Shown piece after piece: positions 1 to 64,000 of a stretch of DNA of 64,000 bases. Source of the DNA: Sabellastarte sp. h YS-2021. Taxonomy: Eukaryota; Annelida; Polychaeta; Sabellida; Sabellidae. Where the stretch lies: NCBI GenBank assembly GCA_964017235.1, contig OZ024936.1, positions 89,254,537 to 89,318,536 of the forward strand, read 5' to 3'. A program made the position numbers and the translations under genes. Positions within the stretch are counted from its first letter, which is position 1; each line of letters begins with the position of its first letter. The notes under the pieces are model-generated. The model was not told the DNA's origin. It saw nothing but the letters and a program-made list of their open reading frames with translations, and ran no database searches.

Positions 1-1001
1 ATATCACTAAGTGTTAACAGTCCAGGATTTAAAAAAAATACTTACAGAATTTTAGTTGTGTCTACAAAGATGGGCAAGTTTTGTACTAATATGGATTCAT
101 TAATTCTGCATGGAACAACAGCACTTGAAGACTATCTGCCAAGGCCCAGCACCTCTAATATTGATTATAAATGTAATGACAAAATCCTGAATTCATATAT
201 TCAGATGGTGATCGGAATCACCCTCAAAATTGAATCATCTGTGCCATTAACATTTTTTTTTTCAAAATGTGTTTTTTTCCAACAGAATATATCCATGTGC
301 TCGCATAATTTTTTTGAGTTATTTTGCAAACATGTCATGCTGCTACAGATATATCCTCAATAAATTCTTTATTTTTCTCTGGTGACAAGGATTTTAACAA
401 TATAACATGGCTCTATGTTTTTCCAAATTATAAATATATTCCCCTAAACATGATAGAAGCTTTGGAATATATTTCCTTACAGTTTCAAAGCACAAATTCC
501 ATTTTCAAGATTTATACACAGAAACTTAAATTTCTTATAATACATAACTAAAATCAACACACTAAGAGCCAGTAAACTGTTAAAGTAATAAATGTTGAGA
601 AATACTCAAATCTAACAACACCTGACAATACAGAATATACATATGATAGAATAGTTGCTGTGCAAAACTGAGATTTTAATTTCCTGTGGATACTCTGGGA
701 TGATTATGTAAGCAAGGAATGCTGGTGTGGTGTACTTAATTAAAACAGAGATAATAAGTAAAGAAATGGACAAATACACGGACAGAGCTTTACTTGTGAT
801 GCTCACACTTGGCTTGTGTGTGTATGAATACTATCATAACAAATCCCAGCAAGTGCGTGGTTTGTTTTGTTTACAAATGGGCTTGTACGCATAAGGTCTA
901 TAGTAGAAAGCTTGTACCATAAATAATATGAGGGATTTTGAAACACTATGGTGGCGCCAATACTCTTTCGTAGGTTATGAACCACAAATACACTCAGTCT
1001 T
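1..1001. other. Unassigned non-coding sequence
   Basis: AT-rich sequence with short accidental open frames and no domain, RNA fold or repeat structure that I recognise. The frames near 58-363 and 612-985 have low-complexity, non-conserved-looking translations. The last bases (1002-1016) are the upstream target duplication of the SINE that follows. Confidence 0.4.
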
Positions 1002-1016
1002 CATAAAAAATCAATG

Positions 1017-1255
1017 GGGGCCACGGTGGCAGAGTGGTAACACTCTCGCCTCCCACCTCTGTGGCCGGGGTTCGATCCCCGTCTTGGCCGTAAGTGGGAA
1101 AGCTGGTAGTTGCTTGCCGTTGGTCGGCAGTTTACAGTACACAACCCTAGCGAACTCTATGTACTGGTTTCCTCTGCCCTTCCAACTACCCGTCGTGATA
1201 TGACCTGTACAGTGTTGAAAGCGACGTAAAACCCCAAATAAATAAATAAATAAAA
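1017..1255 (+). mobile_element. tRNA-derived SINE, family 1, full length with target duplication
   Basis: The head is tRNA-like. An A box (TGGCAGAGTGG, about 1026-1036) and a B box (GGTTCGATCCC, about 1068-1078) form an internal RNA polymerase III promoter. An unrelated body follows (TGTACTGGTTTCCTCTGCCC), ending in a tail of AAATA repeats. The element lies between two perfect 15-bp direct repeats, CATAAAAAATCAATG, at 1002-1016 and 1256-1270. This marks LINE-mediated insertion and suggests a recent event. Related copies lie at 18908, 27938, 37753 and 47157. It is not a functional tRNA gene, because the tRNA-like part runs straight into the body. Confidence 0.93.
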
Positions 1256-1270
1256 CATAAAAAATCAATG

Positions 1271-2619
1271 TGGGTTTTTCTCCCTCTCTTCTGGCCACGC
1301 TGTTTTCATGCACACCATAACACCCACACTCAGTCTAAATGAAGACATTGATCTGTAACTCCCCCTCCCCTCTCACTCAAATCTTTCCTCACTAAAACAA
1401 GTTCACACATATGCATGTTGGTTGTGTGTATGGGTCATTGATTTTTTCCCCAAGAGAAAACAATGGGTAGGACATGTGTACAAGCCTGAGTATCTCCCGA
1501 CAAATGAGGAAAAGAAACCACATGCCAAAGCAGTGGCCTCTTTCACAGACATAATGCATACCCATGTGTCCATTCCTTTTGTGTAATATAGCGTTTTGGT
1601 AGCCTTGTCACAGGCGTTAATATGTGTAATAAAGACACAACTATTTGATTGCATTATAAGTATTTTTCATAACATTCTCATATGTTTACTAAGCCTGGCT
1701 TGCTGAGGGGAATGCCTTGTAATATTTGCATTGCTCCCCCTACCCCTCCTCACTATTTAGCTCAAGTTTACTGTTATCTTTTCCACTTTATTAACAGTTA
1801 ATCATAATCATAGGTTGACCAAATTCCTCTTAGATTTGTAGTCATGGGTTTGAATCCAGCTTACGGTTAAGTGTGATTAAATCAAGGTCTTTACTGCAGT
1901 TCCAGAATTTAATTTGAAAACAAGACTGCTCAAAGAGTAGCCTAGGTTAAGGCTCAGATTGAATGATATCCTTTCAAATATTCACAAAGATATTTGGTAT
2001 TCATAAAGCACCCATACATGTTAAGAGATAGAACCTAAACCCTGCAAAAAATATTGTGGTTGATGCATCGTCAAAAATGAATAGTGAATGGATACACAAA
2101 GCAATTGTTTTCAAGTGCTTGTTATCACTTGAAATGTTCACTCTTTTACACAGAACACTTTCTGACAACACAGCTGAGACATATTTTGACTTCCAAATTG
2201 AGCAGAACTTGAGGGTAGATGTAGTTGATTCCATATTGGCTATGTAATCTGCTGGCCTGGAAGAATCAAGTTATAAACTGATGTCTCTGATGTCTCAACA
2301 AATCACAACGGGGTAAATTTGTTTTTGAGATGGATCTTACAAGTATGGCCCAACATAACATAATACAATAGATTGTATAATAACGATTCTCAAAACTTAA
2401 AATTTGAAAATTGACATATTTGTCTAATTTCATCCCCTTTCTTTCCCTATTGGATGTGTCATGGCCAGCCAGGGTTTATATAAGGGTTAGACAAGTATAG
2501 GTTACCATAATATGGTATCACTTTGAACCATTGGGCTTAAACGTCCCTTCTGGATAAAACATGGATAGACAAAGGTCCAAGTTGTGTTTTTAAATCTCTT
2601 TGAGTCAGGTAGGGTAATA
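1271..2619. other. Unassigned non-coding sequence
   Basis: No gene or RNA recognised. Short frames around 1403-1654 and 2001-2247 overlap on opposite strands and carry no motif I know. Confidence 0.35.
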
Positions 2620-3485
2620 CTTGGCTACTTCATTAAGTCCTATTTAACGGCAACTTACACATAAGCATGCCACTCAGGCCTTTGATAGGCTGAAAAACTA
2701 TTAGTGGCTTTCCGCAAACAAGCTCAAGCTAAATCCAGATAAGACAGAATTTATTTTGTTTGGTTCAAAAACTATCCATACAAACTTAACAAATTTTTCC
2801 CAGTTAATAAACTTGGTAACCTCCTCTCACCAGCTGAGGGAATTAGGAATCTTGGTGTCTGGTTTGATTCTGATTTTCCCTTCTCTTGCCATGCCAAGAA
2901 TATCCGTAAGGCTTGTTTTGTTCATATCAGGGATTTAAAGTGACTCAGAGGGTATCTTACACTTGAATCTGCTCTTATGGCTGTAAACACCTTGGTTGGA
3001 AACTCGCCTTTACTCCTGAAATTCCTTGTTTACAAGTCTCTCTGCTCTTGACCTTCCTAGGCTCCAATATGTTCAGAACAGCCTTGCTAAAATGGTGGTT
3101 TTTACCACCAAGTACTCACAGATCACTCTTGTAAGAATGAGTCTTCATTGATTGCCTATCACGCATTGCTCTGGTTTACCTGACAGCCCTGTTAGTGTAC
3201 AAGTTTCCACATACTGGTTATCCAAAATACCTTGAACCTTTCCTTAAACCCAAATACAGTGTGTGCAGAATGTGCAGAGGTCAATCAGATGATGTATTGC
3301 TCAATGTCCCACATTTTGCATCAATGTACTAGTCTAAAAAGCATTTTGGCCTCAGCTTTGCATGTGATGCTCCAAGGATTCTGAATGATGTCTCTGATGA
3401 TGTGTGCTCAGCTAAATCTCTCTCTTCATTCAGGAAGAAAAAGTTGAAAACTTATCTCCTTGCAAAAGCTTGCCCACCCTAGTTT
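2620..3485 (+). pseudogene. Decayed LINE, C-terminal end of reverse transcriptase ORF
   Basis: Read across several frames, this segment gives the region after the catalytic core of a CR1/Jockey-like LINE. A LNPDKTEFILFGS-like segment (about 2728-2767) is followed by an RNLGVWFDSDF-like segment (about 2848-2875), then HWLPI-type and YKF.H.GYPKY-type segments (about 3145-3230). It ends near 3480 with APRI.ND...DDV.SAKSLSSFRKKLKTYL, a common C terminus in invertebrate LINEs. Frame changes and stops are frequent, so it is long dead. The upstream end, including the YADD box, is missing. The clade assignment is approximate. Confidence 0.75.
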
Positions 3486-4503
3486 CTTTCTGGTCTTGTT
3501 TCTGTCTTTCTCTGTGGTGTCGACAGCTGCAATGTCTCTAATGTCTGCAATTAAAATCTCTGATTTCTGGCATTATACATTTTAGAGTCTGTCAACAGAT
3601 AAAGTGCTATAAAAGTACTATTAGAATAACAATCTTTTGCGAAGATAATAATCACTTAAGGCCAGAAAAAACATGGTATAGGTGATTTTATATAATTTTA
3701 TTTTCTGTTAAGCAACACATTAAAATTTCAATGCATTTTATATATATATATCAAAGATGCAATCTTATTTACAAATGACTCCAAATAACATTTAACTGGG
3801 ATTGTCATAACTGTGTCATTCTTCTGATGATACAACGGACTCTCATTTATAGGTCAATACATAATTTTTAATCATTTTTTTAATCATTGAGAGAAATAAA
3901 AAGTAACATATCTAATATTTGCAGAAATATTATATGAATGATATCTGGCGCTATGATAAAGGGATATGATGCTATGATTTATGGGCAAAAATGGGATTGC
4001 AGAGGCACTCCCTTGGGCACCTTCAAGTATTACTGTGAATTAGAACATTGTATGATATGATATGCTTTCTTATTATATGATTTCTTAGGAGAAAATTCCA
4101 TTTGGGGCAGAATTTTGATACAACACTTCAAAATATATCTTGATATGTATTTTCGTGGTCCTCCGTAGCATGGTGTCTTTTGCCTGCAATTCAGGCTTGA
4201 TTTGACTACACAAATGGAAATGAATAGCTATAAAAGTTGTGGTCGATCATAAGTTTTTGTAACAACCATATTTGTGAAGCTGAATGGGTTATATTATTGA
4301 CAGATTAAATATGTATTACATTATGGCTTAAATAACAAAGTAAGTAACACAAGTGGATTTTGTAAGATTTCATCTGTTGATATATTTAATACAGCCAAAT
4401 GTGCAAATGAGTGAATATCATAGGTGTGCAAATGATCACATACAGTTATACATAAGTGGAAGGGAAACTCAAATAGCAGGTGGATATCGTTTGGTATTTT
4501 TTA
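3486..4503. other. Unassigned AT-rich sequence upstream of GT61 copy 1
   Basis: No coding or RNA feature seen. There is a short TA microsatellite near 3741-3752. This interval should hold the promoter and any 5' non-coding exon of the glycosyltransferase gene, but I cannot identify either. Confidence 0.35.
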
Positions 4504-4527
4504 ATGTATACAATCTTTTGCTGTAAG

Positions 4528-5775
4528 ATGAAGAAATTAAAATGTACCTTCTGGGTATTAGTTTCAATTGCATTATGTGTAATTAGTTCTGTGTATTTAT
4601 TGGAAAGTTATTTGAAAAGTTGTTGTACTAGCAGCATGACAACTAAAAATAAACCATATAGATATATCAGATATGAAAATGTTTACTTACCACCACACAA
4701 GAACTGTCAGAGTAGAGATTGTGGTTTGCCAGTACAATATATAGCTGAAGAACCGATAGTATGTAAACAATATCCAATCACAGCAAGCAGATATGACATG
4801 GTTATGCACTGGAACATTTGTTCAACAAACGTGACAAGATATTGCTCCAGTGTGGTTGATGTAGCAATTCTTCCAAGAAGAATTTTGTATCTCGGTAACA
4901 TTGGACACTTCACCTTTGATATATTGGGAAATATTATTGCATTAAAACATGCCATAGATAAAGATGGAATATCTGCTACTGGTGACCAAAGTCATGATAA
5001 TGTGGCCATAATCATACCACCTCTTGCACACCAGTCATCGATATTGAACTTTAAAAGTTTTTTCCAAGCTCTGGGGATTACAAACACTGTACAAATGGGA
5101 TTTACTGAAACCTCGCATTTGTGTTTCAAGGCAATTTACTTACCTGATCATGAAAAAAGTACTCCATTGACCAAAGATGATATCCATTTTTTTCAAATAT
5201 ATTTTAATGTCTCTGATAATAATTGCTATGGGGAAAAACAGTTTACAATACTTCAGAGGAATGGTGAAAGGTCATTTGAAAATATTAGCAGTCTTGTTCA
5301 TTTAGTTGAAGCCAATGGGTTTCCCAATGTGGTAGTAGTTTCCTTTGAAAATATGACCATTCGAGAACAAATACACATAGCATATTGCTCCAAGATTTTC
5401 ATGGGAGTTCAAGGTGCTGGTATGACTTGGTCTCACTTTTTACCAGCAGATGGAGTATTGATTGAAATCGGATTTGAGCTGTGGAAAAATGACCATTACA
5501 GCAACAAAATTAAATCTGCAGGGCGTCACGACATCAAAACCTTTAATGTGAACTGTTCAGGAATGATTTCACAGGCACTATGGCAAAGATATGCTAAAAA
5601 GCATAATATTAGTGGAGTACTAGATGGTGAAAAGCAACAGATAATCTTAGCACTGGATGCCAAAAATGAGGAATTAAGGTACGGGGAAACAATATGGAAG
5701 CATGCAAACTGTCTTTGCAAAGAAAAGCACTTGGAAAAGGTTCTTCAAAGTGTAAAGCATATCCTGTTTCAGTGA
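4528..5775 (+). CDS. GT61-family glycosyltransferase, copy 1 (subfamily I)
   Basis: A 415-residue single-exon frame for a type II Golgi/ER membrane protein. A short basic N terminus precedes a membrane anchor (about residues 8-27) and a lumenal catalytic domain. Family GT61 (DUF563; animal relatives are EOGT and POMGNT2) is indicated by LPRRI..LGNIGHFTFD (NIGH at 124-127), FMGVQGAGMTWSHF (MGVQGAG at 292-298) and IEIGFE (about 312-317). It ends with WKHANCLC, also found in the other three copies. Several N-glycosylation sequons fit a lumenal domain. The frame is open upstream with an ATG at 4504, but the start at 4528 aligns with the start of copy 2 and is preferred. The bases before it (TTTTGCTGTAAG) resemble a splice acceptor, so a non-coding first exon is possible. 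Donor sugar and acceptor are unknown. Confidence 0.88.
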   Translation: MKKLKCTFWVLVSIALCVISSVYLLESYLKSCCTSSMTTKNKPYRYIRYENVYLPPHKNCQSRDCGLPVQYIAEEPIVCKQYPITASRYDMVMHWNICSTNVTRYCSSVVDVAILPRRILYLGNIGHFTFDILGNIIALKHAIDKDGISATGDQSHDNVAIIIPPLAHQSSILNFKSFFQALGITNTVQMGFTETSHLCFKAIYLPDHEKSTPLTKDDIHFFQIYFNVSDNNCYGEKQFTILQRNGERSFENISSLVHLVEANGFPNVVVVSFENMTIREQIHIAYCSKIFMGVQGAGMTWSHFLPADGVLIEIGFELWKNDHYSNKIKSAGRHDIKTFNVNCSGMISQALWQRYAKKHNISGVLDGEKQQIILALDAKNEELRYGETIWKHANCLCKEKHLEKVLQSVKHILFQ

Positions 5776-5930
5776 TACATCAAATTGTATGATCTGGTAA
5801 TACTTTTAGTATTAGTATTTTAAGTGTTATCATGAATTATTTTACAGACTTTGTGTATAACTCAAAACTAATACAGCACTTACAATGTAATTTTGAAAGG
5901 GTTATCTACACACTCAATGAAATAGGTAAA

Positions 5931-5936
5931 AATAAA
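5931..5936 (+). terminator. Possible polyadenylation signal AATAAA for GT61 copy 1
   Basis: An AATAAA hexamer lies about 155 bases after the stop codon of GT61 copy 1. A second one is at 6192-6197. In AT-rich DNA such hexamers are common, so the assignment is tentative. Confidence 0.35.
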
Positions 5937-6955
5937 TGTGTGTCCTTGTGTGTCCTTGTAAAACAAGACTATTACTAGAATTTTAATTGGGATAAATTTT
6001 AGTGTGTAATCTTGAGCATATATTTAACATTCCTGTTGTATATCTGTACTGCAATAAGTACAGATTGTTTGTGATGTACAAAAGCCACTGAGCCATTTGT
6101 CCATTATTTTCAAATATTGGGTGCTTGGAAGGCTGTTAACCTATTTAAATTCCACCACTTCCTTGATCTCTGATTATCATTATGTTGTTTAAATAAAGTT
6201 TTCATTTCTATATTACTGGAGGCATTTTGGTGACTTTTTGAGAACAAATGCCAAAAAAAAATGTTTTATTCAAAGTTTATGTAAAAATGTCAAAATTTGG
6301 GTTTTACATTCCATTCAAGAGACAGGCAAAATTTATGTAGAAAAGGTGCGTGGGAATTATGAATTGTATTTAAATCTCAATTTTATTTTGCTCTTTTTTA
6401 TGTTTATCCACTACCTAACTGTAAAACTACACCTCTGTTAACATTTTTGCACATGGTGTGGTCTAACCATGATGCTCTCTTTCTCAAAGATGATCTAGAT
6501 CTGGATTATGATTTTCAGAATTGTTTTTGTGTCTTTTCGGTAAAATCTGCAAGCAAAAGTAAATATAAAACACTGACCATAAAATTTAGGTCATATCTTC
6601 ACACTGGATCGGGTCTACCTGTAGTTAAGTCCTTTGGAAAGATCATCTGGATTGGGATCTGGAAAGTGAATCTAAAATATTTTATTGGTGATTTGCATTA
6701 TTTACATACATACCTCAAAAACTGTTCGTTTGCTTTTTACGCAAGGTTGAGTTTACCCATGGCTTGATTCCCCACCCTAAAACACGGACTTGGATCAATG
6801 ATTCTAATCTGGATATGGTTTCAAAATCCAGAGCTTGTTTTGTTTTACTAGGGTGAGGTTTTGTGCAGTCTCAAGCACTACTTGTTTTAAATGTGTATCA
6901 GCACTTGTTTCTATGGATAGATGTTTTGCAAATACTTAAAAAAGTATCTCGCCCA
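5937..6955. other. Unassigned non-coding sequence
   Basis: No recognised gene. Short frames at 6238-6441 and 6447-6767 have no familiar motif and no paralogue in the window. Confidence 0.3.
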
Positions 6956-6958
6956 CAA

Positions 6959-7075
6959 ATCTGTCAACAGAACTTAAAATCCTTGGATTTCATTGGTTTG
7001 GAGGGATTTTAGGTTCTGTCGACAGAATTTAAAATCCTGTCAACAGTCCTTAAAATTCTGTCAACAGAACTTACT
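6959..7075. repeat. Short degenerate tandem repeat of a CTGTCAACAGAACTTAAAAT unit
   Basis: The motif CTGTCRACAGAAYTTAAAAT recurs about four times within roughly 115 bases. The core TTCTGTCGACAGAA is itself palindromic. No coding capacity. It could be the edge of a small inverted-repeat element next to the broken end of the minus-strand LINE. Confidence 0.6.
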
Positions 7076-7149
7076 ATCAGGTAGTTTTACAAATCAAATA
7101 TAAGTGTAAACTTTTTGAATAATATAACAAATATAACAAGTAAATTACC

Positions 7150-7268
7150 TTGCATTGACATTCCAGGAACAAATTTTCAACGTTCGAGGAGATTTTCAGC
7201 AGTAGGTTCTCCCATCTATGGCATTTGGTGTAACATTGCTTGTGTTTGGCGTGGTCCACTGATTTACC
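7150..7268 (-). pseudogene. Start of a minus-strand LINE ORF2 (AP endonuclease N terminus), broken off
   Basis: On the minus strand the segment near 7195-7150 reads LKICSWNVNAR, the usual first strand and metal-ligand Asn of an apurinic-like LINE endonuclease. Reading stops right after, at a GTAATT sequence, and the rest of ORF2 is absent. The other half of this LINE, including ORF1, is at 12920-14033. The two parts were contiguous before LINE-A inserted between them at 7285-12903: both sides share the 16-bp duplicated target ATATGTCTTGGCAGAT. Confidence 0.7.
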
Positions 7269-7284
7269 ATATGTCTTGGCAGAT
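7269..7284 (+). repeat. Upstream 16-bp target site duplication of LINE-A
   Basis: ATATGTCTTGGCAGAT, repeated without mismatch at 12904-12919 directly after the poly-A tail. Confidence 0.97.
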
Positions 7285-7562
7285 GGGAGTTTAATTAGTG
7301 TCACTAGAGGCAAGACAAGCTTTTGTGTGATCTGCTGTATTTGAATTTTAATCTGGGATAAAGGATATCTATCTAATTAAAAATTATACTAGGATATACA
7401 TAAAATAACAGTGATCAAGTTACTGCTAAAATTTATGAATTAAAGTAAATCATAAGGACAGAAATATTGCTTTAAAAAAAACTTTTGCTTGTATAACATA
7501 TAAAATTTTGAATATCCAACAATCAAACATAATCAATTAGTGTCAGGTTTAAAACACACAGC

Positions 7563-8720
7563 ATGGAACTACCAAAAGTAGAACCAGCCTTTCTTAAGGC
7601 TAGTGATGTGCCAGACTTCAAAACCCTAAAGGAATACGAACTCTGTGAAGCGCTTAGTAAAGTGATAAATAGAGAAAATCTTCTTGGTGTTCAAAGGATT
7701 GGGATGCTATGGCGCATTTATCTAAAGAACACAGAATCAAGAGTTAAAATTCTAGCCAACAGTGTCCAACTTAGAAATGTCAGTGTGAATGTGTTTTCTA
7801 ATAACCCACTCAGAGCAAGGCTAGCTGAAGGGGAGACTGACCAAAATATAATCAAAGTCACAATTAAGGACTTTCCATTGTCAAAAGCAAATAGTGCTAT
7901 TGAAAGCTACCTAATTAACCAAGGGATTAAGCTCAAAACAAAACCTGAATATGCCAAGGCAAGGAATGAACTAAATGAACTTACAGAATGGTTAAATGGT
8001 GACAGAATTATATTTGTGGAAAAATTTGATGAACCATTGCCCAGAAAAACCTGGATTAGTGGAAGCTCTGTAAGGATATTCCATAGGGACCAGCCAAGCA
8101 ACACTAAAAGAGTCTGCTCCAACTGCCATCAAGAGGGGCACTTTAAACAACAGTGTACTAGTGGTCCCTGTTGTGTTGTGTGCAAAGGAAAAAATCATTC
8201 ACCAGGAGACAAGGAATGCCCAGGCACAGCAAAGAACCCCCATAAGAGTGTAACCACTTTTGCTGGTAAAAAAGATGTTCTCAGTAACTTTTACCCCTGT
8301 GATGTCAAGGTTTTTGGCTTCATACACAAGTCATCAGAGCATGCTTTTTGTTATGCTCATGCCACCCAGACTGGAAAAGACAAGGTTGCTGAGAGGATAT
8401 TGCAAGCTGGATCTGCATTCCAGGCAAAGATTGAAGCCTCTGCATTACCATACAGCCCAGCATGGGAAGAAAAGAAGGAAGATGTGATGCAGCAGATTCT
8501 CCTAGCCAAGGCAAAGTGCTGTCAAGAATTTCATGATAAACTGATGAACACTCGAGGAATATTTGCAGAATCTGTACCAAATGATCTTTTTTGGTCAACT
8601 GGACTGAGTAAAGAAGTGACAATGGTTGTGAAGAAAAGCTCATGGCCTGGCAAAAACAGAATGGGGAAGCTGCTCAGTACAGTGAAGGAAGCCATTTTTG
8701 ACAGCAACAGTGATGGATAA
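7563..8720 (+). CDS. LINE-A ORF1: gag-like protein with two zinc knuckles and C-terminal NADAR domain
   Basis: 385 residues from a clear ATG, with no stop or frame change. Residues about 40-178 look like the two-part RRM-like nucleic-acid-binding region of Tx1-type gag proteins (VTIKDFPLSKAN; GDRIIFVEKFDEPLPR). Two zinc knuckles follow: C185-C188-H193-C198 and C204-C207-H212-C219. Residues about 231-380 form a NADAR (YbiA-like) domain: DVLSNFYPC at 238-246, SSEHAF at 257-262, a Trp at 301, NDLFW at 340-344 and the PGKNRMGKLL signature at 362-371. The Lys that usually follows the SEH motif (…KA) is His here. NADAR enzymes act on ADP-ribose or NAD-derived compounds. ORF1 proteins bind the LINE RNA. 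The stop overlaps the ORF2 start (ATGGATAA, 8713-8720), so ORF2 may be translated by reinitiation. The exact NADAR substrate is unknown. Confidence 0.9.
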   Translation: MELPKVEPAFLKASDVPDFKTLKEYELCEALSKVINRENLLGVQRIGMLWRIYLKNTESRVKILANSVQLRNVSVNVFSNNPLRARLAEGETDQNIIKVTIKDFPLSKANSAIESYLINQGIKLKTKPEYAKARNELNELTEWLNGDRIIFVEKFDEPLPRKTWISGSSVRIFHRDQPSNTKRVCSNCHQEGHFKQQCTSGPCCVVCKGKNHSPGDKECPGTAKNPHKSVTTFAGKKDVLSNFYPCDVKVFGFIHKSSEHAFCYAHATQTGKDKVAERILQAGSAFQAKIEASALPYSPAWEEKKEDVMQQILLAKAKCCQEFHDKLMNTRGIFAESVPNDLFWSTGLSKEVTMVVKKSSWPGKNRMGKLLSTVKEAIFDSNSDG

Positions 8721-11700
8721 TTTATCAATATTTAGCTACAATTGTCGTGGCTTAAATGACAAAGACAAAAGAACTAAACTTTTCCTTTGGATTAATGACC
8801 AGAATTATGATATTGTGTTATTACAAGAAACTTTTTTGATAAATGAAACTGAAGCATATGTGAAAAGCAGCTGGAAAGGTATTTCTTTTTTTGCAAACAG
8901 TGATTCTAAACATAGTAGAGGTGTAGCAATACTCCTTAAAGAAAATTTTGATTGTAAAGTTGTAAATAGTTATTCCAGTAAAGACGGAAGAATTTTACTG
9001 ATAAATATTGAGATTAATGAAAATGTTTTCACTATTGTCTCAGTGTATGCTCCAAATACAGTAAAAGAGCGTGTCGTATTCTTTGACAAATTAAAACAAT
9101 GGATTATACAATTTTCAGAAAATAAAGATAACCTAATAATTACAGGTGATTTCAACTGTAACGTAATTGAAGATAATACTAATAACTCAAATGTACATAC
9201 AATCAAAACAGATAACAGTGTAGAAAACCTCAAAATGCTACTTGAGAGCTGTAAATTAAGAAATGCGTGGCAAATTTGTAACCCATGTAAATCTTGTTTA
9301 ACATATTATGATAAAAGAACAAAAAAATACAGTACTTTAGACTATATCTTTGTTTCTTGTGATCTCAAATGGACAGTAAAAAATATTCAGATATCAAAAC
9401 CAGTAAAAAATCAAGGTGTAATTGATCATTTTGGCCTAAAAGCAACATTTCAATTAAATACAATGCAAAGAGGTCCAGGAATTTGGAAATTGAATAACAG
9501 TATTCTACATCAACAAAAATATATTGATTTAGTAAAAAAACAATTAATAATACATTACAAAATAACACAAATATAAAATCATGGCAGATAATTTGGGAAA
9601 TGATTAAAATCAATATAAAAGAAGCATCTATAGAATATTGTGTAAATGAGTCTATAACAAAGACAAAGATACAGCAAGAGATTCAAAAACAGCTAGATTC
9701 AATCAATGAAAGTATCATTGACCTTGAAGCATGCAGCAATCTGCCAGATACATCTCTAGTACAGCTACAAAGATATAAAGAACATAAATCTGAACTTGAA
9801 AGCAAACAGCAAAGATTTTACAATGAAAAAGCAAAAGGATATGCTGTAAGAGCAAGAGTGAAATGGGTGAGAGAAGGTGACATACCATCAAAATATTTCT
9901 TATCTTTAGAAAAAGCAAGGCAGGCTAACAATGTTATTAGAAACGTCAGAGTTGGAGAAACTAATTACACTGGAACTCAAGCTATATCTGAACAAATTAT
10001 GAAATTTTACTCAAAACTTTATGAGAAATCTGATATACCAATCAGTTTGATAAATAAATATTTGAATGATGTAAATTTACCAAACTATTTGACGACAGCT
10101 GATTGTAAAATGTGTGATTTAGATATTACTACTGAAGAAATACGAAAAACAGTTAACAGATTGAAACAAAATAAGTCACCAGGCATGGATGGCCTAACTA
10201 ACGAATTTTATCAAACATTCTGGGATCAATTGGAAGCTACATATATGAATATGATAAAAGAATCTTTTGAAAAGAAAATTCTTCCAGATAGTACCAAAAA
10301 GGCTCTTCTAACCTTACTATATAAACAAGGCAATAATTCAATTTTGACAAATTATAGGCCTTTGAGTATAACCAATTGTGATTACAAGATACTGACTTTT
10401 GTATTAGCAAACAGATTACAAAAAGTTATTGAGAAACTTATTTCAAAGGATCAAAGTGGTTATATTAAAAAGAGATATATAGGCAACAGTACTAGACTGA
10501 TTAATGATATAATAGAATACTGTGAGAATTGTAACCAACCAGGAGCAGTTATATGCCTTGATTTTCAAAAAGCATTCGATACTCTTGATTGGAATTTTAT
10601 GTTTGGCTGTTTAAAAAAATTTGGCTTTGGCAAAAACTTTATAAAATGGATAAATATAATTTATAAAGAACCAACCTTTTGTATAAAAAATAATGGCTGG
10701 ATCTCCAGTGAATTAAATATGCAAAGAGGGGTACGTCAAGGATGTGCCATTTCAGCCTTACTTTTTATAATTGCAGTCGAAATCTTATCAGTCAAAATAA
10801 AGCAATCTGAAAACATTGATGGAATTAAAGTTTTTGATGAAGTATCACATCTTATTCAATATGCAGATGATACAACTTTAACTTTAGCAGATGAGCAATC
10901 TATAACAAATGCCATGAAGCTTTTAAATGAATACTCAAGAATATCGGGTCTAAATTTAAATCTTCACAAATGTGCAGAGATCTGGCTTGGCTCCTTCAAA
11001 AACAATCCAGATATATACTCTGGGATAAGATTCACCAATCATCCTATTAAATGCCTCGGAATTTACATAGGAACAGACTATAAGGCATGCGAAGATTTAA
11101 ATTGGGGTAAAAAGTTAAAAGAGATTGAGGATTTAACTCTTCAATGGAGAAAGCGAAAGCTCACTTTACAAGGTAAAATTACTGTGATTAATAATCTCCT
11201 TATTCCTAAAATGATTTATCCAATGACAGTCCTATATACGCCTCCAGAGGTTACAAAAAGAATTGAAAACATTATTTACGCATTTTTATGGGAAAAATGT
11301 CATAGGGTGAAAAAAACAATTGTAACTCAGCAGAATATAAATGGAGGTTTAAACATGATAGACATACAGTCAAAATTGTATGCACTGAAAGCAACATGGA
11401 TTCCAAAATTTCTAAACAATAGAAATAGAATAGCCAACATTGTTAACATGTATCTAACTTCTATAAATTTGAATATGTCACTAATCTTGAGAACAACATT
11501 TCGTAAAAGTGATTCCTTTGATATTATTAAAAAGATACCAATGTTCTATCAGCAAATCTTTATCTCCCTTAATGAATGTAAGACTATAAAACCAATAAAC
11601 AATCTATCTAATTTTGAATTTTTGACACAACCTTTATGGGGAAACGAATATTTCAAATTTAAAAATAAACATTTATACTACAGAAATTGGATTGAGAGTA

Positions 11701-12557
11701 ATATAATTTTTATCAAGGATCTATTTGACAAAAATGGTTTCTTTATTAGCGAAGAAAACCTATTAATTAAATTGAAAAACAAACAAAATTGGATGACAGA
11801 ATATTTAACACTTAAAAAAATAATCAATAAACTAGCAAAACACAAATTTAATACCAAACAGGGCCAATTCATACAAACGTCTGCCTGTATGAAAACTAAT
11901 TTCTGGGCAAAAGGAAATCTAATTCATCCAGAAAATATTAAAACAAAAGAAATTTATAATATTCTACTAAGTAAAAAATATGAAAAACCCTATGTTGAAA
12001 ACATGTGGGAAAAACGACTTACAAACAAAGTTAATAATATTAACTGGGCAGAGGTGTATACCCAAAATTTTAAGTGTTTGAAATATAGTAAATTTACAGA
12101 GTTTAAGTTTAAAATTATACATAATGTTCTTCCATGTGGAAAGCAATTATGCCGTTGGAATAACAATTATAGTGGATTATGTGTTTATTGTGGTGAAGTG
12201 GAAAATATAACTCACCTTCTTTATGAGTGTTCTAGAATTAAAAATATTTGGCGTGTAGTCAGCAATTGTATGAAAACTAATATATTGTTAAAACATATTA
12301 TAATTGGTTTTCAATTTAACAATGAAAACTATGTTTTGCAAAATAAAATTATTTGTATTGTAATAATATCCTATGCTATTTATAGTGTATGGTGTAAGTG
12401 CAATATAAACAATAAAAATTATAAAAATACTGATGTCAAAAGTAACATTAAGCAACAATTATCTTTTTATCTAGAGGTTTTTAAAAGCATCTTTGATAAT
12501 CCAAGAAAGGAACACTTAAAATGTCTAGGAGAATGTATACTCTATCACTTGATTTGA
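8713..12557 (+). pseudogene. LINE-A ORF2: AP endonuclease, reverse transcriptase, zinc finger; one frame change
   Basis: This encodes the polyprotein for target-primed reverse transcription. The endonuclease (8713-about 9480) shows SYNCRGLN, LLQETF, VYAPN, GDFNCN, LDYIFVS and IDHFGLK. The reverse transcriptase follows with NKSPGMDGLTNEFY, NYRPLSI, DFQKAFDTLDW (near 10560), QRGVRQGCAISALLF and QYADDTT (near 10858). The C terminus has CVYCGEVENITHLLYEC, a zinc-binding segment typical of such LINEs. The endonuclease frame stops at 9574-9576, and the rest is open in another frame from before 9600 to 12557. The two readings join smoothly at the A-run 9534-9540 if one base has been lost there. All catalytic residues are present, so this is a nearly functional copy. 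Confidence 0.9.
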
Positions 12558-12856
12558 TCATTAATTTATTCAATGTGTATACATAATATGTGCTTGAATG
12601 TTTTAAAATATATAAAATGCATATATGTGTGGCCAAAAATATATAGATATTTTTCAGTTGATTTCTTATAAAGCATGCACACAAACCAGAGCATAAAAAA
12701 TGAAAATGATTTTAGTGGATGGTATCTGTATTTGTACTAATCTCTCATTGTTTTCAATGTCACATCATACTGTGTATGATATGTTTGTTAGCAGCCTGAT
12801 GGTGGGTTTGCTACCCTAGCCCACCCAGATGAAGCAGTTATTGTGAAAAAAGGGTA

Positions 12857-12872
12857 AATAAAATTATTTTGT

Positions 12873-12903
<31 letters not shown>
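12857..12903 (+). terminator. LINE-A polyadenylation signal and poly-A tail
   Basis: AATAAA at 12857-12862 is followed 13 bases later by an uninterrupted A-run from 12876, ending at the target duplication. This is the 3' end left by reverse transcription of a polyadenylated RNA. Confidence 0.9.
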
Positions 12904-12907
<4 letters not shown>

Positions 12908-12919
12908 GTCTTGGCAGAT
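12904..12919 (+). repeat. Downstream 16-bp target site duplication of LINE-A
   Basis: ATATGTCTTGGCAGAT, identical to 7269-7284. Confidence 0.97.
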
Positions 12920-13112
12920 AGGCTGGCACTGTTGGACGAAGCACTGAAGGACTACAATCACTTGGAGTGTTTGTAAAAGATCCACCCTTTGACCCATCAT
13001 GGAAGTTCACTTGTGTATGTGGTCTAGTTATACTGTGATTAAGTGTGTTAACTGTTGGTGTTACCTCAGGTTGTGAGAGTTGAGGAAAGTTAGTGGGACT
13101 TTTTTGAACATT

Positions 13113-14033
13113 TTAAATCACTTGGGAGATTACCTCTTGACATTGTTCCCATGGATGAGGTTGGCAGAAATGGGTTGTGGGTTGTGTTTGTGGTGTTCTG
13201 ATGGGTAGATTTCCTGGTTGTACTTGTACCTGCTGAATAGCTGCAGCAGGAAGCAAAACTGGGTTGCATACTGTGGCAGGATGTTCAGCAGCCTGCATTG
13301 GGGGTAACCCATGAGATTTTTGTAGTAAATGTATGTTGTCTTCCATCTGTGTTCTGGCATTTGGCTGGGTACCATCATTTGGTATCTTCTTGATGAGTTT
13401 CCCACTTCCAGTTATTCTATATCCTGTTGCTGCCTCTGGGATCAGGTCACTAATCAAGGTTTTAAAATTGAGATCAATCAGTCTTTCAGTATGTGTTTTT
13501 GAGGACCTAATGTACACATTGCTAAATGTACTGGAGTTTTTAAGATTAGTCTTATGTCTTAAAACATCTATTTTCTCTTCTTTACTGCTTAGCTGTATTT
13601 TAAGAACACCCTTGCTGTTTCCTCTCTGTGTAGTTTGCATCACCTTTACAACTGTCACTGGTCTTCCAATAGCCTTAATTAACATACGACCATATTCTTC
13701 AGGGGAATACACTGCCTGTCCACATGGATTGGTTACAACAATTGTCACATCTGGGTTAAAATTATCTGATTGTTTCTCTTGATTTTTCACAATATCCCTT
13801 TTTAAGGTCACAAGTTCCTTATCCTGAGCTTCCACTTTATCTTCCAACTTGTTTATCCTACAAAGAATTTCATCCTGTTTAAATACTTCCTCAAATGTTA
13901 AAGGGTAGATTTTCAAAGAGCCTGAGAGTCCTGATATGTTGTGTTGACTTTCAGGCAGCTGGCAGTGGTTTGAACTGCTTTGTCGAGGTCAGTGGGAAGG
14001 TAAGTGGTTTTCAAGGTCCAGCCTGTTAGTCAT
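13113..14033 (-). pseudogene. ORF1 of an older minus-strand CR1/Jockey-like LINE
   Basis: Reading leftwards from an ATG at 14033, the frame has one internal stop at 13991-13989 and is then open to 13113. After LSGSLKIYPLTFEEVF comes a coiled-coil (KQDEILCRINKLEDKVEAQDKE), then a globular part with DVTIVVTNPCG, KIDVLRHKTNLK and FSNVYIRSSKTHTERL, and a Gln/Pro-rich tail. The segment from KIDVLR to the SGKLIKK box matches the ORF1 of the LINE at 29000-33520, so the two are related families. It ends 193 bases before the LINE-A target duplication; the ORF2 start continues at 7268. Function in the element would be RNA binding and chaperoning. Confidence 0.75.
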
Positions 14034-15060
14034 CAACTACTACTAAGGAAGTTGGCTGCCCTCTGGGTTGTTGCTGTCCTTTGGTTGTCACTTGGCTCTT
14101 CTGAGCGGTTTGGATGGCCTGGCTTGCTGGCATCTGACAAGACAGGAAGTGTGACAAACAAGCCATAGAGATCCAGGACAGGACCATTTCCAGGTGGACC
14201 ATTTCCTGGGCCAAGGTCTAGATCTGGAGTCGTGGAGGATGAGTGAAATATCAAATATATCTGAAACTTTGCAGATCCACCGCAGTAAGTCTGGAAACTA
14301 CAACCGATCCTAACCTATTCTATGTAAACATTGCTGCCAACCTCGAAAAATCCAGTTACCAACAATTTGTCTCCAGTGGATGCAATAAGTGTTTCACTGC
14401 TATTGAAAATAATATAGATTCTGCTGCCTGGCCTAAGAAGTATGAGGCAGGAAAACTGCCAGGTTGCTAGGGATCATGTGTCAATAAATATGCCAACTTC
14501 TGTCTTGTGCCAAGCTAGGGTTTGTGCCATAATATGGTGGGTGCAATAAATAAAAAGATTAACAATGTATTAATTATTTTCCTGATTTGTAAAAGATGTA
14601 TATCTATAATTTTAACAATGCTGTAATTTTACTTTCCCTCCATTGACAAAAGTAAAAAGTGCTCTTCACTGACTCAAGTACCTATTGTTTTAAAAGTATG
14701 TAATACCCATTTAAGTAAACAGCTTGGATAAAAACAGCCTGTAAAATATGAAAACATACTTTGTTTCATTTCTTCCTAAAATTTGGGCCAACAAATGTGG
14801 ATGGCGTCTATGGTGTTGGTTGTTGGGATATATTGCCTGTTGTGTGAAAGGGCCATAAGTCGAAAAGTCTTTCAACATGTAGTAATATTTTAATAAATAA
14901 ATTGGTAACAAGGTTACATTTGATCCTAAACACATTCTAAATGAACAAAGGTCATATTATTGGAACCTATATACAGATAAAAATGATTAGTTCAATTCTG
15001 ATTATGACAGATATTTTCAAAATATTGAAAAAAACTATTTCAAAAATTTTGATTACTAGT
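14034..15060. other. Unassigned sequence, including the probable 5' end of the minus-strand LINE
   Basis: About 14034-14260 on the minus strand is Pro/Ser/Gln-rich in translation and could be the LINE leader or an upstream part of its ORF1. From 14260 to 15060 I see no gene or repeat. Confidence 0.3.
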
Positions 15061-15570
15061 AGAGAGCTATGTGACAGGGAAACTGAGTTTGAGGAGATCT
15101 CAGAAGTTGTGCAATCCCTTCCCAACAATAATACACTTATTGGCAGTCAAAAACCAAGGAGTAATACACCTTATCCCCAAAAAGACCAAGACTTGACTGC
15201 ATTGAGCTCATGGCATCCTCTCTCCCTTTTAAATACAATTATAAGATCATTTCAAAAGTTCTCGGCAATAGACTCCAAAAAACACTCTCTGAATTAATAA
15301 ATCCTGATCAAATTGGATATATTAAAGATCATTCTTGTGAAGAAAATACAAGACTCGTCTCTGATATAACTGAGTATTGCAAAATATATAAACATCCTTG
15401 CATAATTCTTTTCATGGACTTTGAAAAAGCTTTTGACACAGTCAGGTGGTCATTCATTAAAAAACTATTGAAGTTTTATGGTTTTGGCACAAATTTTCAA
15501 AGATGGATCTACTTACTGTATGATGAGAGTAAAAGTTGTGTGACCAATAATGGGTCATTTGTTTTCTTTT

Positions 15571-15949
15571 TTAAGCGCGAGCCTCGATAGAGCTCGTGCT
15601 TATACAGATCACCTTTTATTTTTGTCTCCAGACTTTCATGAAATTTACCTCTCTACTCTAAATTTACTCTCTTTCCAACCCGTTCGGATGGCAAGACTAT
15701 ACTGCAATACTTAAAAGGACACATTTCCCCCCTCTTTCCAACCCATTTGGATGACAAAAGAACACTGCAGTAGTTACTCCGGAGTTTGATGACCTTTACA
15801 ACACCTGTGAATTCTGAATTTACCTCTTGCTGTGGGATGTCTTTTAGTTGGAATTCCTTTGTGTAACCAGACTTTCGTAAATTCTACTGCACTACTCATG
15901 TCTCTGATGGCTTTCCGCTCGCGCTAGGTGACCAAAACACCTTTTGGCC
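15571..15949. mobile_element. Small non-autonomous element inserted in LINE-B
   Basis: About 380 bases break the reverse transcriptase reading between NNGSFVFFF and FKLSRGI. The flanking reading is in register when the segment is removed, so this is an insertion. Near its ends lie 9-bp inverted copies, AGCGCGAGC at 15574-15582 and GCTCGCGCT at 15917-15925. No coding capacity. Two similar CTCTTTCCAACCC segments occur inside (about 15668 and 15740). The class is unknown; a MITE is the simplest guess. Confidence 0.6.
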
Positions 15950-17216
15950 TTGTTTAAATTGAGCAGAGGCATATGTCAAGGATACCAGATTGGTGCCCTA
16001 TATTCCACTTAGTTGCTGAAATATCAGCTGTTTTAATACGTGAATCAAAAGAGATCCATGGTATATATGTAAATGAATGGGTAATTAAACTATGTCAACT
16101 GGCGGATGACACAACACTGTTCTTGTGTGACAAACATTCCGTAAAAGCTGCTTTAGACATTTTTGAGAGTTTCTATAAATATTCTGTTTTGGAATTAAAC
16201 AAGTCAAAAACAGTTACCTTTATTGTTCAGAATAAATATATTAATCTAGAAAATAACAAATGGGGTATTAAATGGACAACAAAGCCTTTTAAAACACTTG
16301 GTTTGCTAATGATTTAACTGAAATGGTGTCTCTAAACTATTTCATCTATAATCAATTCATGGCTTTCATGAAATTAACATTAAAAGGAAAAGTAGCCGTA
16401 ATTAAATCTCTAATTTTGCCCCAACTTCTGCAATTAGCCTCAGTCTTACCATTAAGCAAGTCATGTATAATGACGTTAGACAAAAAAAAATATGAAATTT
16501 TGTGTGGAATAACAATAAGCATCTTGTATCTAAAGTTTCAATGCTACTTCCAAATGAATTAGGTGGTCTAAAAATTAATTCAACAAAATATGTTTGCAGT
16601 ACAGCACATATCATGTTTATCAAAAGATGGTGTAATGGCATCGAAGCTAGATGGAAAGTTCTTACAGAATTTTTAATGGGACTTAATGTATCTGAAATCT
16701 TTGATGAAAGGTGTTTGCTAACCTTTCATACATGCATAAAAACGAATATTATAAAACCTTACTCTCGTCCTGGTTTAATTTAATCACAACAAAGCCAGAC
16801 AGGTTTAAAGATTTCTTAGCAGAGGACGTGTTTGCAAACCCCTTATTTACAACAGATAACCAGACTTTCGACAAAGAATATAACAATTGGAAAGAGGCTA
16901 GTATTTTAAAAGTTTCTGACATCTTTCAAGATTGGGAGAAATTAGTCTTGAACAAGGAGGCATTAGAAAGAAAATTTAATCTTTCTATCAATGATATGAA
17001 ATTTAATAGACTTATTAACTGTGTTTCTGAAAAGACTAAAGAATCTCCCACAGCATCCCATTATCCAAAAATTCTCATACTAATATACTTACTAATATTG
17101 CCAAAGTTAAATCTTTAAAACCCCTACCAGGAAAAGTGGATTGAGTATTATCCATTTCTACATAATATCAATTGGACAGACATTTACTCACTACCGTCCA
17201 AAGTCACCATTGACAC

Positions 17217-17329
17217 ATGCCTGATGCCATTGCCATTCAAAATTCTTCATAGAATTTATAGCTGTAATTATCATGCCTGAAACTTTGCCATTCAAAATTT
17301 TTCATAGAATTTATAACTGTAATTATCAT
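17217..17329 (+). repeat. Tandem duplication (about 56 bp) inside LINE-B
   Basis: The segment containing GCCATTCAAAATTCTTCATA occurs at about 17217-17272 and again, slightly diverged, at 17273-17329. In translation it repeats the FKI.HRIYNCNYH segment of the LINE. It happened after the element died or contributed to its death. Confidence 0.85.
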
Positions 17330-17599
17330 TTATTCCTATGGAATATTGAAGATAGTTCACAGTTTGACGTTTCTTCTGGTACTGATAATTTCGAACATTT
17401 CTTCTATTACTGTCCAGTAACATTTTGGAAGCAATTTATATATTGGTTGAGTACATCACTGCAAGTAAATAAAAATTTGTCAGTTTTAGAAATCTTATTT
17501 GATGTAGTGAATGTTAATAAATGTGAATACTATTGGCCGAACTTTGCTATTTTAGTTGTAAAGTGTTTTATCAGCAAATGTAAGTGAAACTCAACAGAA

Positions 17600-18600
17600 C
17601 TTTGCTATACTGGCTTCATAAATGTCTTATAAATAAAATTGATAAATAGAAAAAGACGTAAAGAGAGTCTGTTCAATGAAAGGTTTACACATTTAGAAAA
17701 AATATGGTATTAGTTAAAAAAAGTATTATGTAGAATATTTAACGATAAAGATGCAATATTTCAGCCTTACTAGCAAAGTGAATGTTACTGTTTAGCTACA
17801 AAATACATATGTTAAAAATGGTCTGGCTATATTATATATATATATATCTGTCACTGGTCAAAATACATATTTGCAATTTGAAAGTCAAGTTTTGGCAGAT
17901 AATGTTATTTCTAGTATGCAAAAAGTAACTACATAATGTAGAGCAGTAGTTTTTGTTTGTTTTTGGTTGTTTTTTGTTTGGCTTGGTACAAAGAAGTCTA
18001 TAATTCAACTTATTTTGTACTGTGACCTGTACTTTGTAAATATGTTATACTCACAAAAAAGAAATTTTTATAACTATAACCAATGTTTGATGGTTTAAAC
18101 CAGTTTTTGACGCTGTCTTTTTGACTAGTTTATGATACCAAAAAACCCACACCTAGTAAAAAGAATCAAGCAAAAAGAGGGCAACTGATTAAATAGTAAA
18201 GTGGTAACTACACTTATCCACAGGAGTTTAAATAATTTTCTTCAGCTACAATATCACCTGACTAGGTACAAAAAATTGTAGTTCTTACAGCCTTAGAATA
18301 TTGAATGAACACTGCAAGAAAGCACGTTTAAGGGGCAGCAAAACCAAAGCATGCTTTTTTCTCAAATTGCTTTTCGACTCTTAAAGATAAGACAATCACT
18401 GTTAAGTTTAGCTATTTAGAAATCACATGAACAGACAAATACTTCTTACAGTGGGTAATATATTACAGAATCGCTTTCATGTATAAATTTGTAGATTGTG
18501 TTTTAAGCGGTTAAAGAAAAGTAATATGCAAAAAAAGACTACTGTGCCTTTATAAATGTGAGATAAAAATGAAAAGCTCAGAATGCAAGAAATCATTGTT
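17600..18600. other. Unassigned AT-rich sequence
   Basis: No gene seen. A TA microsatellite is near 17834-17848 and a T/G-rich run near 17948-17990. Confidence 0.35.
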
Positions 18601-18617
18601 TGCAAATGATGTATATG

Positions 18618-18780
18618 TTACAGTAAATATGCGAAATCAGCAAATACATGTAATTACTGAAATTTTCAGTAAGTACGCATATTTTACTGATTTGGTCAGT
18701 AAATACGCGTATTCCCTGAAAATTTCAGTAAATATGTGCATTTACTGGTTTTTTGGTCCAGTAAATACACGTATCTACTA
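18618..18780. repeat. Array of imperfect short palindromes
   Basis: Four or five copies of a near-palindrome of the form CAGTAAATACGCGTATT…TTTACTG follow one another, separated by a short AAATTT spacer. Each unit is about 22 bases with a CGCG, TGCA or ACGT centre. The order is AGTAAATATGCG, CAGTAAGTACGCAT, CAGTAAATACGCGT, CAGTAAATATGTGC, CAGTAAATACACGT. It can be read as a small satellite or as clustered dyad sites. The frame crossing it (18569-18781) is a by-product. Confidence 0.75.
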
Positions 18781-18907
18781 AAATCATTGTGAAGACTTTA
18801 TATCTTAAATAGTTGGGTGTTATCTGCTATGTCTTCATATTAACAGTTATTTCAAACTTTAAATGGCTTTGTCATATTCAAAGTTTGATATTTGTTTACA
18901 ATCCAAT

Positions 18908-19097
18908 CCTCCCACCTCTGAGGTTTCAGTTCTGACCGCGGATCAAGTGTGGGAAAGCTGGTGGTTGCTTACCAATGGTCAGCAGTTTACAGTACAGAAC
19001 CATGATCATCTATATGTACTGGTTTCCTCTACCCACAAGACTATCCGTCGTGATATGACCTATACAGTGCTGAACGCGACGTAAATCCCCCCCAAAA
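18908..19097 (+). mobile_element. tRNA-derived SINE, family 1, missing the A box
   Basis: The body matches the SINE at 1017-1255: TGTGGGAAAGCTGGTGGTTG, TTTACAGTACAGAACC, TGTACTGGTTTCCTCT and GTCGTGATATGACC are shared. The tRNA-like head is cut after the A box and its B-box region is worn. The (AAATA)n tail is gone, so this is an older copy. Confidence 0.85.
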
Positions 19098-19119
19098 TTA
19101 ATTTAAATTGACTAGAACT

Positions 19120-19460
19120 TAGTGGCTCGTATTTATAGAGAATCTCACACACAATCTCAGACCCAAATATATTCTCTAAAATTAAGGGTTAAATCCCTAA
19201 GTTTGAGTTTAAACTCAAACCTCAAATTTGAAGTACTCTAAAGTAAAGGTCATCATAGACAATCCACTCCCTTTATTGTCAAAGGGGAGTCATGTCAAGT
19301 CTATTTTGTTTCTAGAAAACCTTGTTACCATATAAAAACATCCAAAATCTAGTTTGAGAAATCATACAACAGACCTGGCCTGAATTTAAGACAAAAGCCA
19401 AAACTTTAAATCTAGGTCTGGGCTAAATCCTTTTGTGGAAACTTTCCTGTATATAAAGAA
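19120..19460. repeat. Worn copy of a CTCAGACC/AAATCC-rich inverted-repeat element
   Basis: Phrases such as GAATCTCACACACAATCTCAGACCC, TTTGAGTTTAAACTCAAA and CTAGGTCTGGGCTAAATCC resemble the vocabulary of the elements at 34650-35710 and 49664-50220. I cannot fix its ends. Confidence 0.35.
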
Positions 19461-19899
19461 AAGACGCTACCAGTTAGATTGTTTTATTGCATTTTTAGTT
19501 GGTAAAAACGCACTTAAATCATCCACAAGTAAATCCAAATTGCCCGCAACATAATATCAATTGACAGTCATGGGCACTTTGCAGAATAGCGGACTTTCTG
19601 CCAATGAAAATAGCAATGCAAGTGCAACATATATAAATATTTCATTAAAGAAAATATGTGATCGATTCGCATGAAATCCAACCAAAAAGTCACTTGAACA
19701 TTGTAATCTGTTGACTTCAGTGTCTCCCTGTCTCCCAGGGAGGAAATCTGGTGTTTGGTAGGTAGAAACTAAGGTAGATATGTTTTCTGAAATAGGTAGG
19801 TTTTTAGCCGACTTTTGAAACATGAGAGATTTGGAGCATTGCGTATATCATGTGGAATATCATTCCATAACTTTGGGGAATCATATGAGAAACTGTTGA

Positions 19900-20855
19900 A
19901 GTGGACCTTTGATTTATGGATGGAAGAACAATAATGAGGAACCTGGAGGAATATATTTTTTTGGATTTGAGCATCTTGTGTTGACGACAGATTTGTACAA
20001 AATACTTAGGCTGGTTTGATTTATGGATGGAAGAACAATAATGAGGAACCTGGAGGAATATATTTTTTTGGATTTGAGCATCTTGTGTTGACGACAGATT
20101 TGTACAAAATACTTAGGCTGGCCAGTAGTGAGGTACTTGTACACAAGAACTAGGCTTTTAAAGATAATTCCTTGCCTCATAGGTAGCCAATGAAGTGTCT
20201 GCTGGATGTGATGTGAGTGAAAATGCAACAGCATTTTGAGCCTGGTAGTATTATGGGAAACTACGACATAGAGAATTTCAATAATCCAAGCGACTGCTGA
20301 CCAGAGCATTTGCAATCACCACTGATGTATCAACAGAAAGAAACTTCCTGATACGATGAAGGTCCTTGAGGCTAATAAAACAAGATTTGATGAAAGAATT
20401 TACGTGATTGGTGAAACGAAATTTTGCATCAGACAAAAAACCCAGATTGCGATATTGACAGGAAATGAGTCACTGAGCCATTTGTACCTGTCTGGCTTCC
20501 AGACATCCAGACATGACTATCATTCAAACAGGACTTTAGACGGTCAAGAGACTATCTTCCGGGGATAGGTGAACGAACAGCTAAGTGTCATCAGCATAAA
20601 AGTGGTATTTAAATCCAGTATATTTTTGGATGATTTGACTAAGGGCTGTTGTGTAGAGGGAAAACAGAAGACGACCTAAGACAGAACCTTGGGGGACCCC
20701 GAACTTCAATTTGAACAAATCAGAAACAGCAGGACAAATCTTGAAAACAATCCTGGAGGTAGGATCAAAACCATTTTAGAACAGAACCAGCAAAGCTAAA
20801 CAGGACAAACGGGAAAGGAGTGTGTCATGGTCGACAGTATCATAGGCAGGATGAG
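19900..20855 (-). pseudogene. Decayed CR1/Jockey-like LINE, RT core and C terminus
   Basis: On the minus strand, from 20855 leftwards, the frames read YDTVDHDTLLSRLS, GVPQGSVLG (20702-20678), YADDT (about 20600-20585), LGFLSDAKF, SRLDYWNSL and then HWLPMRQGIIFKSLVLVYKYLTTG (about 20200-20130). These are the A, B and C catalytic boxes and C terminus of a LINE reverse transcriptase. Stops and frame changes are many. The C-terminal end carries a perfect 107-bp tandem duplication. The fragment is cut upstream at a SINE boundary near 20855. Confidence 0.82.
19908..20121. repeat. Perfect 107-bp tandem duplication
   Basis: 19908-20014 and 20015-20121 are identical by eye over the full 107 bases (start TTTGATTTATGGATGG, end TACTTAGGCTGG). 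It lies within the minus-strand LINE remnant. The absence of differences means it is much younger than the LINE itself. Confidence 0.95.
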
Positions 20856-20859
20856 ATTT

Positions 20860-21070
20860 CTAGCCCTGGTACAGGCAGATAAATTGTCACTTAAAATAGT
20901 GGTCATCTGTCATTGGTTCCTATCCCTAGTGGCATGCTAAATAACCTTAGGGGCATTGATAAATAGTCATCCCTGACACTTAGTCCTTCAATTGGGGGAG
21001 TCTCAGTCACCAGAGAGCTTGGGCTGTATTTGAGCCATAAGGATGAGTCAATAGCTCTTTGAGTTCTGTT
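20860..21070 (+). mobile_element. SINE family 2, body only
   Basis: The body parallels the SINE at 46477-46805: ACAGGCAGATA, CACTTAAAATAGTGGTC, CCTATCCCTAGT and GATAAATAGTCATCC, ending with AGCTCTTTGAGTTCT. The tRNA-like head is absent, which fits 5' truncation. Confidence 0.75.
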
Positions 21071-21952
21071 TGTCTAATTTCAACCTCCATCCTGATTCCC
21101 TTGGTGTGTAATGTTCAACCCAGAGATGGTCTAGTGTCAGACTTATTTATCGGAAATTTGAACCTGCCATTATTTCTATTTACCATTGCCCTATTACCTA
21201 AAACCCACATTAAAGTATGATGGAGAAAGATTCAAGTCATTATTTACATATCTTTTAGCAGCTTAAAAACCAGGATCATATGTCATAACCTTGATGGAGA
21301 TTAAACGCTATAAAAGTTATATTAAAATTAGAATGAAAAAATCATACTCAGACAAAAGATATGTCACAAACTTAGCATAGCCAGCAATGGAACCTCGAAA
21401 GTCAGTATTGGGAATGAGGAGTGATATTTTGCAGACGTTGACAACCACGGCACAGCTAAAGCCACCTTAAATATGGTGGAGATCCCATAAATCTTTATTT
21501 CATTTGTGAAAAAGTTGCAGTCTGAAAGCAAACGTTTAGCCACTCCAACAATAATAAAATGATTAAATACTTTTTTGCGAAATAAAAAGCATAGCGTTTT
21601 ATCGGTGATCAATGCGAAGCTCCTCAAAAGCTTTTTTGATGTAGTAAATGATAAATTGTCACAATTTCATGTTTCTAAAGCTGAAATGATGGTGTTTTTG
21701 ATAATCTCAGTTTATCTTATATTATTTTTTTAAATATTAGCGAAGGAAACTGCTGCATACTTTTGAGTTTGAATGATATCATATCTTTCAAATGAAACTG
21801 AAGCAAATGAATGAGTATTAGATGTAAGTAATCATAGTTTGGATCATAACTGGATATTCAATATTAGGGAAAGAAAAACTTCATTACGTTGATTGAACAA
21901 GGTTTGGGCATTACTTTGTACTTTCCAATAACATATATGTTTTCACTATAAG
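21071..21952. other. Unassigned sequence upstream of GT61 copy 2
   Basis: No gene recognised. A minus-strand frame at 21364-21627 has no familiar motif. Confidence 0.3.
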
Positions 21953-23194
21953 ATGGGGAAATTAAAAATCGTCTTCTGTGCATTAATTTCAACGACTTTA
22001 TTTATCATTATTTTAATGTATTTCTATTTTCCTGACACCAAAGTACATAATACATCTCAGGAAGCTTTACTGCCAAACTATTTCAATTTTAGTGCTCCAG
22101 GGAGTTATTCAAAAAGTTGTTGCACTATCACAGGGGAGAAGTACTCTAAATCATGCAGATGCCTTATGTATAACCACGTTTATTTACCACCATACAAGAA
22201 CTGCCAGAGTAGAGAATGTGCTCTATCAGTACAATATATGACTGAAGAACAGATGGAATGTAAACAGTATCCAATTGTGGCAAGCAGGTTTGACATGGTT
22301 ATGTACTGGAACATTTGTTCAACAAATGTGAAAAGAGTTTGCTCTAATGTGATTGATGTGGGGATTCTTCCAAGGAGAATTTTATATGCTGGGAATATTG
22401 GACACTTCACTTACGATTTCTTGGGAAACATTGTTTCATTAAAGAATGCCATAAATGAAGATCAAACATCTACTTCTGGTTACCATACCTTTCAGAATGT
22501 GGCCTTAATCTTACCACCTTTTCTACACCAATTGTCGATACTGAAGTTCACTGGCTTCTTCCAGGCTCTCGGAATTACAAACACTGTGCAACTGGGATCT
22601 ACTGAAAGTATTTCTAATTGTTTCAAGTCAGTTTACTTACCTAACCATGCAAAGAGTACTCCCTTGTCAAAAGATGATATCCATTTCTTTCAAAAATATT
22701 TCAATGTCTCAGGTAATGAGTGCCAAGCAGACAACCAGCTTACTATACTTCAGAGGAAGGGTGACAGGTCATTTAAAAATATAAGCAGTCTAGTTCATGT
22801 AGTCAAAGCCAGTGGGTTTCCCAGTGTGGTTGTAGTTTCCTTTGAAAATATGACCATCCAAGAGCAAATGCAGATGGCGTATTGTTCCAAGGTATTTATG
22901 GGAGTTCAAGGTGCTGGTATGACTTGGTCTCACTATTTACCAGCAGATGGAGTATTGATTGAAATTGGATTTGAGCTGTGGAAAAATGACCTTTACAGCA
23001 ACAAAATTAAATCTGCAGGGCGTCACGACATTAAAACATTTAACGTAAAGTGTTCAGGAGTCATTTCACAGACCCTATGGCAAAGATATGCTAAAAAGCA
23101 CAATGTCAGTGGGGTTCTAGATGGTAAAAAGAAACAGCTTATTACATCACTGGATGAGACAAATGAGGAATTAAAATATGGGGAAACCATTTGA
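21953..23194 (+). CDS. GT61-family glycosyltransferase, copy 2 (subfamily I), C-terminally truncated
   Basis: 413 residues, closely related to copy 1 with a similar N-terminal anchor (about residues 7-25). The catalytic motifs LPRRILYAGNIGHFTYD, FMGVQGAGMTWSHY and IEIGFE are intact. Compared with copy 1 a TGG (Trp) codon is TGA at 23192-23194. The old frame stays open after it for 25 more codons (KHASCLCEERH…) to a stop at 23270-23272. The change therefore removes the conserved WKHA.CLC tail but nothing of the catalytic core. It may be an active shortened enzyme or the first step of decay. The start ATG is preceded by TTTTCACTATAAG, a splice-acceptor-like sequence, as in copy 1. Confidence 0.82.
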   Translation: MGKLKIVFCALISTTLFIIILMYFYFPDTKVHNTSQEALLPNYFNFSAPGSYSKSCCTITGEKYSKSCRCLMYNHVYLPPYKNCQSRECALSVQYMTEEQMECKQYPIVASRFDMVMYWNICSTNVKRVCSNVIDVGILPRRILYAGNIGHFTYDFLGNIVSLKNAINEDQTSTSGYHTFQNVALILPPFLHQLSILKFTGFFQALGITNTVQLGSTESISNCFKSVYLPNHAKSTPLSKDDIHFFQKYFNVSGNECQADNQLTILQRKGDRSFKNISSLVHVVKASGFPSVVVVSFENMTIQEQMQMAYCSKVFMGVQGAGMTWSHYLPADGVLIEIGFELWKNDLYSNKIKSAGRHDIKTFNVKCSGVISQTLWQRYAKKHNVSGVLDGKKKQLITSLDETNEELKYGETI

Positions 23195-23272
23195 AAACAT
23201 GCCAGCTGCCTTTGCGAAGAGAGGCATTTGAAGAAAGTTCTAGAAAATGTGAAGAATCTTCTCTTTCAGTGA
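23195..23272 (+). pseudogene. Former C-terminal 25 codons of GT61 copy 2
   Basis: In frame with the upstream gene and clearly homologous to the last residues of copy 1 (HASCLCEERHLKKVLENVK against HANCLCKEKHLEKVLQSVK). It is now cut off by the TGA at 23192-23194. The good preservation shows the stop is recent, or that read-through still occurs. Confidence 0.85.
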
Positions 23273-23459
23273 TATGTAGTTTGGTGTTGAGTAAATTAGT
23301 CAGTTTATTAGTTGGTAAACTGATATAATGTTCTTGCTATAATATCCAAGAATCTTTTTTTTTGCATGGCATTAATTCAATGCAGCATTATTATGGAATG
23401 GATTTTTACAATGGTGATCATTGGACTGAATTTTGCGAATTTTCCTTTTTCATAGTTGA

Positions 23460-23585
23460 CATGTACTAAGCCCTGAAGATCATACAAAAATAGTGAAAAC
23501 TGTACAAATAAATATGTCAAATAAGTTATCATGTACTAAGCCCTGAAGATCATACCAAAATAGTGAAAACTGTACAAATAAGTAT
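23460..23585. repeat. 70-bp tandem duplication
   Basis: Two copies starting CATGTACTAAGCCCTGAAGA, at 23460 and 23530, are nearly identical through AACTGTACAAATAA. The second is cut short near 23585. Confidence 0.9.
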
Positions 23586-23589
23586 GCCT

Positions 23590-24535
23590 TAGGGAAAGAC
23601 TGCCCCAATATTTTTATCCAGGGCTAGCCTATAACCAGCACACTTGCTACATTTGAAACTAGCTCCTACACTAGGGTCATAGGATATTGCCAAAAATATC
23701 AGAACCAATGACATCATAATGTTTTTGTAAAGAAAATAAAAATGAATTGGCTTAATATTACACAGCCGAATAAGGTACTTTATGGAAACGATAATGTCTT
23801 GAACAGTACTAGAAGTGTACCTGTACACAACTTTAGTATTTTTCACAATGATGTTTCTACAACCGTTATTAAGAGGTTTATGTATTATGTAAAATTGAAA
23901 AATATGAAATCAGACCTTCCCAAAAGTAGATAAAATGTCCATAGTAGATACAAATATATATGTTAATAATTCCACACAGTTGTTTCAAGTCAGTGGCTTT
24001 GATCAGTCTGAATATAAGATATATAACATGCCCATACCAGATACAGGTGAATATTTATATAATAAATCTATTCAAGGCTATTGCTTTGGTCTTTTTCTTA
24101 GTTTTTTTCAGTTCTGTCATTTACAATTTTAAGAGAAATCTCCTGGCAGCTGGGATACTCCTTTGACACAAATCAGGTTTCATTTTCTCAGAACTTTAAA
24201 CATCTTATGAGAGGTTCTCGATAGCCTCATGGTTAGCGAGGTTGGCATCTACCACCGACGTTATATATCTAATGCTACCTTATCTAGTGCATTAATATTT
24301 TATTCAATAATACAACTTCTAAAAGAAGTTATCTTTTACAAAGTATGTTTCCCCTCAAGGTAACGATTATGGTTGTACAATGTATTTGTTTAAAAAGCAG
24401 AATACGGAATAACTTAATTCTGTCTTAGATGCCAAAAAGAAAAGGCTTAATAAATCATCAAATTTTGTTGAACACAGTATGCTGACAATTTAGCAACATA
24501 CATAAAGGTAAAATTAAATAGTTCTAAGTTTTTTC
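23590..24535. other. Unassigned AT-rich sequence
   Basis: Short frames (23742-23933, 23935-24166) have no motif I recognise. A phrase near 24222-24250 (ATAGCCTCATGGTTAGCGAGG) faintly resembles a tRNA head but lacks a B box. Confidence 0.3.
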
Positions 24536-24539
24536 CCTT

Positions 24540-26960
24540 TTAGGTAGCCTGAACTTAATCAACTTAATTGATTTCGCCATTTGCAGTGTAGGATTAACTC
24601 TATTTTTATCCAATGACTGTTTCCCAAATATTACTTACACTCGGCAAATAAGTGATTTGATGTTTTTTCTTTCTGTGAACTGTTTTGTATTAAAAATATA
24701 GTCATGTGTTCCTGAAATGTTATTTATAATTTTATATTGGAACCAATTAATTTTTTTCAGATACGACACGGAAACATGCCTTGTAGATATTAGTCCATCC
24801 TCCATCCCTTAGTGTCAAAATTAAGAATCTTCTCTAAAAGCCCTTGCACCTTGGGAAGTTATCAGAAAATTGTTTAATTTGTTCTTTGTAAAATGGTTTT
24901 CCACCTTTATTCTGTTTTAATTGTAATTTCACATGGCTCATTGCATGAAGATGTGTTACAACAAAATCCTTACCTTTACCATGTTTTTTCCATGAATTTC
25001 GTCAAGATACTGCTTATTGTATAGCGATTAAATAAATTTATTTGAATGTTAAAGCTCCTTGAGTTTTTTTTCTGGTGTCAAAATGTTGCCAGTACAATCA
25101 ATTAAATTACAATTTTAATCCCGTTATGATACCTCATTTGTAAAAATAATGTTTCCTTGGATATCTGGATATTGAACGCCAGACAATTTTCAAATAATAT
25201 AGAGTTTGAGGCTTTTGATTTGAGCAGAAATTTGTCCACTGTGCGAAAACATGCTTCCAAAAGGGATTGTGAATTTTTAGACAAACTGTTGTACACCAGT
25301 TTCCACCCAATAATTTTATATTTCCAAGGTTACCTGTTGTGGATAACAATTATTTGTGCCAAAGAGAAGCTACATTATTTTGCAGATCTGTTATTTTTCT
25401 GATCCAACTTAACTTTTGGGCATTTTCAAAGTAATAGACATTCACCATTTTTAGACCACCTAAATCGCTATGTGTAAATACAGTCTTTATCAGGCATCCC
25501 ATCAACATTGAAAAATAACTTATTTATTTTATCTAGGGCTGTTTGGGTGTTACATTGTATGAAAACAAATGACTGAATATGGGCAATATCAATGTTTTAA
25601 TAAGTAGAATATGTCTTATTCGAGTAAATAGTCTTATTTTCTATTAATTAATGAAGGAAGGGGGTTCTTGCTAATAAACATTGAACAAATAAATTATTTA
25701 TTTTATCTAGAACTGGTTTGGGTGTTATAATGGATAAAAATAAATTATTGAAGTGGGGCAATATCAATGTTTTGATCAGTATGATAGTTATCCAAATTAC
25801 TTTGGTTTTATCAGAGTTGCCTTTCAGACCACGCAAACTACCAAAACTATCTAGAGTATTCAGTGTTGCCTGCATGTAACTTTGTGACTTCCATCCAAAA
25901 TAAGTGTGGTGTCATCTGCAAATTGAACAAGTTTATATTCAATCTCCCCTGTTGTAATTCCTATTATTTCGGGATTTCAGGATTAATTTTACTAAAATAC
26001 TTCTTGCACTTCTGCTAATATAAAACATAGGAAGATATTGGTCACCCTATCTACAACCTCGTTCAATTGTAATGGGTTCAGACAAAGTCCCACACTGGAT
26101 TACAAGAGCAGTTATGTTATTAAAAGTTTTTATCCAATTTATTAGGGTATCATTGAAACCAAAATAATCTAATGCTTTATATAAGAAGGGTCATGGCAAG
26201 GAGTCAAAGGCCTTTTCAAAGTCTCTTAGCATCAAAATGTCCTTGATCTTTTTTTATCTCACTGTAATGCGTAATATCGTAAACTAAACAGGTGCTTCTG
26301 AATATTTATTCCAGGAAGAAAACCTGTCTTTGAGTTGATACTATATTGTAAAGAAGTGTCTTTATTCTAGGAGCTCTTGAAGTTGAGACCAGTTTATAAA
26401 CAACACTTAAAAGCCAAATTGGCCTCCAATGTTTAAACATTGTTCTGTCATTATCATCCTATGGTAGGGATGTTATAACAGACTGTCTTAAAGATGTTGA
26501 GAGAACGCCTTTTTAGTGTTTAATGTCAATAGACTTTTAAAAACTGTGCTGATAACCCATCTTTTCAATTTGTCTTACTATTGTTTTCAAGGCCTCCCCA
26601 ACCTCCTTTATTGTTAAAGGATCATGCAAGCTGCTGCCAACCTTGGAGTGTTGACCTTATTTTTGGATATAACTGTTAAACTTTTTTTTTGATATCCTTT
26701 CCTTCAAGGTTTTTTTCTCTATTTGAAAAGATTTGAGTAGAATTCCCTTACATTTTTAAGGATCATGTTCTGATTTGTTGTTATACCACCATTGTGTAAT
26801 TCTAATTTCTAATTTTATTTCTCTTTATACCTTTAAGCTCTTGTTTTATATCACCCAAAATCTGGATTTCACATGGAGACATTGATATTTTCTAAAACTG
26901 CAGTATCACTAATTAAGGCCCTTTTAGCGTGGTCTCTTTTCCTTTTCATTGTTTGGGAAA
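24540..26960 (-). pseudogene. Decayed minus-strand L1/Tx1-type LINE, RT and C-terminal part
   Basis: Reading leftwards from about 26960: a segment EVGEALKTIV (near 26600), WRPIWLLSVVYKL (near 26430), DFEKAFDS as a frame-shifted match at 26223-26200, LVQFADDTTLILDG (about 25925-25895), and TLNTLDSFGSLRGLKGNSDKTKVIWI (about 25865-25790). A late segment is LGGNWCTTVCLKIHNPFW (about 25300). The order and wording match LINE-D at 56548-59500, which has QFADDTTLILDG and SGLKMNKEKTKVIWIG, so both belong to one family. It is full of stops. The endonuclease is not recognisable and the ends are approximate. Confidence 0.75.
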
Positions 26961-27244
26961 ATATTATTGTTTTTCCTCTAACTTTGAAAAAATAATAATT
27001 GTGTTGGTCTGCATTGGTTATGTATTTAAGACAGATGAATAAATTTTCATATCAATTAACATAGATGTTTTTTTTTATTATTTTATGTGGTTGATTTTCA
27101 AGCAAACGACCTTCATATATCTGTAGTAAAATTGTCATGTAATACCATACCAAATGACCTTTAAGGGGGGGTCGTTTAACTTGTAGTATCTGTTAGTAAA
27201 ATTCCTTAATCATTATTTGATATTTTAAATAATTGCAATTTTTA

Positions 27245-27620
27245 AATAAAAATTCCGAAAATATAAGGAAAACTTCCCGAATGACAGAAATGAAAAAAAA
27301 ACATATCACAAATGAAGATGACAATATAAAACGTGGGTGTAGTATTATGGAGTATTATATTGTTTTTTTCATGAATGATATCTTTTTTCATTTATGTCTG
27401 ATGAGGGATGTTTTATCTTTATTATCCTCCATTTTGTACAATTTATGGGTTAAATAATATGAATATTTAATCAGAGGATATGAAAAAGCATGTCAAAAAG
27501 CATGAGCACCAGTGAATATTAAAACTGCAAACTTTAACCTGCAATATCTCAGTCATTTCTGCATGGATTTTAACACAAGTCTATATTTTAAAAGGATACA
27601 CAAAATCCTCTAATGTACTG
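27245..27620 (+). repeat. Dispersed palindromic repeat R1, copy at 27 kb
   Basis: It shares with the copies at 37, 45.8 and 60 kb a central dyad (GACAATATAAAACGTG … GGAGTATTATATTGT, about 27316-27362). On the right follow CTGATGAGGGATGTTTTA, ATTTATGGGTTAAATAATA, AAAGCATGAGCACCAGTGAAT and TTTAACCTGCAATATCTCAG. On the left GGAAAACTTCCCGAATGACA is present. No coding capacity. A non-autonomous DNA element is likely, but the class is unknown. Confidence 0.7.
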
Positions 27621-27937
27621 GGGTACAAGTGAATATAAAAATTAAATTTATTTTTCTAGCACTTCTTCATGATGTTAATGCAGATCAGAAACTCTGTAGA
27701 AATACTTTTCCAATGGTGTAAATAGTAGGTGACACATTTTTAGAAATATACAAAAATCTGCTCTTCTCTTGACAAATTTGTAATACTAATTTGGCATAGT
27801 AAGTGATGCAGGGAAATACATAAAAATATGTCCCGGTTTTGTATCTTTTGATAATAAATTACATTTCCATAAAATAAATACGTTTTTATGATATTGCCTT
27901 ATTGCGAAAACATGTGATCTGTTAAGTTCATTGTACA

Positions 27938-28161
27938 GAGCCACAGTGGTACAGTGGTAATACACTCCCCCCATGTCTGAGATCAGAGTTTGAATTCTGG
28001 CCTGACCTCAAGTTGTTAATTGCTTGCTGCTTTTAAGCAGTTTACTGTACAGAACCTTGACAAACTATATGTACTAGTTTCCTCTAACCTTCCAACTACC
28101 TGTCATAATACAACCGATAAGGTATTTACTGTGATGTAAAACATTAAATGAATAAAATAAA
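27938..28161 (+). mobile_element. tRNA-derived SINE, family 1, older full-length copy
   Basis: The A box TGGTACAGTGG is near 27947; the B box is worn (GTTTGAATTCT). The body and the ATAAAATAAAT tail match the copy at 1017. Flanking TCATTGTACA (27928-27937) and TCACTGTATA (28162-28171) look like a target duplication with two changes. Confidence 0.85.
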
Positions 28162-28171
28162 TCACTGTATA

Positions 28172-28990
28172 ATAGTTCAAACACCAATGCTTGGAGAAGG
28201 ATTTCATATATTACTATATAGTGTTAAAAGTAATTAAATATGTATGGTTGATTAATAGGGTTGTGGTCTATTACTAGATTTCTGATTTACAATAAGCCAT
28301 ATTTATCCCAAATATCGGGACAAAATCCAGAATGGATAATATTTTGGCTGAATTCACTGGTGCCCTGTGCCATGGATAACATCAGTTACAAACATGTAAA
28401 CAAGTGCCAATTTATTTGTAAATATTTTATTTCATTTTTAATTGCATTATAATCTATGCAGAGATGGCTGAGAAATCTCGATTAGTTTTGGGTTTATAGT
28501 TATACAAATTAGTGGATATTAAACAGAAAATAAGGCTCTTCATAAATATTTCTTTTAATTTTATCACTTGAGAACACAAAGCACAGGATTGCATTCATTT
28601 TCCTTTTCTAGTGACAAAATTAATTTTAAAATATGCACCATTGGTACTTTTATATATTGTACAGAGCATTAGAAATGTTTCCTTGACAGAAATTTAAGAT
28701 GAAAAACCACAGTTGCACAACCACAAATTGACTATATAGCTATGTCAACACACGAGTATTGACATTGAGGTTTAATAACTTCAAAGATAACACTCTCAAC
28801 TTGCATATCTGAATTTTGGAGTTCAAATTCCAATAAAAGTGAAATATATATGACATATGATTTTCAATGCAAGCTTTACCTATAAAACAAACTGGAATGA
28901 TAAATAGCAAGAAGCCCTGGTACGCCCTGATGTTTCAGAAAGCTATAGTTGTATGCAATATTTGTTGGGGGATTGGATATTTTATTAGTA
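28172..28990. other. Unassigned AT-rich sequence
   Basis: No gene recognised. Parts near 28390-28490 share short phrases (AAACAAGTGCC, GCATTATAATC, TATGCAGAGATGG) with 50425-50580, which suggests another low-copy repeat. Confidence 0.3.
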
Positions 28991-29068
28991 GTTTATTGCT
29001 TTATTATAGTGACATGAGTTATACAAGAACAGTTTTTCAGACAAGAAATAAATTTAAGACCCAGCCCC

Positions 29069-32000
29069 TTAGGGCTTATAAGTCACTTCATTTACAAAAC
29101 TTTTAACATATGTTGGGTACAGCTCCTTTCTGCATTCCCACAGTTCCACACTAAAATTACCAAGAATCTTTTGGTGGATTTTCATAATATAAAGGAGTTT
29201 TGTTTCATTATCTGATAATTCAAAATCCGACCATTTTACACTATACTGACCAAAATATTTTGTTCTTATTATCTCAAATTTACTGCATATACATATGAAA
29301 TGAAATTCAGATTCAATTAATTTTGAATTACATAAAGTGCATAATCTATTCTCCAATGGGATATTACTGTAACGACCTGTTTCTATGGCCAGAGGGAGTG
29401 CACCACTTCTTATTTTGGCAATAAGAGATCTTTTAAATTTAGTTAGATATAAATATTCCTCTAGGTTAATGTGTTCCTTAAAGTTTTGATATTCACGCAG
29501 CTGTGGCTTCCTAGGCAACTTTGCTATCCAATTATCTTTCATTATCTTTAAGAGTAGTATATTACAGATAGATAGATCTACACATTTTTTTTCATTGAAA
29601 TGTGATAATAGATTGAATGATATAAAAATTTGTTTAATATTAAATACCCATGTGTATTTTTTTGGTTTTCAAATTCATAGTTAAAAATTTGTTTACATAT
29701 AAAACTATTATCTAATTTACATAGTCTATTCCAATACCTTAACATTGCAAGTCTAAATATATATTCTGGAGAGAGCCAGCTGGAATCACCTTCTAAAAAT
29801 AGGTTCGCTGTAAATTTATTAACACCCATAAAGTACCTCGGTTATATATTTTGTGTGCAGGACCTCCCCTCTTATAACCCCAGATACCTGCTGCATAATT
29901 AAAAACTGAGACTACCGAGGAGTTGTAAAGTTTATGAAAAGTTTTGTACTCACAACCTTTTAACTGTTTAAATCTAGATATAATTGCACAAAGAGCCGTT
30001 CCTGTTGAATCTGATAATGTCACAGCACCTTCTTGAAAGGTACTAAATTCATCAAGTATGACACCCAAATATTTATATTTAGGGACAACTTTAATATTAT
30101 AAATATCCCACACAGGACCAAACCTGTGACTTGGCTGATTTTTTCTATGAAAATGCATCACCTCAGGTTTTACTGGGTTTATACTTAACTGCCACTTTCT
30201 GCACCATTCATAAACATGGTTGAGTAACTTCTGTAAATTATCTGAGGTATCAGATACAAGAACAATATCATCTGCCTATATTAAGATTGATAACTTTAAA
30301 TTTCCAACTTTTATCCCTAGTCCTAATGAATTGATCTCAGTTGCTAGGTCATTGAGAAATATGTTAAATAACATAGGTGATAGATTATCTCCTTGTCTGA
30401 CGCCAATAAATCTCTCGAACCAGTGTGATAGGTGTCCATTCAAATTTATGCAAGCAGATGTCTTTGTATATAAAGCTTTTACAGTGACCTACATCTTACC
30501 TTCTATGTTGTATCTAAGAAGTTTATAGAATAAAAGGTTTCTGTTAACACTATCAAATGCCTTAGTCATATCAATGAAAGCTGCAATTGTATCCAGGTTG
30601 TTTGGCTTTTCTATATTTAATTGCTGAAGTTAAGCTATAAATGTGGTCCTCACAGGTTACTGCGAAAGCCATTTTGTTCCTCTGCATTTATTCCTAATAT
30701 TTCCAAATATTTGTTAATTCTATTACATAGGATTGAGGTATATAATTTACCAACACAGGAAAGTAAACTGATGCCCCTGTAGTTTTGGGGAATGTAAGGG
30801 TCTTTATCAGATCCATTTGGGATAGGTTTATAATTGCTTTACACCATGAATCTGGGAGAGTGCCCTTATCAAAGCAATAGTTGAAAATGGTTTGAAGAAT
30901 TTTGTGCACTTTTTCACATTTAAGAACTTAATTTGGGATTTTATCTACTCCCACACTCTTTCTATTTTTAAGTTTCTTGCAGGCTCTACCAATCTCTTCC
31001 ACTGTGATTGAGCTATTTAGAATATCATTAATTCCATGAGTATTTTCAGTTGTAAATTTTTCTATTTCTAATCTTAAATAATTTACATCCTGTGCAAAAT
31101 CAAAATTTACCTTATTCACATCTAGATTTGGATTATATAATTCCCTTGATGAATTCTCCCAGTGTTGAAGGACACAGGAAAGGTTATCAGTCAAATTTTC
31201 CCCGTTGTACACTTTCATTGGTATATCATTTTTCCTAGATCCTAACTGTTTTATTTTATTCCAGAATTTGGTTGGATTAACTTCACAAAAATTTTCAAGG
31301 AAATTTATTTGCTGTCTGTTATATTTCCTTTCTGTTTTACTAAGTAATTTGTCAAATATTTGCCTAGATCTTTCAAAGTCTTGTTTTAAAATCTGTTTTC
31401 TTAATCTGGACCCTTTACATTTCCTATAAATCAGTTCCTTTGAGGTCATATCTTTATATTTGACAGTCAACTCATTATTCCAGTATGGTTTAGAATACTT
31501 AAACTTTTTACGGAGTGTATTTGAAATTCTTCTAAAAGAAACATACTTATCTAGTTCATTGTGAATAACATCACAGAATTTTTCATACAGCAAGTTTAAT
31601 TCACTCTCATGATTTATCTTATTTTCAATACATAAAATTATATAATTTATTTCATTAGACCACGTCTTGTTACTCATATAGCCTTCACTAACATGTGCAA
31701 AGTTATAATGTTTTTGACGTTTATGGTTGTTTGGCACACCCATCCAAATTACAACATTAATTTTTCACTTTGTTGACTTAACTGAGAAATTACTTGGGGT
31801 ACATGCAAATGATAACACAGAATGATCTGGCTTTTTACAACTTTCTGAAAGTATATCAAAAAGGTTAAGTATAGTTAATATATCTGACATGAAGTCAACC
31901 TTGAAATAATGACAGCTATTTACACTGTGGTGGGGTACAAGTACATAATCAACAACTGATAAACCATGAGTTGACACACAAGTATAGTCATCTTGAGTAG

Positions 32001-32600
32001 GTGTAAGGCGACCATTTAATATGCATAATTTCGTGTCTTTAAGAAATTCTAAAAGTAATTCACCATATGTATTCTTTTCATGATCAATAACAATACACAG
32101 TTTGATTGCATCAAATGCTTCAATGTACCAACCCTGGAATTGAAATCACCACAGACGAATACATCACGAATAAAATTGAATTCTTGCATTTTATACATTA
32201 GATGCAATAAAAATTTGTAGGATCAGACCATGGCAAATCTTGAGGTGGCAAGTAGCATGAGAATGTAATAAACGACCCACAACCTTGTTTTGTACTGAAA
32301 AGCAAACCTAAAACACCATCAACTTCTTTATCAATTACAGTTATATCGTACACATCCATAATTTAATTTTTAACCAAAATTGCTACACCACCAGAACCTT
32401 TTTTCACTCTTGTATGAACGTTTAACCTATTATGTACATAAGCTCTATAGTTTCCTACTTTAATTGGTTGTCTTTTAAATGAGTTTCACACAAACATAAT
32501 ATATCATAATTTAACTGAGAAATTATTAAGGATCTTATAATGTGATTATTGTTTGTCCAATCATTAATGTTCCATGTGCCGAGAGTCACACAGGGCTGGG
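29069..32600 (-). pseudogene. LINE-E ORF2 remnant: AP endonuclease, reverse transcriptase, C-terminal zinc segment
   Basis: The endonuclease start TLGTWNINDWTNNN lies near 32575, with LCLCETHLK near 32480. The longest clean stretch is 31743-30928, with KPYWNNELTVKYK, FWNKIKQLGSRK, VLQHWENSSRELYNPN and LKNRKSVGVDKIPN. Then, in shifted frames, NYRGISLLSCVGKLY (near 30770), a YADDIV-type box (near 30275) and KYKYLGVILDEF (near 30080). The end has RLCTLCNSKLIESEFHFIC (about 29345-29285). At least four frame changes are needed. CR1/Jockey-like is a tentative clade call. Confidence 0.82.
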
Positions 32601-32607
32601 AGTTGGA

Positions 32608-33520
32608 TCACTGGTTGATCACTGAATGCTGAGAGCTTTGTGTACCAAAAAGATTTTGGCTGAGAGGCTGGTCTGGGACCAAAGTTTGGACAAAATATCC
32701 ACTAGAGTCAGTGTAGGTGTATCCGGGTATCTGTGGCTGCAAAATTAATTGACTTTGTGAGGCATCCTGGGATATTTGTGATAATGGCAGTTGCGGTAAT
32801 GGCAATGTAGAGATCTTTGATGGTGTGAGTCCATGTGATTCTTGTTGGTGTAATAGAGGCTGATCTGTATTAGCTTGACTGCTAAACTGAGACTGTTGCA
32901 CTGTTTGGGATGAAAATGGGTTTGATTTTAGCTGTGGGGGAGAGCGTAACGCTTGACTGCAGGTCACAACATGGGTTTTGCCATTACTCACTTTGACCTG
33001 CTCCGAAGAGGTAATCCTAACATCACCAGACTGACTAACTTTACTCCTAGTACCATCAATGGCAGATTTTCTGTTTAAGTTGACACTGTCAAGTGGCTGT
33101 GAACTTGTTGTCTTGATTTTATCTTTACCTTCTGGATTGTGCTTCATAAGACGTCCACTCCGACTGATTCTGTAAGATTGTCCATTTGGAATTTCTTCTA
33201 AAATCTTTTTGAAGTTCAGATGCAGAAGTCATTCTGTGTGTATCTGGGATGAACGTAGATATACGTTACCAAAAGAAGTGGAGTGCTTTAGGTTTTTCTT
33301 TTTTCTGAGAACATCAATCTTGTCTTCCAAAGTGGCCATTTCTATTTTAAAGACACCCTTCTTGTCACAGTAAGCAGAAGTGTGCATGGCATTCACAATA
33401 TTATCAACTCGATCACTTCCTGTGGCCTCAATAATACCTTTAGCTAGATTAGTTGGATCTTCATTTGGTAATTTTGGAGCATTAATTGCAACAGTTGTTA
33501 ATTCTGGATCAAAATCTTTT
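32608..33520 (-). pseudogene. LINE-E ORF1 remnant
   Basis: Reading leftwards: DFDPELTTVAINAPKLP, KIDVLRKKKNLKHS, FGNVYLRSSQIHTE, then a stop near 33218, then SGRLMKHNPEGKDKI and a Ser/Gln/Pro-rich tail (SQSQLILQPQIPGY). It matches the ORF1 at 13113-14033 block for block. The coiled-coil N terminus is missing at the 33521 boundary. The role in the element would be RNA binding. Confidence 0.78.
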
Positions 33521-34645
33521 TAATAGACATTATTCAATAAGCTGTGTTTTACCCCACTCCAATGTAATTTGCATATCCACCAGTCTATTAAAATCAATGA
33601 AACCCGGTGTTTCTACCAGTGTTTCCACTAAAATTACTGTTCATTAGTATGTTAATTGGTCATGTGACCAAATGGGAAAGTTGATTCTTCAATTTTACTA
33701 GGGATGTAAGGGAATCAGACTGGCTTTAATTCTATGTACACTGACCAAATGACTTAATACTTAAAGTGAAAATGATAATGTAATAGAAAGGCTAATTGTA
33801 ATGAACCATTGATATACTTAAATATGAATATCAATGTATGTCATTTGTAATAATTCACTTAATTTCAATGATTATGTTTAAAGGCCAAAAAAAGGATTAC
33901 CAAACTTCTACATATAATAAAAAATACTCATTCTTCACCATATACCTAGAAACTGTTAGTAAACAAATGTGGCATTGACAAAAATAAATTTAGTTTGGTT
34001 GTGAAAATTTTCTACCTTTGACAAAATCCATCTCTTAAAGTTACAACTTAAACTTAAAAAGCTTCATTGTAATATATTAATACTTTAGTGGTTTTAACAA
34101 GCCTCACACACCAAATAGTTATGTGGTGCAGGTCAAATAAATATGTTGAAATAAAAATATTAAATGTTTTTATTGCCATAATCTTGCAAGCTTGCATAAA
34201 CAATGTATTTAATAATTAAACATTAGTCCTCACTGCCTTTACACTCATCAATTCCTTCCACAATACTGACCTACATTTGAAATTGAATACAAATCATTCA
34301 GATACCTTAAGTTTGTAATTTAATGTCTCTTGTTTCATAAATGCTCCTTTTATGATAATATGATAACAGAATGAGTCAATAATTAAAACATAAAGACATT
34401 TTGGATATTTTAATTGGTCCTGTAGATAGCTTATTTTCAGGAGCAATCTGAAACAATTTGTTGCTGATCCCTGTCAATGAACATATGCTCTTACAAAAAG
34501 CAGTGACAATCCTGGCTGTCAAACGGATTTTAAATTCTTTAACTTTGACCTTTGAACTTTGCCAAGTGTTATATATTGTTGGGGAAAGGTTCACTGCAAA
34601 CCTGGACCAAAAAGGGTTTTGCCCAGGGTGTAGGCTCAAAGTTAA
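33521..34645. other. Unassigned AT-rich sequence
   Basis: No gene recognised. The first 34 bases (33521-33554) are an inverted match, with about two differences, to 36354-36387. A minus-strand frame at 34376-34639 has no familiar motif. Confidence 0.35.
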
Positions 34646-34649
34646 GACT

Positions 34650-35268
34650 TTTGTATAATTTTCTGGGAAAATAAGCCAAGACTTTTTTCTTAGTCTTCAA
34701 AATGCAAAGACCATTTTTAGTCTTAGCCAAGGTCATAACTTTAAGACTGGAAGGGATGGGTCTTAAGTTTTTGAAATAGGTCTTAAATACGATAAAGTTT
34801 AATTATTAAAATATTAATTACAGTATATTTTTATATTTTTGTATTTATATACAGCTGATGTAATTTATTGTAACATATAAACTTTATATCTTATATCTTT
34901 TGTACACATACACACATAGAATGCATCTGCACATTTTTATTTATGGACAGAGCCTAATTCTTTGATTGACACCTGCTTGGAAAATCTCACACATAATAGA
35001 AAAACTGGCATGTGTCTATAGCTTGCAATTATATAGACTAGATTTAGGCAATAACTATATTGCAAGCAACAGTTTGAATGGCTGGCTGATCATTTAGTTT
35101 GTTGTTGTTGTTGTTTTAACGCGTAACATGAAAGTCTTAGCTAAGTCACCTTTCGTGAATACAGATGTAAGACATAACCTAGCTGAGACAAAAGTCTTAA
35201 GTCACAGCCCACAGTTAAGCCTAAGACCTGGCTCAGTCTAAAACCCTTTGTGAATATTAGCCATGTGA
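34650..35268. repeat. Inverted-repeat element rich in AAGTCTTAG / CTAAGACC phrases, left copy
   Basis: Left side: AAGTTAAGACTTTTGT, AAGCCAAGACTTTTTTCTTAG and TTTTTAGTCTTAGCCAAGG. Right side: AAAGTCTTAGCTAAGTCACC, AAGCCTAAGACCTGGCTCAG and TAAAACCCTTTGTGAATATT. The two halves are in inverted relation around an AT-rich middle. No coding capacity. The ends are approximate. Confidence 0.55.
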
Positions 35269-35269
35269 C

Positions 35270-35712
35270 CCTTTTCACAAAGGGTCTTAGACTTAGTCTG
35301 GACTAAGTGAGGGACTTAAATTTGAGTCTTTTGTCTTAGCTAAGTCTAAGTACTTACATTGATTTCCTAAAGGTTGACTTGGCAAATAGCAAGCTTTTCA
35401 GATAACCACAGTGGTTTTCTATGTCATGTGACCCTTTATTTTCTAATCAAAACTTTTACTGGTGACATATAACCTTTCTATATGTTTATTCTTTTTAGGC
35501 ATTTTAAAATGTGCAGTGAGAAAAAAAATTATGGGGGGGGCATATTTAAGTCTTTTTTACAAAAGTTCAGCCCATGCCAGAGAGATTTAGTCAAAATGGA
35601 GACTTAGCAGCTTTGTGAAACGCTCTAAGTCTAAGACCACAGACTTAGCCTGAGTTTAAGGCAAAAGTCTTAATTTTAAGTCTAAGTCCAGGTTAAGTCC
35701 TTTCTGACACTG
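35270..35712. mobile_element. MITE-like inverted-repeat element, family M
   Basis: The left end TTTTCACAAAGGGTCTTAGA and the right-end phrases AAGTCCAGGTTAAGTCC and CTTTGTGAAACGCTCTAAG are inversely related. Inside, ACCACAGTGGTTTTCTATGT, TCATGTGACC and ACTGGTGACATATAACC match 49777-49845 of the element at 49664-50220, so they share a family. No open frame. Confidence 0.65.
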
Positions 35713-36249
35713 GCCTCTGTGCTAAGTCCCATTTTAAAACTGACCCCAGGTGTTTATCACATAGAATATGCTACATTCATAGTCACAAGTTTCATGCACA
35801 TATATATTGTTGTATTAGATTGGAATCATCTATTTCCATAAACAGAAGATCTGTTTTCATAAAAAGTGTAAAAATTATTTACCTCTTAGGAATTCTAATT
35901 GAAACCACAATCATTTCCTTTAAAATAGAATATTTCATTTAAAGGGCAATCAAAAATCATCTGAAAGAAACCTCATTTTCACCCACCTAAGAGACAAAAA
36001 AGGAAACCAATATTTTAAAATTTCATTTTCCAGGTCGAAAACCTCTATTTTGTAGATCAATATAAGTGTTTTTCACTGTGTGTTTTCAAGAAAAGTTATA
36101 TTACTGTCATTTTTGACCATGTAAAAACCACTTCCTGGTTATGTTTCCACCATATTGTTTTGTTCTAAAAATGGGGAGAAATTGAAAATCAGCTGCCCCT
36201 CTACCAGAAAAATACTTCCCAATCTAAGCCACCCTATGACTAATTAATT
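35713..36249. other. Unassigned sequence
   Basis: No gene, RNA or clear repeat seen. Confidence 0.35.
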
Positions 36250-36727
36250 TGACATGCATGTACTGTCCTTTAAAACCTTGAATGAAAATTGCCTGTTCCA
36301 AACATGTACATTTTCAGTGTTTCTATCGGTATTTTGAATATACACCAAACACAGGGTAAAACACTGCTTATTGAATAATGTCTAATAGCTTTCTCCATGA
36401 CAGAAATTCGGTGTTCTATTGTGTCCTGTGATGCTTTAATGGTTAGATATTTTTGCCTCATGATCTTTCACTTGATTTTATATCTTTGTTATCTCAGAGA
36501 GTATTTTATCCTGGTTTTGTTTCATCTCCTTTATGTCCTGTCTTAGCTCTTTCAGAATCAATAGCCTGCAATTGTTGACCTTCACTCTCAAAGTCATTCC
36601 ACTGCCCCAAATTTCCATCAGAACACAAATATTCATTCAGTTCACAAGCTTGGTCACTTGTGTTTTCCATTCTTTTCCTTTCTATAGGACTTTGTGTTTC
36701 CTTGCCCCTTTTCATTACATTTGACAC
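36250..36727 (-). pseudogene. Possible LINE ORF1 N-terminal (coiled-coil) remnant
   Basis: In minus-strand frames a charged helical stretch appears: LKELRQDIKEMKQNQDKILS (about 36560-36500). It is followed in another frame by KYLTIKASQDTIEHRISVMEKAIRH. This is the style of the coiled-coil at the start of many LINE ORF1 proteins. Upstream is MKRGKETQSPIERKRMENTS (from about 36715). No domain proves the call. Confidence 0.4.
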
Positions 36728-36989
36728 TTAATTGATAAATAACCCTGACGGGCTATGAACCAATCAAGAATATAAACACAGTATCAATGTGACACTTTAT
36801 TATAATTCTGTCTCCAATATGGAATGTTTAAATCTTACTTTTTTCCTTTCATCCAAATAATAATTTTAGCAAATTATGCATAATTGAATTCTATATGCTT
36901 TATTGTTCAATATAGTATATAATTTGTCCATGTGCATTCCTTATAGGCTAAGGAAAATCAAGCACAGTTTTTTGTTACACACCTATCAA

Positions 36990-37430
36990 CTTTTTGATAC
37001 CCAACACTCTCAACACTCTTTATTATCCACCATGCGACGTATTTAACCTAAATACGTAGATTTACAGAACGGGATGTTTTTTGTATACACCGGCGCACCG
37101 GTACCATGGATAATGAGTGTGAATAACTTCCGTGTTTTACCAATATCTCGGAAACATAAAAATCCATGCAGAAATAAAGGAGCTATTACAAGTTAAAGAT
37201 TGAAGTTTTTATATTCACTGTTGCCTGTGCTTTTTGTCAGCCTTTTCTTATGTTTTCATTATATATTCATGTTATTTTACCCGTAAATCGTAAAAAGTAA
37301 ACATCCTAGCTCATTTGACATATCCCTCATCAGGATTAACAATATAATACTCGTGCTTCGCACTCATATAATATTGTTATCTTCATTCATGATACATTTT
37401 TCTATATATGTCATTTGGGAAGTGTTCCTA
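36990..37430 (-). repeat. Dispersed palindromic repeat R1, copy at 37 kb
   Basis: The left part, read on the minus strand, has the GGGATATGTCAAATGAG, CAACAGTGAATATAAAAAC and TTGTAATAGCTCC phrases of the copy at 45836. It ends at a strong dyad around 37344-37378: AACAATATAATACTCGTGC, a TTC loop, then GCACTCATATAATATTGTT. Beyond the dyad the sequence TTCATTCATGATACATTTTT reads back in the opposite sense. A related stump lies at 37510-37560. Confidence 0.72.
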
Positions 37431-37752
37431 TTATATAACTCATTAATACCTCCACTAGCAAATTGGCATGCCCAGGTGTACTGTCTTATATCTAAGCTTC
37501 GAGATTTACAAAAAAAATCATGAATAAAGATGACAATATTATACTTAACTTTTATTATCCATCATTTTGTGAGATAAATGATAATTAAAATGAGCCCACA
37601 TTTAAAGAACGCAGAATTAAAAGTATTTAACCCATTGCTGCCTTTAATTTCTTTCTACCAGGGTTATGACAATCAAGTGAGATAAAGTTTTAGTATCAAT
37701 CATCCATTATTATGTTAGAATGTTGATAAATGTAAACTATCTATATTTCAAG

Positions 37753-37850
37753 GAAGTGGTAACACTCTCGCCTCTAACCTCTGCGGTCGGCGGTTCAAAC
37801 CCGAACCCTATGTGGGAAAGATGATCGTTTCTTACTGAATGTTAATGTTA
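37753..37850 (+). mobile_element. tRNA-derived SINE, family 1, short fragment
   Basis: AGTGGTAACACTCTCGCCTC, the B box GGTTCAAACCC (about 37791-37801) and TATGTGGGAAAGATGATCG match the first third of the SINE at 1017. It lacks the A-box start and the body after about 37850. Confidence 0.8.
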
Positions 37851-38694
37851 AATCTTGCTAAACCCTAATATAAGAAACATATCCATATAAAACCTAACAT
37901 ATCTCAGGAATTATTTAATGTTACATGCCTTTTAAAAGTTGTACAAAATCGGTCTTATTATCAGGCCGAGCAGTACCCATTATTTTACGTGTACAAATTT
38001 GAAATCAATGCAATAATACTTTTGAAAAAAGCTATCTCTTTTCACTTGTCTCATTTAACAGATATATAAGCTTATGGCTGGCTTTTTGTCATCCAAATCA
38101 TAACAAGTAACATTTGGAGAAAAAAAATCAAAGAGTCAATTGCGAAATAAGAAAGAAGAAAAACTGCAAACATTTTATATGCAATTGCATTTTTCGCAAG
38201 TTAAGTACTGTATTTTTTAGGTTATTTTACACTACAAAATAAATACTCTAGATATACTAAACAGAATACTATACACTTGTTGCTTTAACTGGCAGCCTCA
38301 GACTTCTTAAATTACAGTGTTGCCCTAGAAGAAGTGTGTCATTCTGTAATCATGGAGCTGTTCCATTTCTGATATATATCGTACAGCTTTCTCCCTATTG
38401 TAAAAATTCATGATTCAGTGTATAGTTTATAATAGGTTTAAGATTTCTTTAGGATGTATTCTGGATGTATTACGGATGTATAGAAATTTTCTTGATAGCT
38501 TCCCGATTGCTGTTGTCATTGCCTCAAAGACCCTTCTGATAGGTTTGCCATAGCTTCCTGATCCATCTGATTGGTTTACAAGTCTCTTAAGATGAAACAG
38601 ATAATGTAAAAATTGCTATTATATGGAAAAGATTGCTGTACGACTTTAAGATGGTTAAAATTGGTGTAAGATTAAACAGATGACAATATAATAG
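37851..38694. other. Unassigned AT-rich sequence
   Basis: No gene recognised. A short GGATGTATTCTGGATGTATT repetition is near 38452-38480. Confidence 0.35.
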
Positions 38695-38762
38695 GAAAAC
38701 TTCCCAAATGATATATACAGAAAAAATATATCACAAAAGAATATAACAATATTATACATGTG
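38695..38762 (+). repeat. Left part of an R1 repeat, interrupted by LINE-C
   Basis: GGAAAACTTCCCAAATGATA, ACAGAAAAAATATATCAC and AACAATATTATACATGTG are the left arm of the R1 dyad. The arm stops here; the right arm resumes at about 45836 after LINE-C. ATATTATACATGTG (38749-38762) and ATATTATATGTGTG (45826-45839) may be the target duplication (12 of 14 bases). Confidence 0.65.
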
Positions 38763-38953
38763 GTGATTATGTTAGAATAATGTGAGGCAGTGTTTTTAAA
38801 GGAGAGAGAGTTATGTGGTTTTGATGACAGTATGTTTTATCTATTTGCACACAAGAAATATAATGAAATCAGCTTCAGATTTGTGGACATAAATATAAGT
38901 GTTTGGAAAAATATATATTCACTATTGAATATAAATTGAATTGGAATACAAAA

Positions 38954-39236
38954 GGGCAAACCAAGTGAACCTTTTAATTAGTATTGTGTTTGACACATTA
39001 AAACAGTCATATAAAGTGCAGAATACCTGGTCCACAAGGGGCTTGTCATTCAACAAGGGAAAGATATTTTTCCCTAGATTAACTTTTTGCACTGAAAAGC
39101 CAAAACCAGGTGAATATTTTATTAGTATTGTTTCACAAGTTTAAACAGTCAAAAGTGCAGAATATTTGGTCTGTAGAGTTTTCATCATTCAGTTAGGGAA
39201 AGACATTACCCTCCATTTACCTTTTTGTACAGATAT
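38954..39236 (+). repeat. Two diverged tandem units (about 143 bp) in the LINE-C 5' UTR
   Basis: Unit 1 starts near 38954 and unit 2 near 39098. Shared phrases in order: TTTAATTAGTATTGT / TTTATTAGTATTGT, AAACAGTCA, AAGTGCAGAATA, CTGGTC / TTGGTC, AGGGAAAGA and AACTTTTTGCAC / ACCTTTTTGTAC. Tandem promoter monomers are known in the 5' UTRs of some L1 elements. That role here is inference. Confidence 0.7.
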
Positions 39237-39457
39237 TTGTGCTGGTTAACCCAAAACACTTTGAGTTATATACCTTGTGTTAAAAGTCATTGTTGGAACA
39301 CTAATTAGACTTTTTCGTTATTGCTGTGTTTATAAACAGTGTACCCAGTAATTTACTATTTAGTGACAGGAGACCAAAACAGTTATTCTAGTATAGGATA
39401 CAGTGGAACAAATATTCTGTTATTATAGGACAGTTTTATGATTACAATATAGATATA

Positions 39458-40672
39458 ATGAGTGTTCAAAGTGGAGTTGTGTGTAGCACACCAACAGTAA
39501 AAAAGTTTGCTGCTGAAATGAGTTTTTCCCCAGAAATAGCAAACTTGGATTCATTATCAGAGCTGCTCGATAAAAAGCTACAGCCCCTGTATGACAAAGT
39601 TGACAACGTTACAGAGGCATCTAAAGATGTGACTGAACTGCAAAATGAAATGAAATTATTGAAAGTTGAAAATAGATAAAAGTTGAAATAAAGTTAACAA
39701 ACTGGAAAATTATAGCTGAAGAAATAGCATCAGACTTTATAATATCAAAGAAAGGAAGAATGAGAACTTTGATGAATTTCTTGTCCATATGATGAACAAA
39801 TATCTCAGTTCATCTGATAGACAGTTTACAGACAGCAGCTTTGAATATGTACATTGTGTGGGGAAAATCCGAAAGAGATAAAACATGTGTAGTCATTGCT
39901 CGATTCAATAGCTTCAAAGAAAAACAGCACCTGTTAAAAAATAAAGCAACAAATTTGGCAGTGTGAGGGGATAGGCATCAGTAATGACTTTTCTCCAACA
40001 GTTGAAGAAAAGCAAAAGCAGCTGTTCCCCATCTGCAAAGCCATCAGAATTCAAAAGAAAGAAGAAACTGGAAGTGTCAGCAATAGTGTCTACCTCAAAA
40101 TGGATAAATTAATGCTGGATGGGAAATTATACAAAAGAGAAGATCTTCATTTGTTACCTGAAAAATACAAACTTAAATCTCTGTTCACTCCCAGCTGCAA
40201 GGGAATCACAGCTTTTTTCACAAGGAACAGTCTGCTATCCAATGACTGCACATGTCAATTTAAGCTAGAGGGTGAAAGGTACAACTGCATGGAGCAGTAT
40301 CTCATGAGTGCAAAAGCAGCATTTTTCAATGATCAACAGAGTGTTGTCAATATTTGCAAAGCCCAGGACCCAGTTCAACAGAAGCATCTTGGTGGAAAGA
40401 TAATGAACTTTAGACAAGATACATGGAGTGCTGAGGTTGAGAAGATCCTATTCAAAGGCTTGTGTGCAAAGTTTGAACAAAACCCCAGTCTGGCAAAGTT
40501 CTTGATCAACACAAAAGAGAGCGTTATTGCAGAAGCCAACCCATATGACAGTGTGTTCGGTGTTGGATTCAGTCTAGGACACCCAGACCTATGGCAAAAA
40601 GACAGATGGCAGGGTTCCAACATTCAAGGGAATGCTCTGGAAAAAGTATGCAGTATGTTACAAGGCAAATAA
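39458..40672 (+). pseudogene. LINE-C ORF1: coiled-coil, RRM-like, CTD and C-terminal NADAR domain, broken
   Basis: The ATG at 39458 opens a frame with a coiled-coil (LDSLSELLDKKLQPLYDKVD, about 39545-39605) that stops at 39679. In other frames follow KLENYS*RNSIRLYNIKE (about 39700-39760), the mark of L1-type RRM domains, and then SNDFSPTVEEKQKQLFPICK (about 39980-40040). From 40100 the frame is open to 40672. After the ORF1 CTD ending (LMLDGKLYKREDL) it encodes a NADAR domain (about 40202-40669): LLSND, YNCMEQYLMSAKA with the usual Lys, DTWSAEVEKILFKGLCAKFE, FLINTKESVIAE, and SNIQGNALEKV in the place of the GKNxLG box. At least two stops and two frame changes lie upstream, while the NADAR part is intact. 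Confidence 0.85.
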
Positions 40673-41810
40673 GTGAGACATTAGCATTTACATATCTCTC
40701 TTTGCTAATACAGTTGACTTGAAACAAACTTAAACATTATTTAATGAAAGAAATTAGAATTTTCATAATTATGTAATAACCACATTCTTTTTAAAACAAT
40801 AGTTGTCTTAAATATGCGTTTGTAATCTAGTGTTTTGAATAAATCAACAGAGATATTGTTTGCATATTTACATCTAATAATGAAAATAGAATGTGTACGT
40901 TTTTGTTTAAATTCTGTGTTATTATCTCAGCCTAGCTTTTTTATAGTTAAGATATAAGTTTCGTATTTGCTTGAAAAGGATGTGCTGTTGTTTTAAATTG
41001 AGATGTGCTGTTATCTAAGTTGAGTTTTCATTGTCAAGCAATAATTTTTGTATTGGCTAAAAGAGACGTGTCATAACTGCTTCTTGAATAGTTCACAGTG
41101 ATCTACATAAGTAATGAGTTGATATTTGTAACAAAACTTTTAAAATTACATCAAAATTCATGTTGGATAACAAATACAAATGTAAATAATACCTGTGCAA
41201 GTACCTAATCAGACAGTTCATAGAAATTTACATCTGTAACAGATGAATTGGATACTTGGAATAGCACTTAAATTTCACCGAAAGTTTATACTAGATGAAT
41301 GTAAATAGTACCTGTCAAAAGAAATATTACTTAAAAAGATGATGTAACAACAACTTTTAAGTTAGCATAATAATTAGGTGAGATAAAGCTAATATATACC
41401 TATAAATCGGGGGCTAATCCCATGTAGTTCTTTTCTCCTAATGCTCTTACTGATTGCTCTTCTAGTGATCACCTTTCATAAAAGGGCAACCTTAATTCAT
41501 GGTACTCACTGTGATCTTGTATATAGTTTATTTGTTTGGATTTCATCACATTATAGCAATTTATAGTATTAAAAATCAAATGCTATGCCTTTTGTTATCT
41601 CAGTACATCAACTACTGTGCATGTTATTGTATAAAACATGAGTTCAGTGAATTAATATATGTGCTTCTTGTAAAGAGTCTGTTGCATAAAATCATAGAAA
41701 GCATGGTCATTTGTATTATACCCTTAATGAAATCCACAAAGTTTCTCCGCATGCTAAGAATTAATGTCTTCAATACACAACTAGTTGTCTTTAGTTGTCT
41801 TTTTTTGGCC
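40673..41810 (+). other. Long spacer between ORF1 and ORF2 of LINE-C
   Basis: About 1.1 kb without a recognisable domain, much longer than the 8-base overlap in LINE-A. The frame that runs into ORF2 is open from 41499, but the part before 41811 reads as hydrophobic, non-conserved sequence. It could be a secondary insertion or a true inter-ORF region. Confidence 0.45.
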
Positions 41811-44800
41811 ATGAACAGCTATGATATAAGAATAAGTAGTTTTAATACAAATGGATTGGGAAGTAAAGTTAAAAGAGAAGCAATTTCAAAATGATTAAAG
41901 TCTATTCATCAGAGTGTCATCTTTTTACAAGAGACTCACTCAAACCCTGATTTAGAAAATGTATGGAAGCATGATTTTGATAATAACAATTTATTTTTTT
42001 CTCATGGCTTGTCGTCTGCAAGAGGTGTCTGTACCATACTACCTAATAACTGTGAGTTTGAAATTAAAGAAAAAATTTTGGATGATAAGGGCAGATTCCC
42101 ACTAATAAATTTGATCTTAAATGACACAGAACTAGTTCTTGTAAATATTTATGCTCCAACAAAGGGTAGGAAACAAGAACTGCTATCTTTTTTGTCTTAC
42201 ATTCACAATGTCTTAATAAATTTATGGGTAAATCAATCATTTTAGGAGGTGACTTTAACACCTATTTAAATCCTTCTCTAGATAAAGCAGGAGGAACAAA
42301 AGAAGAAACACCTGAAACTGCAAAGTTCTTGTTAAATATCTGTGATGAATTTAGCCTCATTGATATATATAGGCTACAGAACCCAGAGGGTAGAAGATAT
42401 ACATGGCGTAATAAAGGAAGATCAAGTTTAGTACAATCTCGACTGAATTTGTTCATTGTCTCAGAACTACTGCAATATTTAAATATAAAATTTAAAGTTT
42501 TGCCTGGACTTCTCTCTGATCATAGCTTGATACAAATTGATTTTGACACAGAAAAACATTGGTCACGGGGCAAAGGTTTCTGGAAATTTAATGTGGAACT
42601 CCTAAAAGACATAGACTACATAAATCAAATTAATTTTCAACTGGACAAGTTCAATGAAACTGAAGAAACATTTGAGAACAAGTCTCTGCTATGGGACTTT
42701 ATTAAGTGTAAACTTAGAGGAATAACAATATCCCATGCTACCCACAAAGCTAGAGAGAAAAAAAGAAGGAAAAAGATTTACAGGATAAACTATTGCAATT
42801 AGAACTCAACCTCGGTATGACTCCTTCTCATGATTCTCTTAAAGCTTATAGTGAGGTAAAGCATGAACTGGTGAGTATTCACCTTGAGAGAGCTAAAGGT
42901 TCTGTTGTACGTTGTAGAACTGAAGGCATTGTAAATAATGAAAAAAACACTAAATATTTTTTAAACCTGGAATAAAAACTTTAACATTAAGTGTATAAAA
43001 TGCCTTAATGTAGAAAATAAATTGATTACCAGTGAGGCAGAAATTCTTAATAAGGAAAAAATCTATCAAAAACTGTACAGTGAAATGAATAAAGTTCCTG
43101 GAACAAATGAACTTGAAAGTGAGTTTTTACAGAATGATAAAATTCCAAAGTTGTCTGAAGAAGACAAACAACTTTGTGATGCTCCTATAACCATGTAAGA
43201 ATGTAGCGCTGCACTTTTAGAACTGAAAAACAATAAATCACCTGGCTGTGATGGATTTCCCATTGAATTTTATAAATTCTTTTGGAATAAAATTCAAAAT
43301 TTTGTTTACAATAGCTACTTTTGGTCAGGTCAAAATAAAATGCTTTCTACAGATCAAAAAAGAGGAATATTAACATTAGTTCCTAAAAAAGGGAAGGACC
43401 CATGTAAACTGAAGAATTGGGGACCCATCAGTTTGCTTAATGTAGACTACAAAATTCTTACAAAAGTTTTAGCAATGAGACTACAAAAAATTTTGAACAA
43501 AATTATCAGTCCCGATCAGGTAGGTTATATAAAAGGTCGTTTCATCGGTGTTAATATCAGAACAACAGCAGACATTCTGACTTACTGTCAGCTTAATACA
43601 AAAAAAAGGCCTTAATCTCACTAATAGATTTTGAAAAAGCCTTTGACTCCATAAACTGGTCTTTCTTGCTGAAAAGTTTACAAACATTTAACTTTGGAAA
43701 TTCATTTATATCATGGGTGAAAACACTGTATACAGATATTGAGAGTTGCGTTACTAATAACGGAAACTCCTCAATTTTCTTTAAATTAGAAAGAGGTATA
43801 AGACAAGGCTGTTGTCTGAGTGCCCTACTTTTCATTATTGTAGCAGAATTGCTAGCAATAAGTATAAAAACAAATAAATTAATACACAGAGTAAAAATAC
43901 AGGAGGATGAATTTAAAATATGCCAACTTGCAGATGACACCACTCTATTTCTTAGGGTTACATGCTCATTAAAAATTGTTTTAAATTTATTGGATGAATT
44001 TTCAGTTATTTCAGGCCTTAAAATAAATAAAGACAAGACAGAAGTTTTTTCCGTAAATAATGATTCAAACTTAGGTAACTCGTTAGGTATTTCATGGAGG
44101 AAAAATACTTTTAAAGCTTTCGGGGTATGGTTTAGTTTAGATGAAAATGAAATGATCAAATTGAATTTAGAGAATAAGCTTGACGAAATTAAAAAAACCA
44201 TAAACTGTTGGTCGTGTAGAAACTTGACACTATTCGGAAAGGTTGTTATTTTGAAGACATTGGTTCTTAGTAAAATTGTGAATATATGTAGCGTCATTTA
44301 TATTCAAGACAATTTTATAAAAGAAGTAGATGCATTGTTTTTCTAATTTCTATGGAGAAAAGGTAAAGACCCAAAGTTAAAAAAGAAATAACCATTAATG
44401 ATAAAGTAAGAGGTGGGATAAAAATGGTAGATATAAGAAAAATGTTGATTTCAATAAAGGCATTATGGGTAAAGAGACTTGTAACAGATAATGTTGACAA
44501 TCCATACAAAGAGAAATGGAAAAACTTAGCCTTATTGATTGGAGGCATCTCTGACAAGAACATTTTACTACATAAACTTAGTAAGGATCACTTTCCAAAA
44601 AGTCAGTCCAAGTTTTATGACAGTGTCTTGTTGTCCTGGTATAGTTTTTTTCGGCCTACCCAAGCACAGTACAAGAAATTATGAATGAGAAAATAGCTTA
44701 CAATAAATATATCACCATTGGGGCAATGCCGCTGCTACCTAATTTTTAATGTGATTAAAGAAACAGGAATCACTAAATTAAGTCAACTTTATCAAGGGTC

Positions 44801-45590
44801 CGAGATAAAATCCAAGAAAAATCTTGAACAACAATATGGAGGGAAAGTTTTAGACCTTGCTTATAATTCTCTTGTAAGTGCCATACCAAAGGACTGGAAA
44901 ACCAAAATTATGCAAAAAATGCTGGCTGAAATTGAACTTACAGGTAGAAAATTTTGATATCAGTCATCTAAAAATGAACGTATCAAAACTGAAGAACAAG
45001 AATGTTTATGAAAGCCTGACATCCAGTCATATTATTCCAACAGCTGAGAATAAATGGGTAGAATATTATCCCTTTCTGGAAACTTTAGATTGGTCTGTGG
45101 TTTATAGCTTACCTTCAAAAATAACTAAAAATCTCAAACTACACAGTCTGCAATACAGTATAATACATAGGTATGCAGGCTGGAACTACAACTTGAGTAA
45201 CTGGAAAGTTGTAGAGTGTCCTCTTTGCCCATACTGTGCAGAGGTAGATACCATTGAACAGTATTTTATTACTGTAGTGAAGCCAGAATTGTTTGGAAGG
45301 TTTTGAGAGAAATAAGCAAGGACGTCCTAAATTTAAATTACAGTTTAACAGTAATAGAAATATTAGTTGGAATCCTGTGTGTGAAAAACACACCCTGCCA
45401 CATTTTAAATTTACTTATTTTAGTCGGAACACAATGCATTATCTCATCAAGAAAAGAACACCAGGTATCATCAAAGTATTTTTACAGAATGACACAAAAA
45501 GTTATAGAAACTGAAATATACCTGAATATACAGCATAAAGATAACAGTGAATTTCTAGACGTATGTAAACAGATTTTGAGGGTTTGCAAA
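41811..45590 (+). pseudogene. LINE-C ORF2: AP endonuclease, reverse transcriptase, C-terminal part; broken
   Basis: The ATG at 41811 opens an endonuclease with ISSFNTNGLG and VIFLQETHS, but a stop at 41892-41894 sits where Trp is expected. Further pieces are VNIYAPTKG, GGDFNTYLNP (from about 42245) and LSDHSLI (about 42513). Reverse transcriptase: LKNNKSPGCDGFPIEFY (about 43222-43270), NWGPISLLNVDYKIL, IDFEKAFDSINW (about 43625), ERGIRQGCCLSALLF and QLADDTTLF (about 43924), where Leu stands in the place of the usual Tyr. The thumb follows to about 44680 and a zinc-binding segment CPLCPYCAEVDTIEQYF near 45218. Several stops and frame changes. Confidence 0.85.
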
Positions 45591-45835
45591 TAAAGTCATG
45601 TTATTCAAAAACACCTGATGCTGATAACAGTGTTTACCTTTTAATATCTTATGCATCCTCAATGCTGACTCATAAGGGTGATAATCCAGTTTTTTTGTTT
45701 TCTTTTCAGTACTGTAAAAAAACTGATTTAGATGCGGTAGATATTGATTTTTTTCTTTATAAAAGTGCTATTATAATTTTGTCACCAATGTTGCTATAAT
45801 GTGAATAAAATATTAAAATATATATATATTATATG

Positions 45836-46275
45836 TGTGCATAGCACGACTATTATATTGTTAATCTTCATCAGTGATATATTTTTTCTGTATATGTCAA
45901 ATGAGGGATGTTTTACTTTTATTGTCCAACATTTGGTATGATTTATGGGTTAAATAATACGAATATATAATGAGAGAATGTAAAAAAGGCTGTCAAAAAG
46001 CACTGGCAACAGTGATTATAAAAACTTCAATCTTTAACTTGCAATAGCTCCTTTATTTTTTTCTGCAACATACATGAGCAGAAGCGCTGTGAAACAGCCT
46101 TTCCAATGATATATAATACATGTTTATAGGTAACATCGTTTCCGAGATATTGTTGAAAAAAAGAAAGTTATTTGAACTCTTTATCCATAGTACTGGGGCG
46201 CTGGTGTATACAAAAGATACATTCCGGTCTGTATTACATTGCGTGGTGGATAATACAATTGGTTTACGATGTTAT
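45836..46275 (+). repeat. Dispersed palindromic repeat R1, copy at 45.8 kb (right arm)
   Basis: It starts inside the dyad (GCATAGCACGACTATTATATTG) and continues with TTCATCAGTGATATATTTT, TGTCAAATGAGGGATGTTTT, GATTTATGGGTTAAATAAT, AAAAAGCACTGGCAACAGTG, CTTTAACTTGCAATAGCTCC and ACATGAGCAGAAGCGCTGTG. The last part (CGAGATATTG, GGCGCTGGTGTATACAAAA, GTGGTGGATAATA) pairs with 37030-37150. Its left arm is at 38695-38762. Confidence 0.72.
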
Positions 46276-46476
46276 GAATCTGGTAAAGAAAGGTTGGTGG
46301 TATTTCAAACAATTTGAACCTCTCATAAACTGTACGCAAATGATATCTGAGTGATGTTACCATATGCCCATAAGGAATTACTGTATTTTCCATACACAAT
46401 AGGCTTACTCTTGCTTTAAGATTATTAAGATGTATAAGATTTAGTTCCTGATTCCCTAATTTTCACAATCACATCC

Positions 46477-46805
46477 ACCACTGTGGCCTAGCGGGTAACA
46501 CACTTGTCTAGGAACTCAGAGGATGGTTCAAACCCAGATATAGGCAGATACATAGTGGCTCGGATGACCACTTAAAATGGCGGTCCTCTGTCATAGGGTC
46601 CTATCCCCAGTTGCAGACTAAACAACCTCAAGGATGTTGATAAATGGTCATCCTTGAGTCTCTATCTTTCAGTTAGAGGGGAATGTCTGTTACTTGTGAG
46701 TTGGGCCTGTACTCTGCAGTCAGATGGGTTAAATAGTGCTTTGAGTCCTGTAGTATATGGAGATATTGCCCCAAGTATAAATACACAATCCAATAAAATA
46801 CAATA
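46477..46805 (+). mobile_element. tRNA-derived SINE, family 2
   Basis: A box TGGCCTAGCGG (about 46490-46500) and B box GGTTCAAACCC (about 46526-46536), followed by a body unlike family 1: GCTCGGATGACCACTTAAAA, GGTCCTATCCCCAGTTGCAG and AAATGGTCATCCTTGAGTCT. The tail is AATAAAATAC repeats. A headless relative is at 20860-21070. Target duplications are unclear. Confidence 0.85.
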
Positions 46806-46864
46806 AAAACAATCTGGAGCAAAGGTTACGACATATGGCAAAACTGGAACAGCCCTATAATTGC

Positions 46865-47112
46865 CTCCACCAGGACATTATGCTTTTGGGTGCGTTCATT
46901 TTTCTGCTAGTCTGTCCGTTTGTCTGTATTTTGTGATAATTCCAAAAGTAAAGAAGAGATCTTTCTGATATTGTTATGTGGGTAGGACCTGACCAAATGA
47001 TTAATTCTTGAATAAACAAATCCTAAATTTGGACCTAATTTATGTGTACCTTTAGACTTCTAGTTGACATTACTTTAAAAATAATGAGCATATCTTCATG
47101 AAAATCTTTATG
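46865..47112 (+). repeat. Fragment of a CCTCCACCA… dispersed repeat
   Basis: ATTGCCTCCACCAGGACATTATG, GTCTGTCCGTTTGTCTGTAT and TTATGTGGGTAGG resemble the start of 49300-49470 (ATTACCTCCACCAAAGAGGT and a TTTGTCTGTTTG run). I know this wording as a common dispersed animal repeat but cannot name its class. Confidence 0.5.
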
Positions 47113-47156
47113 TGGGTAGGGTTAGGCAAAAAGAGAAGTAATTGCATTATGGAAAT

Positions 47157-47370
47157 GGGAGCCCAGGTGGTAAAGTGGTAACAAACTCTGAGATCAGAGT
47201 TTTGAATCCCGGCCAGACCTCATGTGAGATAGCTGGTGGTTGCGTGCCTTTGGACGGCAGTTTACAGTACAGAATTGACTGTATGTACTGGTTTCCTCTG
47301 CCCTTCAAACTACCCATCACAATATAACCGATAAGGTACCAGGCAGGAGGTGAAATACTAAATAAATACA
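47157..47370 (+). mobile_element. tRNA-derived SINE, family 1, diverged copy
   Basis: The A box TGGTAAAGTGG is near 47168; the B box is diverged (AGTTTTGAATCCCGG). The body TTTACAGTACAGAATTGAC, TGTACTGGTTTCCTCTGCCC and CAATATAACCGATAAGGTA is close to the copy at 27938. It ends at AAATACTAAATAAATAC. Confidence 0.87.
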
Positions 47371-49295
47371 ATATGGTAAGCATCCAATCTATATTCTTAA
47401 TACAAAAATCTCCTTACTTTGAAAACACCCCTAACTGGAGGTCTATTCTCTGCGAGTGCATTTTAGTTACTGTGAGTACTTTTTAGTTACTGCATAGTAA
47501 ATAATGTTCCAGGAGAAAGGCCAACTAGAATATGCATGATATAATGAAACATCAAGTACATTGAGGAAGTAATTATAAAACAAAAGCTCCAACAGTAAAA
47601 AGATTCATTTTACATAAATCTGTGTTTTTTGACAGAGTGTGAGAGTTACTTCTCTATGCCTTTATGGTCTTCCTCGATCTGAAGTACTTTTGAGATTTGT
47701 ATTGAGATTTATCAGATGGAATCTTACTGGTTATGTTTTACAAATAACAGAGTGGTCTGGAAAGGCAGTGGGAGCATACAAAAATAATTCCTGTTATTTA
47801 TGGAAGCCCGATTGCAACATTGCAGAAAAAAGATTTTGTAATTTGTGATAACAACTTTGAAACATTGTTTTTGAAAGGTAAAAAATATATAAAATTACTA
47901 TCTTATCATCATAACTCTATTTGTTTTTGGATTAATTTTTTGTATAGTGAGAATGAGTTTTTGTCTTATAACGAAATAGGATTTTTGTTTCAGGTCGCTG
48001 AACTCAAATTACTCTGAACTTTCAAATTCGTACCAGCTACTTCGGATTAATCTTAGGACAGTAGTGATTGAATGTGAGGTACCCCCAAAAACTTTTACTG
48101 TGTAAATATTTTAGAAATAGCGATCTCGACAGGTATCTGAATATCCGGGTACCCGATCATTGAATGTCTGTCCGATTCCGAAATCACATACCCGAGCAGC
48201 CCCCATCTAAACTTTGTAAAATAATGTTGTTATTTTTGCCTTACCCATCAGTGCATTCAAAAAACTAGGGCACCAAAGAAATGTCAAATAAGAAAGACTT
48301 CTGTACATTTAAAACACACTTAATTTTGCAAGACCCCTTTGAAATTCGACAGTATAATAAAGATATATGTTGAATTCCGAATAAGTAGAATCCTGTATAA
48401 TGGATATATGATTGGATATACACTTTGAAAAATACAATCAACTTACTCAGTATTTTGTAATTTTGCAGCTATCTCGTTGTTTAAACGGCCTAAAAACAAG
48501 CTAAGTTGTTATTCAGAAACTACATTCGAGTATTGCTTTTACTTTTGCTAGGTCATGTGACTCCATTTGAATAAAAATATTGACAAAAGACATAGAAATT
48601 TCTTATTATCCTAATATACAGGATTACCGTGTCATTCATTAAATAAAAAAATCGTGGCAGATAATAAATAAAGTAAATTGTTGGATCTGATTATTTTTGT
48701 GAGTTTTAAGTTTATAAATGGGAAGACTAGTGTAGCATCACTTATTATCACTCATCGGAGAGAGTACGCAGGTACCCGCCCATTAAAATCACTACTCACC
48801 CGGTCCCAGAAAAATTGGTATATTGAGAACACTTTTTTTAATTAATGTAGTAGGTATTCCCAATTCTGGCTTTCAATTTATCCTTGAATTCAAACTCAAA
48901 CCAGGGCATTGATTAATAATATAACCAAAGACCCAAAAAGGTACCCCAGCTTTACTGTTGTCAATTTAACTCTGAACTGCCCAAATAATGCAGTCTCAAA
49001 TGTTATCTTAATGGGAGAGCAAGTTATGGTTTGGTTGTGGAGGGAGGGAGCATAATCGCAGTGACTTTTAAACTTTCATTTCAATTTTAAACATATTTAA
49101 CACACATGTGAGTGGGCATTTCTGTCATAAGTTATCAGACAGATTTTTGGGGGTTCTATGTCAGTTACCAATAATCTTTAGATTACTCTTACTAGTCTTG
49201 CACATACTTCCAAAAATATTGGAGCCTACGGATTTTTTCTTAAAAGGAGATTTGTTGTGAGAATCTTCCAAGTACTGTGAAAGGGTTATCTAGGC
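47371..49295. other. Unassigned sequence
   Basis: No gene recognised. Between 48090 and 48810 the GGTACCCG phrase recurs near both ends (about 48160 and 48772, the second in a CAGGTACCCGCCC context), which could mark a worn inverted-repeat element. Frames at 47639-48017 have no motif. Confidence 0.3.
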
Positions 49296-49299
49296 TTAT

Positions 49300-49470
49300 T
49301 ATTACCTCCACCAAAGAGGTATTAATTTCATGGCTGTTTATTTGTTTGTCTGTTTGTCCATTTGTCTGTTTGTTTGTTAGCAGGATTACAAAATTGCTGC
49401 TACTTGAATCTTCCTGAAAACAATCAGAAGATGGGTGTTGGTCAGTGGGTAGATCCTATTAAATTTTGAG
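49300..49470 (+). repeat. Fragment of a CCTCCACCA… dispersed repeat with TTTGTCTG run
   Basis: ATTACCTCCACCAAAGAGGT, then ATGGCTGTTTATTTGTTTG and a TGTTTGTC simple repeat, then TTAGCAGGATTACAAAA. Same family as 46865-47112. Confidence 0.55.
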
Positions 49471-49663
49471 AATGAGACCAAAGTCTTAGATTTAAGTCCC
49501 TGACTTAGCCAAAAACTTATGAATGTAGCATTTACACTTGTTAGGACTTGGTTCCTTATTGGACTGTTGGAACAGAAACCCAGAGTGATCCAGGGTATAA
49601 AAGTAGCAAAATTTGCTACAAAATAGGCAGGAACACTCAGATGCTTTATGATATTGAGGATCA

Positions 49664-50220
49664 GGGGCGGATTTCATGAAAGGTCTCAGACTTAGCCCAG
49701 TCTCAGGCTGAGCCAGTGGCTCAAATCTGAGCCTTTTGGCTCAGCTAAGTAACCACAGCGGTTTTCTGTGTCAAATAACCACAGTGGTTTTCTGTGTCAT
49801 GTGACCATTTTTTGTGGTCAAAATATTCTACTGATGACATATATGTTCCTTGTTTGACACATAATATCTCTGGTTAAATACCATTTGGCAATGGGAAACC
49901 TTGTAAACGTGTAAAAACACCCAAAGACTACTTCAGGGGATTGTTTTATATACTTGTACCCTATTTTCAGCCATTTCAAATTTTGAAGTGAAGAAAGAAT
50001 TATGGCGGCCATATTTGAGCCTTTGTTTACAAAACTTAAGCCCACTTTCTACCAGTCTCAACACTTGAGCCAGTGGCTCAGCCAAAGCTGAGACTGAGAA
50101 CTTTTGTGAAATCCATTAAGGCTGAGCCCATGGGCTCAAGTAAAATATTCCAATAATTTGAGACAAAAGTCTCAAGTTTGAGTCTGAGACCAGGCTAAGA
50201 CCTTTCGTAAAATCCGCCCC
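49664..50220. mobile_element. MITE-like element with terminal inverted repeats, family M
   Basis: The left end GGGGCGGATTTCATGAAAGG is mirrored by the right end CCTTTCGTAAAATCCGCCCC, allowing three changes. Next inside are CTCAGACTTAG and CTAAG. The middle (49777-49845) matches 35401-35470 in the other family-M copy. No coding capacity; a transposase in trans would be needed. The frame on the minus strand at 49818-50045 is a by-product. Confidence 0.85.
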
Positions 50221-50988
50221 AGATTAGGTAGTACCTTATTTACTGGGAACTTATCCCTACTATTCGAAAGAAATTTGACCCTCAACCTAAATATTTTCCA
50301 TTCAACTTAAATATATGATTTAACACATTTGTGATCCGATAATGACAGGTTCTGACCTCTGACCACCTTGATCTGCCAGCAATAAAATGATTGTTGCCTC
50401 CTTACCATCCATCAATAGAATTAGAATTGTGTAAACAAGTGCCCGTTTTTCATAAGCATTTGATTAAACATGTTTGTGATATGATATCTACACCTTTGAA
50501 AAAGTATTTGTGCCGAGCATCTGCTTGTTTTATTGCATTATAATCCGTACATCTATGCAGATATGGTGGATAAATCTCAAGTTAAAACATGAAGTTTTTG
50601 TATACAAGTGTGACTACAAATATGGAAACATTTCACAAGTTTTTTGTATTTATTAGTGCCAGCAAATATGGAAACATTTCACAAATTGTTTGGTTGTTTT
50701 TTGTCTTAAATACAGACTTACTTTGCTATAACTGAAGCAATGACGGGTATAATAAAAGTAAAACAATCTTGGTGCATATTTTTAAATTTTGCCAATCACG
50801 CAGACAAAACACATAATTCTTGTCCTTTGGACTGGGTTTGTATTGATTTGTCATCTGATAAAATTAAAAACATGCACCGCTCGAACAATTTTTGTATTGA
50901 CATTGCATAACCTTTTTCCAATTGAGAGGCTTAATTACTGTAGCTTACGGAGCCCAGGAAGGGACACAGAACTGTTTCTCTATAATTT
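50221..50988. other. Unassigned sequence
   Basis: No gene recognised. A phrase AATATGGAAACATTTCACAA is repeated at about 50617 and 50666. Confidence 0.35.
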
Positions 50989-51119
50989 TTTATCTCGTTC
51001 CCAGGAGTTAGAAAATCGTTACCACAAGATACTAAGTTCTGCTAAGGAGATACTTAGTTGTGGTAAAGGAGATATTAAGTCATGGACAATATTACACCAG
51101 CTCTTGGGAATGAGATAAA
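50989..51119. mobile_element. 131-bp hairpin element
   Basis: Ends TTTATCTCGTTCCCAGGAG (50989-51007) and CTCTTGGGAATGAGATAAA (51101-51119) are inverted repeats with 17 of 19 matches. A second inner pair, GTTACCACAAGATACTAAGT and ATACTTAGTTGTGGTAA, extends the fold. The transcript or single strand would form a long stem. Probably a tiny MITE. Confidence 0.75.
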
Positions 51120-51890
51120 TAGTTATGCGAAAGATAATAAAAATTATAGCAAACAGTCCCATATCCGTTCCTGGGTTTGTAGCAGCTGGATAGTTATAAA
51201 TGTGCTGTTCTTGTCTAAGGTAAATACACTCTGTGATTGTGACCATGTTTAGAAGCATTTTTGTACACATTTCCAAAGAAAAAATACAAACCGGAAATAA
51301 AGGAAGGAAATGAAAGGATGTTAAACAACATATTTAAAATAACAAATTAAGGGAGAGGTATAATTTAAGTAGGTTAATAGCCTAAACGAAGGACAAATAA
51401 TTCTAACTGTATTTCAGATTACATCATAATGTCCTCTTATAGTGAAAACAGTATATTGGTTCACAATGCCCCCATATATACGTGTATGTAAAACTGTGAC
51501 TCTTCGTCATTCATAAATCCTCTTAGATATTTCTTTTGTAGTTATTTTTACTATATTGTTCTCAAATATTTTTATTTATTTGAAAAAGCTCATAATTTCT
51601 TTAATCCACAGTATAGGTTAAGCTACTCTTGCATCCTGTCCTGTGGGTAATAACATGTACAGGCCATATAAAGTTTTGTGAATGTCCATAGCCAATTTTT
51701 GTTGGAAGTAGATCTTTGCAAGTGTAACCACGTGTCAGTACTTTCGGTGACTACAACAGAAAATAATTTACATGCTAATTTCTTCTGTGCTGTCTGCATC
51801 CTCAGAATTACTTCAACACACTAGCATTTTAGTTACCTTTCACTTGAGTGTCAGTCGAAAGTTTACCCAGTATTTCCCTTATATATATGT
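51120..51890. other. Unassigned AT-rich sequence
   Basis: No gene or repeat recognised. Confidence 0.35.
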
Positions 51891-52482
51891 AGAGGATGTG
51901 CAAAAGAATGCCAAAAAGCATGGGCACCAGTGAATATAAAAACTGCAATCTTTAACCTACAATGTCTCAGTCATTTCGGCAAGAATTTTAATGTAACAAA
52001 CACGAGCAGAAGTGCTATAATACAACCTTTCTAATGATATATAAATAAAATATATCCCCCTCCGTATGTCCCTCTGTATTGGTCAAATAGTATTTGCCTA
52101 CAGTGGATAATAAAATGTGGTATGCAATACAAAAATCTTTAAAAGTTAGATATTTATTTCTTAAAATATGAAATATCATCTTAAACGGCAATAGAAAACA
52201 CATCATAACAATAATCTTATACTATTAATAAACATGGAAAGAAGAAAATACAAAAGTAAGGGAAAGATAAAGGAGCCTTTATGAAGAAACGTTTTTAACC
52301 AATCAGATGACCGGATGCTCTCCTTTAATAAAGGATCCTTTATTTAAGGTCTCCTTTGGTAAGAAAACCATAAAGGAGGTTTAGTGAATAGCATTTTAAA
52401 GGCCACCTTACCAAAGGAGATTTTTCATATTCCTTTAATAAAGGGACCTTCAATATATAGGAGGTTTAGTGAATATGGCCCC
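51891..52482 (+). repeat. Left arm of a 590-bp inverted repeat (part of R1 plus element P)
   Basis: It is found in reverse complement at 59520-60110. Shared in order: AGAGGAT, AAAAGCATGGGCACCAGTGA, CAACCTTTCTAATGATATAT, CCCTCCGTATGTCCCTCTGT, CAAATAGTATTTGCC, GGCAATAGAAAACACATCAT, then the element-P phrases CTTTAATAAAGGATCCTTTA and GGTTTAGTGAATATGG. Element P is itself made of short inverted TAAAGGA/TCCTTTA repeats. Confidence 0.88.
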
Positions 52483-52725
52483 TGCACTTCATGTAAAAGT
52501 ACCTTAGTTTACAACAATAACATTTGTAGAAAAACACCCTTATCATTTGATCAACACTCGACTGTCACATTAGCCATATATTAATACCCCAGTTTCACTA
52601 TCATAGTTCGGGTCCTGACACCCTTGACTATCCAGTTTAGATATAATAATATTCTCATTGGTAGTACACCGAGTCATGAAGGTCGGGAGAAAATTATGGC
52701 AATCGTAGACCTCTGTTCTATATAC

Positions 52726-53221
52726 TTAAACCCTCTCTTACATCCCATCATACTTGCATGTACGTCCTGGTTACAAAAAAAATTGACTAATCTGCAAGGC
52801 ACACTAAAGCTACATGCTTGGTTTTATAACAGAATAACAAGGTTGCACATACCACGCAGTGAAAATTGGCATACAAATTATTCTGTGGGTGCACACAATA
52901 TGGCTACAATGCATCCATGTCTCAAGGGAAATTTCCCTTGATAGTGTTACAAGTGCTCCCCAGTCACCTGCAGGGCTTGCATGTGCCGTATAATACACTC
53001 ATGTGTACCTTGTGTGCATATTAACCCACTATGAGGCCTGTAGCTAGTCGCAAACTGTTCTCTGATATTCAATTAGTGACACTCTTGTTGGGAATATACA
53101 CCTTGTTTGCACGTGCAAATCTCTACTACCCCACTACCAGGCTATGCTCATATTTTGCAACAATATTTGTTGCACACATACATGTATATACCCGTAAGAT
53201 TGGATGTAAGAGAAGCTTTAA
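52726..53221. mobile_element. MITE with TTAA target duplication (piggyBac-like), copy 1
   Basis: TTAA at 52726-52729 precedes ACCCTCTCTTACATCCCATC, and TTGGATGTAAGAGAAGCT runs into TTAA at 53218-53221. The ends are inverted repeats. The inside matches the element at 63066-63585 (AGCTAGTCGCAAACTGTTCT, ACCCCACTACCAGG). TTAA duplications are typical of piggyBac-type elements. No open frame for a transposase. Confidence 0.82.
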
Positions 53222-55900
53222 TTGTTGAAAAAACATTCGCGAGGTAGCACTTTTTGTCCAACCTAATTTATTTAATCTTTTCAAACTCTCTTAAAATATT
53301 ACTAATATCTGATACTTTTTAGGTTATAAGAGCGGACCAGCAAACAAACAAACAAGCAATATTGGAAGGAGTGAGGGTAATTATACTAAAAGGTTAATTA
53401 TTATATTTTTACCATATGATACACATTGTGGTAATTGTATGACATCTCAAGTATGCTTTAAACATGTCTGTCACAAATAACTCTTGACTTTGAGTAAAAC
53501 AGTTCTCATCATATTACTGTCACATGTGCAATTGGCGTGCTTCCAGATACTTCTGCCGTAAGATCTTCCAGGGTTGTAATATTGCTCTAAATATTTGATC
53601 CTCTCTTTAAGAGATTTGTCCAACGGTCCCCGGAGCCCGTAATAATCTGCATATTGAAGCCACAAGTTGTCTGAGATAAAAGGCGTACAATTGAGATTAA
53701 ATACTTTGATGTCCTTCCGGCCTATCAGTGACAATTTCTTGGTGTAGTAATCATTTCTCCAGAGTTCAAAACCGACTTCGATAAGAATGCTGCTTTTTGG
53801 TAGGAAATGAGACCAGACCATTCCTGCACCTTGAACACCCATGAATACCTTGGAACAGTAAGCTATCTGCATTTGTTCTTGTATACTCATGCTTTCAAAC
53901 TGAACCACTGTGGCATTGGGAAACCCACCGGACTTTATCACCTCCAACAAGACACCGATGTTTCTGAAGATTCTCTCATCCGATTGTCTTTGCAATAAGG
54001 TAAACTGATTTGTCAGTTGACACATATCTGCAGTAATGTTAAAATAGTCATAAAAAACATTAAATGTTTTACTTTCCAATGAAACCGGCTCTATATCGTG
54101 TGGGAAATAAGCTTCCCTAAGGCAGAGGGGTTTCTCCAGGGAACTGAGGAATGCAACATCTGTTATGTTTAGCGCCTTAAAAAAGCCTTCATATTTCTGC
54201 ACTTTTTCCTGGTTATAAAATGGTGGCACAACAAGCGTGACTGAGCTGTGATGTACTTGGTCATCCACCTTCTTGCTGATGCATTTCATAAGCGAGTCTA
54301 TACGTCCAAGAATTTCGAAAATCAGATGTCCAATATTTTCAGCATACCTCAACCTCCTGGGCAAGATGCCAATCGAACGCGAACTATCATTATCTTTACA
54401 GTTATACAATCTTTGCCTTGCCGCAGTATTCCAGGAGGTAGTGATGTCAAACCTGCTCAGTTTGAGAGAGATGTTCTCACTCCTTGCAGTAGTATTGCTT
54501 TTGTAAAATACAGGAATCAAACACATACCCCACCTACAGTCTGTCTCTGAAAATGGTGGAACCTCCACATCATGGTAGACTACCTGGTGTCCACAGTCAG
54601 TGGAAATGCCACTGTGAAATATATGCCTGACATATTCCCAGTTATAACCAGTAAATGGGGTGTTTTTCAGTACAAACATCAAAGTCATGGATCCAAGCAA
54701 AGTTAATATCATAAAGTAAACTTTCTTGAATGACAATTTCATTTTTGGTCATCATCATCACCATGGTCTCACATCAGCTTGGCATTTTATCCATAAGTCA
54801 ATTTATTTATTGAATATTTAATTCTCGTTTTTATTTTGTGTGGATATTATTCATTATCACCATCCTATTGCTGGTTATACCTATAGTGTGTAATCTGTTA
54901 ATGAACTCCTGTGAAATGTTAACGATTAAATGATACTTATCTTTTCTGTAAAAATACAATAGACAATGGGTATATTTGTCAATTGTGTATTTGTTGATAA
55001 CCCTTTGCTCCATAAAACAGTTCAATTATTGTACCAAGTAACAAACTGGCATGGAAACCGTTAAATACACAATACTGAACACCTATAAGGTTTTGCAAAG
55101 TACTATTGTTATGATGGAGTCACATGTTTCAATGGGTCAAGCGCAAAAGGTACCAGTTGCTTTGAAGTTGCAACAGAAAAAGAAAAAGTTTTTATTTACA
55201 AATTTATTTAACAATCAAAATAATGATTACAGGCCAACGTATGTATAATTTTCTCCATTTTTCTTCATTTTAGTAAGTTGTGAACACCAGATGATGTGAT
55301 CACCAGACTATCTCATTGTCATTATCAGATGAGCAACAGATAACAGAGTGATCACTAGAGTATCTGCTTATCATGGCATGACAAGCCATTGCTATGGCAT
55401 AATAAGTTGTCATAATCACAAGATCTTCTGGCAATCGCTGTACAAAGAAAGCCTTCCTTACATCCCATAGTACGGGTTCATTACATGCTTGTTACAGAAA
55501 AGAAAGGATAACTGGCAAGTGACACACAGGTTTACTGTAGTATTTTCGACCTCACAGACAGCACATCATGCAATTAATATGACATGCAAATTAATTTCTG
55601 TGTGGTTCTGTTATGTTCTGAAAGATTCACTTGCTTTGTAAGAAGGATGCACTTGCAAATATCTACTTACCCCACAAATGGTCATGACCTTATATTTGAC
55701 CAAAATCTTAGGGTCTGCATGTGTGATAACTGAATGTTATGTAAGAGCAGTGTTGTTAGTCATGATTACATGAAAATATGTTACGCTCACAAGGTCTCCT
55801 AGTGTTCACCATACAATGATCCATCTTCAAGACTTGGTACATTGTCAAGTAAAAATCACAGGGTCCTCGCAGTGGCTCTGTAGCGAACAGATCAAATATA
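53222..55900. repeat. Segmental duplication, unit 1 (with GT61 copy 3)
   Basis: Runs parallel to 60621-63845 in the same orientation. Shared outside the gene: ATTGTTGAAAAAACATTCGC (53221), TTATAAGAGCGGACCAGCAA, then upstream of the gene GGTCATCATCATCACCATGG, AGTTGCAACAGAAAA (about 55166-55180) and AACTGGCAAGTGACACACAG (about 55510). Identity is high around the gene and falls off to the right; the outer edge near 55900 is approximate. Confidence 0.8.
53471..54742 (-). CDS. GT61-family glycosyltransferase, copy 3 (subfamily II)
   Basis: 423 residues from an ATG at 54742 with no intron. Type II topology: residues about 9-25 form the membrane anchor (VYFMILTLLGSMTLMFV). The lumenal domain carries ILPRRLRYAENIGHLIFE (NIGH at 136-139), FMGVQGAGMVWSHFLP (MGVQGAG at 301-307), IEVGFELW, and the C-terminal WKHANCTC tail shared with copies 1 and 2. 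Many sequons (NTT, NIS, NIT) fit a secretory enzyme. Expected role: transfer of a sugar from a nucleotide sugar to a glycoprotein or glycan in ER/Golgi, as for GT61 members EOGT and POMGNT2. The exact reaction cannot be read. A possible AATAAA lies at 53272-53267 on the minus strand. It is the better preserved of the duplicated pair. Confidence 0.9.
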   Translation of the reverse strand: MKLSFKKVYFMILTLLGSMTLMFVLKNTPFTGYNWEYVRHIFHSGISTDCGHQVVYHDVEVPPFSETDCRWGMCLIPVFYKSNTTARSENISLKLSRFDITTSWNTAARQRLYNCKDNDSSRSIGILPRRLRYAENIGHLIFEILGRIDSLMKCISKKVDDQVHHSSVTLVVPPFYNQEKVQKYEGFFKALNITDVAFLSSLEKPLCLREAYFPHDIEPVSLESKTFNVFYDYFNITADMCQLTNQFTLLQRQSDERIFRNIGVLLEVIKSGGFPNATVVQFESMSIQEQMQIAYCSKVFMGVQGAGMVWSHFLPKSSILIEVGFELWRNDYYTKKLSLIGRKDIKVFNLNCTPFISDNLWLQYADYYGLRGPLDKSLKERIKYLEQYYNPGRSYGRSIWKHANCTCDSNMMRTVLLKVKSYL

Positions 55901-56537
55901 GTGTAAAATTATCTGACACTATTACAAACCTTTCAGACAGTGGTGTACATCAGGAAAGTGTGCAGGATGTTAAAAGCAAAGGTGTTAGACAAGACATAAC
56001 ACAAACGATATGTGATATTGACAGACTCTTCACTGATAAGCTTAAGCACATGTAACACTGGTGATAAGGATTAAGGAAAATAGTGATATTTATCAACATT
56101 TGTTGTCTCTGTACTTGAGATCACAGTAAATATATTTTAATTGTACTATTATTGAGTTTTTTTACAAATGTTCTTGTTACAAGGAACATTAATGTAAAGT
56201 ATTTATCTTATTATTATATTAATATGCTTAAGGCACCTATCCTCATTTCCGCAAAAGGTTCAGCATTGCAAAAAAGATTATATTTTTTTAGATCTAAATT
56301 TTTAAATAACTTCTGTTGTAACGTGGATTTTCACTTTTCACATATATCTCATTAATTGGTACTTGTGTAAAGTTGTATTTAAACTCTCCTAGAATGTAAA
56401 TAAATAAATTAGCAGTAACAATAATAATTATAAACTTATTAAGTATTGGGACTTTTGTATTGTCAAACTTTATTTTTAACAATGAATGTCAGTTTTTATA
56501 TTATATTTCATTACATTTCTTATGAGTCATAGCCATT
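54743..56537. other. Upstream flank of GT61 copy 3, no separate gene seen
   Basis: 54743-55900 belongs to the segmental duplication and should include the promoter of copy 3. 55816-56055 is open on plus (79 codons) without a known motif. 56060-56537 is AT-rich and unassigned. Confidence 0.4.
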
Positions 56538-56547
56538 AAGTTACAAG

Positions 56548-59500
56548 GTACAACCTGATAACAGATATTGAACAGCTAGAGAACACAGGGTCTATAAACT
56601 CACAACTACTTCTTGATAAAAAGGCCACATTGGAAACCATTAGAGAAGAACGAATTCAAGGCCAGATGATCCGATCCAGAATTCAACGGCTACATGAAGG
56701 GGAAAAACCCTCAAAATATTTCTTTAACCTTGAAAAAAGAAACTACTTAGAAAAAACTGTTAAAAGGGTTTAAGACAAGGATGGTCAATTTATAACTGAA
56801 CAGAAGAACATTTTAGAATATATAAAAAATTTCTATGAAAATTTATTTAGCAATAAGGATGATACACTAGAAAATGTCAGTCTAAAAGAAATATTAAAGA
56901 ATGCTAATCTCCATAAAGTGTCTGATAATAAACTGGGTGATCCAATTTCTACATTGGAGTTAAGTGAAGTATTAAAAAGCATTACAAGTGAATTTCTAAA
57001 AGTTTTTTGGAAAAAATTAAAATTCTTTATTACCCGGGCAATTAATGCCTGCTTTAAAAAAGGAAAGCTGTCAACTCTTCGGCAAGGAATAATAACTTGT
57101 ATCCCAAAAGGAAATAAAGAGCGGTATCACCTGAAAAATTGGAGGCCGATCTCACTCCTGTGCACTACATACAAGTTAGCATCTGGTGTAATAGCTAGCA
57201 GAATGAAAACTGTTCTTGACAAAATTATTTCTGTTACTCAAAGAGGTTTCATAGCGGGTAGACAAATTAGTGACTGTACAAGACTAGTTTATGATGTTAT
57301 GCAAGCTGCTGAAACAAATAACCTATCAGGACTTCTTCTTTTAATTGACTTTCAAAAGGCTTTTGATTCAATTTCTTGGAATTTCCTCTATAAGACCCTT
57401 GATCTATTTGGTTTCTGCCCAAAGTTCATTGACTGGATTAAGCTATTTAACAATGATATTGAAATGTATGTCTTACAAAGTGGGTATCTTTCTAAAAAAA
57501 TTAAAGTTGGGAGAGGCTGCCGGCAAGGTGATCCTATAGCTCCTTATTTATTCCTTACAGTAGCAGCAATTCTGGCACTCCTTATTAAATTGAATCACGA
57601 TATTGTGGGTCTAAAACTTTTTTTGCATTGCTATAAGATAACACAGTTTGCAGACGACACAACATTGATCTTGGATGGCTCACAACAATCACTACAGGCT
57701 GCTTTAAACACACTTGAAATATTTGGTAATTTTTCAGGACTAAAAATGAATAAAGAAAAAACCAAGGTCATTTGGATAGGCAGGAAAAAACACTCCAAAG
57801 ATAAATTGCAAATTTCTGAAAAACTTGATTGGGGCAAAACAGATTTTAAATTGCTTGGGATAAATTTCAACGTTGATTTAAATAAAATGCCGGTAATAAA
57901 TTTAAATCCCATCTTGGAAAAAATTCTCAAAGATATATTTAATTGGCAATCAAGACAGCTTACACCAATGGGCAAAATTACTGTTCTGAAGACTATGGTA
58001 ATATCAAAATTTATCCACATATTCTCAGTACTACCAATATCAGAATCATTTATTCATAAGTTACACACTATATTTTTCAAATTCCTCTGGAATAACAAAC
58101 CAGATAAAGTTAAAAGAGAAACTGTTTGTTGTGACTATTTAATGGGTGGTTTAAAAATGATTAATGCCCATGCATTTATTAAATCTTTAAAGGCCAGTTG
58201 GGTGAGAAGAATATTCTGTGGCCCAGAATGTCAATGGTTAACTCTGTTCAATGAAATGTACACATATACTGGGAAATTGTATTTCGAGAGCATGTGGGGA
58301 AATGTTCTTATCAAAAAGACGTCTAATGCTTTCTGGGTTGAGGTTATTGAAAACTGGCAGATTTTTTGCAGAAAACAACAACCAAAAAGCAACATGGACA
58401 TAATGAACACTAGTATTTGGTATAATCCAAAAATATCAAGAGAACCTCTATATTTCTCACATTGGTTTAACGCAGGAGTGTTACTATTAGGGGATATTTT
58501 AAATGACAAAGGTAAAATTGAATCATTCGAAACACTTCAGAAAAGATATAGCATTAATTGTAATATACTAGATTATTACAGGATAAAACTCTCTGTTCAA
58601 AACTTTGTTAAAAAGTTCAGTTTTGAAGAATCCTTTAATTACTCTAGACCATCTTGCCCTTTTCATCTAAGGATTCTCTTTAAATCAAGTAAAGGAGTCA
58701 AAGATTTTTATGAAATCTTCCTCAGTAATCCTGGTAGTAGGTCCGTAGCACAAATAAAATGGCAATCACTTGTTGATGCAAACATCTCAAATTTTTGGTC
58801 AGTAATTTACAAAATCTGCTTCAGATCTATATATAACAACAGTTATGTCTGGTTTCAATATAAAACAATAAATAATATTTTAGGTACAAATTATTATCTG
58901 CAAAAAGTTAAAATATCGGAGTCTTCTCAATGCCAGTTATGTAATGCTAACCCAGAAACCGTTACCCATCTGTTTTCAGAATGTAGAGAAACTCTTGAAT
59001 TATGGACCAATGTAGAATATTGGATATTAACTAGAACTGGCACAAGCATCAAATTTGATACAACAATGAAAATACTTGGCTATCATAAATATGATTCAAA
59101 CTTTTGGCCTGTCAACTTTATACTTATTACAGTCAGATACCATGTTTTTAAGTGCTCAAAACAAAAAAAAATTTGAATATATTTCAAGTGCAAAAATTAA
59201 TAAAAAAACAATATGATGAACAGAAACTTCTGAGTGAATTAGATGGTCGCAGTGAGATATTTGAAAGAAGATGGCACAATTGGAAAAATTTGTTTACTAA
59301 TATTTGATTATGTGTAATCCAAAACAATGAAGAATTGTTGGTAACAAATATTGAAAACAATTAGTAAAGAGTGTGTGATATGTGTGATGTTCTGTTTAAA
59401 GATCCTAATTATACTTGGTTTCTATTTATCTGTTACATTTACCATGTTCCTGTAATTAAAAAGTATCTTACAGATATTAATGTACCTATAAAAATAAAAA
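56548..59500 (+). mobile_element. LINE-D: 5'-truncated L1/Tx1-type LINE with 10-bp target duplication
   Basis: The element begins within ORF2, upstream of the reverse transcriptase, and ends after an A-rich 3' end (AAAAATAAAA). It is flanked by AAGTTACAAG at 56538-56547 and 59501-59510. The start within the coding region is the usual result of incomplete reverse transcription. It lies between the two duplicated GT61 units and is in the same family as the minus-strand remnant at 24540-26960. Confidence 0.88.
56550..59307 (+). pseudogene. LINE-D ORF2: reverse transcriptase and C-terminal zinc segment
   Basis: After YNLITDIEQLENTG comes the linker with GEKPSKYFFNLEKR, and a TAA near 56771. The frame is open from before 56918 to 59176: NWRPISLLCTTYKLA, LLIDFQKAFDSISW (about 57340-57380), GRGCRQGDPIAPYLF, TQFADDTTLILDG (about 57640-57675), SGLKMNKEKTKVIWIG, and CQLCNANPETVTHLFSEC (about 58930-58985). 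Near 56980 LKSI joins directly to TSEFLKVFW. The normal NNKSPGxDGF segment is gone without a frame change. At the A-run near 59162-59172 the frame shifts, and the original end is at 59307. No endonuclease. Confidence 0.88.
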
Positions 59501-59519
59501 AAGTTACAAGTTAGGGTCT

Positions 59520-60110
59520 GGGCCCATATTCACTAAACGTCCTATATTTTTAAGGTCCCTTTATTAAAGGAAGGTGAAAAATCTCCTTTCGTAAGGTGAC
59601 ACTTAAAATGCTATTCACTAAACCTCCTTTTTGGTTCCCTCACCAAAGGAGACCTTAAATAAAGGATCCTTTATTAAAGGAGTGCATTCAGTCATCTGAT
59701 TGGTTAAAACACCTGTTCATAAAGGTTCCTTTATCTTTCCCTTACTTTTGTATTTTCTCCTTTTCATGTTTGTTATTAGTATAAGATTAGTGTTATGATA
59801 TGTTTTCTATTGCCATTTAAGATGATATTTCATATTTTAAGAAATAAATATCTAACTTTTTAAGATTTTTGTATTGCATACCACATTTTATTATTCACCA
59901 TGGGCAAATACTATTTGACCCATATAGAGGGACATATGGAGGGGGATATATTTTATTGTTAATTCATTAGAAAGGTTGTCTTATAGTGCTTCTGCTCATG
60001 TTTGTTACATTAAAATCCCTGCAGAAATGATTGAGATATTGCAGGTTAAATATTGCAGTTTTTATATTAACTGATGCCCATGTTTTTTGGCATTCTTTTG
60101 CATATCCTCT
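59520..60110 (-). repeat. Right arm of the 590-bp inverted repeat (element P plus part of R1)
   Basis: Reverse complement of 51891-52482, starting with CCATATTCACTAAACGTCC and ending AGAGGATATG on the minus strand. Single-base and short-gap differences are spread along it, so the pair is not recent. Could be two independent insertions of one composite element. Confidence 0.88.
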
Positions 60111-60310
60111 CATTACATATTCATATTAATTAACCCATAAATCATACAAAATGGTGGATAATAAAAGTAAAACATCCCTCATCAGACATATATAGAAAAA
60201 GATATATCACTCATGAAGATAAACAATATAATACTCGTGATACGCACTATTCATTCATGATATATTTTTCTGTATATGTCATTTGGGACGTTTTGCTATT
60301 GTGGTAATAG
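60111..60310 (-). repeat. R1 repeat end with a dyad of about 100 bp
   Basis: GACATATATAGAAAAAGATA (60187) pairs with TATATTTTTCTGTATATGTC (60261-60280). Between them ACAATATAATACTCGTGATA pairs with the CGCAC arm. This is the same centre as at 27, 37 and 45.8 kb, here in the fullest form in the window. Confidence 0.72.
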
Positions 60311-60540
60311 CCACTTTTTACATAGATATTGTGAGGGCACATCAAATACATTTTCATTGGGTTTGATGACATATCAACTGAATATCCCAAAAATTTCAAA
60401 GAAAGACATATGGTGATATAAATTATGTAGTATGGACAAAAAAGGTGCAAATGTCATAACATTTCACCAATCACCTCAATTTTTACTTAAAAAGTCAAAG
60501 CACCAAAACTCCCCTTTATCATAAAGGTAGTCACACACTT

Positions 60541-60620
60541 ACCTTGAAAATTTTTCAACAATATTTGTAGCACACCTACATGAAAATACACATGTGGTTG
60601 GATGTAAGAGAAGCTTTCAT
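60541..60620. mobile_element. Right-end remnant of the TTAA MITE
   Basis: TTTTTCAACAATATTTGTAG, ACACATGTGGTTGGATGTAA and GAGAAGCTTTCATTGTTG match the last 80 bases of the MITE at 52726-53221 and its right flank. The rest is deleted. It shows that the MITE was already present before the segment duplicated. Confidence 0.75.
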
Positions 60621-60868
60621 TGTTGAAAAAACATTTGCGAGGGAGCACTTTTTGTCCAACCTAATTTATTTAATCTTTTCAAACTCTCTAAAAATATTAC
60701 TAATATCTGACACTTTTTAGGTTATAAGAGTGGACCAGCAAACATACAAACAAGCACTATTGGAAGGAGTAAGGGTAATTATATTAAAAGATTAATCATT
60801 ATATTTTTGCCATATGATACACATTGTGGTAATTGTATGACATCTCAAGTATGCTTTAAACATGTCTG

Positions 60869-62140
60869 TCACAAATAACTCTTGACTTTGAGTAAAACAG
60901 TTCCCATCATATTACTGTCGCACGTGCAATTGGCGTGCTTCCAGATACTTCTTCCATAAGATCTTCCAGGGTTGTAATATTGCTCTAAATATATGATCCT
61001 CTCTTTAAGAGATTTGTCCAACGGTCCTTGGATCCCGTAATAATCTGCATATTGAAGCCACAAGTTGTCTGAGATAAAAGGCGTACAATTGAGATGAAAT
61101 ACTTTGATCTCCTTCCGGCCTATCAGTGACAATTTCTTGGTGTAGTAGTTGTTTCTCCAGAGTTCAAAACCGACTTCGATCAGAATGCTGTTTTTTGGCA
61201 GGAAATGAGACCAGACCATTCCTGCACCTTGAAAAGCCATGAATACCTTGGAACAGTAAGCTATCTGCATTTGTTCTTGTATGCTCATGTTTTCAAACTG
61301 AACCACTGTGGCATCGGGAAACCCACTGGATTTTATCATCTCCAACAAGATGCCAATGTTTCTGAAGATTCTCTCATCCGATTGTCTTTGCAATAAGGTA
61401 AACTGATTTGTCAGTTGACACATATCTGCAGTAATGTTAAAATAGTCATAAAAAACATCAAATGTTTTACTTTCCAATGAAACTGGCTCTATATCGTGTG
61501 GGAAATAAGCTTCCCTGAGGCAGAGCGGTTTGTCTAGGGAACTGAGGAATGCAACATCTGTTATGTTTAGGGCCTTAAAAAAACCTTCATATTTCTGCAC
61601 TTTTTCATGGTTATAAAATGGTGGCACAACAAGAGTGACTGAACTGTGATGTACTTGGTTATCCACCTTCTGGTTGATGCACTTCATAAGTGAGTCTATA
61701 CGTCCAAGAATTTCGAAAATCAGATGGTCAATATTTTCAGCATACCTCAACCTCCTGGGCATGATGCCAATCGAACGCGAACTATCATCATCTTTACAGT
61801 TATACAGTGTTTGCCGTGGCATAATATTCCAGGAGGTAGTAAGGTCAAACCTGCTCAGTTTGAGAGAGATGTTCCCACTCCTTGCAGTAGTATTGCTTTT
61901 GTAAAATACAGGAATCAAACACATACCCCACCTACAGTCTGTCTCTGAAAATGGCGGGACCTCCACATCATGGTAGACTGCCTGGTGTCCACAGTCAGTG
62001 GAAATGCCACTGTGAAATATATGGCTGACATATTCCCAGTTATAACCAGTAAATGGGGTGTTTTTCAGTACATATATCAACGTCATGGATCCAAGCAAAG
62101 TTAATATGATAAAGTAAACTTTCTTGAATGACAATTTCAT
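60869..62140 (-). CDS. GT61-family glycosyltransferase, copy 4 (subfamily II), altered conserved motifs
   Basis: 423 residues, the same length as copy 3 and very similar throughout, from an ATG at 62140. The anchor (residues about 9-25) and the WKHANCTC tail are kept. Two changes fall in the most conserved family motifs: NIGH is NIDH (Gly138 to Asp) and MGVQGAG is MAFQGAG (Gly302 to Ala, Val303 to Phe). Another change is LPRR to MPRR. There is no stop or frame change, so it is a full-length protein. With these changes it may be inactive, altered, or beginning to decay. The other three copies keep the motifs. Expected location is the ER/Golgi lumen. Confidence 0.86.
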   Translation of the reverse strand: MKLSFKKVYFIILTLLGSMTLIYVLKNTPFTGYNWEYVSHIFHSGISTDCGHQAVYHDVEVPPFSETDCRWGMCLIPVFYKSNTTARSGNISLKLSRFDLTTSWNIMPRQTLYNCKDDDSSRSIGIMPRRLRYAENIDHLIFEILGRIDSLMKCINQKVDNQVHHSSVTLVVPPFYNHEKVQKYEGFFKALNITDVAFLSSLDKPLCLREAYFPHDIEPVSLESKTFDVFYDYFNITADMCQLTNQFTLLQRQSDERIFRNIGILLEMIKSSGFPDATVVQFENMSIQEQMQIAYCSKVFMAFQGAGMVWSHFLPKNSILIEVGFELWRNNYYTKKLSLIGRKEIKVFHLNCTPFISDNLWLQYADYYGIQGPLDKSLKERIIYLEQYYNPGRSYGRSIWKHANCTCDSNMMGTVLLKVKSYL

Positions 62141-63065
62141 TTTTGGTCATCATCATCACCATGGTCCCACATCACCTTGGCATTTTATCCATAAGTCAGT
62201 TTATTTATTGAATATTTAATAATTATTCTCGTTTTTATTTTTAGTGGTTATTATTCCTTGCTAACGGTGTTTTTCACCATCCTAATGTTGGTTGTATCTA
62301 TAGTGTGTAATGTTTTAATGAACTCCTATGAAACATTAACGATTAAATTATATTGTCTTGAGATCTTTTCTGTAAACATAAAACAGACAATTGGTACATC
62401 TGTCTAAGTGTATATTTTGTTGAGAACCTTTTACTCGATAAAACAATTCAATTAATGTACCAAGTTTTGCCACAAACTAGTGTGGAAAACCTTAAACACA
62501 CAATACTGTACACCTGTAAGGTATTGCAAAGCACTAGTGTTATGATGGATTCACATGTTACAGACAATGGGACAAGGGCACAAGCGCAAGTTGCTTTCAA
62601 GTTGCAACAGAAAATCATAAAGTTTTATTTACAAATTTTATTAACAATCAAAATAATAATTACAGGCCACTAACGTACGTATAATTTTCTCCATTTTAGT
62701 AAATTGTGAACACTAGATTATGTGATCACCAGATCATTATCAATATCAGGTGAGCAACAAAAAACAGAGTGATCACTAGATCATCTGCTTATTAAGACAT
62801 AACATAATAAGTTGTCATGGCTACAAGATCTTCTGGTGATCACTACACAAAGCCTTTCTTACACCCCATACTATGGGTTCATACATGCTTGTTTCAGAAA
62901 AAGAAAGGGTAACTGGCAAGTGACACACAGGTTTCCTTTAATACATGTATTTCCGTCCTCGCAGGCAGCCGATCATGCAATTGGTATGGGATGCCAATTA
63001 TTTTCTACACGGTTGTAGAAATAGCTAACACGCAGGCAGACCACACTATTCACTTGCTTTGTAAT
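62141..63065. other. Upstream flank of GT61 copy 4
   Basis: Duplicated sequence parallel to 54743-55640. No separate gene. The promoter of copy 4 should lie here; no element can be named with confidence. Confidence 0.45.
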
Positions 63066-63585
63066 TTAAGCCTCTCTTACATCCCATCGTACGTGCACGT
63101 ACGTCCTGGTTACAGAGAAAAATCGCCTGATTTGCAAGGGACACTCAAGGCACACTTGCGATTTTATAACAGAATCTCAAGGTCGTACAGGCCCTGCAAT
63201 GAAAATTGACATGCACATTTCCTGTGCATGCACGCAGGATGTCTACAAACGCATCCATGCCTCACAGGTAACTTAAGAGTGACTTAAGCATGTGCATTCT
63301 CCTTGCAAGTGTTGTAGGTTCTCCCCAATTACTTACATTGTTTAAACATACTGTAAGATACACTCACGTGTGCCTTGCATGTATATAAACCCACTGTACG
63401 ACCTGTAGCTAGTCACAATCTCTTCTTTGATCTTCAAGTTGTGACACTCTTGTTGGGAGAATACACATTGTTTGCAAGTGCAAATCTCTGCTACCCCACT
63501 ACCAGGTTACGTTCATATTTTTCAACAGTATTTGCAGCACACTTACGTGTCTATACACGTACGACGGGATGTAAGAGAGGCTTAA
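63066..63585. mobile_element. MITE with TTAA target duplication (piggyBac-like), copy 2, well preserved
   Basis: TTAA (63066-63069) then GCCTCTCTTACATCCCATCG; GGGATGTAAGAGAGGC then TTAA (63582-63585). The terminal inverted repeats match over about 28 bases with one difference, reaching the CGTACGTG/CACGTACG core. 512 bases between the TTAAs. No transposase. It is the best copy of the family in the window. Confidence 0.9.
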
Positions 63586-63845
63586 GATTCACCAGTAAAC
63601 ATCTGCTCACGGACACAAACTGGCCACTGCTATAAATTTTTACAAAAAAAATCGTAGGCCCAATGTGTCTTATGACCCATAAAGAGTAGCTTATAAGTCA
63701 TTATCACATGGAAATAAGTCATGTTCATGAAACCTCCTGGTGGCCACCATATAATAATTGATGCGTACAAGATCTTCTAACGATCTTGACTTGGTACATG
63801 CTAAAATAAAACCAAAATGTGGCTCCTTGAGAGAGCGGCAGTATT

Positions 63846-64000
63846 CTTCAACACTACTTAGACTATTCCTAACTTGGATTCTTAGTTTTTCCTCAAAATT
63901 GTACTAACCTAGATCAAACTCGTATTCATCAACATTCCTAACTCTAAGGTCACCTTACATCTCTCCTTAGAAGTCCGGTTATCCATAAAGGGACCTTAGA
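63846..64000. repeat. Possible edge of another inverted-repeat element
   Basis: GTATTCTTCAACACTACTTA and GTATTCATCAACATTCCTAA are similar phrases 75 bases apart, with AACTTGGATTCTTAG and CTAACTCTAAGGTC around them. The window ends before the structure can be judged. Confidence 0.35.

Follow-up and report, generated by a model that had tools for sequence, protein, structure and literature searches.

A NADAR domain in the ORF1 protein of Sabellastarte LINE retrotransposons and its possible action on ADP-ribosylated element RNA or cDNA

Does a LINE retrotransposon make use of a NADAR domain carried at the end of its ORF1 protein and, if so, on what would this domain act? The question is raised by the window analyzed here, i.e., a 64,000-nt stretch of contig OZ024936.1 from the annelid Sabellastarte sp., in which an ORF1 of 385 residues (7563..8720, + strand) comprises an N-terminal half, zinc knuckles, and a NADAR domain (residues 236–378; 8268..8696, +), the last of which was reportedly named in a 2012 paper. 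The original prediction proposed, from motifs alone, that NADAR is fused to the C terminus of a LINE ORF1, and the Pfam search bears this out: PF08719 matched the window ORF1 with 72.2 bits (cutoff, 35.1) over profile positions 9 to 162 of 163. The structure predicted for the window domain, a confident model, has the expected YbiA/NADAR fold. Profile, fold, and structure match together rule out a false domain call.

Upstream of the domain lie two CCHC zinc knuckles (residues 185–198 and 204–219; 8115..8219, +), whose cysteines and histidines are unchanged across the 17 aligned rows. The zinc-knuckle Pfam match in the window ORF1 falls below the cutoff, and a knuckle profile matches retroviral nucleocapsid (E = 3e-4). 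The earlier observation of a gag-like, zinc-knuckle ORF1 that runs into NADAR is confirmed. The single-sequence model of the N-terminal half (pLDDT, 34.8) was unusable, and a profile search with the window-type ORF1 gave no RRM structure among its matches. LINE ORF1s have been divided into types that include type I (RRM plus CCHC), type II (CC-RRM-CTD), and type IV (esterase), according to the accessible text of PMC4120745; by its knuckles the window ORF1 resembles type I, with the RRM part a candidate only.

The element around this ORF1 is a full-length LINE of 5.6 kb that extends from the 5′ UTR through the poly-A (7285..12903, +; poly-A tail, 12876..12903, +) and is flanked at both ends by a target-site duplication (left copy, 7269..7284, +; right copy, 12904..12919, +, the first A of which is possibly part of the poly-A). 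Comparison with four other copies showed that their homology starts at bases 3–13 of the window element. ORF2 consists of an endonuclease part (8704..9573, +; PF03372, E = 1e-15) and a reverse transcriptase (RT) part with a C-terminal zinc region (9600..12557, +; RVT_1, E = 1.2e-33; zf-RVT), the latter being out of frame relative to the former in the window copy. The element therefore has what defines a LINE, i.e., endonuclease and RT in ORF2, a target duplication, a poly-A tail, and dispersed copies. Among solved structures, its RT is nearest to human LINE-1 ORF2p (217 bits, versus 60 for R2); it is thus nearer to L1 than to R2-type elements. Both parts of ORF2, endonuclease and RT, are of L1 type, and the element is placed in the L1 superfamily. 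Tx1 ORF1s carry CCHC knuckles, and this trait, together with a report on oyster Tx1 elements discussed below, probably places the window LINE in the Tx1 clade.

Two sister copies, L068 and L067, are 99.7% (over 2.9 kb) and 99.4% (over 2.4 kb) identical to the window from the 5′ end and lack its ORF2 frame break, which points to recent movement of the family. L067 is an interrupted copy, in which element homology breaks off at base 2435 and does not resume over the following 3.4 kb of contig (L116). L068 was compared as far as its fetched stretch extends, and the sequence compared thus covers no intact copy in full. Of the claim that the element is nearly intact and its fusion was probably functional recently, the target duplication, open ORF1, and recent movement hold; the ORF2 frame is broken in the window copy. 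The ATG of the endonuclease part (8704, +) sits within the final ORF1 codons, at an estimated start 14 nt upstream of the ORF1 stop codon. The same spacing was estimated for the window family (4 loci), L071–L074, and the first piece of L075, and at other loci with a readable endonuclease the estimated start lies ~80 to 400 nt after the ORF1 stop, with the exceptions of L090 (1100 nt), the second piece of L079 (584 nt), and the broken L070 (56 and 99 nt).

A protein search of the genome with the ORF1 yielded at least 107 scored matches (the best 107 of 2730 candidates), 45 of which span residues ≤6 to ≥375 stop-free, the others being truncated or containing stops. We examined 50 loci (L066–L115) and excluded six with stops, leaving 44 unbroken ORF1s. 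NADAR scored above the cutoff in all nine relatives chosen for a profile scan, and open relatives extend down to ~40% identity. The ORF1-NADAR fusion has thus diversified into many subfamilies in the host genome, and the many open relatives rule out a degenerate one-off. The one candidate inspected for an ORF1 variant devoid of NADAR, L121 with its short frame, turned out to be frameshifted, with NADAR in another frame.

Is the active site preserved? The window domain has Glu259 (8337..8339, +) in place of the ribose-binding E43 (42 E and 2 D among the 44 relatives), Trp301 (8463..8465, +) in place of W89 (W in 44/44), Glu336 (8568..8570, +) in place of the catalytic E125 (43 E, 1 gap), and Trp344 (8592..8594, +) in place of W133 (43 W, 1 gap). 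Glu336, matched by Glu in 43/43 relatives with a letter there, fits the rule for the YbiA subfamily of NADAR, which has Glu, neither Asp nor His, at this position (PMC11543638, accessible text). As originally predicted, the usual Lys after the SEH motif is His in the window (His266, CAT; 8358..8360, +), and most copies of the window subfamily share this state. The Lys at this place is essential in the E. coli C7 NADAR (K95) and corresponds to K50 of the Phytophthora protein, and Arg partly replaces it in vitro in a studied NADAR (PMC11543638). A competent guanine-ADP-ribose hydrolase would accordingly be expected to have Lys or Arg here, and the window has neither; the accessible portions of the NADAR biochemistry in PMC11543638 and PMC11833690 contain no mention of His at this place. 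The pyrophosphate-binding R79 is not conserved in the LINE clade (S 10, K 7, N 1, and A 1 among 19 representatives, in a region of uncertain alignment), and R93 is Lys throughout the clade. Compared with the NADAR of Phytophthora nicotianae (PDB 8bau), a guanine ADP-ribosylhydrolase, the window domain thus differs by K50 to His, R93 to Lys, and loss of R79 and, unlike 8bau, is fused to a LINE ORF1.

Among the 44 unbroken ORF1s, the K50 position is K in 35, H in 4, Q in 3, N in 1, and R in 1. Within the window subfamily, codon 266 encodes His in seven of the eight readable copies (window, L067, L068, L069, L117, L119, which has a deletion just upstream of the codon, and L120) and Asn in the decayed L070; the sequence of L118 stops within the codon and is hence outside these eight. 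The relatives displayed have the Lys codons AAG/AAA, two base changes away from His, and L120 shares the His state at no more than 89% DNA identity. Fixation in the source lineage, rather than a late accident of a single copy, is therefore the probable origin of His266. A separate subfamily (L112–L114) has Gln at the essential-Lys position in all three copies examined.

Is the domain maintained at all, or is it a functionless passenger, i.e., a gene fragment caught by the element? Instead of a dN/dS near 1 in the domain, which the original prediction regarded as decisive against it, we found medians of 0.28 (24 pairs) at dS < 0.3 and 0.18 (79 pairs) at dS ≥ 1.5, close to those of the N-terminal part (0.25, 27 pairs, and 0.19, 217 pairs, respectively). 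The dS band of 0.8–1.5 gave 0.10 for NADAR (only 3 pairs) and 0.30 for the N-terminal part (14 pairs), dS being undefined by saturation for most of the 946 pairs. Trees built from an identical set of 18 rows were of similar total length (NADAR, 5.78; N-terminal half, 6.16). By these sequence measures, the NADAR domain is constrained much as the remainder of ORF1 is. A passenger would find some encouragement in the window's terminal branch, whose length is 0.415 for NADAR and 0.257 for the N-terminal half, yet this ratio is exceeded on 2 of the other 17 terminal branches. The four youngest copies differ at a few NADAR positions, always by nonsynonymous changes, which likewise favors a passenger. 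With a domain that is open in relatives down to ~40% identity and constrained like its surroundings, the passenger explanation is strongly disfavoured and highly improbable. In relative-rate counts, the window NADAR exceeds its sister in unique changes in 20 of 24 comparisons (not independent). Overall, the domain is maintained, and its constraint may be relaxed in the window subfamily.

The fusion is not confined to one ORF1 scaffold. A Pfam NADAR search of the genome gave 150 scored matches of 2705 candidates, all above the cutoff; among these 150, 48 occupy stop-free frames of 400 aa or more, and the 38 listed first sit within short frames (167–179 aa). We fetched eleven long-frame loci (L010–L020) and one solo copy (L009), and an endonuclease/RT frame was present in 10 of the 11, the fetched stretch of L014 having none. 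Upstream of NADAR, the profile of seven aligned ORF1s from this second group hits human L1 ORF1p (E = 9e-9), and this part can be aligned by eye in six of the seven; the upstream part of L016 was discounted since its frame starts with unrelated sequence. Weak, sub-cutoff matches hint at a coiled coil. The group resembles ORF1 type II (PMC4120745, as far as its accessible text describes that type). The equivalents of E43, K50, W89, E125, D130, and W133 are invariant in all seven. The 461-aa open frame of L016 appears to be chimeric, its upstream portion resembling, by eye, the frame of a neighboring element in L014.

At L010, L015, and L017, ORF2 lies 0.7–0.8 kb downstream and scores 38–60 bits to the window and L018 types, and the window RT scores 349–458 bits with long L1-like ORF2s. 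An L1-like ORF2 lies 1.5–4.3 kb downstream on the same strand at L011–L013, L016, L018, and L019, where chance neighbors are not excluded in single cases. The ORF1 of L011 is 45% identical to that of L010, yet it lies near an L1-like ORF2; if the two L011 frames form one element, ORF1 would, tentatively, have been exchanged between LINE lineages, as is known for other ORF1 types (PMC4120745). Similar ORF1-NADAR modules are thus seen beside two distant ORF2 types (L010, L015, and L017 versus L011, whose linkage is putative). A quick tree of 66 of the 96 distinct NADAR domains, with 30 rows left out as near-identical, decayed, or short, separates the two ORF1 types. An AU test, in which the constrained tree had the better score, did not reject a single LINE NADAR clade (p = 0.63); LINEs may have acquired NADAR once or twice.

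How new is such a fusion? A 2025 Ectocarpus paper (PMC12477816) reports YbiA/NADAR in ORF1 of several Tx1 LINE families of the oyster Crassostrea gigas, i.e., in the same protein as in the window, a likeness drawn from description only, and a LINE ORF1-NADAR fusion is therefore not new in kind. In the accessible text, the oyster report consists of one sentence, without anatomy, selection, or active-site analysis; beyond it, we describe two ORF1 scaffolds, measured constraint, and a Lys-to-His subfamily. The same paper describes NADAR in Pol of Ectocarpus Gypsy elements, which like the window element are retrotransposons with a NADAR of their own but are LTR elements. It was the sole earlier report of NADAR in retrotransposons found in our search, whose scope lay outside bioRxiv and most subscription journals. 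The ORF1 type scheme, in the accessible part of PMC4120745, mentions no NADAR type; its ORF1s are modular with added enzyme-like domains, as are the NADAR ORF1s. Animal RNA viruses, RNA-based replicators like the LINE, carry NADAR in polyproteins and are proposed to counter host ADP-ribosylation with it (PMC9503650); the viral domain is embedded with an RNA polymerase, in a different kind of replicator.

As for function, the physiological role of animal NADARs is described as unclear (PMC11125620). NADARs act on guanine in DNA (PMC11543638) and are the only tested hydrolases that remove ADP-ribose from guanosine in RNA (PMC11833690). We propose that ORF1p would coat the element RNA, that the NADAR domain would be tethered to the resulting particle, and that it would remove ADP-ribose from guanine bases of element RNA or first-strand cDNA, which may relieve a block by host ADP-ribosyltransferases. 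In the window subfamily, Lys-to-His would probably lower or alter hydrolysis, and the domain would perhaps only bind ADP-ribose. A contact of His with the pyrophosphate is conceivable, given that one studied NADAR partly tolerates Arg for Lys in vitro. We infer this reading, in both its forms, with a probability of about 0.4. For the Lys-bearing families, removal from element RNA/cDNA is the leading, though tentative, function. The original idea that the element processes ADP-ribose itself is thus plausible for most related families, in which the catalytic set is kept, and uncertain as regards hydrolysis for the window subfamily.

Constraint would look alike if the domain merely bound RNA, multimerized, or read ADP-ribose. 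In the main rival, catalysis is dispensable and NADAR is a folded module for binding or assembly, whether an ADP-ribose reader or a tail for RNA binding or multimerization: the domain stays open in the His and Gln subfamilies without the essential Lys, the window domain lacking Lys is still confidently modeled, and in the clade R79 is not preserved and Lys stands at R93. Against this, 35 of 44 relatives and all seven aligned second-group ORF1s retain Lys, and the near-invariance of E43, W89, E125, and W133 is the pattern expected of an active pocket. We regard this rival as rather unlikely overall, although such a role is likelier for the window His subfamily than for the others. NADAR could also act on small molecules, blunting host NAD-based signaling, given that YbiA is an N-glycosidase of riboflavin intermediates (PMC11543638) and that soluble ADP-ribose derivatives are proposed targets of viral NADARs (PMC9503650). 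That NADAR is joined to two distinct RNA-binding-like ORF1 scaffolds speaks instead for a substrate in the RNA particle and makes a small-molecule target quite improbable.

Returning to guanine ADP-ribose on the element's nucleic acid, bacterial NADARs, including E. coli C7, have no or negligible activity on PARP10-made uracil-ADP-ribose (PMC13036486), and the host enzyme countered should therefore modify guanine. The host genome does contain segments of PARP catalytic domains, with 42 matches at exon level from 64 candidates; a Pfam search for Scabin-like guanine-base transferases gave 0 matches in the host, with the control likewise silent. A bolder and improbable extension is that two LINE scaffolds (zinc-knuckle and L1-type), with distant ORF2 lineages, gained NADAR because hosts restrict retroelements by ADP-ribosylating RNA/cDNA bases, with the His subfamily representing changed specificity or a binding-only reader. 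If true, animals would have an undescribed base-ADP-ribosylation defense, its counter-defense written in transposons. Fusion to an RNA-binding-like retrotransposon protein points to the element's own RNA/cDNA, which is testable, and the natural Lys, Gln, and His active sites in one clade provide a ready-made mutant series. NADAR genes counted in animal genomes may, we infer, be transposon ORF1s.

The window holds further elements. A second, decayed NADAR-bearing LINE (40100–44346, +) has a NADAR frame (40100–40672) with Lys kept and W133 changed to Phe, downstream of which lie disrupted endonuclease/RT-like fragments. An open frame of 752 aa (56918–59176, +) encodes a third L1-type RT, and a profile scan of the window frames gave no NADAR frame nearby. 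Three long single-frame genes (4480–5775, +; 53471–54742, −; 60869–62140, −), two of them near-identical 423-aa copies, apparently form one family, presumably glycosyltransferase-like. Elsewhere in the genome, a solo NADAR ORF of ~161 aa with Lys kept occurs on many contigs (L001–L009), in a dispersed repeat that also contains ~165-bp units arrayed in tandem; an additional 490-aa ORF in L009 has no Pfam match. This repeat is possibly another mobile element with NADAR, and its NADAR shares 47% identity with a NADAR from a viral contig of 353 kb.
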